From Escallonia rubra (lineage: Eukaryota; Streptophyta; Magnoliopsida; Escalloniales; Escalloniaceae): a stretch of DNA of 64,000 bases. Both the position numbers and the translations under genes were made by a program. The notes under the pieces are model-generated. The model saw nothing but the letters and a program-made list of their open reading frames with translations. It made no database searches and was not told the origin of the DNA. Positions within the stretch are counted from its first letter, which is position 1; each line of letters starts with the position of its first letter. Below, piece by piece: positions 1 to 64,000 of this stretch. The stretch spans positions 186,001 through 250,000 of the forward strand of contig JAVXUO010002656.1 in the NCBI GenBank assembly GCA_033065855.1. The letters are read 5' to 3'.

Positions 1-640
1 TAGTTCAAATAAGTGGATCCTGGGAACTGGAACTAGATACTAAGTACTCAACAGCTTTAAGCACTTAGAGACATCACTCAGAGTTGAAGCCAACAACGTG
101 TGAAAGTTGTTGGTCGTTAATTAACATCAAGGGGAAGGTGAAAATGAGATTCAACTTCATCTAGATCTAGAGTCAACAGTAACAACGATTAGTCATCTAT
201 AAATATTAGAAAAGAAGTCATGCCTATGACCCGGAGCTAATAGTAACAACAATTAATCTTTTTGACATGGAGAGAAAAGTACGTCTAGATGTCAAAGCCA
301 ATTGATCAATAGTGTTGGTCGTCGAGACATAACCAAAATAGACTTTATCTAAAGCCAGAGTCAATAGTAACAACGATTGATCAAATAAAAAATATGTACC
401 TCCAGATGCTGGAGCAAATAGAGCAATTGTGTTGGCCGTCTAGGAGTGCTGGAAATCATCACTAAGAGTGAAAGCCAATGGATAATCATGTTTGTTGACT
501 AGACATAGTAAAACAGTGAACCTAAGAGTTGGAGCTAACAATGCGTGAAAGTGGCTGGTAGCTTAGGAACACTGGTCACTCATATCTAAGAGTCATAGCA
601 AACATTGCTTAAGAGTGGCTAGTCATGACAATCATCGTCA
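1..640. repeat. Degenerate ~60-70 bp minisatellite, first block
   Basis: A loosely conserved phrase recurs about every 60-70 bp or multiples of that: 'gagccaacaacgtgtgaaag' followed by 'tgttggtcgtc', seen near 85-120, 310, 430, 535-565 and 600-625. No copy is intact, so the array looks old. The same phrase resumes at about 1290, which suggests that the sequence in between is an insertion. No coding potential was recognised. Confidence 0.6.
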
Positions 641-1290
641 TTAAAGGCACATGCGCACCTAATGCGTAAAGGAACCCTGGAGCCTAGGGCAGGCGCGTGC
701 CTTTCCGAAGTGAGGAGAAAAATGCAAATAAATAGATATTAGTTCACAGAACAAATGAAATCAAGTTAAAAAATAAAAAAAAATTAACATGGCAATTTAA
801 AAAAATTCTAACACTAGAAAAAGTTTTAAATATGATGAGAAGTAGTTAATCCTTTGTGAACATGACACAATCATCGTCATCATTATCAGTAAAGACAAAA
901 TCAACAATGCTTCTTTCAAAGGAGATTTCCTCTAAGTCCGGTACAGCTCCCTCTTCTATTTCATCTTCTTTGTCTAAAAGATAAATTGAAAGAGTAGATT
1001 TACTTAAAAGGGTGCAGCAGTCACCAACTGGGCTCTGGTACTGTGAACAGCAGGGGAGTTGATTGATTGGGGATTTTGAGTTTTAAGCTTTTCTGTTGTT
1101 GGTTTAGATATTGATTTTTTAAATTATGAACTAAAAAGTTAAAAATGATGAACAATTTAGATGATTCCATGATGGAAAAAACAAAGACCATTAAATGTAG
1201 AAGCGTCTGCCCCTAACCCTAGGCGAGGTATGCTCCCGATGCCTTATGCTTATACACACCTCAGCATGCTTTTGAAAACACTGGCTTGGA
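640..1290. mobile_element. Possible decayed insertion splitting the minisatellite
   Basis: This stretch lacks the minisatellite phrase found on both sides. Its edges carry GC-richer, partly palindromic text (gcctagggc near 690, cctaggcg near 1215) resembling the 'cctaggcg' ends of common plant non-autonomous elements. No clear terminal inverted repeat or target duplication could be fixed, so the boundaries are approximate. The interior is AT-rich with no gene. Confidence 0.3.
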
Positions 1291-1740
1291 TACAAGCATA
1301 TCTAGAAGCCGAAGACAACAACGTTTGAGAGCTACTTGTCATCTAAGACACACTAGACACATGACTAAGTGTGAAAATGGCTGATCACTAGACCACATGG
1401 AATATAGCACACACAAGAGCCATAGTCAACAACGTGTGAAAGCGACTGGTTGTTAAGGACCATTGGAAACTCATATCCAAGAGCAAGAGCCAACAACACA
1501 TAAAAGTTGTTGGTTGCTTCGATACAAGGAAAGAAGCATATGTGCCAGAGCCAATAACACTGAAAAGTGTCTGGTCGTCTAGATACACTGAGAATAGCTG
1601 CAAAGAAGCCACTCAAAGATGGAGCCAATACAGGAAAAGGACCCACTCCATGCCGGAGCCAATACAAATATAGGAACCACTCAAAGGCTGAGCCAATAAT
1701 GTTGAACGACATTTAGTCGTTAAGTGAGAGGAATAGGATA
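1291..1740. repeat. Degenerate ~60-70 bp minisatellite, second block
   Basis: Copies of the same phrase as in 1-640, here better preserved. The 'ctggtcgtc'-type core falls near 1320, 1375, 1443, 1505, 1567 and 1707, giving spacings of about 55-68 bp. The two overlapping minus-strand open frames across this block are by-products of the repeat and have no recognisable domain. Confidence 0.6.
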
Positions 1741-3696
1741 TGTCGACTCTCTTTTTAAGTCGAGAAAGATATAAATCAAAACTTAAGTTTTTCTTTTTAT
1801 CATGTTTTAATTTTTTATGTTTATTATTTTTCCAGAAACTCTTTTTCTCTTAACGCAGAGGTACGGAAAACGCAATAAGCTGGATAAAGATAGACAAACA
1901 CTAACCTGACAGTATCATCTGTATACATTTTTATTTAGAGGCTTCACGTGGTCCCCTCTCATGACAGTCGGGATAGTGTTTTTATTTGTTCATCCAGCTC
2001 ATTTGCTTATCAGTATTATGTTGATTGAATTTTTAGTCTTGGGACTTCCTATGATTCCCCTTTCTTGACAGTCATCCAGACACTATTATGTGAGTACCAA
2101 GAGAGGGGTATCATAAAGACGCCCTACATTAAAAATTCATGCAGATAATTCTAACCACGAAAACAAGTTGGATGAACAATGACAAGACACTGTACCTGAC
2201 TGCAATGAGAGTTGAATCGCATGGAGACCCTAAAAATAAATGCATGCAGACAATAGTGACCATGCAATAAGCTGGATTAAAAAGACAGACTCTATCATGA
2301 ATGTCAGGAGAGGTTAATAGTAGATAGCCTTTAAAGATGTTGAGACAGAAGAACCTAGGACATTTAAAATATCCCATGCAAGTGTGAGAGCATGTTTGAA
2401 TTCATTTTGATTGTGCAATTCAAAACGATGCAACAAGTGTAGGTCCCAAAAAGTAGGAATATGTGAAGATGTTATGTCACAAAGTAACCAGCTCAAAAAG
2501 TGCATGAACTATTATCTTCTTCTTCTTCTTTTTTTCTTTTAATTTTTCCTATATATATATATATATTTACTTTTACCTTATCAAAATATGAAGGAGCATT
2601 TGACTCCCTAAGCAAGCAAGCATAACCTTAAGGAGCATGGGACACAATGTATGCTAGGGTGTACGAGACACGAATGGTGATAAGGAGAAATACCCAAATA
2701 TGATACCAAAGTCTATTCAGTGTACCCATGGAGACCGAGCCTAGAGAGTGACTAAGCTGCTTACATTACCCCAGTGGGGTAATCAGGTCTAACAATATGC
2801 TCAATATGTCTTCTTCAAACAATGTCAATCTATGCTTGAACTCTTAACAACGAGTCTTCAATGCCTTCAATTTTTGTTTTGTTTGTTTTCAACTTTTCTT
2901 TCAACCCTTCTTCTTTTTTCCTTTTTTCTTTTGTTTCACAAAGTTGAACAAATAATCATCAGGAGTCGATTCATCATCTTATCTATTCTCAAGAGTTTGG
3001 CTCCAATGAAAAGAACCTCTTTTATGTTAAGTCTAACTTGACCGGAATACTTGGGACATAGACACACAAAGAGGCTTACCCTCCCCAAGGTTAAAAACAT
3101 AGGCTTCCAAATGATAGGCAAAATTGTTTAGGCCCAAGGGACTAGCAACTAGAATAATCAAGCATATTAGAAAGAACATGTGGCTGCCAAATGATGACCT
3201 CCCATCATTGGGAATCCTTGTTCTCATGAAGACATAATGTACAACTTACACTTCTAGCTATAAGTTTTTTTTTTCAATTTTTTGTTTTTGTTTTTTGATG
3301 CTGTAACTTTTGCCTCAAAGGTAATTTTTTTGGTTTTCCAGCCTAGCATGCTTCTTCAAGATATAGTGGCCCATGCGAGGAGAGAGTGAACTAGCTTAGA
3401 AAGTCTTAATTCTCATTGTGACTCCTAATTTCTTAGAGGATGGCTTGATTCTAGGAGGTGAAAGGATAGTTATCAAAGCTTGGTTATGAAATGAGGTAAC
3501 AACCCTTTCTTGATTTTAAGTTTGAAAAAGCAATGATCATCACCCCTGAGTACATAAAAAAAGTGTCTAGGAGGTAGACCACTACGCTTACATTCAAACC
3601 CATACACTTTTTAAGTTCTTAAAGTCATTCAATATTAAACTCAATCAGTATGAAAGTAATCATCTACTTTTTGAAAAACCTTAATGCTCTCGACTT
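1741..3696. other. No gene recognised; AT-rich repetitive DNA
   Basis: About 2 kb without a convincing coding region. It holds T-rich tracts (2510-2570, 2870-2940, 3268-3300) and a short AT run near 2551-2567. A phrase about 'gcaataagctggat' occurs near 1870 and 2265, hinting at an old internal duplication. The short open frames here are low-complexity and were left out. Confidence 0.5.
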
Positions 3697-4063
3697 TGTA
3701 ATACCCGCAATTTCTTATTCCTAGCGCGAATCTTTTGAGTTCGTTAAAATAAATAATAATAATAATATTTTAGAAGCAGCAATATACATTAGATGTTAAA
3801 AAAAATAAAGAGTTAGGGGGAGGGGTTCTTTTGTAAATAGATAAAGATGGAAGGTCCATCATATAATTTTATAAAATATAATTGTGAGGCTTAGTTATTA
3901 GGTTGACACCTATGAGTTTATGGTGACAAAGCCGATTGAACAATAAAAAAAGGGGAGTAAGATGACTACTCTCGGGTGAAAGAAAGAAAGGAAACAAAAA
4001 CAAAAAAAAAGGAGCATAACAAGCGAGAAACAGAGAGGAAACGAGAGAAAAGTTGACAAGGCC
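3697..4063 (+). mobile_element. Probable start of a Ty3-type LTR, truncated
   Basis: The segment opens with TGTAATACCCGC, a typical plant Ty3/gypsy LTR start. Its inverse complements the GGGTGTCACA that ends the LTR at 10908 in front of a primer-binding site. I infer that 3697-4063 and the sequence after 8312 are two parts of one LTR (or of related LTRs) separated by the CACTA element. No target duplication could be confirmed. A solo fragment of a different element remains possible. Confidence 0.4.
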
Positions 4064-5271
4064 TCAAGGTGATCTCTCACTCTCAATATCTGAAATATAG
4101 TCGCCCGCCCGGTGCGTCTCGTCCTTGTCCTTCTTCCGCACGTGCGTCTGAGTATAGGTCAGAGCTATGACCTCATCCTCCTCCAGATCCGGGTGCTCGA
4201 CCGCGTTCATGTGTCGGACGATGTCGTGTGGCACCGACCCCCCCGTGTGCGTCGGATCTCTGTTCTGTCTGTTCTCAGCCCCGCTCTTACTCTTGGCGTC
4301 CCAACCTGGATCCGCAGCCCACCAATCTATCATCTCCCCCCATACACGGTGAGATATCCAATGTGGGGGATATCTCGTCATGTCCATCGTCGGGGCACCC
4401 GCGGGCAGCGCCTTCTTCGCCCAGTCCCGTGCCTCGTGGAGCCATTGGCGGTAATTCTTGCTGATGTAGGCAAAGAAAGCATGCTGCCCCAGTACTTGCT
4501 GCTGAGGCGTGTCAAACGTGAACCCTTCCTATAAGGCATTCAATAACACAAATTAACAACATAAAACAAACTGTAATTTAACATTTACTAACGCTGAAAA
4601 AAATACTTCACCGTACCAGCCACTCCTCCCATAGGGCCTCCCTCGCAGCGGCATCCCAGTCCTTCCAGTACAGGCGTGGCTCGAAGAATCGGCCCTTCAC
4701 AAGAATGCCGATCTTCGTCCTCGCCATATTCTCCAGGATCCTGCCAAAGAAGTAATTAAATTAATTAATACAGTTCAAATATAAATTAACACTCCAAAAT
4801 TTTAAATATAAGGCATGAGGTGATATTTTTAGTACTTACAGGCCCTCCTGCGTGAGCATAACTCTCTGTTTACGCTGGGGGTCGATGCATACCCCTCTTG
4901 TCGGACCACGGCCTCGTCGAGATCCTACTAAATACAGACATTAATACAGTTCAAATATAAGGCTAGCGAAAATGTACGAAACACCGTTATCAACTATACC
5001 TGAGGTAGAACCCACGGAAGATGGAGAATGCACGCGCGTGTGGGATGAATCTGCGTCGGGCTGGGGCGACGGCTCGAGCTGGGGCTGGGGCGACGGTTGG
5101 GCCTAGGGCGATGGCAACGACGACGGCTGGGGCCCCATCTGCTGTCCGCGATCACTCTGTGCCTCGTCATCAGTAGGCAATGACGAGGTGGGACCCACCG
5201 GGGAGGAAGCAGCTCAGCGTCCAGCCCGGCCACGAATAGCCCGTATCCTATCCATATCTGACTTCATATAG
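4064..5271 (-). pseudogene. CACTA-associated transposase-like gene (Ptta/En-Spm, Transposase_24 type), broken
   Basis: Four minus-strand exons can be followed through GT..AG introns. The first is 5271 to about 4998. The second is about 4933-4857 (ends QEGL). The third, about 4739-4624, reads ILENMARTKIG then ALWEEWL. The last is 4531-4064. The last exon carries HWISHRVWGEMIDWW, then HTGGSVPHD, then TQTHVRKKDKD. These match the plant Transposase_24 family (PF03004): a tryptophan-rich W..L..WW core, an HTxGS motif, then a 'THTRKDG'-like motif. Exon 1 has in-frame stops at its 17th codon and near its middle, so the copy is not functional. It lies downstream, in the same direction, of the CACTA terminus at 8312. 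The Tnp2-type DDE transposase that normally accompanies it is not visible. Its biochemical role is not well defined in the family. Confidence 0.72.
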
Positions 5272-5330
5272 ATTATATACAAAGACATTAACACGTGAAA
5301 AACAATAATTTAGGCATAAATCATCATCGG

Positions 5331-5332
<2 letters not shown>

Positions 5333-5361
<29 letters not shown>
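5333..5361. repeat. (AT)n microsatellite
   Basis: Uninterrupted AT dinucleotide run of about 14 units immediately upstream of the broken CACTA gene. Confidence 0.9.
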
Positions 5362-5365
<4 letters not shown>

Positions 5366-5429
5366 GATGTGCAAAAACACATCAATAAACACCAAGTTCT
5401 AAAATGATACTACATTTTAAAGTTAATGA

Positions 5430-6085
5430 GGGATAGTTTCGGATAATTATAGCTGACTAGGGTTGATTATGACTAATTAGGGTTATTTAGTCCTAATTAG
5501 GGTTTAATTGTGCCGAGTAGTGCTAATTAGTCCTAATTATGGCTAATTAGGCTTAATTGGGTTATGTTAGGGCTAATTAATGTTAATGAGGGCTAGTTTC
5601 GGATAATTATAGCTGATTAGGGTTGATTAGGACTAATTGGGGTTATTTAGTCCTAAGAGGGTTTAATTGTGCCGAGTAGTGCTGATTAGTCCTAATTATG
5701 GCTAATTAGGCTTAATTGGGTTATGTTATGGCTAATTAATGTTAATGAGGGCTAGTTTCGGATAATTATAGCTGATTAGGATTGATTAGGACTAATTAGG
5801 ACTAAATGGGGTTATTTAGTCCTAATTAGGGTTTAATTGTGCCGAGTAGTGCTGATTAGTCCTAACTAGCGCTAATTAGGCTTAATTGGGTTATCTTAGT
5901 GCAAATTACGACTAATTAGGCTAACTATAATCAATTTAGTCCTAATTGGGTTCATTTGGGCTAATTCGGGGTAATTACAGCTAATTTGATTTTCATTAGG
6001 TTCTTAGGGTTAATTAAAACTAATTAGGCTCGTTAGAGCTAATTTGGGTTAATTGATTTATTAAAATATTGTTAATCATGATTAA
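5430..6085. repeat. 'ctaattagggttaatt' minisatellite
   Basis: Dense repetition of short words built from 'taattagg' and 'gggctaatt'. Superimposed on it is a higher-order unit of about 155-165 bp: the string 'gggctagtttcggataatt' starts near 5590 and 5748, and an earlier copy near 5427. No coding content. It sits inside the inferred CACTA element, upstream of its gene. Confidence 0.75.
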
Positions 6086-6659
6086 TTAGGGCTAATTATA
6101 ACCAGTGTTGGAGCCACGATGAGATTCCAGGGGGTGCATGCTAAAAATGTCGCATTAACCTAACTGACCTAAATTTAATGCACATTCAACAACCTCAATT
6201 CCGACACCTCATAGAGGGTGTCGATATCGTGTTTGATACGTGTCTGACACCTCCGGAAACGTTTGCGACATATACTGACACGTGTCCCATCCTCCGTCAA
6301 CAATCTCAATTTGCAATTCTCATATGCTCAATGCAATAAAAATTAACAAAAATCACACATTCAATCCAATTGGGTCCCATCCTCCGTCAATAATCTCAAT
6401 ATCTTAACTGCTCAATGCACAATTAACAATCTAAAATCATCAATTAACAATATAAAATCATCAATTAATAATCGCAATTATTTCAAATACACAGCTAATA
6501 ACCTAAAATCATCAATTAACAACCTAAAGTAATCATCGATCAATAATCACAATTCTCAAATGCACAATTAACAACCTAAAATTATCAAACAAATAATCAA
6601 TGTTCAAATGGAAAAAAATTGTTCAAAATACACATATCCGATGCGCTTGAATTATTTCA
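6086..6659. other. No gene; AT-rich spacer with weak repeats
   Basis: A unique portion (6090-6310) contains 'gacacgtgtc'-like words. It is followed by a loose repeat of 'caattaacaacctaaaatcatc' words (6400-6560). No open frame worth reporting. Confidence 0.5.
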
Positions 6660-7395
6660 ATTCTATTAGGGCATTCAATTTAGGGTTCAATTAGTTTAAT
6701 TTAGGGTTCGATTCGATTAGGGCATTCAATTTAGGGTTTAATTAGGGTTCAATTACATCAATTTAGGGTTCAATTAGGGGTTCTATTGATTCAATATAGG
6801 GTTCGGTTGATTTGGGGCATTCAATTTAGGGTTCAATTAGTTCAATTTAGGTTTCATTTGGATTAGGGCATTCAATTTAGGGTTCAATTAGGGGTTCAAT
6901 TAGTTTAATTTAGGGTTCGATTCGATTAGGGCATTCAATTTAGGGTTCAATTACTTCAATTTAGGGTTCAATTAGGGGGTTCTATTGATTCAATTTAGGG
7001 TTCGGTTGATTTGGGGCATTCAATTTAGGGTTCAATTAGGGGGTTCAATTATTTCAATTTATGGTTCGGTTGGATCAGGACATTCAATTAGGGGTTCAAT
7101 TAGTTTAATTTAGGGTTCGATTCGATTAGGACATTCAATTTAGGATTTAATTATGGTTCAATTACTTCATTTAGGGTTCAATTAGGGGGTTCTATTAGTT
7201 CAATTTAGGGTTCGGTTGATTTGGGGCATTCAATTTAGGGTTCGATTAGTTCAATTTAGGGTTCAATTACGGGTTCAATTAGTTTAATTTAGGATTCGAT
7301 TCGATTAGGGCATTCAATTTAGGATTTACTTAAGGTTCAATTACTTCAATTTAGGGTTCAATTATGGTTCAATTACTTCAATTTAGTGGTCGGTT
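6660..7395. repeat. 'ttcaatttagggttcaattag' minisatellite with telomere-like heptamers
   Basis: More than 25 copies of a ~20-21 bp word combining CAATTTAGGG and TTCAATTAGGG. A higher-order period of about 175-190 bp is marked by 'attcgattagggcattcaat'. The heptamer TTTAGGG equals the plant telomere repeat but is always embedded in the longer word and never tandem on its own, so this is not a telomere array. A closely related array lies at 14306-14975 in an unrelated MULE. Confidence 0.8.
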
Positions 7396-7955
7396 GAATT
7401 GAATAAACAATACAAAGGGTTTCTTATCCTGATGTCATGCAATGGCCCATAATCTATGACCTTTCAGCGTCACCACGATCTATATCGGTGTTACAGACTA
7501 ACTACCGAATATGGTTTTCTTCCTTACCTCGTCAAGAATTAAGGAAAATTAGAGATAACAAGTTCAAGTTCTTCAATAAGCCAAGATCCGTCTGAACAAC
7601 AAAGTGAATGACATCATAAATAAAAGGAAAGAGATGCATGTAACCTAAATTGAAGACAAATTAACAAAAAAAATAGATAATTTAGGGCAATTGACATACA
7701 AATCTCAAGGTGGGTACGACGGCGGCGGCGTTGGTGGTGTGGTGGGCTTCATGGCGCGGCGACAATGGAGGGCTTTGTGGCACGACGGCAGTGCAAGGCT
7801 TGGTGGCACGGCGTCGGGTGGGGGACGAGAGTGTCGCCGGAGCTGGGTCGCTGTAGAGAAGGGTCGCCGGAGGTGAGAACGACAATGGGTGGGTGAGAGA
7901 AGAATTTTAGAGAGAGAATGGGGAGAGAGAAAGAAACCATATCTATTTTTAAATG
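7396..7955. other. CACTA 5' internal region with GC-rich island; no gene assigned
   Basis: After the minisatellite comes unique AT-rich sequence, then a GC-rich patch at 7715-7875 with repeated 'ggcacgacgg/ggcgtcg' words. Both strands have short open frames here. The compositional bias explains them and no domain is visible. It probably represents the leader side of the CACTA element. Confidence 0.4.
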
Positions 7956-8312
7956 GAGGATCTTTAGCGACGGAATAACACTGTCGCTAAAAATGCGTCG
8001 GTGAATGTCTTATTATAAAGACTTTTTGCGAGAGAATTGTTAGCGACGGTTTTATTCCGTCGTTTAAATAATTTAAAAAAAACTCAAAAAATACTAATTT
8101 TCTAAAAAATATTTAGCGACGGTAATTCCGTCGCTAAAAGTCCGCCGTTAAAATTCTGTCTGCAAATACTTTTACCGACGGTGTCTTCCGTCGGTAATAG
8201 TATTAAACGACGGACTTTTAACGACGGGATATTTCATCACTTAAAGACATGTTTAGCGACGGAATACCTTCCGTCGCTAAAACTCCGTCGCAAAATACAT
8301 ATTTTCTTGTGG
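7956..8312 (-). mobile_element. CACTA-type transposon terminus with subterminal repeats
   Basis: On the minus strand the terminus reads CACCACAAGAAAAT, a one-base variant of the plant CACTACAAGAAA end. It is followed by at least six copies, in both orientations, of the 'tttagcgacgg' subterminal repeat (8043, 8113, 8206 and 8253 among them). This dispersed TAGCGACGG pattern is characteristic of CACTA ends, where the transposase binds. The element extends leftward, and the broken gene at 4064-5271 is read in the same direction. The opposite terminus was not found, so the element is probably truncated. Confidence 0.75.
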
Positions 8313-8772
8313 TGGGTGTTGTTGTCGTGTGGGGGCGGGGGGGGGGGGGGGTGGTTAGGTGAGGGAGGAAAAGGGAGGGGGAAGGTAGCGTGGGGGAGGG
8401 GAAGGTGTAGGTAGTGGGTGTGCGCTCATAGCAGTGAGAGAGAAATGGTGGGTGTGCGTGTATGAGTGTGTTTCAGTGTGTGTCGTGGGGTGCGGGAATG
8501 TGAGTTCTTGATCGTGGGTGCCCATGTGTGGGTAAATGTGATGTATATATGTTTGACGGTGTGAAAGGTGGTGTTAGAATGAATTTAGGTTACGCATAGA
8601 TGTTAGAAAATGGTTAAGGGTGTGGGTTTGCGAGTTCTGTGTGTGTGATGGGTTTTGGCAGTGAGTGGAGGGAGGAAGAAGACACTGTGGGTGTGGAAAA
8701 GGTGTAACAGTGTGTGTGTAGTTTGAATAGTAGTCGTTTTCGTCGGTAATACTAGAAACTCATGTAAGCAGT
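8313..8772. other. GT-rich sequence with a G-run; no gene
   Basis: Begins at the CACTA border with a run of 14 or more G residues near 8337-8351, then GTGTGTG-rich, strand-biased sequence to about 8730. It probably belongs to the LTR into which the CACTA element inserted. No coding signal. Confidence 0.4.
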
Positions 8773-9560
8773 TTTTTAATAAAAATATAAAAAAATAGCT
8801 AGAGCTAGATTTAGACAAAGTGAAAAAAATACCCCAGGTATTTTTAGGAGATCTATATCAGGGAAAAATTTCAGATTTTTCCAAGGACTAGAAAGGGGTT
8901 AACGGATACGGGAAACCGTGGAAACTTACAGTGTAATTTAAAATACCAAACTAGCGCGATTTCGCGCAAAATTTTTATGGGGACCTTAGGATGTCGAGAA
9001 GTTTAATTTCCCAAGATTTCGGGTCTTTTCGAAGTCGTTTACAAATTTTGGCCGAACGAGCTTTTATGCGCTCAGTTCAGACACCGGTTCGAGATTTTCA
9101 AACAAAAATTTTCTAAAGCACTTTTTAGCTTGAGAATGACTTCGGGAGGATAAAAATAACGTTTTAAGTGCTTTTGAGATTGGTTTGGTGCCGGGAACCT
9201 TCATGGGGGCATTTCGGTAAATTGCCACCTGGAGAGGGGTATTTTGGTAATTCTCCCGACAAAGTTTTTTCTGAAGGACTTTTAGTTCGGAAAGGGTGGT
9301 AAAACATCTAAAGGGTTGTTTGAAGTTGATTTGAGGTGATGGGAGTGATAGTGGACCCCAGGGGCATTTTGGTAATTTGCCACTAGACATGGGGTATTAT
9401 GGTCATTTTAACGCGCGAACTTCGAACTTCGTGAATACCTTAATCGAGCGTTCTAGAGTAATGAGAAGCGGGGAACGGGTTAAAATTAAAAAAATGAAGG
9501 GTATTGGCACTAGTGCGGTGCTACGCTAGGATAAAGACCCAACAATCGGGTCGGAGTAGC
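8773..9560 (+). repeat. Long repeat family copy A (same family as 15592-16240 and 22630-23890)
   Basis: The copy starts near 'aaatagctagagctagat' and continues through 'caccggttcgagattttc'. It then has alternating modules with 'gggggcatttcggtaa' and 'ggggtattttggtaa', and ends near 'gctaggataaagaccca'. The reverse complement of 22630-23890 matches its first two thirds closely. Copy B at 15592 matches its last third, including 'gtaatgagaagcggg..gctagg'. Here the copy leads into an LTR end and primer-binding site. The family may therefore be LTR-derived or may have been shared between an LTR element and a MULE. Confidence 0.75.
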
Positions 9561-10908
9561 TGACTGCTGTAGAACACGGTAATAGCTAATAAATGAAAAG
9601 AAAATAATTGTGTATTATGATGGTTAGTGGCTAACGAGTAAAGTCTTATTTGATTAGGTGACCCTGCTTGCAGCGCTTTGAAGCTGTTGGGCTCGTCGAC
9701 TAAAAGCCAGCCAGGTATGGATAGTACGATTCTCTGTATGCTATGAATTTTCTCCTCGTGGCATTCACCTCATTGATGATGTGAAGTATGATGAACGTTT
9801 TCTGGTGAATATGAGGTATCGGCGGTTGTTGTGCCGGTACCTCTCGTGCTTTAAAATGTCGTTGTGGTTTTCGACTAGCTTGTTCCCCAGTCTATTCTGT
9901 GTGTGTTACTGATAATTTCAAGCTACCTTGTTGAACCCCGGTCGCTTGCATGACCAGAATTTCTTGTTGGGGGGTTGTTGATCGTGGACATATGGTGGAC
10001 CATGTTCCCTTAGTCCGTCCAGTTGTTGTAATGTGTATGCTTTGGTGATATCGTGGTTCGGGGATGAACACTCTTTGTGGGTTCCCTTCTTGCGCTTGCT
10101 GTCTCTTTTATTTGTCTGAGACTGAGATGAACATCCCGAAGTACAGGACATTATGTGAAAGGAGTGCCAGTGAAATGTAATCACCGGCAAACATGATGTA
10201 GGGCGCGCGGTTCGAGTCAATCGTGTCGGTTGATTCCAGTCAGTCCGGTTGGTGTCTGCATTGCATTTGACTTTACTATAATATTGTGATTTTAATGGCT
10301 TATATTTTATTGATGTTTAATTTGGCGATTTGGTGTTCGCGTGCATGGTAGTCGGTCAGTCAGTTCTGTCAGTACAGTTCATTAAATGTGGTGATAATGT
10401 TGTTCTATTGGGTCTTAAAGCCGCTCAGTCTGGCTAAAAGAAAAAAAAACATGTTTCTTGATTCATTGAATTGGCGTTGTGTCATCCCTTGAAACTCTGG
10501 ATTCTTGATATCGTTCAGATTGATTCTCATTTCTCCCAAGGCTATCACTTTGTAGTTCCTCGTATTATCTTTACTGGGCGATTTGCGCTCATTCCTTACT
10601 TGTAATGTTTCAGGCAGTCAGGGCAAAGTAGGGGAAACTTTGAAGAAAGAGAAAGAGAAAGCACTGGATCGGTGAATAGGAAAGTAAGACAAGGATATGT
10701 GTATTTTGGGGACTAGATATTTTGTGTAAATACTTCCGCTGTGCTCATGTTGAGCTTTACGGTGAATTTTTTTGTAAGGATGGCTTTTTGTGAAACCTTA
10801 TGTAATCTCAAGTATGTTTCTAGAATTGCTCTGTATTGACAGGGTTTATAATGCAGCCATGACTGACAACCCGACTTTGGTGACGTCACTTGGATTGGGG
10901 GTGTCACA
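9561..10908 (+). mobile_element. Downstream part and end of a Ty3-type LTR
   Basis: Non-coding sequence ending in GGGGGTGTCACA at 10908, followed after two bases by a tRNA-iMet type primer-binding site. The end mirrors TGTAATACCC at 3697. Contents include several 'gtttggtgttcgcg'-like GT-rich stretches but no domain-bearing frame. The minus-strand frames at 9918-10220 and 10713-10907 are not recognised as genes. Confidence 0.5.
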
Positions 10909-10910
10909 GG

Positions 10911-10924
10911 TTAGTATCAGAGCC
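10911..10924 (+). promoter_or_regulatory. Primer-binding site (initiator-Met tRNA type)
   Basis: TTAGTATCAGAGCC differs by one base from the TGGTATCAGAGC.. consensus, if its second base is taken as a mutated G. It lies two bases after an LTR end in CA. This is the position and sequence from which plant Ty3 and Ty1 elements prime minus-strand DNA synthesis. Confidence 0.7.
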
Positions 10925-11043
10925 TAGGCACATGATCATGTAGACTAAGAATAGATATTAAGCATATGCGGGGATAGGAAAGTGTTAAATTACTTTTAGT
11001 GTGTTATAAGTCTGACGTGATTTTATATGCCCTGCAAGAGATT

Positions 11044-11541
11044 ATGGCTGGAGCGGGATGGATTGATGATCATGTGGCAGACAAGGACGAGGAGGAGGAA
11101 GACCCCGAGGAGGACCCCTCGCCAATTGATGAGGAGCTCGAGGAACTAGATTTGTCGGGACCGGAGGATGGGAAGGAGGAGCAAGAAGAGACTGAACCTG
11201 AGGTGCCAGTGGGATTTGTAAAGGTTTGCAACAGTGTGTATCGGGCACACCAGGTTGAAAACTTTTGGAAACAAAGGTATATCGAGGTGGTGAGGGAAAA
11301 GGATCACCTGGTGTATGAGGCGAAGGAGATGAAAGCCAAACAGGGGCAAGAGGTAGAAAAGGCGGAGCGACGTCGTCGTGAGGATGTGGCACGAGTGAAT
11401 AGAATGGAGGAGTATACCTTTGATGCGGGGAGAAGGGTGGTCAGGATGATGCAGGATGGGTTGCGAGCAACTCATCCCACGAGGTCGGTGCCGAGGTATC
11501 GGCGGGAGATGCTCCTCGACAAGGAGTATTGGTATATCTGT
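11044..11541 (+). CDS. Gag-like leader ORF of the LTR element, truncated
   Basis: The frame opens at ATG 11044, 120 bp after the primer-binding site. It encodes an acidic start (MAGAGWIDDHVADKDEEEE), a long Glu/Asp-rich stretch, then a Lys/Arg/Glu-rich, probably coiled-coil region (NFWKQRYIEVVREKDHLV, AERRRREDVARV). The same frame stays open upstream to 10999, but the upstream methionine has no better context. Position after a PBS and the charged N-terminus fit the start of a gag protein. No Retrotrans_gag core or zinc knuckle follows, because the sequence changes character near 11541, where MULE-flanking DNA begins. Assignment rests on position, not on a recognised domain. Confidence 0.45.
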
Positions 11542-11848
11542 CTTCAACTAGCTTCACAAAAGAATCTTCATTCACAGCTTCACAAAATTCATTTCATATC
11601 TACAAATACCCTTACCTGTCTCTGCAGCTTCAAGGCTGTGACTCCTGGGTTTGAGCCACCACCTCAGGTCCTCCCTGTTAAAAAAAATAGATTGGGAAAA
11701 CTTGAGGAAACTAATAATAAGTTAAAGTCTGAAAAACAAGTAAAAGAAATTAGTGGTTACCTGCTCATTCATGCTAACTTGGCTGCACCCAATCTGACTG
11801 CACCCAGCTGCACTTCCTCTGCCTTGATTGCCCCTACCTAGACTGCCC
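11542..11848. other. Junction between gag-like ORF and MuDR-type MULE
   Basis: The upstream frame happens to stay open to 11841, but the sequence after about 11541 is of a different kind, with 'cttcacaaaa' and 'ctgcacccaa' short repeats. It adjoins the 3' end of the minus-strand MuDR gene. The expected left MULE terminal repeat (GGGTAAATTACAC type) is absent here, which suggests a deletion at this junction. Confidence 0.4.
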
Positions 11849-14290
11849 CTACCTCTCCTCCCCCCCCCCCCTCACTGGTCTTGCAACATTGGCATTTTTA
11901 TTGCTTCCCACTGGTGCCCGTTGGCAGGTCCTTTTATTATGCCCAAATTGCTTACAATTTCCACACTTCAGAGTGCATGACCTTTTTCCTTCCCTAGCAG
12001 GTTCATCAGCTGCCCTCTTCCTTTCCTTTCTTGGTCTTCCAGGCAACCTCCTAAAAGGGGGAGGTTGCAAAGGATCCCCTGGAGCTGGCTCCCAGTGGGT
12101 CTCATCATGCAGTGGGTGCATAACATGACCATAAGTTTTCAAATAAGTATCCCTGTTGTAGCACCTATCCACAAACTCAACCACATTCAATCTCCTGGTG
12201 TTGATGCATGCTGCTGCATGCTTGCAAGGTATGCCTGTAAGATCCCAAACCCTACAACAACAACTTCTCCTCACTAAGTTCACAACATGCACCTTCCCAA
12301 GGTCAGATACCTCAAACTCTGTACCCCCAGCACCCATGACTATTTTACAGCACCTAGATTCAGCAACTGCCAGTTTGCATTTCTTCATTATCCTTGGAGT
12401 TACTACTTCTTCCCAAGAAGCAGCCTTTTCAAACCTTTCATGTACCTTTACCATCAGCCTAGTTCTAATGTGATCAATCATGGATAGCACATGTTTTCCC
12501 CTCAATTTCCCTAGCCAGTTGTTGAATGACTCCACCACATTACTGGTTACCTGCTCATTCTTAATAGCAGGGTCAAATGTATACCTAGCCCATCTCTCTA
12601 CTTTATGACCTTTTAACCACTCAGCTGCTTCTGGTGACAAGTCTTCCATCTGTCTCATAGCTAGCTTAAAGTCATCCACATTGTATGCCTTGGCAGCAGA
12701 CCAAAAATAGCTTTTAAGCTTCATGCCAGTGTATCTAGACCTAAAATTGCAGAAAAGATGCCTACAACACCTTCTATGAGTTGCATGTGGTATAATGTCT
12801 GCTAGGGCCACCTCAATACCCTTTATCCATCCGACAAGATCACCCATGGCTTTGGATCAGGCCCATCACCCATGATGGTATAAAGGTGATGTAGGAAAAA
12901 CCTCCAACTCTGTGTGTTCTCACTCTCAACAACAGCAAATCCCATAGGGAATAACCCATTGTTCCCATCTAAGCCCACAGCAGACAATAATACACCTCCA
13001 TAAGGCCCTTTAAGATGGCATCCATCAACTGCAAGAAATGACCTACAACCATCCTTAAAGCCATTTTGCACAGCTGCAAATGAAAAGAACAGCATATGGA
13101 AATGAGGCAAATCCAGGTTAGGTTGAACTCTTTGAGTTTCAAGCTTGAACAAGCTCCCAGGATTAGTCTTCATCACATCATGCCCATACATCCACAACTT
13201 CTTATATGACTCAGCATGAGACCCCTCAATCTTTTCTAGTGCTTTATTTTTTGCCCTGTACAACTGTATTCTATGGGCCTCTACACCATAGTTTTCTAGC
13301 AAAAGCTCTTGCAGCCCATTTATGGTAATATCAGGATTTCCCCTAATGTGCCCAAGCAGCTTCTGTGCAATCCAAGTGGAATTGGCCTCCTTGTTAGTAA
13401 TGCCCATTACACAAGAATGTTCAGGACCTAAGCTCTTGATTTTGTAAGTTTTCCCATCAGGAATAGGTGATGCAAATATCCTCCAACTACATCCAGGATT
13501 GCCACAGTGGGCAGCAACCCTGTTCTTTTCATTCCTATCTCTGACCAGCTTAAACCCAGTCTGAATACAATAATCCCTCAGAGTATTCCTAAAATGATTG
13601 ACATCTTCAAACAACAAACCCTTGTACAGTTGAATAGTTTCACCTGGCCTATGTTCAAATAGATCTCCCCTCATATATTTGTCTACATTTACTGCTTCAA
13701 CATCCAAGTTATCATCACTCTTGTACATAGGATTTTCATCTTCATCATCACAGTTGGACAACTCATGTTCACTTAATTGATCATCCTCTGTCACAGGCTC
13801 TTCATCACTTGCCTCTTCAATCACTTAATTCTTCCCTTAATTCCCAATCATTATCCTCAGAATCAGAATCATCACTAGTGTGGTGCAACTCCTCATCACT
13901 GCCATCTTCACTCTCACTCTCAGGTGCCCTACTAGTCCCAGGTCTACTGTCATTTCTAGCTGCCTCTATATTTGGTTTGGATAACTAACTACTGTAGGTT
14001 CTGCCCCAACAGTTTCTAAGAACACATGAATCTCTTCTGAATTCTCATACAACGCAAACATGTCAAGTAAGGACCTATCAGATGTTATTTCTTCCCTGAC
14101 ATTAGTTCCAGGCAAAGTATAATATATGGCAATAACTATACCTAAACTAGAGGGGAGGTCTTTCAACATAAGATCATTTACATCGGTAAGCAGATCCATA
14201 TAGTTGTATCTGTCAGGATCCACATCAGCTATGCTATCAACAATGTTACAGTAGTGGACCCTCAGTTCATATATCCTTTCAGTGCCCATT
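11849..14290 (-). pseudogene. mudrA-like: MuDR-type Mutator-like transposase, frame-broken
   Basis: Read leftward from ATG 14290 (MGTERIYELRV). An N-terminal PB1-like segment of about 105 residues is followed by a frame break near 13967. An acidic linker then breaks again near 13825. Next come the MuDR DNA-binding region (RDYCIQTGFKLVRDR, then HCGNPGCSWRI) and the MULE catalytic domain. The catalytic domain has first Asp in FLAVDGCHLKG, second Asp in WVILSD, and Glu in NVVESFNNW. A third break lies directly after the second Asp at about 12833, where the usual RQKG-type residues are missing. The tail has a SWIM finger (CRVWDLTGIPCKHA) and a CCHC knuckle (CGNCKQFGHNKRTC). The family cuts and pastes Mutator-like elements. 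The DDE residues are present but the gene is dead. Its right terminal repeat is at 15478-15591. Confidence 0.9.
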
Positions 14291-14305
14291 ATGTAGTACA
14301 AGGAA

Positions 14306-14975
14306 AAATAATTAGGGGGTTAAATTAGGGCTACAATTAGGGCATTCAATTTAGGGTTCATCAGCTGGGGCTAAGTGAATTAGGATATTCAATTTGTTCA
14401 ATTAGAGTACAATTGGTACAATTAGGGTTCAATTGGTTCAATTAAGGTCCAATTAGGGTTCAATTTGTTCAATTAGAGTTCAATGGGTTCAATTAGGGTT
14501 CAATTTGTTCAATTAGGGTCCAATTTGTTCAATTAGGGTTCAATTAGAGTTCAATTGGTTCAATTAGGTTTCTATTTGTTCAATTAGGGTCCAATTAGGG
14601 TTCAATTAGAGTTCAATTGGTTCAATTAGGGTCATTTTGTTCAATTAAGGTTCATTTAGGGTTCAATTTGTTCAATTGGTTCGATTACGGTTCAATTAGG
14701 GTTCAATTGGTTACATTACGGTTCAATTATGGTTCAATTAGAGTTCAATTGGTTGGTTTACGGTTCAATTAGGGTTTAATTTGTTCAATTAGGGTTCAAT
14801 TGGTTCAATTACGGTTCAATTGGTTACATTACGGTTCAATTAGAGTTCAATTAGTTCACTTACGGTCCAATTAGGGTTCAATTGGTTCAATTAGGGTTCA
14901 ATTGGTTACATTACGGTTCAATTATGGTTCAATTAGAGTTCATTTGGTTCAATTACGGTCCAATTAGGGTTCAAA
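14306..14975. repeat. 'ttcaattagggttcaattgg' minisatellite
   Basis: About 45 copies of a 10-20 bp word (CAATTAGGGTT, CAATTGGTT, CAATTACGGTT) immediately upstream of the MuDR-type gene start. It is the same basic word as the 6660-7395 array but with fewer TTTAGGG heptamers. It lies inside the MULE between gene and terminal repeat. Confidence 0.8.
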
Positions 14976-15144
14976 ATGTGTCTACGTGAATTAGGGCCTA
15001 AATCAGGGTCCAATTACGGGTTACATTATGCTATCAACTACGGAAATCATGCAAAAGAAGAAAGATCAGAAATGGGAAATAACGAGAAAAACGTGAAAGA
15101 CATGAAGGAGTTAGGAAAACATACCTTCAAGCAGATTCACCGGA

Positions 15145-15263
15145 AGTGGTTGTCGTCCCGCAGCACAGGTACACCGAAAATGTTGCGTCGTCCCGCAGCA
15201 CAGGTTCACTGGAAGTGGTTGCGTCGTCCCGCAGCACAGGTACACCGGAATTGGTTGCGTCGT
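15145..15263. repeat. 36-bp tandem repeat, about three copies
   Basis: The core 'cgtcccgcagcacagg' recurs at 15154, 15189 and 15225, each followed by 't(a/t)cac(c/t)gga'. It lies in the 5' flank of the MuDR-type gene, between the minisatellite and the terminal repeat. The open frames on both strands are a consequence of the 36-bp, codon-multiple period. Confidence 0.75.
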
Positions 15264-15477
15264 CTTTTTTATGAGATTAGGGTTGTGAAATGTTTGGCTC
15301 TGATTTTTTTCTAGGCTTCCCTTCCCCCGATCGCACAGTGACCCCCTACCTACCTCCTTCTCTGCCAACCTGTTTTTCCTCCTTCCCGAGAAGAAGTTTC
15401 CCTCCAATTCCCAAGAACAGGTTTTCCCTCCAAAATCTCAAGAAAACCGTAGGAGGGTATTCATGTCTTTTTGCATC

Positions 15478-15591
15478 CCAACGGTAACACCGTAAGAGAA
15501 AAAGTTTTTTTTTTAGCGGAGTGTAATTTTTAAAGATAGCGGTAGTGGAGTGTAATTATGTAAAACCTCAGGAGATTTTAGTGTAATTTAC
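15478..15591 (-). mobile_element. Right terminal inverted repeat of the MuDR-type MULE
   Basis: Read from the outside inward on the minus strand it begins GGGTAAATTACAC, a widespread plant MULE terminus, and contains further 'ttacactcc' modules. The element ends at 15591, and the 9 bases after it (TTTGGTAAT) would be the target-site copy. The left counterpart is not present near 11.5-11.8 kb. Confidence 0.75.
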
Positions 15592-16240
15592 CCTTTGGTA
15601 ATTTGCCATATTTTGGTAATTTTCCTGGTAAAGTTTTTCAAATGACTTCTTAGTCCAGAAATGTAATTACAACACCTGAAAGGTTGTTTTGAAGCTGATT
15701 ACGGTGCGTTAGGGTAATAATGAATCCCTGGGGGCATTTCGGTAATTTGTCGCTCAGCGAGGGTATTTTGGTAATATAACATTGTAAAATTTTCCGACGT
15801 ACTTTTAGTTCGGGAAAGGGTGTAAGACACCCGAAAAGTTATTTTTTCCAGTTGTTCTGAGATGTTTGTTTGGGCGATGGCTGTCAGGGGGTATTTTGCA
15901 TAAGTTGGGAGTGTTTTGGTAACTTTTCCCCTTAAAATACCCTGAGGAAATATTTGGTATATAATTAACGTAATACATTTAAAAAGTGGTTTTAAAGCGG
16001 TTTTGTGGTGTTGATGGTGTAGCGGTCATCGGGGGGTATATTGGTAAATTGCCAGTTGGCTCTAAATTTTAGGGAAGTAGAATAATTAAGCGTTCGGAGT
16101 GGTGGGAAGTGAGGAATTGTTTTAATACATTGAAATAATGAGATAATGACTATTGCTAACGCGTTGATAAGCTAGGTTTAAGATCCAGTTATATTTTTGG
16201 AATGTAAATATGAGGGACATTAAGTTGGTTTAGGCTTATA
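15592..16240 (+). repeat. Long repeat family copy B; left terminal repeat of the PMD-Ulp1/FAR1 MULE
   Basis: It starts abruptly at the MuDR-element border with TTTGGTAATTTGCCA. Then come 'aattttcctggtaaagttt' and 'acacctgaaaggttgtttt', both found in reverse complement near 22720-22800. The outer part of this repeat is missing, consistent with the MuDR element having inserted in it. It leads directly to the PMD gene start at 16257, and the sister copy leads directly to the FAR1 gene start at 22521. That is the placement expected of terminal inverted repeats. Confidence 0.7.
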
Positions 16241-16256
16241 TTTTGTTCTTACAGAT

Positions 16257-19123
16257 ATGTATTTCAACCACGGACCTCATGATACATCAATCCTATACGA
16301 TGACGATGACCACGTCGCGAGGTACGTATTTGACGGTGTCAAGAGGGGTGTTTTGGAAACAATTCAAAGCACAACTTACCTCGAAGAGTGGGTACTGAAC
16401 GAGGAACAAATACAACTACTACACCGTCAAAATTTATCTATGTTCACCGATTCTGGGATATGGTCTCGACACGACGATTGCCTTATATCCGCTCTAGTTG
16501 AACGATGGACGAGCGAGAAGAACTCATTTCACTTCCGGTTTGGTGAAATGACTATTACATTAGAGGACGTCGGATTTATACTTGGAATCCCATGTCACGG
16601 CAGACCCATTACTTTGAGCAAAACATCTGCATCCATAAAGAATATGGCTAGACAGTATTTTTCGGGAATTCTGAGAGAAGCTCTTACAACAAACGCCATA
16701 AAACTTAAATGGCTGAGAGAGCAGTACGGCGAGCTACCGGATGAATACACTCATCATGATTTCGTGACGTATACGAAGGCATTCCTTCTGTATATTATTG
16801 GAGCTATATTACTTCCGATGCATTCGAAAAACACGGTGCATCCGAAGTATATGGTGTTCTTGGAGGATCTTGAGGAGATATACTCGTATTCGTGGGGTTC
16901 AGTTGTTCTTCCGCACCTATATCGAGCACTGCATAAGGCTACAAGATTGGATGCCAAGTCTATTGCCACCTGCTTGACTCTATTACAGGTAGGCGCATTT
17001 ATATTCTTGTTTGGATGTGTCTAAATATTCGTGATTAATTATTAATTCCATATAATGTTTGCATTCACAGGCTTGGTCTTACGAGAGGCTACCCACGGGT
17101 CGTCCACAACCGCGGGAATATTCTGATGAGACGTGGCCTAGGGTGTGGGCCGGAGACCAACCGGAAGAGACGGGTAAACCCTCACCACCATCTACAGTTC
17201 TATCGGGAGGAACTAGATATGCTGGATGCACCCCAGGTGACGTGGCAGCCATATGGCAAGGTGATGCAGCGGTTGGATGAGTGGTGTGGGCAACTTCCGG
17301 TGTCGTACATGCTGGCAGGTTTGGTTCGGGTGCCGCTTATTCACTTCGAAGTATGTGAGTTTCAGATGCCCGAACGAGCTATGAAGCAAGCTGGCTGTCT
17401 ACAAGGGATCCCAAAACCCGCTGTAGACATGCAGCCATACATGAGTGCTCAACTTCCGAAATTCGAGGTGCCTGATGCCTTGAATTTGTTGAGTGACGAG
17501 GTGCAGCAGTGGAATACTTGGCAAGAAACGTATGGTAGCCTTGTATCGCTCAAGGACGACATCATCAGTATCGAGGACTACCTTAAATGGTTTCTCAATG
17601 TGACGCGCACGAGGGTGAATCGCCCTTCCCGGGTGAGGCAGCCATCGTATGCGCCACGTGAGGTCTATGACCAGTTCTAGGCATTGGCCATTGTAAGTCA
17701 TGCTACTGTTGTGTTTCAATTTTTATTTGCGCACCTTAACGACCATGCCTAAAATGATGACGGTGATTTTTCTATGCATGTTTTTTAGGTTGACCAGGGC
17801 ACTGAGGTGTTCAAGCAGCTTGAGCAGTTTGACTGGTACGTTGCGCATGCTCCTGACAGTCTCAAGAGCTCCATTGAGAGGTACAAGACTGATCTTCACA
17901 ACTTTGGTGTTGTGTACCGGGGTTACCGAGGGGAGCCGTCTAGTCGCTTGCCTCCTGATGCGTACGACTCTCAACCCTAGAGTCATGTGTGGGAGCCGTC
18001 TAGTTGCTTGCCTCCTGACGCGTACGACTCTCAACCCCAGAGTCAGGTGTGGGAGCCGTCTAGTCGCTTGCCTCCTGACGCGTACGACTCTCAACCCCAG
18101 AGTCAGGTGTGGGAGCCGTCTAGTCGCTTGCCTACTTACGCGTACGACTCTCAGCGCCAGAGTCAAGTAGGATTCCAGGCGTCGCGCCCAAGCATCCGGT
18201 CGGATAAAGGACAACCGACGAAGCCATTGAGTCCGGCGAAACGGGAGTGGATCGACCGGCACTACTTCGGGCATGAGCCCGTCGATTCAACTGACTTTCC
18301 TGTTGCGGGACTTGTAGCTCACTCTGATATGAGACTGTTGGCGCCGGACACAGATATTTCGAACTGGGTCATGGACGCTTACATAGATCTGCTCCGTGTT
18401 AGAGAGCTAAGTAATAACCCCTCCCAAACTCTCAAGCTCAACATGTATCCCTCTTTTCTAGTCCCCCTCTTGGTGAATAGCATGAATGACTTCACAGCAT
18501 GGAGGAGGATGTGAGGGACAAGCAAGGGTGCATGGCAACCGTCTGCAAACGTGCTTGCCTTATTGAACTCGGACGATCAATGTCACGCATCTGAGGCAAA
18601 CCTAATCATGATACCTTGTCTTCACGGGTGCCACTTCTTCCTATTAGTTCTCCATCCAGTGAACAAAACGGTCCACATATACGATAGCCTAATGGAAGAC
18701 GGACCTGGTGGGCAGCTAGCGGAGATGTACTCCACGTACATCAATGCGGTGGTTAGTTTATATTTCTTGAGCTTCGCTCATAGTCTATTCTTCTTGTTAA
18801 GTAGGCTTGATAACTTTTTTTACTGTTGGATGCAGACTACTATCATTCCACTAGCGTGCCGACATGTTACGGGGGAAGCCATCACGAGCTCAACAATGAT
18901 AGAGCCTTGGACGGTCGTGATGATACAAAACCGACCAAAGCAATATAACAGTCATGATTGCGGGATTTATGTCCTCAAGTACATGGACTACATAGCTCGC
19001 TCGGATGTGCTCGAAAATACGTCGTGGTCTCGAAGGGATGCATTGACGTTTAGATATCGGATAGCCTGGGAGCTGAAAAAGGGTGTATCTAGACACCTTC
19101 CTTACCATTCCCCTGAGATGTAG
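16257..19123 (+). pseudogene. PMD (plant mobile domain) - Ulp1-type cysteine protease gene, decayed
   Basis: Exon 1 starts at ATG 16257 and encodes a plant mobile domain (PF10536): HDDCLISALVERW, GEMTITLEDVGFILGIPCHG. A CAG|GTAGGC donor at 16988 joins CACAG at 17070, giving AWSYERLPTGRPQ. A frame break near 17140-17165 precedes the domain's end (YREELDMLD, VPLIHFEVCEFQMPERAMKQ). A TAG occurs at 17678, then an intron to about 17789. The next part contains 20-residue repeats, a TAG at 17978, and a linker. The C-terminal Ulp1/C48 peptidase domain has candidate His in CHFFLLVLHP, Asp in IYDSL and Cys in SHDCGIYVLKY. It is interrupted by a TGA at 18512 and an intron at 18752-18835. PMD and Ulp1 genes are typical passengers of plant MULEs. 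The triad is intact but this copy is not translatable. It converges on the FAR1 gene. Confidence 0.85.
17931..18170 (+). repeat. Coding 60-bp tandem repeat (20 residues), four copies
   Basis: Exact 60-bp period starting at 17931, 17991, 18051 and 18111. Each unit encodes a Pro/Ser/Gln-rich peptide of type WEPSSRLPPDAYDSQPQ. It forms the linker between the PMD and Ulp1 parts of the gene. Near-identity of the units indicates recent expansion by slippage or unequal exchange. Confidence 0.9.
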
Positions 19124-19189
19124 TTGACGTTCGTATGCATTATTATTATGAGTATTGTTGGATTTTGGATATTAAGGTTTCAAATTGAA

Positions 19190-20115
19190 TTAGCCTTATT
19201 ATTACTTTAGAATGATTTTGGACAATGGGCTAACTAGCGTGCCTAAGGTGTAATGAGCAAAAAAAACGTGAAAAAAAAATAGCCTGCCTAAAGTGTGCGC
19301 GAATAGGGGCGTCGTAGGAAATCCAAAAAATAATTTGTCTCGTTTTTCGCCGAATTTCATAGAAATGGGTTAACTAGCGTGCCTGAGGTGCAATGAGCGA
19401 AAAAAAATTATAACTTTTTTCGCAAGCTAAGAATTGGGCGCTAAAGTGTGCGCGAATAGGGGCGTCGTAAGAAAACCCAAAAAATAATTTGTCTCGTTTT
19501 TTGCCGAAATTCATAGAAATCGGCTAATTAGCGTGCCTGAGGTGCAACGAGCGAAAAAAAAATTACAATTTTTTTAGCAAGCTAAGAATTGGGCGCTAAA
19601 GTGTGTGCGAATAGGGGCGTCGTAGGAAAACCCAAAAAAATTATTTGTCTCGTTTTCGTCGAAATTCATAGAAATGGGCTAACTAGCGTGCCTGAGGTGC
19701 AATGAGCGAAAAAAAAGTGACAAAAAAAATTACAACTTTTTTCGCAAGCTAAGAATTGGGCGCTAAAGTGTGCGCGAATAGGGGCGTCGTAGGAAAACTC
19801 AAAAAATAATTTGTCTCATTTTTCGCCGAAATTCATAGAAATGGGCTAACTAGCGTGCATGATGTGCAATGAGCAAAAAAAAAGAGACAAAAAAAATTAC
19901 AACTTTTTTTGCAAGCTAAGCATTGGCCCCTAAAGTGTGCGCGAATAGGGGCGTCGTAAAAAAACCCAAAAAATAATTTGTCTCGTTTTTCGCCGAAATT
20001 CATAAAAATGGGCTAACTAGCGTGGATGAGGTGCAATGAGCGCAAAAAAAGTTCCAAAAAAATTACAACTTTTTGCGCAAACTAAGCATTGGGCCCTAAA
20101 GTGTACCCGAATAGG
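19190..20115. repeat. ~155-bp tandem array between convergent MULE genes
   Basis: The word 'taactagcgtgcc' begins units at 19231, 19371, 19525, 19680, 19847 and 20014, giving unit lengths of 140-167 bp. Each unit also contains an A-run, 'gcaagctaagaattgggcg', 'gtgcgcgaataggggcgtcgta' and 'tttgtctcgtttttcgccgaa'. The array fills the space between the 3' ends of the PMD-Ulp1 gene and the FAR1-type transposase gene. No coding content. Confidence 0.9.
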
Positions 20116-20229
20116 CTCTTCAAATAATATCAGTAATCTACAAACCATATCGCGATTTAAAGATTTCACAAACCAAATCACAAATATAAACATTATAAAA
20201 GTTCAATTTATACAACTGAAACATTAATC

Positions 20230-22521
20230 CTAACACTCTTCCTCATCATCGTCCTCCTCGACCACACTGCCAGGTTCGATACCTAGCACTTTATAATGAT
20301 TTCTCTTGTCATGATCAGTCATCTTATTACACAACGCACACTTTCGCAATTTTTTTTGACCCGTTGCTTCTTCAATCGGATTCTTCATACGTATTGCTCG
20401 TTTTCGCCCTTTTGTTTGAGAAATAATTGGATAAAAAATGTCGTCCTCCTCACCTTGCAGGCTAGTGCTGTCAATGACTGGCTGTGAAGCTCGATTGAAT
20501 CTATCGGTTGGAGTCGTCCGAGGGTCCCGTCTTTCTGGTAATGCCATCCTAAACTGTGCATGCTTAGCCTTATCCCATGCGGCTGCTTCAACTTGATACC
20601 TGTACCCATCAAATGTTGACGCTGCATCCATTGATAAACCGTGCATGATGTTACAAAGGTGATTATATCGTAGCGTCTCAGATTGCTCGAAATCGACTGA
20701 AACATTGGGCACGTAAGGAATATGACCGTGGACTCTATTGGCTTCCTTCGTCCACCGATCCAAGATATACTCTTGAGGGATTTCACTAGCATTCTTGGCG
20801 CTAAAAACCCTCAACGCGTGTCGACAAAGTATACCTTTATGCTCAAACAGTTAAAAGTTACAATTAATAAAACCCGGTGTCCATACAAACTGCTACGGTA
20901 AAATGTCTTCTTTTCCTCGGAGCGGACGAAGAGCACGGATTGGCAAAATTCGTCACATTTGTCAAAGCATAAACCTTGAGGTCCCTGGTGGAATACTCGT
21001 GCAACTTTGTCATGCTATATTGATTCGACTTTAGTAGTTCCTCTTGGAACTGTCTAAACATTTCCTTCGTATAGACTTGAGCCGCATGAGCCTCCAAAGG
21101 TGAAAAAACTAATATGGCTCTTTCTCTGTAAACTGTAGCCGCGTTGGCTTCTCTCTCAAGGTAAACTTTCCTGTCAAGGGCTTTCTGCATCTCTAGTACG
21201 AACTTTGTTATACTTGAAGAATGGCCTACGTACCCATCAAAGAATGAATTCATACCTTCGCTTCTCGAGGTCGTAGTCACTCCTGCTGCAAAAAACTTCT
21301 TGGTATAGGCACCGACCCATTGTGTCTTGATCTCATACAACAATTGTAACCACTCATGATTGTGCAAATAGTAGTCATCGATTAACTTGGCCCACCTCTC
21401 CTCGAACACATCTATCGTCAAAGATTTCTTCACACATGTATTAAAGTCAGTCTTGAATGTCGGATGGTTTGCATATACATTGTGAAGCCGTTCGGGATAT
21501 TTGTTGCTTATGTGCCATGTGCACAGGCCATGGTGAGTATCTGGCAGGACCTTAGCGATTGCATTTTTCATTGCCAAATCTTGGTCGGTGATGATGGTCT
21601 TTGGAGGAATATGATACACTGTTTTATGCCACGTTTCAAATAACCAGGTAATTGACTCCTCCGTCTCATCCCTAAGCAGGGCAAAGCCAAACAAGATTGA
21701 CTGATAGTGGTGGTTCACCCCGGTGAACGGAGCAAAAGGCATAGAGTACTTATTTGTGCGGTATGTGGTGTCAAACGTCACAACATCCCCAAAATTTTGG
21801 TAAGCAGCTCTAGAACGGGCATCCGCCCAAAATATAGTACTAATGTGGTTCTCGTCATCCAGTTAGAGACTGTAGAAAAAGCCAGAATTCTCACTCTGAA
21901 GGCTCCTGAAGAGATTAAGTGTAGCTTGAGAATCACTCTTACCGAAAGACTCTTTCCTCTGAACACAAAGATCATTTCGAAGGTCAACTTCGTTGAAACT
22001 CAACTTGTCAATCCCCCCAACATGGCTTGAGAGAACCCCCATCATTCTAGAAGGTGAAATTTTAGCCTCGGCCATTGTAAATATCAGTTCCCTGTTAGCC
22101 GTGCCTATTTGTCGGTGCTGATGAATTTGACCAATCTTACTAGGGGTCATCAACTGATGATTATGGGTCAAATCCTCTCCCGTCACAACCCATTGGTTTT
22201 CATTTTTCCGGTGTACTGCATACACATGGGCCTTGCAGCCGGTACCGGAAATGTGTCTTGTTTTCGTTGTCTTGATGGCCCTTTATCACTGATCCGAACA
22301 ACCGGGGCTACATGCGGTGCTCCTCTATGACACTCAAATAGTCTTCCACAAATTTGATCTGTATTCGCCCGTTTTCTAGTCGTCTTAATTCTAATACCGA
22401 AACCTATCGTTTTCGAATATGCTCTATAGTATGCTTCAACTTCGTCCAGTCTTTGAAAAACTTGACCCAAGTAAGGTGGATCAGAATCTTCACAAAAATT
22501 ATTTCCTCCAATTACATCCAT
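20230..22521 (-). pseudogene. FAR1/FHY3-type MULE transposase, decayed
   Basis: Minus strand from ATG 22521. A FAR1 DNA-binding domain comes first (EVEAYYRAYSKTIGFGIRI), with a frame break near 22200-22225 before NQWVVTGEDLTHNH. A TAA lies at 21861. The MULE DDE domain has first Asp in TFDTTYRTNKY, second Asp in TIITDQDLAMKNAI, CTWHISNKYP, and Glu in SRSEGMNSFF. A further frame change near 20865 and a TAA at 20851 fall in the SWIM finger (FEHKGILCRHALRVF). The tail has RKCALCNKMTDHDKRNH and an acidic C-terminus ending at 20230. FAR1-type proteins are Mutator-like transposases from which the light-signalling factors FHY3/FAR1 were domesticated. Closeness to a long terminal repeat and several inactivating changes mark this one as a transposon copy. 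Confidence 0.88.
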
Positions 22522-22629
22522 TTTTATACTGAAATCTAAAAAGTAAAAATTATATCATTCTCAACAAGTCATAGAATTAAATAAAAGAAAAATAAAAATT
22601 ATTTAAAAGTCATTCGGAAAATTATATAA

Positions 22630-23890
22630 TGTATAATTACCAAAATAGCCCCCGATGAGCGACAAATTACCGAAATACTCCCGGAGGTTCATTATCATCA
22701 TAACACCCCAAACCACCTTCAAAACAACCTTTCAGGTGTTTTGCTTACATTTTTGGACTAAGAAGTCCTTTGAAAAACTTTACCAGGAAAATTACCAAAA
22801 TACCTCTCCTAGGGTGGCAAATTACCAAATTCCCCCTGACTTCAGAAAATCTCAAACGTGCTTTAAAATGCTAATTTAAGCTTCCAAAAATCATTCTTGA
22901 TCTAAAAAGTATTTTACAAAAGTTTCGTCTAAAAATTCCGAACTGGTGTCCGGATCGAGCGCTTAAAAGCCCGTTCGGCCAAAAAATAGTTAATGACTTT
23001 GGAATGGCCCGAATTCCAGGGAAATGGAACTTTCCAACATCCTAGGGTTCTCATAAAACTTTCACGCGAAATATCGTTAGCTTGATATTTTAAATTACAC
23101 TGCAAAGTTACAAGGTTGCGCGTATCAGTTAACCCATTTCCAATCTTTGGAAAAATCTGAAATTTTTACCTGATACAGATATTTTCAAAATAACTAGGGT
23201 CTCTTTTTTGTACTTTGGCAAAATCTAGCTCTAACTATGTTTTATAAATTCATGAAAAACTGTCTAATTAAGTTTTTACCTTTAGCGACAATTACGCCCC
23301 GCAATCAGCTTCAAAACAACATTTAAGGTGTTTTACTTACATTTCTGGACTAAAAAGTCCGTTGAAAAACTTTACCGGGAAAATTATCAAAATACCCCTC
23401 TCGGGGTGGCAAATTACTAAAATGCCCCCTGGCTTCAGAAAATCTCGAAAGTGCTTTAAAATGCTATTTTAAGCTTCCTGAAATTATTTTTGATCTAAAA
23501 AGTATTTTACAAAAGTTTCGCCTAAAAATTCCAAACCGGTGTCCGGATCGAGCACTTAAAAGCCCGTTCGGCCAAAAAAATAGCTAACATTTCGGAATGG
23601 CCCGAATTCCAGGGAAGTGGAACTTCCCAACATCCTAGGGTTCTCATAAAAGTTTCGCGCGAAATCTCACTAGCTTGATATTTTAAATTAAACTGCAAAG
23701 TTACAAGGTTGCGCGTATCAGTTAACCCCTTTCCAGTCTTTGGAAAAATCTAAAATTTTTACCTGATACAGATCTTTTAAAAATAACTAGGGTATATTTT
23801 TTGCACTTTGGCAAAATCTAGCTCTAGCTATTTTTTTATAAATTCGTGAAAAATTCTAATTTTGACGCCCTAAAAATCGCTATTTTAGAA
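22630..23890 (-). repeat. Right terminal repeat of the PMD-Ulp1/FAR1 MULE, tandemly duplicated
   Basis: Inverted relative to copies A (8773) and B (15592). Two consecutive copies are visible: 'ctttaaaatgct' occurs at 22861 and 23454, 593 bp apart, each followed by 'cggtgtccggatcgagc', 'agcccgttcggcc' and 'acatcctagggttctcat'. The inner half matches copy B and the outer half matches copy A. The outer border near 23890 is not sharply defined and no target duplication was found. Confidence 0.75.
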
Positions 23891-24104
23891 TCTTTCGAAT
23901 GTAATACCCCGATTTGTAAAAACGTAATTTTGACGCCCTAAACATGAATTTTAGACTGTGATAAGAACAATTTAAGCGTAACACAATTTAAACAATCAAT
24001 TGGTAAGAACAATTTGAAATTAACATTGAATTATAAAAAAATTCAAAATACTTACTTGTTTTAACTTCATATATTTGAAGAAAAATCCACCGATCTTCTA
24101 GAGT

Positions 24105-24137
<33 letters not shown>

Positions 24138-24717
24138 GAGATTATGTAGGTGAGATATGGAGAATGAAGAGAGTGGAAGAAAGGGTTCGGGGAGAAGGGA
24201 TTTTAAAGAGAGAAAAGTGAGGAAGAGAGAAGAAAGAAGACATAGAAAAATTATGTCCGTGAGTGAGCAGATTTAGTCAAAGGCTGTGAAGAAATAAAAA
24301 AAATGGCAGAGTCAAAGGCTATGAAGAAACTCTGCAACCACCCACGCACAAAAAGACAAAAAAAGGACACGAAAAGAAATAAAAAAATAAAAAAGGACAC
24401 GCAAAATAAAATAAAAAGGAACCGAGGGTAGGGGTGAGGGGGGCAGGGGGTGGGGCCAGGAAGGAAAAGAGGAAGGACAGAGAACCGCAACAAGAAATTG
24501 CAGTTCGGGGTGGGGTGGGACCCACGAAGAAACAAAAAAGGACAAAAAAAAGAAACAGGGAAAGGACAAAATAAAAAAGAAAGGACAAAAAAGGAAAAGA
24601 AAATGGGGGAAAGGACAAAAAGGACACATAGAACCGCAACAAGAAGTTGCGGTTCGGGGGCCACGCACAGTGAACCGCAACTCCATGTTGCGGTTCGAGG
24701 GTGAGGGGGTGGATTGG
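23891..24717. other. Unassigned; LTR-like start and polypurine/poly-T sequence
   Basis: Contains TGTAATACCCCG near 23900, again an LTR-start motif, now pointing right. A phrase 'ttttgacgccctaaa' occurs twice (23870, 23932). A 30-base T run follows, then a G/A-rich strand-biased stretch (24140-24640). The long minus-strand Phe/Leu/Pro-rich frames over the purine tract are compositional artefacts. Confidence 0.4.
24107..24136. repeat. Poly-T tract (30 bases)
   Basis: Uninterrupted run of T. It could be the poly-A tail of a minus-strand retroposed sequence, but no recognisable body lies to its right. Confidence 0.9.
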
Positions 24718-25603
24718 GGGGTTTGGGGTGGGACCTCCACGGATATTATCATCCACCGAACCGCTGCTCTTTGCAGCGGTTGAAGAAAAGAGACAAAAGC
24801 CTTGGCATAATTGCCCCAAAAGCCAACCGCAACAAAGAGTTGCGGTTCCCCCCGTGATGCCCCCCCCCCCCCCCCCCCCCCCCACCACCACCACCACCAC
24901 GTGGTGCCGCCCTCCCTTTAGGTAATTTAATCATTTTTTCACTAAAAATTAAGGTAATTTAATCCATTTTTCACTAAAAATATGTGAAGTTCAATCAAAT
25001 ATAACTAAAGCCCAAGTTAGTTGGCTTCCTTATTTTTAGTTTGGTTAATCTGTTCAGGATTAATTAGGGCAGTAGTAAATTGTATATAATTTAAAAAAAC
25101 AAATCAAAACATCCTAAAACTTTACCTAACCAACATAGTAACATATTAGGACTTAATTTCGAATACTATATTCTTCCATTCATTATAAAATGTATTGAAA
25201 AAATAAAGTTACAATTCCTGTATTTTTGAAGTTACATTTCATTTTAATTTCTTACATTTTAATACATGTGTTTATATAGAGTCATCCACAAAAAATAATG
25301 CTAAATATATGAGATTCTAACTTCACAACTTTTTATAATTACCTTAATATATAATTACCTTAAGGGGGGCACCACGTGGGCCATGGGGTTTGGGAATTAA
25401 TGCCAACCGCAACTCTTTGTTGCGGTTGGGGGCTTTGCTCCAATTTTTCAATGCCAACTTTACCTTTTCAATGCCAACTTTTCGTCCTTTTCAATGCCAA
25501 CTTCAGGGTTTTTTCCTCTTTTCTTCGACCGCTGCAAAGAGCAGCGGTTCGGTCTCTACATTTTTTTCACCGGTAGACATGGAGACATGAATCGGCCCCT
25601 TAT
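24718..25603. mobile_element. Foldback (inverted-repeat) element with nested hairpins
   Basis: The left arm (about 24718-24960) and right arm (about 25340-25603) are reverse complements in the same order. Shared words are 'accgaaccgctgctctttgcag', then 'gaagaaaagag', then AACCGCAACAAAGAGTTGCG, then 'cacgtggtgcc', then 'aaggtaattta'. Each arm also contains short perfect palindromes such as AACCGCAAC..GTTGCGGTT and CCGCTGC..GCAGCGG. More copies of the first palindrome lie outside at 24480-24690. The right edge resembles the GGGCCGAT..ACCGGTGA end of the element at 60107-61071. No protein is encoded. Confidence 0.75.
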
Positions 25604-25750
25604 ATATATATATATATATATATGAAAAAATTCAGAGCATGCGTTAGTCTGCGCCCAAGTAAATGCCATATGATCTCTAATCAGTCTGCGCCCAAGTAAA
25701 TGCCATATGATCTCTAATCAATCTGTCTTTACCGGAAGCCTGTGAATCCG

Positions 25751-25796
<46 letters not shown>

Positions 25797-25800
25797 CAAT
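25604..25800. repeat. AT microsatellites flanking a 37-bp tandem duplication
   Basis: Two (AT)n runs (25604-25622 and 25753-25793) bracket two copies of 'agtctgcgcccaagtaaatg..' (37-bp unit, starts near 25646 and 25683). No gene. 25801-26264 holds AT-rich sequence without recognisable features. Confidence 0.85.
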
Positions 25801-26264
25801 ATTCATATTACAATATTTTTATTTTATTTCCTTTAGTCATTAAAAACTGTGGATCACATAAGTCTGTGCAATCTCGACTGTCAAACTCTTACCTAATAGA
25901 ATACTATTTCTTTTTTGTACTTTTTCAACTTTCAGCCCCCACTTCGATAATGTCAAAGCCTCAAAGCCAAATGTATGCTCATATTCTTGTTTCATTTTTC
26001 TGAACCAGGTTGAACGACGGTTTTCAATTTTCGTTCATATTTAGAGATCTTTGAAAACTTTACATTTCCTACTTTATTTCTTATTATAGGATTAGAGACT
26101 CTAATATTTCTCTCTCTCAATTTGTCTCATATATTTGTTTTCAGGCTTATATTTAAGTTCATTTTGAGACTTTAATGTACTTTTTTTCATTGTCACCACT
26201 GAATTGTAGAGTTAGATAATCAATGATATGTTTCGAAATTCTTTTTTAAAAAAAAATAATTCGT

Positions 26265-26437
26265 AATCATGGACAACCCGTAGATAGCTCATGTCCACCA
26301 AATTTTTTATGGGCTTGGCATGGACACATATTATTTGGCCCTTAGATGGGCTGGGCTGGACATGGGCACGACTTTTGGAGAGCGGGCTGGTCATGGTCTA
26401 ACCCTTGGGCCCGTCCAGCCCGCCCAAGTTGCACCCC
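26265..26437 (-). mobile_element. hAT-type transposon end, truncated
   Basis: Read on the minus strand from 26437 it starts TAGGGGTGCAAC and continues with repeated 'gggcgggctgg' and 'ggcccaag' words. This is the usual appearance of plant hAT termini with GGGC-rich subterminal repeats. No opposite end or transposase was found nearby. Confidence 0.55.
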
Positions 26438-27726
26438 TAAAAAACGGGGTGTCTGGACCTATACTTGTGTGTTCACAGTTCTCATAACCTGTCATATCGT
26501 AGAGAATCTGAAGTCTACTGCTCGCTAGTCCAAATAAACAGGTATAATCTTCTACCCACGTTGTTTGCTATTCATAAATCAGTCCAGAAGAGTCGTAGAT
26601 AATATCCCTTCCGGTGATTAAGTTTTGGTCTATGAAGCATAAAAAACCAAAATTTCCCAACTTTCAACTAAAAGAAGTTGAGTGTGATAAGGATTCCAAA
26701 GAGTTGATTAGAGATATATTTTAATTGGAAGAGATAATTAGATTTCAAATCAAAGAAGTTGATTAGATTAGACTTCTATGGTTGCGGACCAAGATTTAGG
26801 TCGCCTTCCCTCTGATCAGTTGAAGTACGAGGTTTTAATCCCGTCTTGTCCGGTCAAATACATAGAGCACCGATGTCGAGTTCAAACCAACCTCAAGTTT
26901 AGCATAGCTTCTAATTTGCCTTATTTGTATATCTATATAAAATCATAAAAATCACAATAAAACAAGTTTAAAAACGTGCAGGGTATAACCGGGTGCCTAA
27001 TACCTTCTCATTTTATAAATTATCCCCGGATTCTGCATCTTCAGTTTTAGTAGGAAGCGAGTTAAATTTAAGATTTTATTTTTCATTTTTCCTCGTTAAT
27101 TATATAACCATCCTTAAAAATGAGATGGCAGACTGTCTTCTTCGGATGCGCGATGTCAGAAGGTCGTAATAGTTTTTGAATCCTTCCTCATTCACGCCCC
27201 AAATATTCCTTCATACAAGGTCTCAATTTCAATAATTTTTTAGGGCTCGGAAGATTAAGCCCGTTCAGGAAGGAAATTCCCTACTTCCGTTTGTTTGATC
27301 CATTCCGCCTGAATGGGCATTCCACAACCCACTCCATATTCAGTAAAAAGATTAAGCATTTGCTGATTTCCCTCTAGGCGGTAGATGCTACTGCCATTGT
27401 TAAGCATGACCTTAACTGTTTCTTTTCCGCTTCTCTCTCTGTGAATTCACCTCTTCAACAAAATTTCAAGTACGTGAAATTACCCAAGGACAAATCCACC
27501 AGAATTGGCGACAAAATGTTAAAAAAAAACATGGAAAAGTGTTCCTCCAAATTCTCGTAAGAAGATGGAAAGCAGGGGCGGATCTACCATTCCGTCCAGG
27601 TGGTCATGCCCCATTGCTTTCACGCAAACAAAAACGTTCCCATTGCATTTATGATCCATCCACAACCCAAGTAATTGATGGACACCACCTTTATCAAATC
27701 ATATAATTCTTCTTGAAGGAAAGCTG
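26438..27726. other. No gene recognised
   Basis: Unique, moderately AT-rich sequence with only short open frames. A minus-strand stretch around 27100-27430 has reduced stop density but no domain I recognise. It could be an old exon or UTR of the neighbouring NLR locus, but nothing supports that directly. Confidence 0.4.
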
Positions 27727-27739
27727 CCCGTATCAATCT

Positions 27740-27935
27740 TTTTTTGGTTAGACCACCCGGTTTCCGGACACCACATTGGGAGCCGACTAATCCGGGTTCG
27801 AGCCGGGCAGGACCACATGGGCGGAAAAGCTCTCCCTACCAAGTTTTAACGCAGCTGCATTCCCAGGGCTCGAACACGAGACCTCTGGTTAAGCTAGGAC
27901 AACCCCTTACCAGCTGACCTACGCGCTTGGTGGTT
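27740..27935 (-). mobile_element. tRNA-derived SINE with perfect target duplications
   Basis: On the minus strand the head reads 'gcgcgtaggtcagctgg' (A-box-like), then 'tctcgtgttcgagccct' (B-box: GTTCGAGCCC). The body ends in 'gtctaaccaaaaaaa'. It is flanked by identical 13-bp copies of CCCGTATCAATCT at 27727-27739 and 27936-27948. The A/B-box promoter, short tail and direct repeats together identify a SINE moved by LINE machinery. The exact duplications suggest a relatively young insertion. Confidence 0.88.
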
Positions 27936-28379
27936 CCCGTATCAATCTATCTAACAGGGTAGTTGACAAGGAGTCATCGAGAACCTGATCTTAAACAATT
28001 TTCACAGCAGAAAATAGAGTGAAATAGAGGATATATATGTACCCTATAGATTACGGCAAAAAGAGTTCACTCATGAATCTGTGGTCTTATATTTACAACG
28101 GTGAGCCATCTAAGGCTGTGTACCATATAAACCATAACAAAGACAGCTCATGACTTGGAATTAATTACGTACAGATGATTCAAAAATTAATCTCTTGATA
28201 CATATATGAAATGAAATAGTTTCTAATGAGGAGACTGGCCATGGGGTAGAAGATGCTTGGCTGCAAGGAACAAAATTGCAAAACGTTCTACTCTTGGAAC
28301 ATAAGAAATCTATACATAATCTAGTCATGAAGTAGCCAACAGGCATTTCTCTCACGCGTTTCTTCGTTCATGGTTCGAT

Positions 28380-28525
28380 TTTCTGGTGTCCTAGTCGTAG
28401 GGGAACCACACCAATCCATCCCGAACTTGGTGGTTAAACTCTACTGCAGTGACGATGCTGTAGGGGAGGTCCACCGAAAAATAGCTGGATGCCAGTATGA
28501 TAAAAAGCTTAACACCTCCCATTCT
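28380..28525 (+). rRNA. rrn5 (pseudogene): Plastid 5S rRNA copy in nuclear DNA (NUPT)
   Basis: About 120 bases (to about 28499) correspond to chloroplast 5S rRNA almost throughout: TTCTGGTGTCCTAG, CACACCAATCCATCCCGAAC, TTGGTGGTTAAACTCTACTG, then GTAGGGGAGGTCC and AAAATAGCT. The next 25 bases ('ataaaaagcttaacacctcc') match the plastid sequence downstream of rrn5. Scattered substitutions (for example ggatgccagta for cgacgccagga) show it is not functional. It is far from any plastid context. It lies beside the NLR pseudogene, so it is a small organelle-to-nucleus transfer. Confidence 0.9.
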
Positions 28526-28559
28526 GGATAAATATAGCTACAGCAGTTGCACTTAAATA

Positions 28560-31500
28560 TAGCAAACCTACTCTATGATATCTCTCCAGTAAGACTCAGT
28601 TGTTCCATCATCATCCATAAGTACTTTGAACAAACCAGCACCAAAGTTGGTTGAAGAAGATGAACAAGGGTAAAAACATCAGTACAGGTAACTTCGTTGA
28701 TTTCGTATGCCATTTGGTCAATATCATTGGGACGCTCAGGTGAGTCTGAGTCAACCAATGCAGGAAAAGTATTCGCTCTTGGAATATTGAAACGTGAATT
28801 AGAACTGCCAAAATCATGATAGTTTTCAATACTGGAGGTTGCCATTGGCTGATAATTATTATTATCGTCGCACTGATCTGGTAGTTTTCACTCTGATTGC
28901 TACTTGATCCATCAAAGTATTGCCTCTGTAGTAAAGAGTTCAAACAATTTCAGTACCATATAAATTTCAAATTCAAAGGATGCCATCAGTACCTTGTAGA
29001 AAATTATGAGCAGATTAAAGAGGCTTGTATCCATAATATATATATTTTTTTTTACTTTACAGTTAGAACTGAGTTTGGACTTGGAAAGATGAAAACCCCA
29101 TTTAAGATGAAAAGAACTCACAGTGCACGTGTATGGGATCATGTTCGAAGAAACAATCGTAGAGAAGGAAAAGACGTGTGTAATATATTTCTATAGACAA
29201 GAATGAACAAAAACCTACCTGTCTGATCATAGAGATTCTGCACCCTGCATTACATCTAAAGATCCAAGTACATATTTTTATCCCTGGTAATCTCGGCCTT
29301 CGTCAACAATGGTTTGCATCCCATTGCATTCTCTCAACAAGCAAAATTTCAGCTTATTCAAGTCATCAATCTTGAATTTTGATAGACTTCAAATATTCCA
29401 ATGGCTGTCTAAAATCAAAGTGGTAGCATGTTTTAGTGCCTTGGCAATTACACCTGTGTTGGCCCTCACCGTTTATGTATTTTAGGCAGTTCTTGAATTT
29501 CTCAAACTCCTCACCGCGGTCATCTGGTGGTATATGTAATACACATTATTCTTCATGACAGCCAACGAGCTATCTAAAGCGTGATAATGCCCAGGATATT
29601 AACTGCTGGCTCCTAGTTAATTGCAGGAATTGCTCCAGCAATTGAGCTGTTGGCTAATGCAACTTGAGACTTTCCAAGTTACTTAAACTTGATAGCTCGT
29701 TGATAATATCCTTGACCTCAGCGTCCCACCACTCACTATCAGGACTTACATCAATGCTCAATACCTTCAACTGAGTGACTTTAGACAATGCCATCCTTGG
29801 TATTACTGCTGCTGTTCCCTTACTTGGTAATGGTCTGCATATCCATGCATTTTAGAACTTTTGAGGTATTCCTAGTTAGTTAGGCCCCGTACATTTACGA
29901 AATTCGTTTTCTGTTTATAGCAATGATGATGGAAAAAAAAAATTTTGCGTACTTTTATTATTTTCTGTTTTCATTTTGGATAAAATTACTCAAATAGTAA
30001 CAAAAAACTGAAAACACCTCAAATGTGTTTTTAGCTTTTTTCACTAAAAACTTAACCCAATATAAGAGAATATAGCTATATTTTTTTTTGGTGAAAATGA
30101 TAAAAGTACAGGAACGGATTTTCAAACTGAATATGAAAATGAAAACAGAAAACAAATGTTGTAAGGGTACGGGACCTTAGCTTCGCAATTTCCTGGGGCA
30201 AACATATGACCTCAGAAAATCAAACAGCTTGAGATTCTTAAGCGCACCAATTTCAAGAGGCAGTTCCATCAAGAGTGGGACATGCTCCCAAGAAAAATTC
30301 TCGGACTGCAACCAAGCAAGAAATAGATGCTGGCAAAGATTTTATGCTTGTATTGGACAGATAAAGAATTCCGAGTCGAATGAAGGAGATATTGTCTAGT
30401 AATCCTGGACCCCTCTGCTTACTATGTGATTGGTGCACGTGGTCAACAACAAAACTCTAACTTCTTCTCGCATTCAAACAGAACAGCCCTTAGCACTCTC
30501 TAACAAAAAGCAACTGAGAAGACTCTAAAGGATCTCCTCTCCTTGTTCCTACGTTTCTAATGAACCATTCTTGATCCATGTGAATATTAGCAAAGCTTTC
30601 TCGAACACAGTTCCATTGCTATGTGATGTACAGTACATGACACAATATTTCAATATGATGTCCATGCATAACCATACAAATACTAATACACTAACCATAG
30701 CTTGGCTAATGCCTTCTCTTGGGGATGGGGGCCGTGATGTCAATTCCAAAGCATGTTTCCAGACACCAACATCAGTCACGCCTCTCAAGGCTCGTTCTAG
30801 TAGAATGATGGCAAGAAAATGGCCATGGCACTCTTCCATCAAATTTATGGCTATGGCTTGGAGAGGATATGGCTGAAGCACTAGGACCTCGCCAGCATTC
30901 TCACATATCCGCATGCATTTCCTCGAAATCCTTCTATGATCGGGTTGTAAGGATTGTCTGTTAATGAAAAGCAAATTCCAAGTGAGCTGCATGAAGAATA
31001 TGCAGGTTGTCTAGATTGATCGGTTTATCAACGCAATTTAGCAGTAGCAAGCAGTTGCAATGTTGTGGAATAACCTCTAACAGCACTGAGGCATCTGTTT
31101 TGGGAACTGATCTCCCTTCCAAAGATCTATCAGCAGTTTGATTTCCCTTTTGATCTCCCTAACATTTTTATGTCTTGAGTCAAGACGAACAGACCATATA
31201 ACACCAAACATGCTTTTTATCTCTGAAAGATCTGTTAGGAGATTCGCTACTTCCTCCGCACCACTTCCGGAAATGCCAATAGTTCTGAATCTTTTCTTCA
31301 TAATACACTTGGAAGTTTGGCGTAATGCATAATCAGTTGCTCACACAAATATAGCTTGCTTCTGGTGCATCCAAAGTTCTTTCAACACTATGACAGGATG
31401 GTGAGACACTTCTTATTCCGCTGTTTAGGTGCATCCTATTTTCTCGATGCTTCAATACTTTGCTTTGCCTTCAATTTTTCCCGTTCGCTTTCAGAAACTG

Positions 31501-31643
31501 CAGATAAACCATCTCCCTTCAAACCCTCCTCCATATTGACCAACATGCTAGTGAGTCTCAGATAGCCACTTACAGATACTTCGGCCACAACTTCGGAACT
31601 TCCATCTTATCTCTGGTGATACCAAATTTGAGTCATCTGCCAT
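28560..31643 (-). pseudogene. CC-NBS-LRR (NLR) resistance gene remnant 1
   Basis: Minus strand from a possible start MADDSNLV at 31643. The NB-ARC P-loop region is degenerate (FRTIGISGSGAEEVANLL, no Lys-Thr/Ser). Next come a kinase-2-like CNCLLLLNCVD near 31030, RNBS-B-like TILTTRS near 30955, and a GLPL-like ECHGHFLAIILL near 30810 with WKHAL after it. LRR pieces follow (LGILYLSNTSIKSLPASI near 30360; EIAKLTN.EYL spanning a MITE; LSSLSNLESLKLH near 29680). The C-terminal segment (FEKFKNCLKYINGEG, KLKFCLLRECNGMQTIVD) is typical of At4g27190/RPS2-like NLRs. NLRs are intracellular immune receptors. Several frame changes and stops (for example TAG in LTN*EYL) show decay. The 3' part (28573-28943) is open in two frames but unassigned. 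Confidence 0.8.
29883..30176. mobile_element. 294-bp Tourist-like MITE inside NLR remnant 1
   Basis: Terminal inverted repeats GGCCCCGTAC / GTACGGGACC, with further inverted similarity inward ('aaattcgttttctg' against 'cagaaaacaaatg'). They are bordered by the 3-bp duplication TTA (29880-29882 and 30177-30179). TTA duplications and GG.CC ends fit PIF/Harbinger-derived MITEs. Removing it joins the two halves of an LRR (EIAKLTN..EYLKSS), so it inserted into the NLR coding region. Confidence 0.88.
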
Positions 31644-32043
31644 TTTAACAAGCTTGGCTCATCGAGCCCAGTCCTTTGTTGACCTTTATCTTGTACAATG
31701 TATACTGGCTCCGTTCCATCCCCGCCAGCTAATCATCAAAGGAGTAAGGTTTTCTCTTTTTCATTAACGAAATGAAAAAGAAAAAAAGAGCTATCATTAA
31801 TCGGATTAAGGGAAAGAAGGATATGAACTATCGGCTAAACATTTTAAGGGTAAAGAAGTGCGAAGTGCATTTAATCCCCTTTGGTTTCTTGCAAGCTACT
31901 TTTGAAAAATGAATTTACTTACTCGAACAAAATTAACGACTGGAGACCAAAATTCAAAATCTTTGTTTTATTCACAATTTCCTAATGAACTGACATGCGA
32001 ATGCAATCAGAACACCCAACTTAAACCGGGGTCTTTTACTTCT
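31644..32043. other. No gene recognised
   Basis: Sequence upstream of the inferred NLR-1 start. It contains a short inverted pair of 'tttttcatt/aatgaaaaag' near 31755-31775 and otherwise nothing notable. Confidence 0.4.
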
Positions 32044-32197
32044 TCACAAACAGTTGACATTTGCAACTAGCTGGCCGCCATGTAACATCTTAGTTTCTAG
32101 CTCCAATGGCATATCAGCTTTAAGGCGTTTGATAAAGGTGCCAAATGCAATGATCAAGGTCCCAATTCCGTCACCGACGACAACCCCAGTAACCTCT
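32044..32197 (-). CDS. Possible terminal exon of an unidentified gene
   Basis: On the minus strand an acceptor-like 'ttttttgcag' (to 32198) is followed by an open 51-codon stretch ending in TGA at 32044-32046. It includes VVVGDGIGTLIIAFGTF and LKADMPLELETK, with no frame break. The pyrimidine-rich acceptor and clean stop suggest a real last exon, but I do not recognise the protein family. No matching upstream exon was found; a CACTA- and MULE-rich region follows. It could equally be a chance frame. Confidence 0.25.
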
Positions 32198-33084
32198 CTG
32201 CAAAAAATTGTAAGGATGCGTTTACTATGTAACCTCATATAGAGTACTAGTTTATGGATTCAGTGCACCTGAATCCAAGAACTATGAGTAGTTGGTAGTA
32301 TTTTGTACTATGCAAGGATAAGAGTTTTCTACTTTGATTATGTAGTTTTTCAGTGTATGAATCTGGTCGAAATAGAGTTCCTATTTGCACTTATTACAAA
32401 CACTTATATGGAAGCAAACGCCGGAGCGGTTGCCCTTCTTTTGAGTATTTTAAACCTCGTTGAGGCTGCAATTTTGTTTTCTTTGGGGTGCCGCCTTAAT
32501 GTCCCCCGTCTCCAACCAACCCACCCCCCCCCCCCCCCAAAAAAACAAAAAAAACTGGGCCCGACCCGATACGTACTGTCATTATAGTATTTTTCATCCT
32601 AATTTGTTTCATTGTCCCAGGAAAATCTTCCAAGAAGAGCGATATTTCTTGGTACATTCCTACAGATATTTGGAGCATATGTAACACGTCGCGCCCATGA
32701 CATGGGATGTCACCTCTGAAGCATGGGTGCTTCAAAATGGGTGAAGCACCAGGGTCGGGTGCATGTCCTGAATTGTTCTTTTATCTTTTTTATTTCCTAA
32801 ATATCGAGTGGGGATAGGCTATGGGTCGGGTGCGTATCGGATACTTGTGGGGTGAAAAAGTAATTTTAAAAAGAAATTTAGTAACAGAAATTTTTTGGGT
32901 CAAAATGTGAATAGAAAAGTAACCTACCTAATGAATGGGCAGATCTCTCATCTCTCATGTGAAGGGGGGGGGGGGAGAGAGAGCAGCGGCGGCTGGTGAC
33001 CAGCCACGACCACCGGCCACTCTGACGACCAGTTGCAACCACCGGAGACTCACCTCCAGCAGATTTGTGAAAAGGGGGTAAACT

Positions 33085-33109
33085 CAGAGAGAGAGAGAGA
33101 GAGAGAGAA
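33085..33109. repeat. (GA)n microsatellite
   Basis: About twelve consecutive GA units. Confidence 0.9.
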
Positions 33110-33167
33110 GCGGCAATCACTGACGACCACCGGAGACGACCTCCAGCAGCATTTCTTGAAAGGTACG

Positions 33168-33511
33168 CTATGTTACATGGACTCTTCGGTTTGCGTAAAG
33201 TACCCGTGTCGGACACTCGACACTTGGACATGGGTATGGGATATGTGTCCGACACATCTCATAGGATATGACATTATCAATACTATCTATAGTTTTTTGT
33301 TTAATTAGTTATTACTTTGAGAGGAGACAAGTTGTCAATTGAAACCAAGTGCATCACATAAAACACCTTTTTACCTTCGAAATAACTAAAAAGCAATAAC
33401 AAATATGAACATTTTGCCGTGTCCCCGGGTCTTGCGTTTTCAAAATTAGACTAGTCCAACACTTGAACACATATCCGATCCGGACACTCATACCGAGTCC
33501 ATGTAACATAG
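33168..33511. mobile_element. 344-bp MITE nested in the GC-rich element
   Basis: Terminal inverted repeats CTATGTTACATGGACTC / GAGTCCATGTAACATAG, continuing inward as 'gtgtcggacac' against 'gatccggacac'. The flanks aaggtacg (33160-33167) and aaggtagg (33512-33519) differ at one position and fit an 8-9 bp target duplication, as made by hAT or Mutator elements. Non-coding. Confidence 0.8.
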
Positions 33512-34068
33512 AAGGTAGGTCTTCTTCCTTTCTCTTTGCCCTACTTCTGTCTTCCTCTCTCTTTGTGGGTTATGGGTCGTGACTTGGACAGTTGGATCAA
33601 TTTTGTTCATGGCTTGTGGGTTGTGACTTGGACACGTGGGCCAATTTTTTTCACGCAATGATGGCACTAAAGGCACCGAACTGTTAAATGTTTAATATCT
33701 GTTGTGGGATAAGAAGATCAAATCACTGTTATAAGTTCTTTGTGACATAAGTGTTTCAGTTTCATTTTTTTCACTTTAAGGCAGTGAGTTAACTATTTGT
33801 TTTGATATCTCCTTTCATTGACTTTGAATGTCATATACTATTCGTCAACTACTTTAGTATGGTTATATTAAATTGCAGTATATATCCATTTATACACGTT
33901 CTTAAGATTCAAATGGTCCCTAGTTTGTTTAGAAATTCAATACTAAGTGTACATAGCTAAAAGAACATATTCAAAATTTGTCGTATTCCTGCCGCACCCG
34001 TATCCTAAAATTTTCGAAAAATGTTGTATCCGCGTATTCGCACCCGCACTAGAGTCCGTGATTCATAG

Positions 34069-34595
34069 GACTTCACTCGCACCCCAAGGAAAACGACGTC
34101 ATCGCTTTCCCCATTTCACTGTCTCCACCCTCAAAAAGATCATCAACAATAAATGGGCATACCCCCAACAATAAATGGGCATTCCCCCAAGCCAGTTGCT
34201 CATTTTCGATAAGGAAGTTTGCAGCTGCAAAATAAAAAAAATAAAACAGGTGATGGATCTTTGATGTCAAACATAGAAGTGAGGAGTTGTTGGTAGATGG
34301 ACAGGCGTTTGACAGCGGGCCTTGGTGGACAGTGGTTGTTAGTTGGGCGGCCTAAGGAGAAGAAGAGCAATGCGGTTCCATCAATGGATCAGCAACCGGA
34401 GTTGGTAGCGGTCCAATTGTTGATGGATGGTTTGCCGACCGGCAACTAGCTAACGGCGATCGAAGTTGGTGGACATAATTGGGGGTGTGACGGCTTAAGG
34501 AGAAGAAGAGACAATGGGTATAACGATGAAATGGCTAGGGCTTTCTAGAGTTTATACATAAGGAAATATGGACGGTTCAGATTAAATCTTGTTTA
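34069..34595. other. No gene recognised; small tandem duplication
   Basis: Contains two copies of 'caacaataaatgggcat' (34144 and 34167) and GGT/GGCGG-rich sequence at 34280-34520 with low-complexity frames only. Confidence 0.45.
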
Positions 34596-34786
34596 GGATA
34601 TAAAGTGGAGCAGGTCGAGTCGGATAGCGGGACAGATACACTTATGACAATACCCGCCTCGTATCTGCTCCGGGTTATGAAAGTAAATACCAAAGCCACA
34701 TGCCCTGGTCAGGGTAAAAATATTCACTCCTATAGAAGCGAAGCGAACCGGATATCCACCAGGAACGGATCCAATTGCCATCCTCG
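34596..34786 (-). mobile_element. Possible hAT-like terminus, truncated
   Basis: The minus strand starts 'aggatggcaattggatcc' and continues with 'ggatatccggttcgc', ..., 'gcgggtattgtcataag'. This resembles the 'GGGATGGCAAT..' termini with GC-rich subterminal repeats seen at many plant hAT ends. No second end or duplication was found. Confidence 0.35.
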
Positions 34787-36384
34787 ATTAAACTACCCCC
34801 TTCCGTTTTCTCTCACAATTTCTTTAGAGCTCTCTAGCATTTAAATCATCTATGTTCTCTGCCATTAATCACCAAGGCCAGCAATCTCATCATCATCGAC
34901 CAACTAACGCAATTAACCATGGCTTTTGATCTCAACAACGTTACTCCACCGTCGTCCATCACATTCGGCCACTTGCAATCACATCCCCTAGGAATTTGAA
35001 TTGGTTGAGGTTTACATAAATTATGAATAACAAGATCAATAAGTGGAGGCATCAACCAAATTAAGATGCCCCAAAGGTACATAATCAATAGAAATGCAAA
35101 ATTGAATAAAAATTGGAACATAATCACAGTATTCAAGAAAAAATGGAAGAGCTTGGCACTAGAAATTCTCACTCGAAAATGTAATTAATGGATAAACGCG
35201 CACATGCACTCAACAAATACATGTCTCTTATAGGGCTACAGGTGTCCCACTATGTGGAAGATAACCATACAAGCCACCCAAATCTAGGATGTATCTAGAT
35301 GGATTTCTCACATGTAAAACCAGCATTAAGATAAAAAAATCTACCTTGTTGTTGATTGGGTTCATCACTAGTCAGTCCCGGAAAACATGTTCGACCCATT
35401 GTGGCCTATGGGAACAAAGAAAAACTCTTCGTTTTAAGAAAATATCCCCTTAAAGAGAACATCTAAGTCAATTATTTGAGGCAAACACCAAGCAAGCATT
35501 CCTAAGCATCCTGATATTATAACCAAATATACACAAGATATCCTAGATTGCTAGGGCCTCAAAGCTTACTAGCAATAAACACAATATCAAATCGCCTCCG
35601 GTAGTGGTGAACTCCGAACGTGTCAGGTGTTAAAGGTACGATTTCACCCCTCTACTTGTTATCGGCATTTCTCGAAACAACAAGAGAGTGGTGACAATTA
35701 CAAAGAGCGCATACCCCCGTTGCTCACATTGATCTCATTGCATACCGCAGGATTCAACAAGTATTTATGTTCAACTGGAAAGGCTTGCTGATGCAACTGA
35801 GAAAGAAAGTGCGTTGTGTGGTGATTCATTTGCCAAGATGTTGAAAAACTCTTTTCTTCAACTTCTACTTATACACGTAAATGTGATTTGGAGGTTCGTT
35901 GTTTCACTTATTTTATTGGTCGTCACCAGAGCCTTGCTTCACATAAAGGGTATTGTCTCAATGACCTTCTTTAAGCTAACTTTCTTCATTTACTGCATTT
36001 AAGTAGAATTTATTTAGTAGGGAAACAAGACACCTAAGTGAAATGTACATTAAGATCTCACACTATTTGTTTAGTCTAATTCCACGCTTTTATTAACTAG
36101 GTGCCCATGTATTGGACAAAGGGATTTTGAAAAGCAATGCAGATTGATTCTCTTTTCTTACGTGAATTAGATACTACAGAAATGCAGTTTCACTCCTCGA
36201 TAGAAGGTAAGATGACTGTAAAAATAGGGAACAGAGAAAGAGAGAATACTCACCTCGATCAACCAAGAGTTGCGAGTAGCAAAAGGGCATAAATGAGAGG
36301 TGGCAGCAGGGACGGCAGCAAGTAGCCGCGGCAGCAAGTAGCCGCGCCAGCAAGGAGCCACGGTAGCAACAGGGACAGTGACGG
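34787..36384. other. No gene recognised
   Basis: Unique AT-rich sequence with short unassigned frames, ending in a GC-rich patch at 36290-36384. That patch has a short repeat of 'gcagcaagtagccgcg' (two to three copies) abutting the inverted NLR segment. Confidence 0.4.
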
Positions 36385-37036
36385 CAGCTGGAACAGCAGC
36401 CACGACGATGTAGATGAGATACTACGCCATCATGGTATAATTACTCGAAGAAGGTACAAGTAAACGACATGTTAGAATGCGGGAATGGATGAGAGAAGCA
36501 GCACTGTTTATCTTGTCAACTAATGTTGGACGTAAATATTTGGTGAAAACGAGTGAAGTATTACAGAAGCCTCCACATTTGGCGGATTAGAGACATAACA
36601 AGAGAATCTCCAACGACGCGAATACATTACCAAGCTGTCCATATTGTTTGATGTTTTCCACACTTTCTCTTCACAGAAACTCAAATCTGGATGAAATTCC
36701 TACATAATTCTTCCAGTATTTGAAGAAATCTCAAGTTTTGGACTTGTATCATTCTAGAATCTTTGCACTCCCACCCTCTTTATCAAAGCTAACCGGCCTT
36801 TAAGTGCTTTATCTAAATGGTTTTAGCGATTGGGTGAGACTTCCTTCATAGATAGGAGAACTTGCAACTTGAAATGCTTGATATTTTCATGGCAGCGAAG
36901 TTAGTTGTCTACCACCTCAGATTCGTAGCTTGATCCATCTCAGGCGTCTATTTTTGTCGAAGTTCTTCAAGCCGTAAAACTAATCCAGAAAGTTGTGTCT
37001 TTGATTATAGTGAAACTTCCAGGCTCCCTAAGTTGG
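36385..37036 (+). pseudogene. Inverted copy of an NLR MHD-LRR segment
   Basis: Plus-strand sequence encoding VRMREWMREAALFILSTN (MHD region, His replaced by Arg), then RKYLVKTSEVLQ. The LRR part (VLDLYHSRIFALPPSLSKLTGL) contains several stops. It is the inverted counterpart of 37400-39060 on the minus strand, with matching order from 'gatactacgccatc' to 'gttgtgtctttgat'. Where the other arm carries a ~1-kb MULE-like insertion, this arm reads straight through 'cttgtcaactaatgttgg'. With a spacer of about 360 bp the pair could fold into a long hairpin. Confidence 0.85.
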
Positions 37037-37399
37037 AAGAACATTTCATCGATGTCAAATGTTGGGACCGGGATAAGATGCTATCTAGTGTCATTACAAA
37101 CACAGCTACAATATAAGATGCTGAAGATGTCATAAACGTAGTCGCAGCTACTCCGAAAATCTCAGTTCCAAAAATTTTTAGCAACGGAAAAGTTTTTTTT
37201 TTTTTAAGGGAAATTCAAAAATTAGGGAAAATACAAAAAATACCTTTAGCGACGGAATATTCCATCACTAAAAGTCACTAATTCTGTTTTAAAAAGTGAG
37301 ACTTTTTAAATGGCTTTTAGTTGAGATTTTTACAACTAAAGGTGTTTTTACAGAAAATACCTTTAGTTGTAAGATTGGCTTAAGCCTCATCAAGAAAGT
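37037..37399. other. Spacer between inverted NLR arms with CACTA-like repeats
   Basis: Holds 'tttagcgacggaatattcc' and 'ttttagcaacgg' words like the subterminal repeats of CACTA elements at 8 kb and 42.4 kb, plus an internal inverted pair ('cttttagttgagattttt' against 'acaactaaagg'). It could be a small CACTA derivative. No ends could be fixed. Confidence 0.45.
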
Positions 37400-39865
37400 G
37401 AAGTTGAAGAATTTTCATATTCATCAAAGACACAACCTTCGCGATTAGTTTCACTTTATGAGAACTGGTGACAGACAACAACAGACACCTGAGATGGATC
37501 AAGCTACGGATCTGTGGTGGTAGTCAACTGACTCTACTACCACGAATATCAAGCACTTCAAAATACTTAGGTTTTCCTATTTGGGAAAAAAGTCTCGCGA
37601 AAGCACTGCAACCATTTAGATAGAGGACCCAAAGGCCGATCAACTTTGATAAAGAGGGTGGTAGTGCAAAGATTCCAGCACGATACAAGACCAAAACTTT
37701 AAGTTTCTTCATATACTCAAAGAATGATGCAGGAATTGCTTTCAGATTTGAGTTTCTCTGCTTTATAAAGTGTGGAAAGTATCAAACGACCTGGACGGCG
37801 TGGTAGTGCATTCAAATCATCGTCCGCCAAGGAGGTTCCTCGTTATGTCTCCTATCAGCCAAATGTGGATGCTCCTGTAATGTTTCACTCTTTTCCACCA
37901 AATATTTACGTACAAAATTAGTTGACAACCTAAGAAGCACGGGTACGGGTGCGGGTGCGGATACGACACGGGTGCGGATACACGGATACGGCATTTTTGA
38001 AAATTTTAGGATACGGGTGCGGCGGGGATACGGCAAATATTATATATATTTTATATATATATATAATTTTTTTTACTATGTACGCCTAGCATTTAATTTC
38101 CAAACAAGTTGTATTTTAATAAAGTGCATAAAAAGACATGATGCAATTTAACTTAACCATTAAAAGGTAGTACAATACCATCAAATACATAAGGAAGTCA
38201 CAATATAAAAAAACTTGACATATTTGGCTTTAATTTAAGCCTTTAAACCTTTAACACACAAAAAAAATGTCACAATAAAAAAAAAACAGTCACAGCAAAA
38301 TCAAAAAACATGTGAGAAGTGAAACTATAATTACTTAAAACCACCAAACAATCCACATTCGAGACTCAGCAAGAAACCAAAATAAAAAAAATTTGACGGA
38401 AACGAAGACAGAAGGAAGTCAGAGACATACCTTCGAAGCAATGCTGCCGGAGGTGAGAAGGGTGGTCGCCGGAGGTCACCGATGGTCGCCGGAGGCCCCC
38501 GATGGTCGCCGGAGGTCCCCGATGCTTTTTGGTGGTCGCGGCTGTTCGGTGGTGAGGTCGTGGGTGGTCGCGGCTGTTCGGTGAGGTCGTGGGTGGTCGC
38601 GGCTGTTCGATGGGTGTCGCGGGACGTCGCCGGTGTCGAGGGAGGTCGCCGACGTCGAGGGAGATCGCCGGTGTCGAGGGAGGTCGCGGCTGCTGCGATC
38701 TCTCTTTCTCTCTGAGTCGAGTGCCCTAATTTGGTTAGTTAAGTTATTTTATGTTTCAGCCCCCGAAGTGTCGGATCCGCACCCGAACCGTACCCGAGCC
38801 GCACCCGAGCCGCACCCGAATTTCAGAAAATGAAAAAATAAATGGAAAATACTGGGTGCGCACCCGACACGCACCCGAGCCGCACCCGTGTCCGATGCGC
38901 ACCCGACCCCAATACTCCTCCCCTTTTGAAGCACCCGTGCTTCAGAGTTGACAACACAAAAAGTGCCGCTTCTCTCACCCATTTTTGCTCTCTAACACAT
39001 CGTTTACTCGCACCTTCCTAGAGTAATGACACCATCTTCAGATGACGCAGTATCTAATCAACATCATTATCGCTGCCAAAGAAATCTTGGGTTGACCAAC
39101 AGTCCAACAAACGATCTTCGTAGATATTAGTGCCCTCAGAGATATATAGTACCATAAAGGAAGCAATTTTTTGGGCCTCGTTTAAATTGTCATAGTTATC
39201 TTGCAACCAAACGTACATTTTTTTCATGAAATGATCTCCCTTTCTAGGCCACTTTATTAAGTCATTGAATCCTTCTTTCTACCATTCCTTTCTGAGGCCT
39301 CTTAATTTGAAGGCACTAGCCGCCAATTTGATCCTTAGAGGATGAAAATCATATAGTTCAACCACTTTGCACATATATCTCTCCATATGTGGGTTGTCAC
39401 TAAGATTTGGAACGATCGGGATATATTGAAACATGTTGAGTGCCTTATCGTCACAGAACTTTCCCATCTTGATCACCTCCCATTAAGTTACAAACAACGG
39501 CCCATAGTAGGTGTCAATACTATTTTACTACCTTGAGTCTCAGGTATTCCAATTTGATATAAATTTAGCCCTTGCCTAACATCATCCAGAAGTAGCAAAT
39601 ACTTCTTATCTTTCAAGCTATCCCTGATTCTTCCGGCAACTTCGTCAACATGATTGCTACCTTAAATATCTAGTATCAATCTTCTGGCCATTGCCCACTG
39701 CAGTTCCTGAGTGCTTATGTTCCCCTTGTTACCCTCTGTTGACACATTTAGCAAGATTATTATTTCAAATGTTTCAGAAATTGGAGAATTAGAGAATTTT
39801 TCTTCCTTTGCAAGCTCTTGTGTAATGGAAGACACTTCCTCTTAAAAAATACCCCCCACACAGAC
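37400..39865 (-). pseudogene. CC-NBS-LRR (NLR) resistance gene remnant 2
   Basis: Minus strand from about 39865. The NB-ARC part contains ISTQELQWAMARRLILDI, an in-frame TAA near 39660, then VAGRIRDSLKDKKYLLLLDDV (kinase-2, near 39590), GSKIVLT (RNBS-B) and FHPLRIKLAASAF (GLPL-like, near 39330). An RNBS-D-like stretch (near 39100) and WVREAALFVLSTN (MHD region) follow. The frame then meets a MULE-like insertion (37930-38945) and resumes as FVRKYLVEKSETLQEH. LRRs follow (LKVLVLYRAGIFALPPSLSKL; FEVLDIRGSRVS). The P-loop exon is not seen. The insertion and stops make it non-functional. Kinase-2 and RNBS-B are better preserved than in remnant 1. Its distal part is duplicated in inverse orientation at 36385-37036. 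Confidence 0.85.
37930..38945. mobile_element. GC-rich non-autonomous MULE-like element, copy 1, with 10-bp target duplication
   Basis: Ends CTAAGAAGCACGGG and CCCGTGCTTCAG are inverted repeats. They are bordered by identical AGTTGACAAC at 37920-37929 and 38946-38955. Subterminal regions are rich in 'cgggtgcggg/cgcacccgagc' words. The interior has 20-33 bp GC-rich tandem words ('ggtcgccggagg', 'gtggtcgcggctgttcgg') and no recognisable protein. A 9-10 bp duplication and extended inverted ends fit Mutator-like elements. The insertion interrupts NLR remnant 2, and the paralogous arm at 36515-36525 lacks it. Confidence 0.9.
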
Positions 39866-40140
39866 TCAACTCAAAAACATTCATTAATCATGTCATGACT
39901 TTTTTTTTGTTGCTTTCTTTTGCACAGGGAGTAACAGGGCAATCAAAAACGTATTAAGAACCTGATGTGATGAGAGCCTCCACCAGCTCCACGTAAACAG
40001 ATGTTCTTCCTGAACAACTATAAAAGAAGGTGGACCACTTCCTTCTCAAATAAGGCCACCACTGACTCAATTTATACATCTCTTAAAATGATAGAATGAA
40101 CCCACAAGTACATAAAAGATAGATTTCTAAATAGTTTACA

Positions 40141-40560
40141 AGACATCAGTACAGCATGAAGAAATCTCATAGGATTCTCTTACAAGCCCTCTATTATGAC
40201 ATATCACCGGTGTAAGGCCCGAATTCTTTAAGCCACTTAAGTTTCTAGTAAACAGATAGTTCTAAACTCGCTTAGAACTTCTCCTTTAGATAGCGAAGGA
40301 ATTATTGCATCTGGGCATTTGGATCCCCAAGGTAGGCTGCGCATTTAATTTGTTAACAAGACATCAATATAGCATGTAAATCTCAAAGGATTCTCTCTCA
40401 GGCCCTCTATCGTGACATATCATCGGTGTAAAGGCCCAAATTTTTAAGCCACTGAAAATTCTGGTAAACATATAGTTCTAAACTCGCTTAGAACTTCTAC
40501 TTTGAATGGCGAAGGAATTATTGCATCCGGGCATTTGGGATCCTTAGGTAGGCCGATTGA
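40141..40560. repeat. ~217-bp tandem duplication
   Basis: Two consecutive copies sharing 'gacatatca(c/t)cggtgtaa', 'tagttctaaactcgcttaga', 'gcgaaggaattattgcat' and 'gggcatttgg', with starts about 217 bp apart. It lies upstream of NLR remnant 2. A minus-strand reading gives LPKDPKCPDAI-like words reminiscent of NLR LRR linkers, but frames are broken and this is only a suggestion. 39866-40140 shows nothing else. Confidence 0.75.
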
Positions 40561-42039
40561 AATGGTAATAAGTCGGCTTCATTTTCACTGTAAAGTATAT
40601 CAATGTGATTAAAATATTTGAGCTATCATGCACCTAATATGGAGCAATAATGCCTCTTAGAGACCCCAATATTCCTTCCCGAGCGACCAACGCTTGTAGA
40701 TAAAATCCAGACTGTGTTACATCCAACTGGGGCAAATTGTGAGCTCTATATTTCAAGTAAATTACTCACTGCTAGGCCATTAGAAGTATGAACCCGACCC
40801 ACTCCATCTTAAAAGTTTTACCCCTAAGGACTGCTTATTAGGGGAAAATTTACTGAACTTACGGATTAATGCGACCATTGTCACAATAACGTTGTAAAGC
40901 ATGTTGCACCAGTTCTCCAATTCTATTAGTACTAGCAGACTCTTAATTAACAAAGTACTATACATATGGTACTAATCTCAGATAGGTAATTAATCATATC
41001 AAATTGTACTAAGAAACTCATGATAATGGCAAGAAACCCAATTAAGCAAAATTGTCTTAAATGTTTACCTGTTTCGAGGCCTCCAACCTTCGACGCCTTC
41101 CTTAGCCATAGTAGCCCCAATAACCACAAAAAACGGAGAAAGAACACTAACGGCCGTGTACGGTGCCAATGGCTGAACGAGACGCAAGCCACAACAAGGA
41201 AATACAAATTATCTACCCTCTTAAACGGCTGTGGCACGCGCTGTGGCGGCGGGGGTGCGACAGAGAGGGTGGGAGCGGGGTGGGGGTCGGGGGCGTGGGA
41301 GGTGGGAGAGAGAGAGGAGGGGGAAAGGTGAGCGGCGGCCTAGGGTTTTGATTAAATGACCTTTAGCGACAGATCACTCTAAAAATACTCTCTCTACCTT
41401 CTCTCTAAAACCAAACACAGCAGGACGTCACCATGGCCGCCCCGCCATGCTTCTGCGCGCGTGGGGAGGCAACCACTCGGCCATTAGATTGTAGGTTCTT
41501 TTGTACTCGTCTCGTGTGGTGGTCTTCGTTATGGCGTACTCAGTGGGTGGCCGGCGGCAAAAATGGTTGGAGGATTGTGGCGAAGCGCAGCTCACTGGAT
41601 TTGATCGGAGACGGCGACCTCAAGGTAAGTCTCCTAGGTCGATCTAAGTAGATCTGCTCGATCGTCCTCTTTTCCACCTTCGCCGGAGATGACCAAAATC
41701 TCGCCGGCGGTGATCAGAATCTCACCGGCGATTTTGACAGTCATTTATAAATGATCCTTCGGCTATGTAAATTTCATTCTTATCTGTTTTCTACTGCAAA
41801 GACGTGGAGGACGGGTTTGTGGTTGGTTGTGGTGGCATTAGAGGTAACAGGAGGCTTGTTGCAGAGGGATTTGCCTTGGTTTGGGATTGTTTTGTGGGAA
41901 CCCGTGCGGTCTTCCGAGGGTGGGTTCGGGGGTATAGGGTCTTGGGACGGGGGTGAGTTCTGTTGGCGTGGGGTGAGTTCTATTTGGGGGGGGGGGGGGG
42001 GGGGGATGTTTAGGGCTCTTTCCTAATTTTGAGCATGAT
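40561..42039. other. No gene recognised; GC-rich island with G-runs
   Basis: AT-rich unique sequence to about 41200, then G-rich sequence (41230-41340, 41820-42010) including a run of 18 or more G residues near 41986-42005. A CACTA-like 'tttagcgacagatcac' sits at 41361. Plus-strand frames at 41433-41651 and 41751-42026 are composition-driven and have no recognisable domain. Confidence 0.4.
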
Positions 42040-42315
42040 TATGTGTTGCACTTCTATATCGGTATGCTCACCTTTGGGCTGTGCGGTTCCCGATACCACC
42101 TTGTATTTTGTTTTGTTAGTTTATTAGGTTTATTGTTACTTCCCGACCTTTACGGTCTGTTTTGTTAGTTTATTAGGTTTATTGTTACTTCCCGACCTTT
42201 ACGGTCATGTATTCTCAGTCACAGGAATATGGTGACGAATAATCTCTGTAAGTTTTAGAACAGGGCGACTGTATAACTTTTCATTATCAATATAATTCTC
42301 ATATTCTACAAAAAA
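42040..42315 (+). other. Possible 3' end of a retroposed transcript
   Basis: A 47-bp direct duplication ('ttagtttattaggtttattg' near 42117 and 42164) is followed by 'aatctctgtaagttttagaac' and an A-rich tail after 42310. The arrangement resembles the 3' untranslated end and poly-A tail of a LINE or processed copy. No reverse transcriptase or target duplication was found. Confidence 0.3.
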
Positions 42316-42329
42316 AAAATTATTCTTAA

Positions 42330-42469
42330 AAAAATCGAGAAAGTGAAAATTATTGAAAATCTCAATTAGCAATGAATTTTTTGTCGATAAATGTCTATCG
42401 TTAAAAGTTACTTTCAGCGATAGATTTTGTTCTGTCGCTAGTCACTAAAAGTTATTTTTCTTGTAGTGA
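42330..42469 (-). mobile_element. CACTA-type transposon terminus
   Basis: The minus strand from 42469 reads CACTACAAGAAAAATAAC, the canonical plant CACTA end, followed by 'tagtgactagcgacagaac', 'tatcgctgaaagtaac' and related subterminal repeats. The opposite terminus was not located. 41361 carries a similar subterminal word, so the element may span about 41.3-42.5 kb. Confidence 0.75.
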
Positions 42470-43167
42470 CATGAAAAAGTACTGTTGATTTAATAATAGC
42501 AATACCTATAAACCAATCAAAACATATATGGCAATAACAATAAGCTTAACATAGATGCTAAAATGTTTTTTCAGCAAGTCCTGTTAATTTAACGTTAGTT
42601 GTAAATTGTAAACTAATCAAAAGATCATGTTAATAACTATAAGCTTAACATAGATGCTAAAATTCTTTTTCAAATTGCTGATGATGTCCATCATTATGTC
42701 GCTCTGTCATAATTATAATTATAATATTTTTTATAAAACCCTAGAAAAATATAAATACTTTCCAAAACGTCTTGATACTTGACAACCATAGAAAACTAAA
42801 AATGTTGGCTAAACTTGGTTTATGGACACAATAGTATAACTAACTTATGAAAACTCTCAATTTTGTAAGGCCATGCAATAGTCATCTGTTAAGTTAGTGA
42901 ATATTTCACAGTTATCAATACCGTATAAAAGTGTGTACCGATTTCTCGGTGAAATGTTATGTACCAGTGCCGGTATTGGTATCGTCTCAATATCGTCTCG
43001 AATGCCTCATTAATGTTATACTTATATAGAATATTTGTTCATTAGCAAACTAGAAATATACACATATATTGTCTACCTCACAGCTCCTCTAGAATAAATT
43101 GTTTGTCTTATACAGCTTGAATTACCTCTTTTTTCAACTAATTAAGCTATTTGTTCCCAAATAGGCT
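42470..43167. other. No gene recognised
   Basis: AT-rich. 'ataagcttaacatagatgctaaaat' occurs twice (42540, 42641), a local ~100-bp duplication. Nothing else stands out. Confidence 0.5.
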
Positions 43168-43172
43168 GTTTG

Positions 43173-53834: not shown

Positions 53835-54410
53835 TACCCCTCGGGACAAAAGTCAAGGCCACAAATCCCCAAAGAGTCGACCCCTATGGAACAAAGGTTA
53901 AGGCCACAAGTTTCTAGGGGCCTCCTATCTATGGAACAAGGGTCAAGGCCACAAGTTCCTGAGAGCATCCCGTCTATGGAACAAAGGTCAATGCCACAAG
54001 TCCCTGAGGGGTCAGCCCCTATGGAACAAAGGTTAAGGCCACAGGTTCCTAGGGGCATGCCATCTACGGGACAAGGGTCAAGGCCACAGATTCATAAGGG
54101 CATGCCATATACGGCATAAAAGTTGAGGCCACAAGTTCTTAAAGGCCACTCTCCTGCATAAGATAGGCCACCCACAAACTTATACCTCTTTGGGACACAG
54201 GCTACGACCAAAAATCCCTAAGGGGTCAGTCCTCAAGGAACAAAGGTGAAGGCCACAGGTTCCTAGGGGCTCTTCACTTGGGCTACGGCCACAGTTTCCC
54301 CAGGGGTCACCCCTTTTGGAACATAGGCTACGGCCTCGAGTTTTCAGGCGTCCACCACTTGTGGAAAATAGGCCACGGCCTCAATTTCCCAAAGGGCATT
54401 ATCATGTGAA
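53835..54410 (+). repeat. 45-bp coding tandem repeat (15 residues) in the retrotransposon leader
   Basis: 'atggaacaaagg' starts units at 53886, 53931, 53976 and 54021 with an exact 45-bp period. Diverged units continue to about 54410. Each unit encodes a peptide of type MEQRLRPQVPRGMPS. The frame beginning near 53757 reads through the best units and stops at 54117. Confidence 0.88.
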
Positions 54411-55035
54411 GCATTGGATTAAGGGTCCGTATCCTATAGCCTATGGGGAGAAGGCGCCCGACACAGTAAAGCCACTGGGGTATAAGCTAAAGCTGCATCC
54501 AGTAAGAACCCCTGGACCTCGCCAGGATAACCCACGAGGATGTTTCTTGTCTGCTCAGGTACGCCGTGAAGCGATGACTGGACTACCAAAGGGTGTCCTT
54601 TTCGAAAAACATATTGGGTCCTAAAAGTGTCCATTTGGAAATAATCAGCATGGACAGGAACCAGTAAAAATACAAGTAAATCAACCAAGAAATGTTGGTG
54701 AAATTAAAGTCCTCTATAGGGCCAAGACTTTGGAAGCCAATGTCGAACCAAACAGGCAGGTGCCGTCAGGAAACTCCACGCGATATATCCCACATGTCTG
54801 GCTATGCAAACATGTTGAGTTTGTTTCTACAATGGTTGGAGGGTCAACTCCAGTGGGGCATAAGGACGGATCTACTTCTCAAAATCAGTCATCCCAGACT
54901 GATGCAGCCGCCATAGCTACTAGTCTAAATAAGACATTGAGCCTTGAAACAAGTAAGGTAAGGCCGACAGAGTCACTGGTATTTGGAAATGAAGCAAGGA
55001 AATGACAAAATCGCCAGCCAAAACCTAAAAGGAAC

Positions 55036-56838
55036 GTGAGGGAAGAAGTGCGTGTGGTTGATAGTCAAAGTTCCACGGCTTCAAGCGCTGACCTGAGGAA
55101 GAAGAACCCAAGGAAAAATAAGAGTACGGTACCTCAAGAGGACTGCTCAGTTCGTGTAACCCGCTCTATGGCAGCCAAAGGGGTACCTGTCGATGGGGCT
55201 ATTAGTCCATTGTTTATGGACGTGCCTGATAAGTTGGCATCTCCTGAAAGTGCCTCAACTACTCGGACTTCTTCCCCTTCTTCCAACGAGAATACCGAAC
55301 TAGGTCAAAATTTAACACCAAATGATAAAAGTGAAGATAACTTCTCTTTTGATGACAAGCTTACTCGCCTTGAAGTTCAGATAGACCATCAGATGGTTGT
55401 GATGATGGCGTAGATAGAAGGCCTAACAACTTAATCATCAAAAGCTACGACCAAGAAAAAGTCATCATCTTACCATGACAAATCAAGGCGTTATGATCAA
55501 GCAAAAGGCTTTACAACCATGGGACCAAACCATATGAGAGGTAATGGTTATGCCAACCATAGCGCCAAACCTTTCGGGACATCATATGCAGAGGCCAAGA
55601 CAAGTCAAACCCGCAACCTTCATGCTACAAGAGGCCCTAAAAAACATCACCAACCCAGTGGAAGTTTGGACCCAAACCTCTTATCTTATATTGACAGTAC
55701 GTATAGCCAAAAGGGAAACGAGGAAAGTCGAAGATGGGACCACTATCACTGCTAGCTTGGTAACAAAACCATACCCGTCCTGGGTAGACCAAGTCCCTTT
55801 TCCACCCATTTTCACTCAACCAGACTTCTGAAGATTTAACGGGAAAGGAAATCCAAAAGAACATGTAGCTCATTTCATTGCTCGTTTAGCCTATTTAGGC
55901 GAAAATAAGCTATTATGGCTGCAATTATTTGTGCAATCCTTAGAAGGACCTGCTTTCATATGGTACTCTAATATGCCAGAGGGGTCGATTCGTGACTGGG
56001 ACGCCCTGATTAGGAAATTTTATTAGCAGTTCAGTAATACAGAATGATCAGTGAGTATAGCAGAGCTGATCAATACAAGGCAGTGTGAAAATGAGTCAGC
56101 ATCCGATTTCATTGCAAGGTGGCAAACTCTCACCTCTAGTTGTTCTCATAATTTCAACCAGAGTGAATTGCTACAAATACACCTCTACAATTTTAGGCAT
56201 GAGCTTTTTGTACACCTTCTGTCCCAGACCTTTGACGGGTTCAATGACTTGTGCACTAGAGCGCATGATCTTGAAATGCACCTTGCTCTCAAGAAGACAA
56301 GGTCTAAAGCGGCCGAAAGAGTCAATACGACAGTTGTAGGAATGACGAAAAAATAACTTGCCAGTGACAATCAAAGTGATGTTGAAAATGCATATAATAG
56401 GCCTTCCTTAAAAGAAAAAAATCAAGAGGAAATTTTCCTTTCCCGACGAAATCATCAAAGAACTCTTCAATGGGCTGGTGATGGAAGGCCTTATAACTCT
56501 ACCAAAGATTAAAAGGCCCGATGAGGAAGGAAAGAATGACAATCCTAACTATTGCCCTTATCATCACGTCATCAGTCACCCCATTGATAAGTGCTTCACT
56601 TTGAAGGAAAAAATCCAATGCCTAATTGATGATGGGGATATAATCATCCCGAAAGTTGAGAAATATTCAACAAATACAGTCACTTCGACATTGTGCCCTG
56701 AACATAATTGTAAAACCTCTCGCAACGTGATGAATGAAATTATGCAAAATTATACTAATGATAAGGATAAGAAACAAATGCGTAACATAGAGTGTCAACG
56801 GGACTCGGAACAAACATCCTATCTTGAGAAAATAAAAG
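55036..56838 (+). pseudogene. gag: Ty3-type gag polyprotein, decayed
   Basis: An N-terminal region with VRVTRSMAAKGVPVDG and a Ser/Thr-rich part is followed by a Retrotrans_gag domain (PF03732) at about 55830-56330: RFNGKGNPKEHVAHF, LWLQLFVQSLEGPAFIWY, IRDWDALIRKFY, SVSIAELINTRQ, SASDFIARWQTL, CTRAHDLEMHLA. After a stop at 56355 the downstream gag part is open: FSFPDEIIKEL, ITLPKIKRPDE, YCPYHHVISHPIDKCFTLKEKI. This is the conserved C-terminal gag segment that precedes protease in autonomous relatives. In-frame stops lie at about 55411, 55829, 56023 and 56046. Gag would form the particle shell. Here the frame runs straight on into F-box coding sequence instead of protease. Confidence 0.88.
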
Positions 56839-57510
56839 AGCAGGTCAGCCTTACAGATGCACTCCCAGCAGACATCGTACGACACATATTGCAAAAAGTT
56901 GGTGAAAAATCAATTCAAAACTATTGCGCTGCTAGGATGTGTTCTCACGAAATGGAAGAACTATCAAAAGACCCAGTCGTCGTCCGCTTTTTGCCTTTGG
57001 ATGAGGTCCCCTGGCACAACCGATACACCGGTAGCCTTGGCGCAAGATACTTTCTGCAAGTCTGCACTAATAATGGAAATGCGCATGCACTCTTCCATGA
57101 AGGTTTTATGGCCTATTTCATTAATGGTTACCCTGAACATGGATGTGAGCTATTACAAAGAGCAGTCCAAAAAAAACCATTTGGGTGCCAAATATATATG
57201 TGCTATCACCTGCCTTTGTGTGCCTGAACCATCGACTTATAAATGGGGGCTCGACACTATGATGACTATCTTGCAATGTCCTGAAACGAAAAAAGGACCC
57301 GTGCATTGGAGGAAAAAGGTCAAAGAAATGTGTTGGTACCGCATTAGCACATTATCTTTCCTTCCCCTTCATCCAGGAAAACTTTGTTATGAGAAAGGAA
57401 ATGCGCATTGGGACATTATCAAGCATATCCCGGACACACAAGAGATCGATTTTGCATGCGAAGAATGCACCTTATACTGCAATTTGGTGATGCTATGTCT
57501 TTTGAAATGA
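56839..57510 (+). pseudogene. Captured F-box gene (At2g35280-like) fused in frame behind gag
   Basis: The open frame of the gag C-terminus (56478-57227) continues without interruption into an F-box domain starting LPADIVRHIL (56862), then CAARMCSHEMEELSKDPVVVRFLPL. Next is the Sel1-like middle typical of At2g35280-type proteins (CTNNGNAHALFHEGFMAYF, CELLQRAVQK). At 57172-57179 a run of eight A residues shifts the frame. The neighbouring frame carries the expected continuation (NHLGAKYICAITCLC, KGPVHWRKKVKEM) and the family's Cys-rich tail (CEECTLYCNLVMLC), with stop at 57510. Such proteins are predicted SCF ubiquitin-ligase adaptors. The intron-free form fits capture of an RNA copy, or of a single-exon gene. 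Attribution to the family is from motif memory, not from a search. Confidence 0.75.
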
Positions 57511-57529
57511 GAAAGAAATTGTGGAGCAC

Positions 57530-57838
57530 GAAAAGAATGCCCGTTAGGCTGAAAACCCTGAAAAGGGCGGTCTAGGCAAAAGTTAGGGTGCAAAGAAGGA
57601 AAAAATAAAGAAGAAGAAAGCTTGCTAGGCTGAAAACCCTGAAAGGGGCGGCCTAGGCAAAAGTTAGGGCGCAAAGAAAAAAAAACCAAAAAAAAAAGGG
57701 CTCGCTAGGCTAAACACCCTAAAATGGGCGGTCTAGGCAAAAATTAGGGCACAAAAAAAAAAAAGAAAAGAATGCCCGTTAGGCTGAAAACCCTGAAAAG
57801 GGCGATCTAGGCAAAAGTTAGGGCATAAAAAAAAAGTA
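57530..57838 (+). repeat. ~75-90 bp tandem repeat, four copies
   Basis: 'gttaggctgaaaaccctgaa' (first G variable) begins copies near 57542, 57626, 57705 and 57777. Each continues 'gggcggtctaggcaaaagtt' and 'agggcgcaaag' plus an A/G-rich spacer. Such arrays are common between gag/pol and the 3' LTR of plant Tat/Ogre-like Ty3 elements. Confidence 0.88.
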
Positions 57839-57844
57839 TAGAAA

Positions 57845-58175
57845 AAAAATTTGAACTACGTGATGACTTGATCCTTCGGGTACATAGGCAGCTTCGGGCA
57901 TATTCCTCAGGTTCAGTCACAATAATCAAAAGAAAATTTATTCTTCCGTAAAAAAAAGAAGAAGAAAAAAAGAGTTGAACTACGTGATGACTTGATCCTT
58001 TGGGTACATAGGCAGCTTGGGGCATATTCCTCAGGTTCAGTCACAATAATCAAAAGAAAATCTATTTCTCATAATAAAAAAAAAATTAGAGTCTTTAAAC
58101 TACGTGATGATTTGATCCTTTGGACACGTAGGCAGCTTAGGGCATATTCCCCATGTTCAGTCGCAGAAAAAAAGA
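57845..58175 (+). repeat. ~120-bp tandem repeat, three copies
   Basis: 'aactacgtgatgacttgatcc' starts near 57854, 57978 and 58098. Each continues 'gggtacataggcagctt', 'gggcatattcctcaggttca' and an A-rich spacer. It is the 3' counterpart of the preceding array. A weaker degenerate copy follows to about 58260. Confidence 0.88.
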
Positions 58176-58555
58176 AGAAGAAGAAAAAAAAGAGTAGTTC
58201 TTCCAACAAAAGTTGTTGAGCTACACGATGCCATGATCACATGCAACTCAAAGCATATTTCAAAGGCAAGATGAATCTTCACAAAAGAAGTTCTCAAGTG
58301 ACAACAAGGGACCTCAACGACTTTCTCAATAGTATTACAATAGCTCAAATGGATATTTGAGTTGATCGTGAATGACAAGAAGAATTCTTGCAGGAAAAAG
58401 GAAAAATGTATTGCACGAGAACAAGTAACGCAAGGTTTATGACCTACTTCATGATTGTTGCCGTTCGGAGTGTTTGGACCAAAAGAGAGAACTGAAAAAG
58501 TTGAGCTACCAAATGAGTCGTGATCCGGTCTTTTCTCAAATTCAAAAAGTCTGAA

Positions 58556-58569
58556 TCACTAGGGGTATT
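58556..58569 (+). promoter_or_regulatory. Polypurine tract candidate
   Basis: A short 'actaggggta' purine-rich segment lies immediately upstream of the 3' LTR (58570), where plus-strand priming occurs in LTR elements. It is weak as polypurine tracts go. Confidence 0.4.
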
Positions 58570-59566
58570 TGTTGGCACTAAAATTTTGACCCAATATATA
58601 TATATATATATAGAATATAAGTAAATGAGGGATAGATAAAGAAGTCTTCCATTTAGCGAGCCCAATAATTTTCAGAATGGCCTGTTTAATGAGTCCATGT
58701 TGCATGAAGGCCTTGATGGGCCATTGGTTTAGATTGAACAATGGGCCATGCATTTTGAATTTACCTGAACCATGAGCCCGTGTAAGTCTTCAGATTTGGT
58801 CTTAGACTGGAATGCAACTTGGTCATTAAGGGATATGATCGAGGATGAAGTGATATGATACAGTGGAGGTTTATCTTTTAGGAGTTAAAGTCCTCCACAA
58901 ATTGGACTTGGTCTTTATTATAAAAAAACTGCAGGAGGTCTCTCGGCTGAGGGAGCAAAAGAAAAAAGAAAAGAAAGGCAACCAAAGGCCTCTTAGCAGA
59001 AACAAAAAGGAGGGAGGAGAATAAGAAAAGAGAGGAAGAAGAGTCCTCTCGGTAGAAAGAAAAAAAAAGACAAAAAAAGGAGAAAAAGGACAGAGGAGAG
59101 GAGTCAACAAAGAAGGAACCAGAGAAGGGCTTAGCAAAAGCAAAGAAGAAGACTCAACGAAAAGAAAAGAAACAGGAGAAAGTGAAGTTGTTGGCTTGCG
59201 GCACAAAAGAAAAGGAAGAGAAAAGAAAAAGAGGGAAGTATGGGATCAAGGTGAATCCCATTTCTTTTCCTTATTTCTAACTTTTTTTTTAATTCATGTA
59301 AAATTTCAAAGTACTTTTCATGATGTATTAAGATTCATGAAGAAATGAAAGTTTCATATACCTATTTTCGTGTGTTATTTATGTTTGATTTGTTTATTTG
59401 TATTTCTTTAATCGGATGTTGTCGTGAATGTAATTAACGATTGACTTTTTAGTCATCCAGAATATGAATCCACTATATAAAATAGTAAACGTCGTTATAT
59501 ATGTACGACGGGATTTAGTGACGCAAGATTGGACGTTAATCAATAGAGGCGATAAATGTGTCATCA
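58570..59566 (+). repeat. 3' LTR (997 bp, MITE-free)
   Basis: TGTTGGCACTAAAATTTTGAC to GTGTCATCA, followed by the CACAG duplication. It has an AT run near 58592-58611 and a longer purine-rich middle (58950-59190) than the 5' LTR. It retains the undisturbed target 'aaagaagtcttcc' of the MITE found in the 5' LTR. Confidence 0.92.
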
Positions 59567-59571
59567 CACAG

Positions 59572-60106
59572 CGAGATAGGAAAAATCGTTACCTTATTCA
59601 AGCAAAATGCCAAGCTAAATCTCGACGACAATAGTGCTGCATTTGACTCATGCAAACCTCACGTCCACAATTAAAACTCTAGGGCTTAATCCCCAAACAA
59701 CAAAAAAACTACAAGCATGATAGAGATAGATAATAGAGAGAAGATCTAATACATACCGAGTTAGAAGATCAAAAACCCAACGGAGGTACGTGCGTATGAA
59801 GAATTGGATCATGAAGTAGCAAAAAGCAGCAGCAGAAAGGATAGCTGCAAAGGGATGCTGCAAAAAAGGGAGGCCAAAGAGAAGAAGGTTGATCTAAATC
59901 AAGCCCTAAAATGAAAATTGCACAAATACCCTCCAACTCAAGCCACCTATTCAAAATGTACCAAAACTTTTCTAACATTAAAAAAAATGGCACAAACTTA
60001 TTTACTAAGATAATGGCATATTACATTCTCCTTCCTTAATGAGAAATTTAAACTAAGCACAATAATGAAATATTGCTTGATATATATACACACACACACA
60101 TATATA
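59572..60106. other. No gene recognised
   Basis: Unique AT-rich sequence after the retrotransposon, ending in an AT/AC microsatellite (60078-60105). Minus-strand frames at 59648-59993 show no recognisable domain. Confidence 0.45.
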
Positions 60107-61071
60107 GGGAGCCGATCCCTATTTACTGATGGAGAAAACATTATTTCTCTAACTCTCATCTGGCCATCCACGTGTAACAGTAGATGGCCACGATCACTTT
60201 TTTTTTTTCCCGTTTCTTGCCTGACCGCTAGTCTTATGGGCGGTTAGGGAATGTCTAAATTCTTCCCAAAAAACCCTTTGCTACTATTGTTCATCTTCTT
60301 CTTCCCCCATTGGTTTTCAAGCCAGAATAATCTATACTTTAATTTTTAATCTGATGTCAATTGAATTAATCTCTTGGATTTTGTTCAAAACTGTTCAGAT
60401 CTAGAGAGATGGTTGTGTCGCCACAGTTCAGATCTATGGCCGCCGTTCAGATCTGGAGATATGAGAGATAGAAAGATGGTGGCTTCACCGCCGTTCAGAT
60501 CTAGAAAGAGACGGTGTTGGGGCCACCGGTCAGACCCATCGCCCCCGCCTCGCCACCGGTCAGACCCATCGCCCCCGCCGCGTAGGGACTCTTAGCCGTC
60601 GCACGTTGCCGCCGCCGCATCATCTCGTTACCTGTTCTGCCGCCGCTCCCGTGATTCAGCTGCAGTTTGTTTGTTCTGAAGAGAAATTGACAGACGAGAG
60701 AAACTTAGCCCAACCTGCCGTCGTTACCGTTGTTGGTCCAAGAGAAACTGAGAGATGAGTGGTGGTGCCGATGATGATGGTGGCTAGGTTGGCCATTGGG
60801 TGGTGATGGAATAGCTTAAGTATTATCACCATAAAACCCACTGGAAAAGAACAAAACTGAGAGAGAGAGAGAGAGAGACCGATAGAGTGAGAGGGTATAT
60901 GTACGTGAAGAGAGGAGGACATAATTGGACAAAATGTGACCAATACTCTTTGTAGCAGTCAAGCAATGGAACTTTAAAAAAAAGTAATCTAGGCCGTTTA
61001 CGATTACACGTGAACGCCCAGATGATAGTTGGAGAAATAAGGTTTTCTCCATCGGTAGATATGGATCGGCC
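60107..61071. mobile_element. Non-autonomous TIR element (~965 bp)
   Basis: Left end GGGAGCCGATCCCTATTT and, inverted, right end GGGCCGATCCATATC. Inverted similarity continues for about 130 bp: 'gatggagaaaac', 'tatttctc', 'tcatctgg', 'cacgtgtaa', then a T/A run. The interior has a GC-rich block (60390-60660) with 'ccgttcagatctgg' and 'cgccaccggtcagacccatc' tandem words and a GA run (60858-60877). No clear target duplication. No protein is assigned; the GC-rich core could be captured host sequence. Confidence 0.75.
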
Positions 61072-61517
61072 CATGTTTGAAAGGTTATGAATTCACATGC
61101 AATGCACAAAGTGTCATATGGTCATTTTAGGTCATAGTCATCAATCCAAGTATCAAATCAATACTAGTTACATAAAAGTAAAGATCAATCATAATCTATA
61201 GTAACTTAGCATGTCCATTCTTTGTTACTTTTTGATATTAGACTTGATGAACCTTCCATAACATATACACCATAGCTTTAAGATTATTTGGCTTTAATCC
61301 ATCTTTCCGACTTCTCAAATGTGTGTTCATAAAATGTGTGTTCATGAGTGTGTATGTATATGCCTACTAAGAATCTACTTAAAGCACATATTTGAAAATA
61401 ATCAATGTGTAGTTATTATCAACACAAGATCCAAGTCTAGGTTATCCAACCGTAAGGCTAACAATCTACCCCTTTTAGTTATGACAAACATTGATTCTAT
61501 ATAAGATAAGATGTATC
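61072..61517. other. No gene recognised
   Basis: AT-rich unique sequence between two DNA transposons. The last eight bases (gatgtatc) would be the target copy for the hAT element. Confidence 0.45.
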
Positions 61518-61967
61518 TAGAGTTGGCATTAGGGCCGGGTGGCCCGCGGGCCGGCCCGGTTTGGCCCGGGCTGGCCCGGCCCCTTGCATGAACAGTAACG
61601 GCACGAAGCAAGAGGGCCTGGACCAGGCCGAGAAATCTGATGAAAATGGCCCGGCCCGGCCCGGTTTGGCCCGGGTTTGGCCCTGCCCTGTTGGCCCGGT
61701 TTTGGCCCGGGCTGCGGCCCGGATTTTCTGGCCCGGCGGGTGGCCCGGTGTGGCCCCGCTTTTGTTTGAATCTCTAACTTTTCCCCCCCTTTCTTCCACC
61801 CCTTTTTCAAAATTCCACTTTTACCCCCCCAACAGCTATATAACGGCTAGTTTGGGGGGTATTTTAGTCTAACCAATATTTTTCACTCCTTTACACTTTT
61901 ACCCTCCCCAACAACTATAAACGGATAGTTTGTAGGGGTATTTTGGTCTTTTGTGAAGTTTCTAAAA

Positions 61968-61977
61968 TCTATAAATT
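61968..61977 (+). promoter_or_regulatory. Possible TATA box of the hAT transposase gene
   Basis: TCTATAAATTC about 300 bases before the start codon. It is followed by 'caccatttctctctaa' and repeated 'tactcttgctaattacta' leader sequence. No experimental support. Confidence 0.4.
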
Positions 61978-62270
61978 CACACCATTTCTCTCTAATTTTT
62001 CACACCAATCTTCTTACTCTCACAACAAGCTTTGCTACTATTTTCCTCTCCAATTACTACTCTTGCTAATTACTACTAATTAGTATTCTTGTTATTTACT
62101 AATTGCTAATTTCTCTCTACTCTTGCTAATTACTACACTAGTCTTGCTAATTTTTTTTTTTAATTACTAACTCTCTAATATTTGTTACTCGTTCATTCTT
62201 TTAATTGTTATTTCTTATTACTACTCTTATACTTGTGTATTTAGTTACTCTTACAAAGTTTAGCGTTAAA

Positions 62271-64000
62271 TATGGCTGGATTATTGAAGAAAATGAGGCG
62301 TGCATCGTCATCACGAAAAACGTCATCATCATCGCAAGCACCACCACCAGCACAAGCGCCAGCGCCACGGCCATCACAAACACCAGTCCAAGCACCAACA
62401 CAACCATCCGTTCTTGGACGAATGAGTACAGGCTGTATGATAGATACCCAAGCCAATTGGGAGTTCAATCAAAACATTCCAGATTTTACATACACGCCTG
62501 ATGAAGACCCCCCGCATTATAGTCAAGGACGCAGCTCGGTTGGCGAAGCTACTACTCCGTGGCCTAATCTCAACCCTATGCCCAGTCATGATGAAGAAGG
62601 GCCGAGCAATGCCTCCGGTAACGTGCCAGACGTCCAAAGGGGAAAAAAAAAGAAAGCCGAGTGTTGGAATCATTTCGACGAAGTTACGGTGGACGGCATC
62701 CGAAAAGCTCGATGTAAGTACTGTCTTAAATTATTTTCGGCTGGTAGTGGTAATGGACACCTTAACAGGCATTACCCTCAGTGTGCACCTCGACAAGGCC
62801 ACGTCGAACCTACCCAAACACAGTTATCTTTTGACGGTAAGTTATTTGTTTATAATCAGCGAGAGCAAAGAGACGGTCTCGCTGAATTTGTTATTCACGA
62901 TGAACAAGCCTTTTCTTTTGCCGATAATCCTAAGTACTCTAGATATATGAACACCTACGTTCAACCTTTGTACAAAAAGGTTCATAGAAACACAACGAGG
63001 TCCGATGCACTCCGACAGTACAAGGCTGCCAAAGCACGCCTTATCGATTATTTCGATAAATTTGACGGTAAAGTTAGTCTTACTTCTGATATTTGGCAAT
63101 CTCCTTATACTTTTGTTAGTTATTCTTGTGTGACCGCTCATTGGATTGATGCAGATTGGGTTATGCACAAGAGAATCATCGCTTTCGAGCACTTCCCTTA
63201 TCCGCACGATGGAATGAACATTGCTACTCTTATATTAAAAGCATGCACCACATTTAAAATTCATAATAAGATTATGAGTGTTAGTTTTGATAATGCTTCT
63301 AACAATAAAGTTGCTGTTGCAGCTTTAAAGGAGACGCTTCAACCTGTACTTCATGGTGAATTATTTCATGTTCGCTGTGTTTGCCACATTATTAATTTAA
63401 TTGTTCAAGATGGTTTAACTGCTGCAGGAGATATTCTTCTCAAAATGAGGGGTATGACAACGTATGTTAATAGCTCGAGTCCAAGAACACAACAATTTAA
63501 AACGTTGTGTGTTCAATATAATATGCCTCGCAGGAGAGCAGTTACAGATGTGGTCCACAGGTGGAACTCTACGTACCACATGCTTTTACACATTCTGGCA
63601 TACCGAGAAGTCTATACGCATTTTCTACTAACCCAGTTCCCAGCCGGCTTGCCAACTCAAGAGGAATGGCAGATGGCCATATACCTAGCTGAATTTTTAG
63701 AAGTATTGTACACCTCTACCAATTTATTGTCTGGTACGTACTATCCCACCTCTCCTCTCGCTTTAATAGAAATTCTGAAGATGGCTACAATGTTAACAAA
63801 ATGGAGATATATAGGACCATTTAGGGATATAGTAAAAGTGATGGATGCAAAGTTCAATAAATATTGGAGTAAACTGCCTGCTATTTTTACTGTGGCTACT
63901 TGTTTAGATCCTAGGTTAAAGTTGCATGGCGTGAACGCCTCGATACAAGAGATATCGAAATTAATGTGCTACACAGCAGATGACACAACCTTACTCACAG
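62271..64000 (+). CDS. hAT transposase with BED zinc finger, open to the window edge
   Basis: From ATG 62271 (MAGLLKKMRRASSS) the frame stays open for 576 codons to the last base, the longest intact frame in the window. A Ser/Pro/Gln-rich N-terminus is followed by a Lys patch and a BED-type finger at residues ~125-165 (ECWNHFDEV, ARCKYCLKLFSA, HLNRHYPQC). The RNase H-like core has first Asp in LTSDIWQSP (~270), second Asp in SVSFDNASNN (~340) and the CxxH motif RCVCHIINL (~369). A helical insertion with HRWNSTYHML (~431) follows, then ATCLDPRLKLHG near the edge. The catalytic Glu and C-terminal hATC dimerisation region should follow outside the window. hAT transposases excise with hairpin flanks and leave 8-bp duplications. 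The undisturbed frame inside a recognisable hAT terminus suggests recent activity. A domesticated copy is less likely, because the transposon end is retained. Confidence 0.92.

Follow-up and report, generated by a model that had tools for sequence, protein, structure and literature searches.

A locus of Escallonia rubra raises the question of whether a plant F-box gene was captured by an LTR retrotransposon and, if so, whether it still forms a protein fused to gag. The window, i.e. the whole stretch of 64,000 nt analysed on contig JAVXUO010002656.1, contains an LTR retrotransposon at 51611-59566, whose features are listed in Table 1. The host gene capture is real and of an ordinary kind, and the capturing element is now decayed.

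Boundaries and internal organisation of the element

The element is delimited as an LTR retrotransposon, both LTRs having TG...CA ends and the whole being enclosed by a target-site duplication. Matching LTRs and CACAG duplications had been reported in an earlier note on this sequence and are both present; the LTR pair stands, with the correction that the 5' LTR begins at 51611 (pattern search with 1 mismatch, for which a mean of 0.01 chance matches is expected) and is interrupted by a 564-bp insertion. A 5' LTR truncated at 52239 was also considered and was dropped, its first 64 bp being present at 51611. The 5' and 3' LTRs share 90.9% identity over 894 aligned sites (K2P 0.097, 10 gaps), the first 5' piece having been entered in this alignment as 51611-51675, i.e. 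with one base of the insert included. Judging from its inverted ends and flanks, the insert is probably a small DNA transposon that arrived later than the retroelement. Its core is rich in GGTGGC. By eye, TGGCACGCCCAATGGGAC, which follows the 5' LTR, and AGGGGTATT, which precedes the 3' LTR, are a candidate primer binding site and a candidate polypurine tract, respectively.

The internal region was scanned against Pfam by means of its stop-to-stop ORFs that have a length of 60 aa or more and lie wholly within 53075-58569 (n=32). TPR_27 was the sole match reaching its cut-off, none of the 32 ORFs gave a domain of protease, reverse transcriptase, RNase H or integrase, and those in antisense orientation gave no match at or above cut-off. 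These results support the view that the F-box/TPR sequence occupies the place where pol would be expected. The 45-bp tandem repeat of the leader ORF (overall 53846-54391) encodes RPQVP-type units. Further downstream, gag is present as remnants: both matches of the core to Retrotrans_gag fall below the cut-off of 24.1 bits and its frame contains stops at 56024, 56045 and 56354, while the C-terminal tail, which has no Pfam match reaching cut-off, is assigned to gag on the assumption that its cysteine- and histidine-containing motif is of the Ty3 type. The element is, we infer, non-autonomous and of Ty3 type.

Table 1. Features of the LTR retrotransposon and of the sequence captured in it
Feature	Position	Strand	Basis or remark
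Target-site duplication CACAG, left	51606-51610		sequence
5' LTR, in two pieces (51611-51674 and 52239-53074)	51611-53074	+	pattern search and alignment to 3' LTR
Nested 564-bp insert splitting the 5' LTR, putative, DNA-transposon-like	51675-52238		inverted ends GGGTCTGTTTGACA / TGTCAAACGGCCC, GAA flanks
Primer-binding-site-like stretch, immediately downstream of the 5' LTR	53080-53097	+	role suggested by position
Leader ORF remnants upstream of gag	53709-55413	+	ORF list; no Pfam match reaching cut-off
45-bp coding tandem repeats in leader ORF	53846-54138 and 54281-54391	+	repeat analysis
gag core remnant	55832-56356	+	Retrotrans_gag PF03732, two collinear pieces, 19.6 and 14.5 bits
gag C-terminal tail, YCPYH...HPIDKC motif	56412-56720	+	frame differs from that of gag core; 3' border approximate
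F-box and first half of TPR_27	56850-57176	+	F-box 56862-56978 (PF00646, 18.2 bits); TPR_27 57033-57173
Eight-A run, change of reading frame	57169-57176	+	sequence
Second half of TPR_27, Cys-rich tail, TGA 57508-57510	57145-57510	+	PF23310 match, next frame
3' tandem repeats with periods of 81 and 124 bp	57530-58162	+	start 19 bp past the F-box stop
3' LTR	58570-59566	+	alignment, pattern search
Target-site duplication CACAG, right	59567-59571		sequence

No further copy of either the element or the F-box sequence was found elsewhere in the window. Comparison of the window with itself brought up the element, its two LTRs, its tandem repeats and, within the insert of the 5' LTR, a palindromic match about 50 bp long, and matches to the F-box frames elsewhere in the window all had E values of 0.83 or worse. 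Other features of the window include: a Mutator-type transposase remnant on the minus strand (11849-13824), with DBD_Tnp_Mut, MULE and SWIM above cut-off and Transposase_mut below it; on the plus strand (16224-19123), two ORFs with a plant mobile domain (PMD) and, after them, a Ulp1-type C48 peptidase ORF, all of which are possibly parts of one mobile element; an ORF with a MULE transposase domain (107 bits) on the minus strand (20230-21862), next to an ORF with a SWIM finger slightly under cut-off, both of which we take to be FAR1-like; and a 5S rRNA match (28382-28497; 43 bits, gathering score 38), which presumably resembles plastid more than nuclear 5S rRNA and is perhaps a nuclear insertion of plastid DNA.

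The F-box/TPR segment and its junction with gag

TPR_27 (PF23310) is a profile of plant tetratricopeptide repeats. It matches the segment in two pieces, namely in a first frame at 37.6 bits (E 1.8e-9, profile positions 12-58 of 110, cut-off 27) and in the next frame at 16.1 bits, below cut-off (E 0.0093, profile positions 51-109 of 110). The two matches are collinear, meet at the eight-A run and lie on the same strand as gag. Upstream of them, the F-box domain (PF00646) is matched at 18.0-18.9 bits, under its cut-off of 20.5, and the further Pfam matches that these frames gave (DUF4422, SVA and Poxv_Bcl-2-like) are weak and below cut-off. Judging from its predicted translation, the segment is related to plant F-box/TPR proteins and carries a frameshift. 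The proposal that a host-like F-box sequence lies inside the LTR element is thereby upheld by the TPR_27 match, with the F-box match remaining sub-cut-off. A single slip in a run of eight A had also been proposed to separate the two halves; this slip is confirmed and its position, given previously as 57172-57179, is corrected to that shown in Table 1, and the second half, including the Cys-rich tail, does continue in the next frame up to the TGA. The label At2g35280-like, which was attached to the segment in the earlier note, is treated here as an assumption; a literature search found no paper that pairs the name At2g35280 with 'F-box'. Searches by sequence matched no solved structure at E up to 1, and in viral contigs 16 stretches fitted a pattern, none of which was a relative by tblastn.

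A reading frame that begins just downstream of a stop at 56409 and remains open over 56412-57224 (271 codons) joins the gag tail (PDEIIKEL ... HPIDKCFTLKEKI) to the F-box and TPR_27. It closes at a stop at 57225, and the next frame along is open from 56836 to the final TGA (224 codons). When the internal region was modelled by first-order Markov controls (three plus-strand frames, n=1000), the longest open run averaged 107 codons with a maximum of 262; runs of at least 271 codons were never obtained (0/1000) and runs of at least 224 codons were obtained in 2/1000. The first in-frame ATG, at 56481, would give a predicted product of 248 aa comprising the gag tail, the F-box and half of the TPR domain. 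With a GC content of 0.39-0.44, composition fails to distinguish the gag from the F-box segments, so that the 5' junction can be placed only between about 56690 and 56850.

Thus the claim of an in-frame joining of gag and F-box holds for the gag C-terminal tail but not for the gag core, which lies in another frame, and is broken by the three stops mentioned above; the frame of the tail starts past the stop at 56409. At the other end, the F-box/TPR sequence does not lie in a single uninterrupted frame. The proposed fusion of Gag and F-box is broken on either side.

Age, decay and competing explanations

The LTR divergence (K2P) corresponds to an age of about 4-12 million years at substitution rates assumed to be 4e-9 to 1.3e-8 per site per year, and the change expected since insertion was taken as half of that divergence. 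Over the F-box reading (1086 nt counted), 2.1 stops were expected and none was found (P about 0.12), and the single frameshift compares with an expectation of 1.8, 3.0 or 6.1 indels according to gap class, giving joint P values for stops and indels of 0.055, 0.023 or 0.002, in a test that is biased by the F-box stretch having been picked for being open. In the frames of gag (879 nt, excluding stops), 1.7 stops were expected and 55832-56399 alone holds 3, whereas the part at 55435-55752 is bounded by two stops and is therefore stop-free by construction. The low damage of the F-box segment may mean that the F-box joined an already decayed gag, that it was constrained in the past, or that an open stretch was selected for analysis. 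The element appears to be a decayed pseudogene at present, presumably devoid of function.

Most probably the locus is an old non-autonomous Ty3-type LTR retrotransposon that carries a transduced fragment of a host gene. In an ancestor, the mRNA of a host F-box/TPR gene probably joined the RNA of the element by template switching during reverse transcription, or by read-through; the captured fragment would have replaced pol between gag and the 3' repeats, and the chimera, mobilised by enzymes supplied in trans, would have been inserted here with duplication of CACAG and have been decaying ever since. Capture at the RNA level and trans-mobilisation are the steps that we infer; the host-like coding sequence itself lies within the LTRs in sense orientation, as in Bs1-type transduction. 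A separate entry of the F-box sequence, by DNA-level rearrangement or as a retrocopy into a resident element and with no transduction, would agree with a gag that seems more decayed than the F-box and hence with a later arrival of the latter. It is nevertheless an unlikely course of events, as the segment, in sense orientation and in frame with the gag tail, takes up the space from that tail to the 3' repeats, and as neither a poly(A) nor a flanking 9-mer repeat surrounds it: no run of at least seven A occurs between 57510 and the repeats, and 56661-56860 and 57481-57640 have no 9-mer in common. There is therefore no sign of a LINE-type insertion, and insertion of a retrocopy in this manner was rejected on the same grounds. 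That the chimera is an artefact, in which assembly joined an F-box pseudogene to an element bearing gag, is barely credible, given a single frame that crosses the junction, matching LTRs and duplications that enclose both parts, and 0 N in the window.

The remaining explanations attribute an activity to the sequence. In a functional reading, which takes in the idea of the earlier note that a Gag-F-box fusion could tether an SCF adaptor to retroelement particles, the Gag part would join the particles and the F-box would recruit SKP1/SCF and alter the turnover of particle or host proteins. This reading could draw on the 271-aa open frame linking gag tail and F-box, on the in-frame ATG and on lesions fewer than the neutral expectation; it is nonetheless highly improbable, with the gag core in a different frame and carrying stops, the TPR part cut by the frameshift, the F-box match under its Pfam cut-off and LTRs that are 9% diverged. 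A particle-bound SCF adaptor would in fact lack the Gag core as well as part of the TPR domain. Equally remote is the idea that this copy has decayed while a non-autonomous family keeps a selected gag-tail/F-box module that recruits an SCF ligase to particles or to host silencing proteins; the present case would gain greater importance only if other copies had the same junction under purifying selection. It is also improbable, though a little less so, that the remnant, no longer coding for protein, acts on the F-box family of its parent by way of RNA driven by the LTR, for instance by giving rise to small RNAs. The sense orientation under the 5' LTR would suit such a role and a small-RNA analysis of LTR-captured genes is mentioned in the abstract of PMC3726574, but the 5' LTR is itself interrupted by the 564-bp insert.

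Comparison with known captures by plant LTR elements

Transduction of host sequence by maize Bs1 was reportedly the subject of Elrouby and Bureau (2010). As described in the accessible parts of the sources, Bs1 is an LTR element that has fragments of host genes fused to sequence derived from gag (PMC8616336, PMC5408686, PMC7264820), with three host fragments and a chimera reported to be expressed at the protein level (PMC8616336), and template switching can account for such chimeras (PMC5408686). The element of E. rubra resembles Bs1, as far as these parts go, in that host-like sequence is joined to gag-derived sequence inside an LTR element, and differs from it in having one F-box/TPR fragment, which is in frame with the gag tail only and is frameshifted.

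Tandem repeats in the 3' internal region, a frequent Tat-type trait, are present here. In Ty3/gypsy Tat-Retand elements, according to the available text of PMC11963269, the stretch that separates the coding region from the 3' LTR frequently, though not universally, holds tandem repeats, and its reference list names, for coffee, an 82-bp repeat that is typical of the 3' ends of Tat elements. The period of 81 bp found here is close to that of the coffee repeat, a likeness by period alone; unlike the Tat-Retand elements so described, the present element has no detectable pol and is therefore not assignable to a lineage by its reverse transcriptase.

Furthermore, captured genes inside LTR elements are recorded in the portions of the literature that were available: 672 are given for rice and 1343 for sorghum (PMC7264820), a high share of the rice LTR-captured genes being pseudogenes (PMC3726574); about 72% of the retroduplicated NLRs of pepper lie within elements that lack coding potential for gag or pol (PMC5664825); and in Thlaspi an F-box family 'LTR-gene' is located within an LTR element (PMC8764390). 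F-box is not mentioned in the main text of PMC3726574, nor in that of PMC5664825, and no Gag-F-box fusion appears in the titles or abstract openings among the matches listed, from an incomplete coverage of the literature. All these captured genes share with the E. rubra sequence the location of a host gene inside an LTR element, whereas the host fragment is here in the frame of the gag tail, a junction not described in the available portions of PMC3726574, PMC5664825 and PMC8764390. Host gene capture by plant LTR elements, also of F-box genes, is already in print, and the element of E. rubra adds one more case to it, that of an F-box/TPR gene captured in frame with the gag tail.
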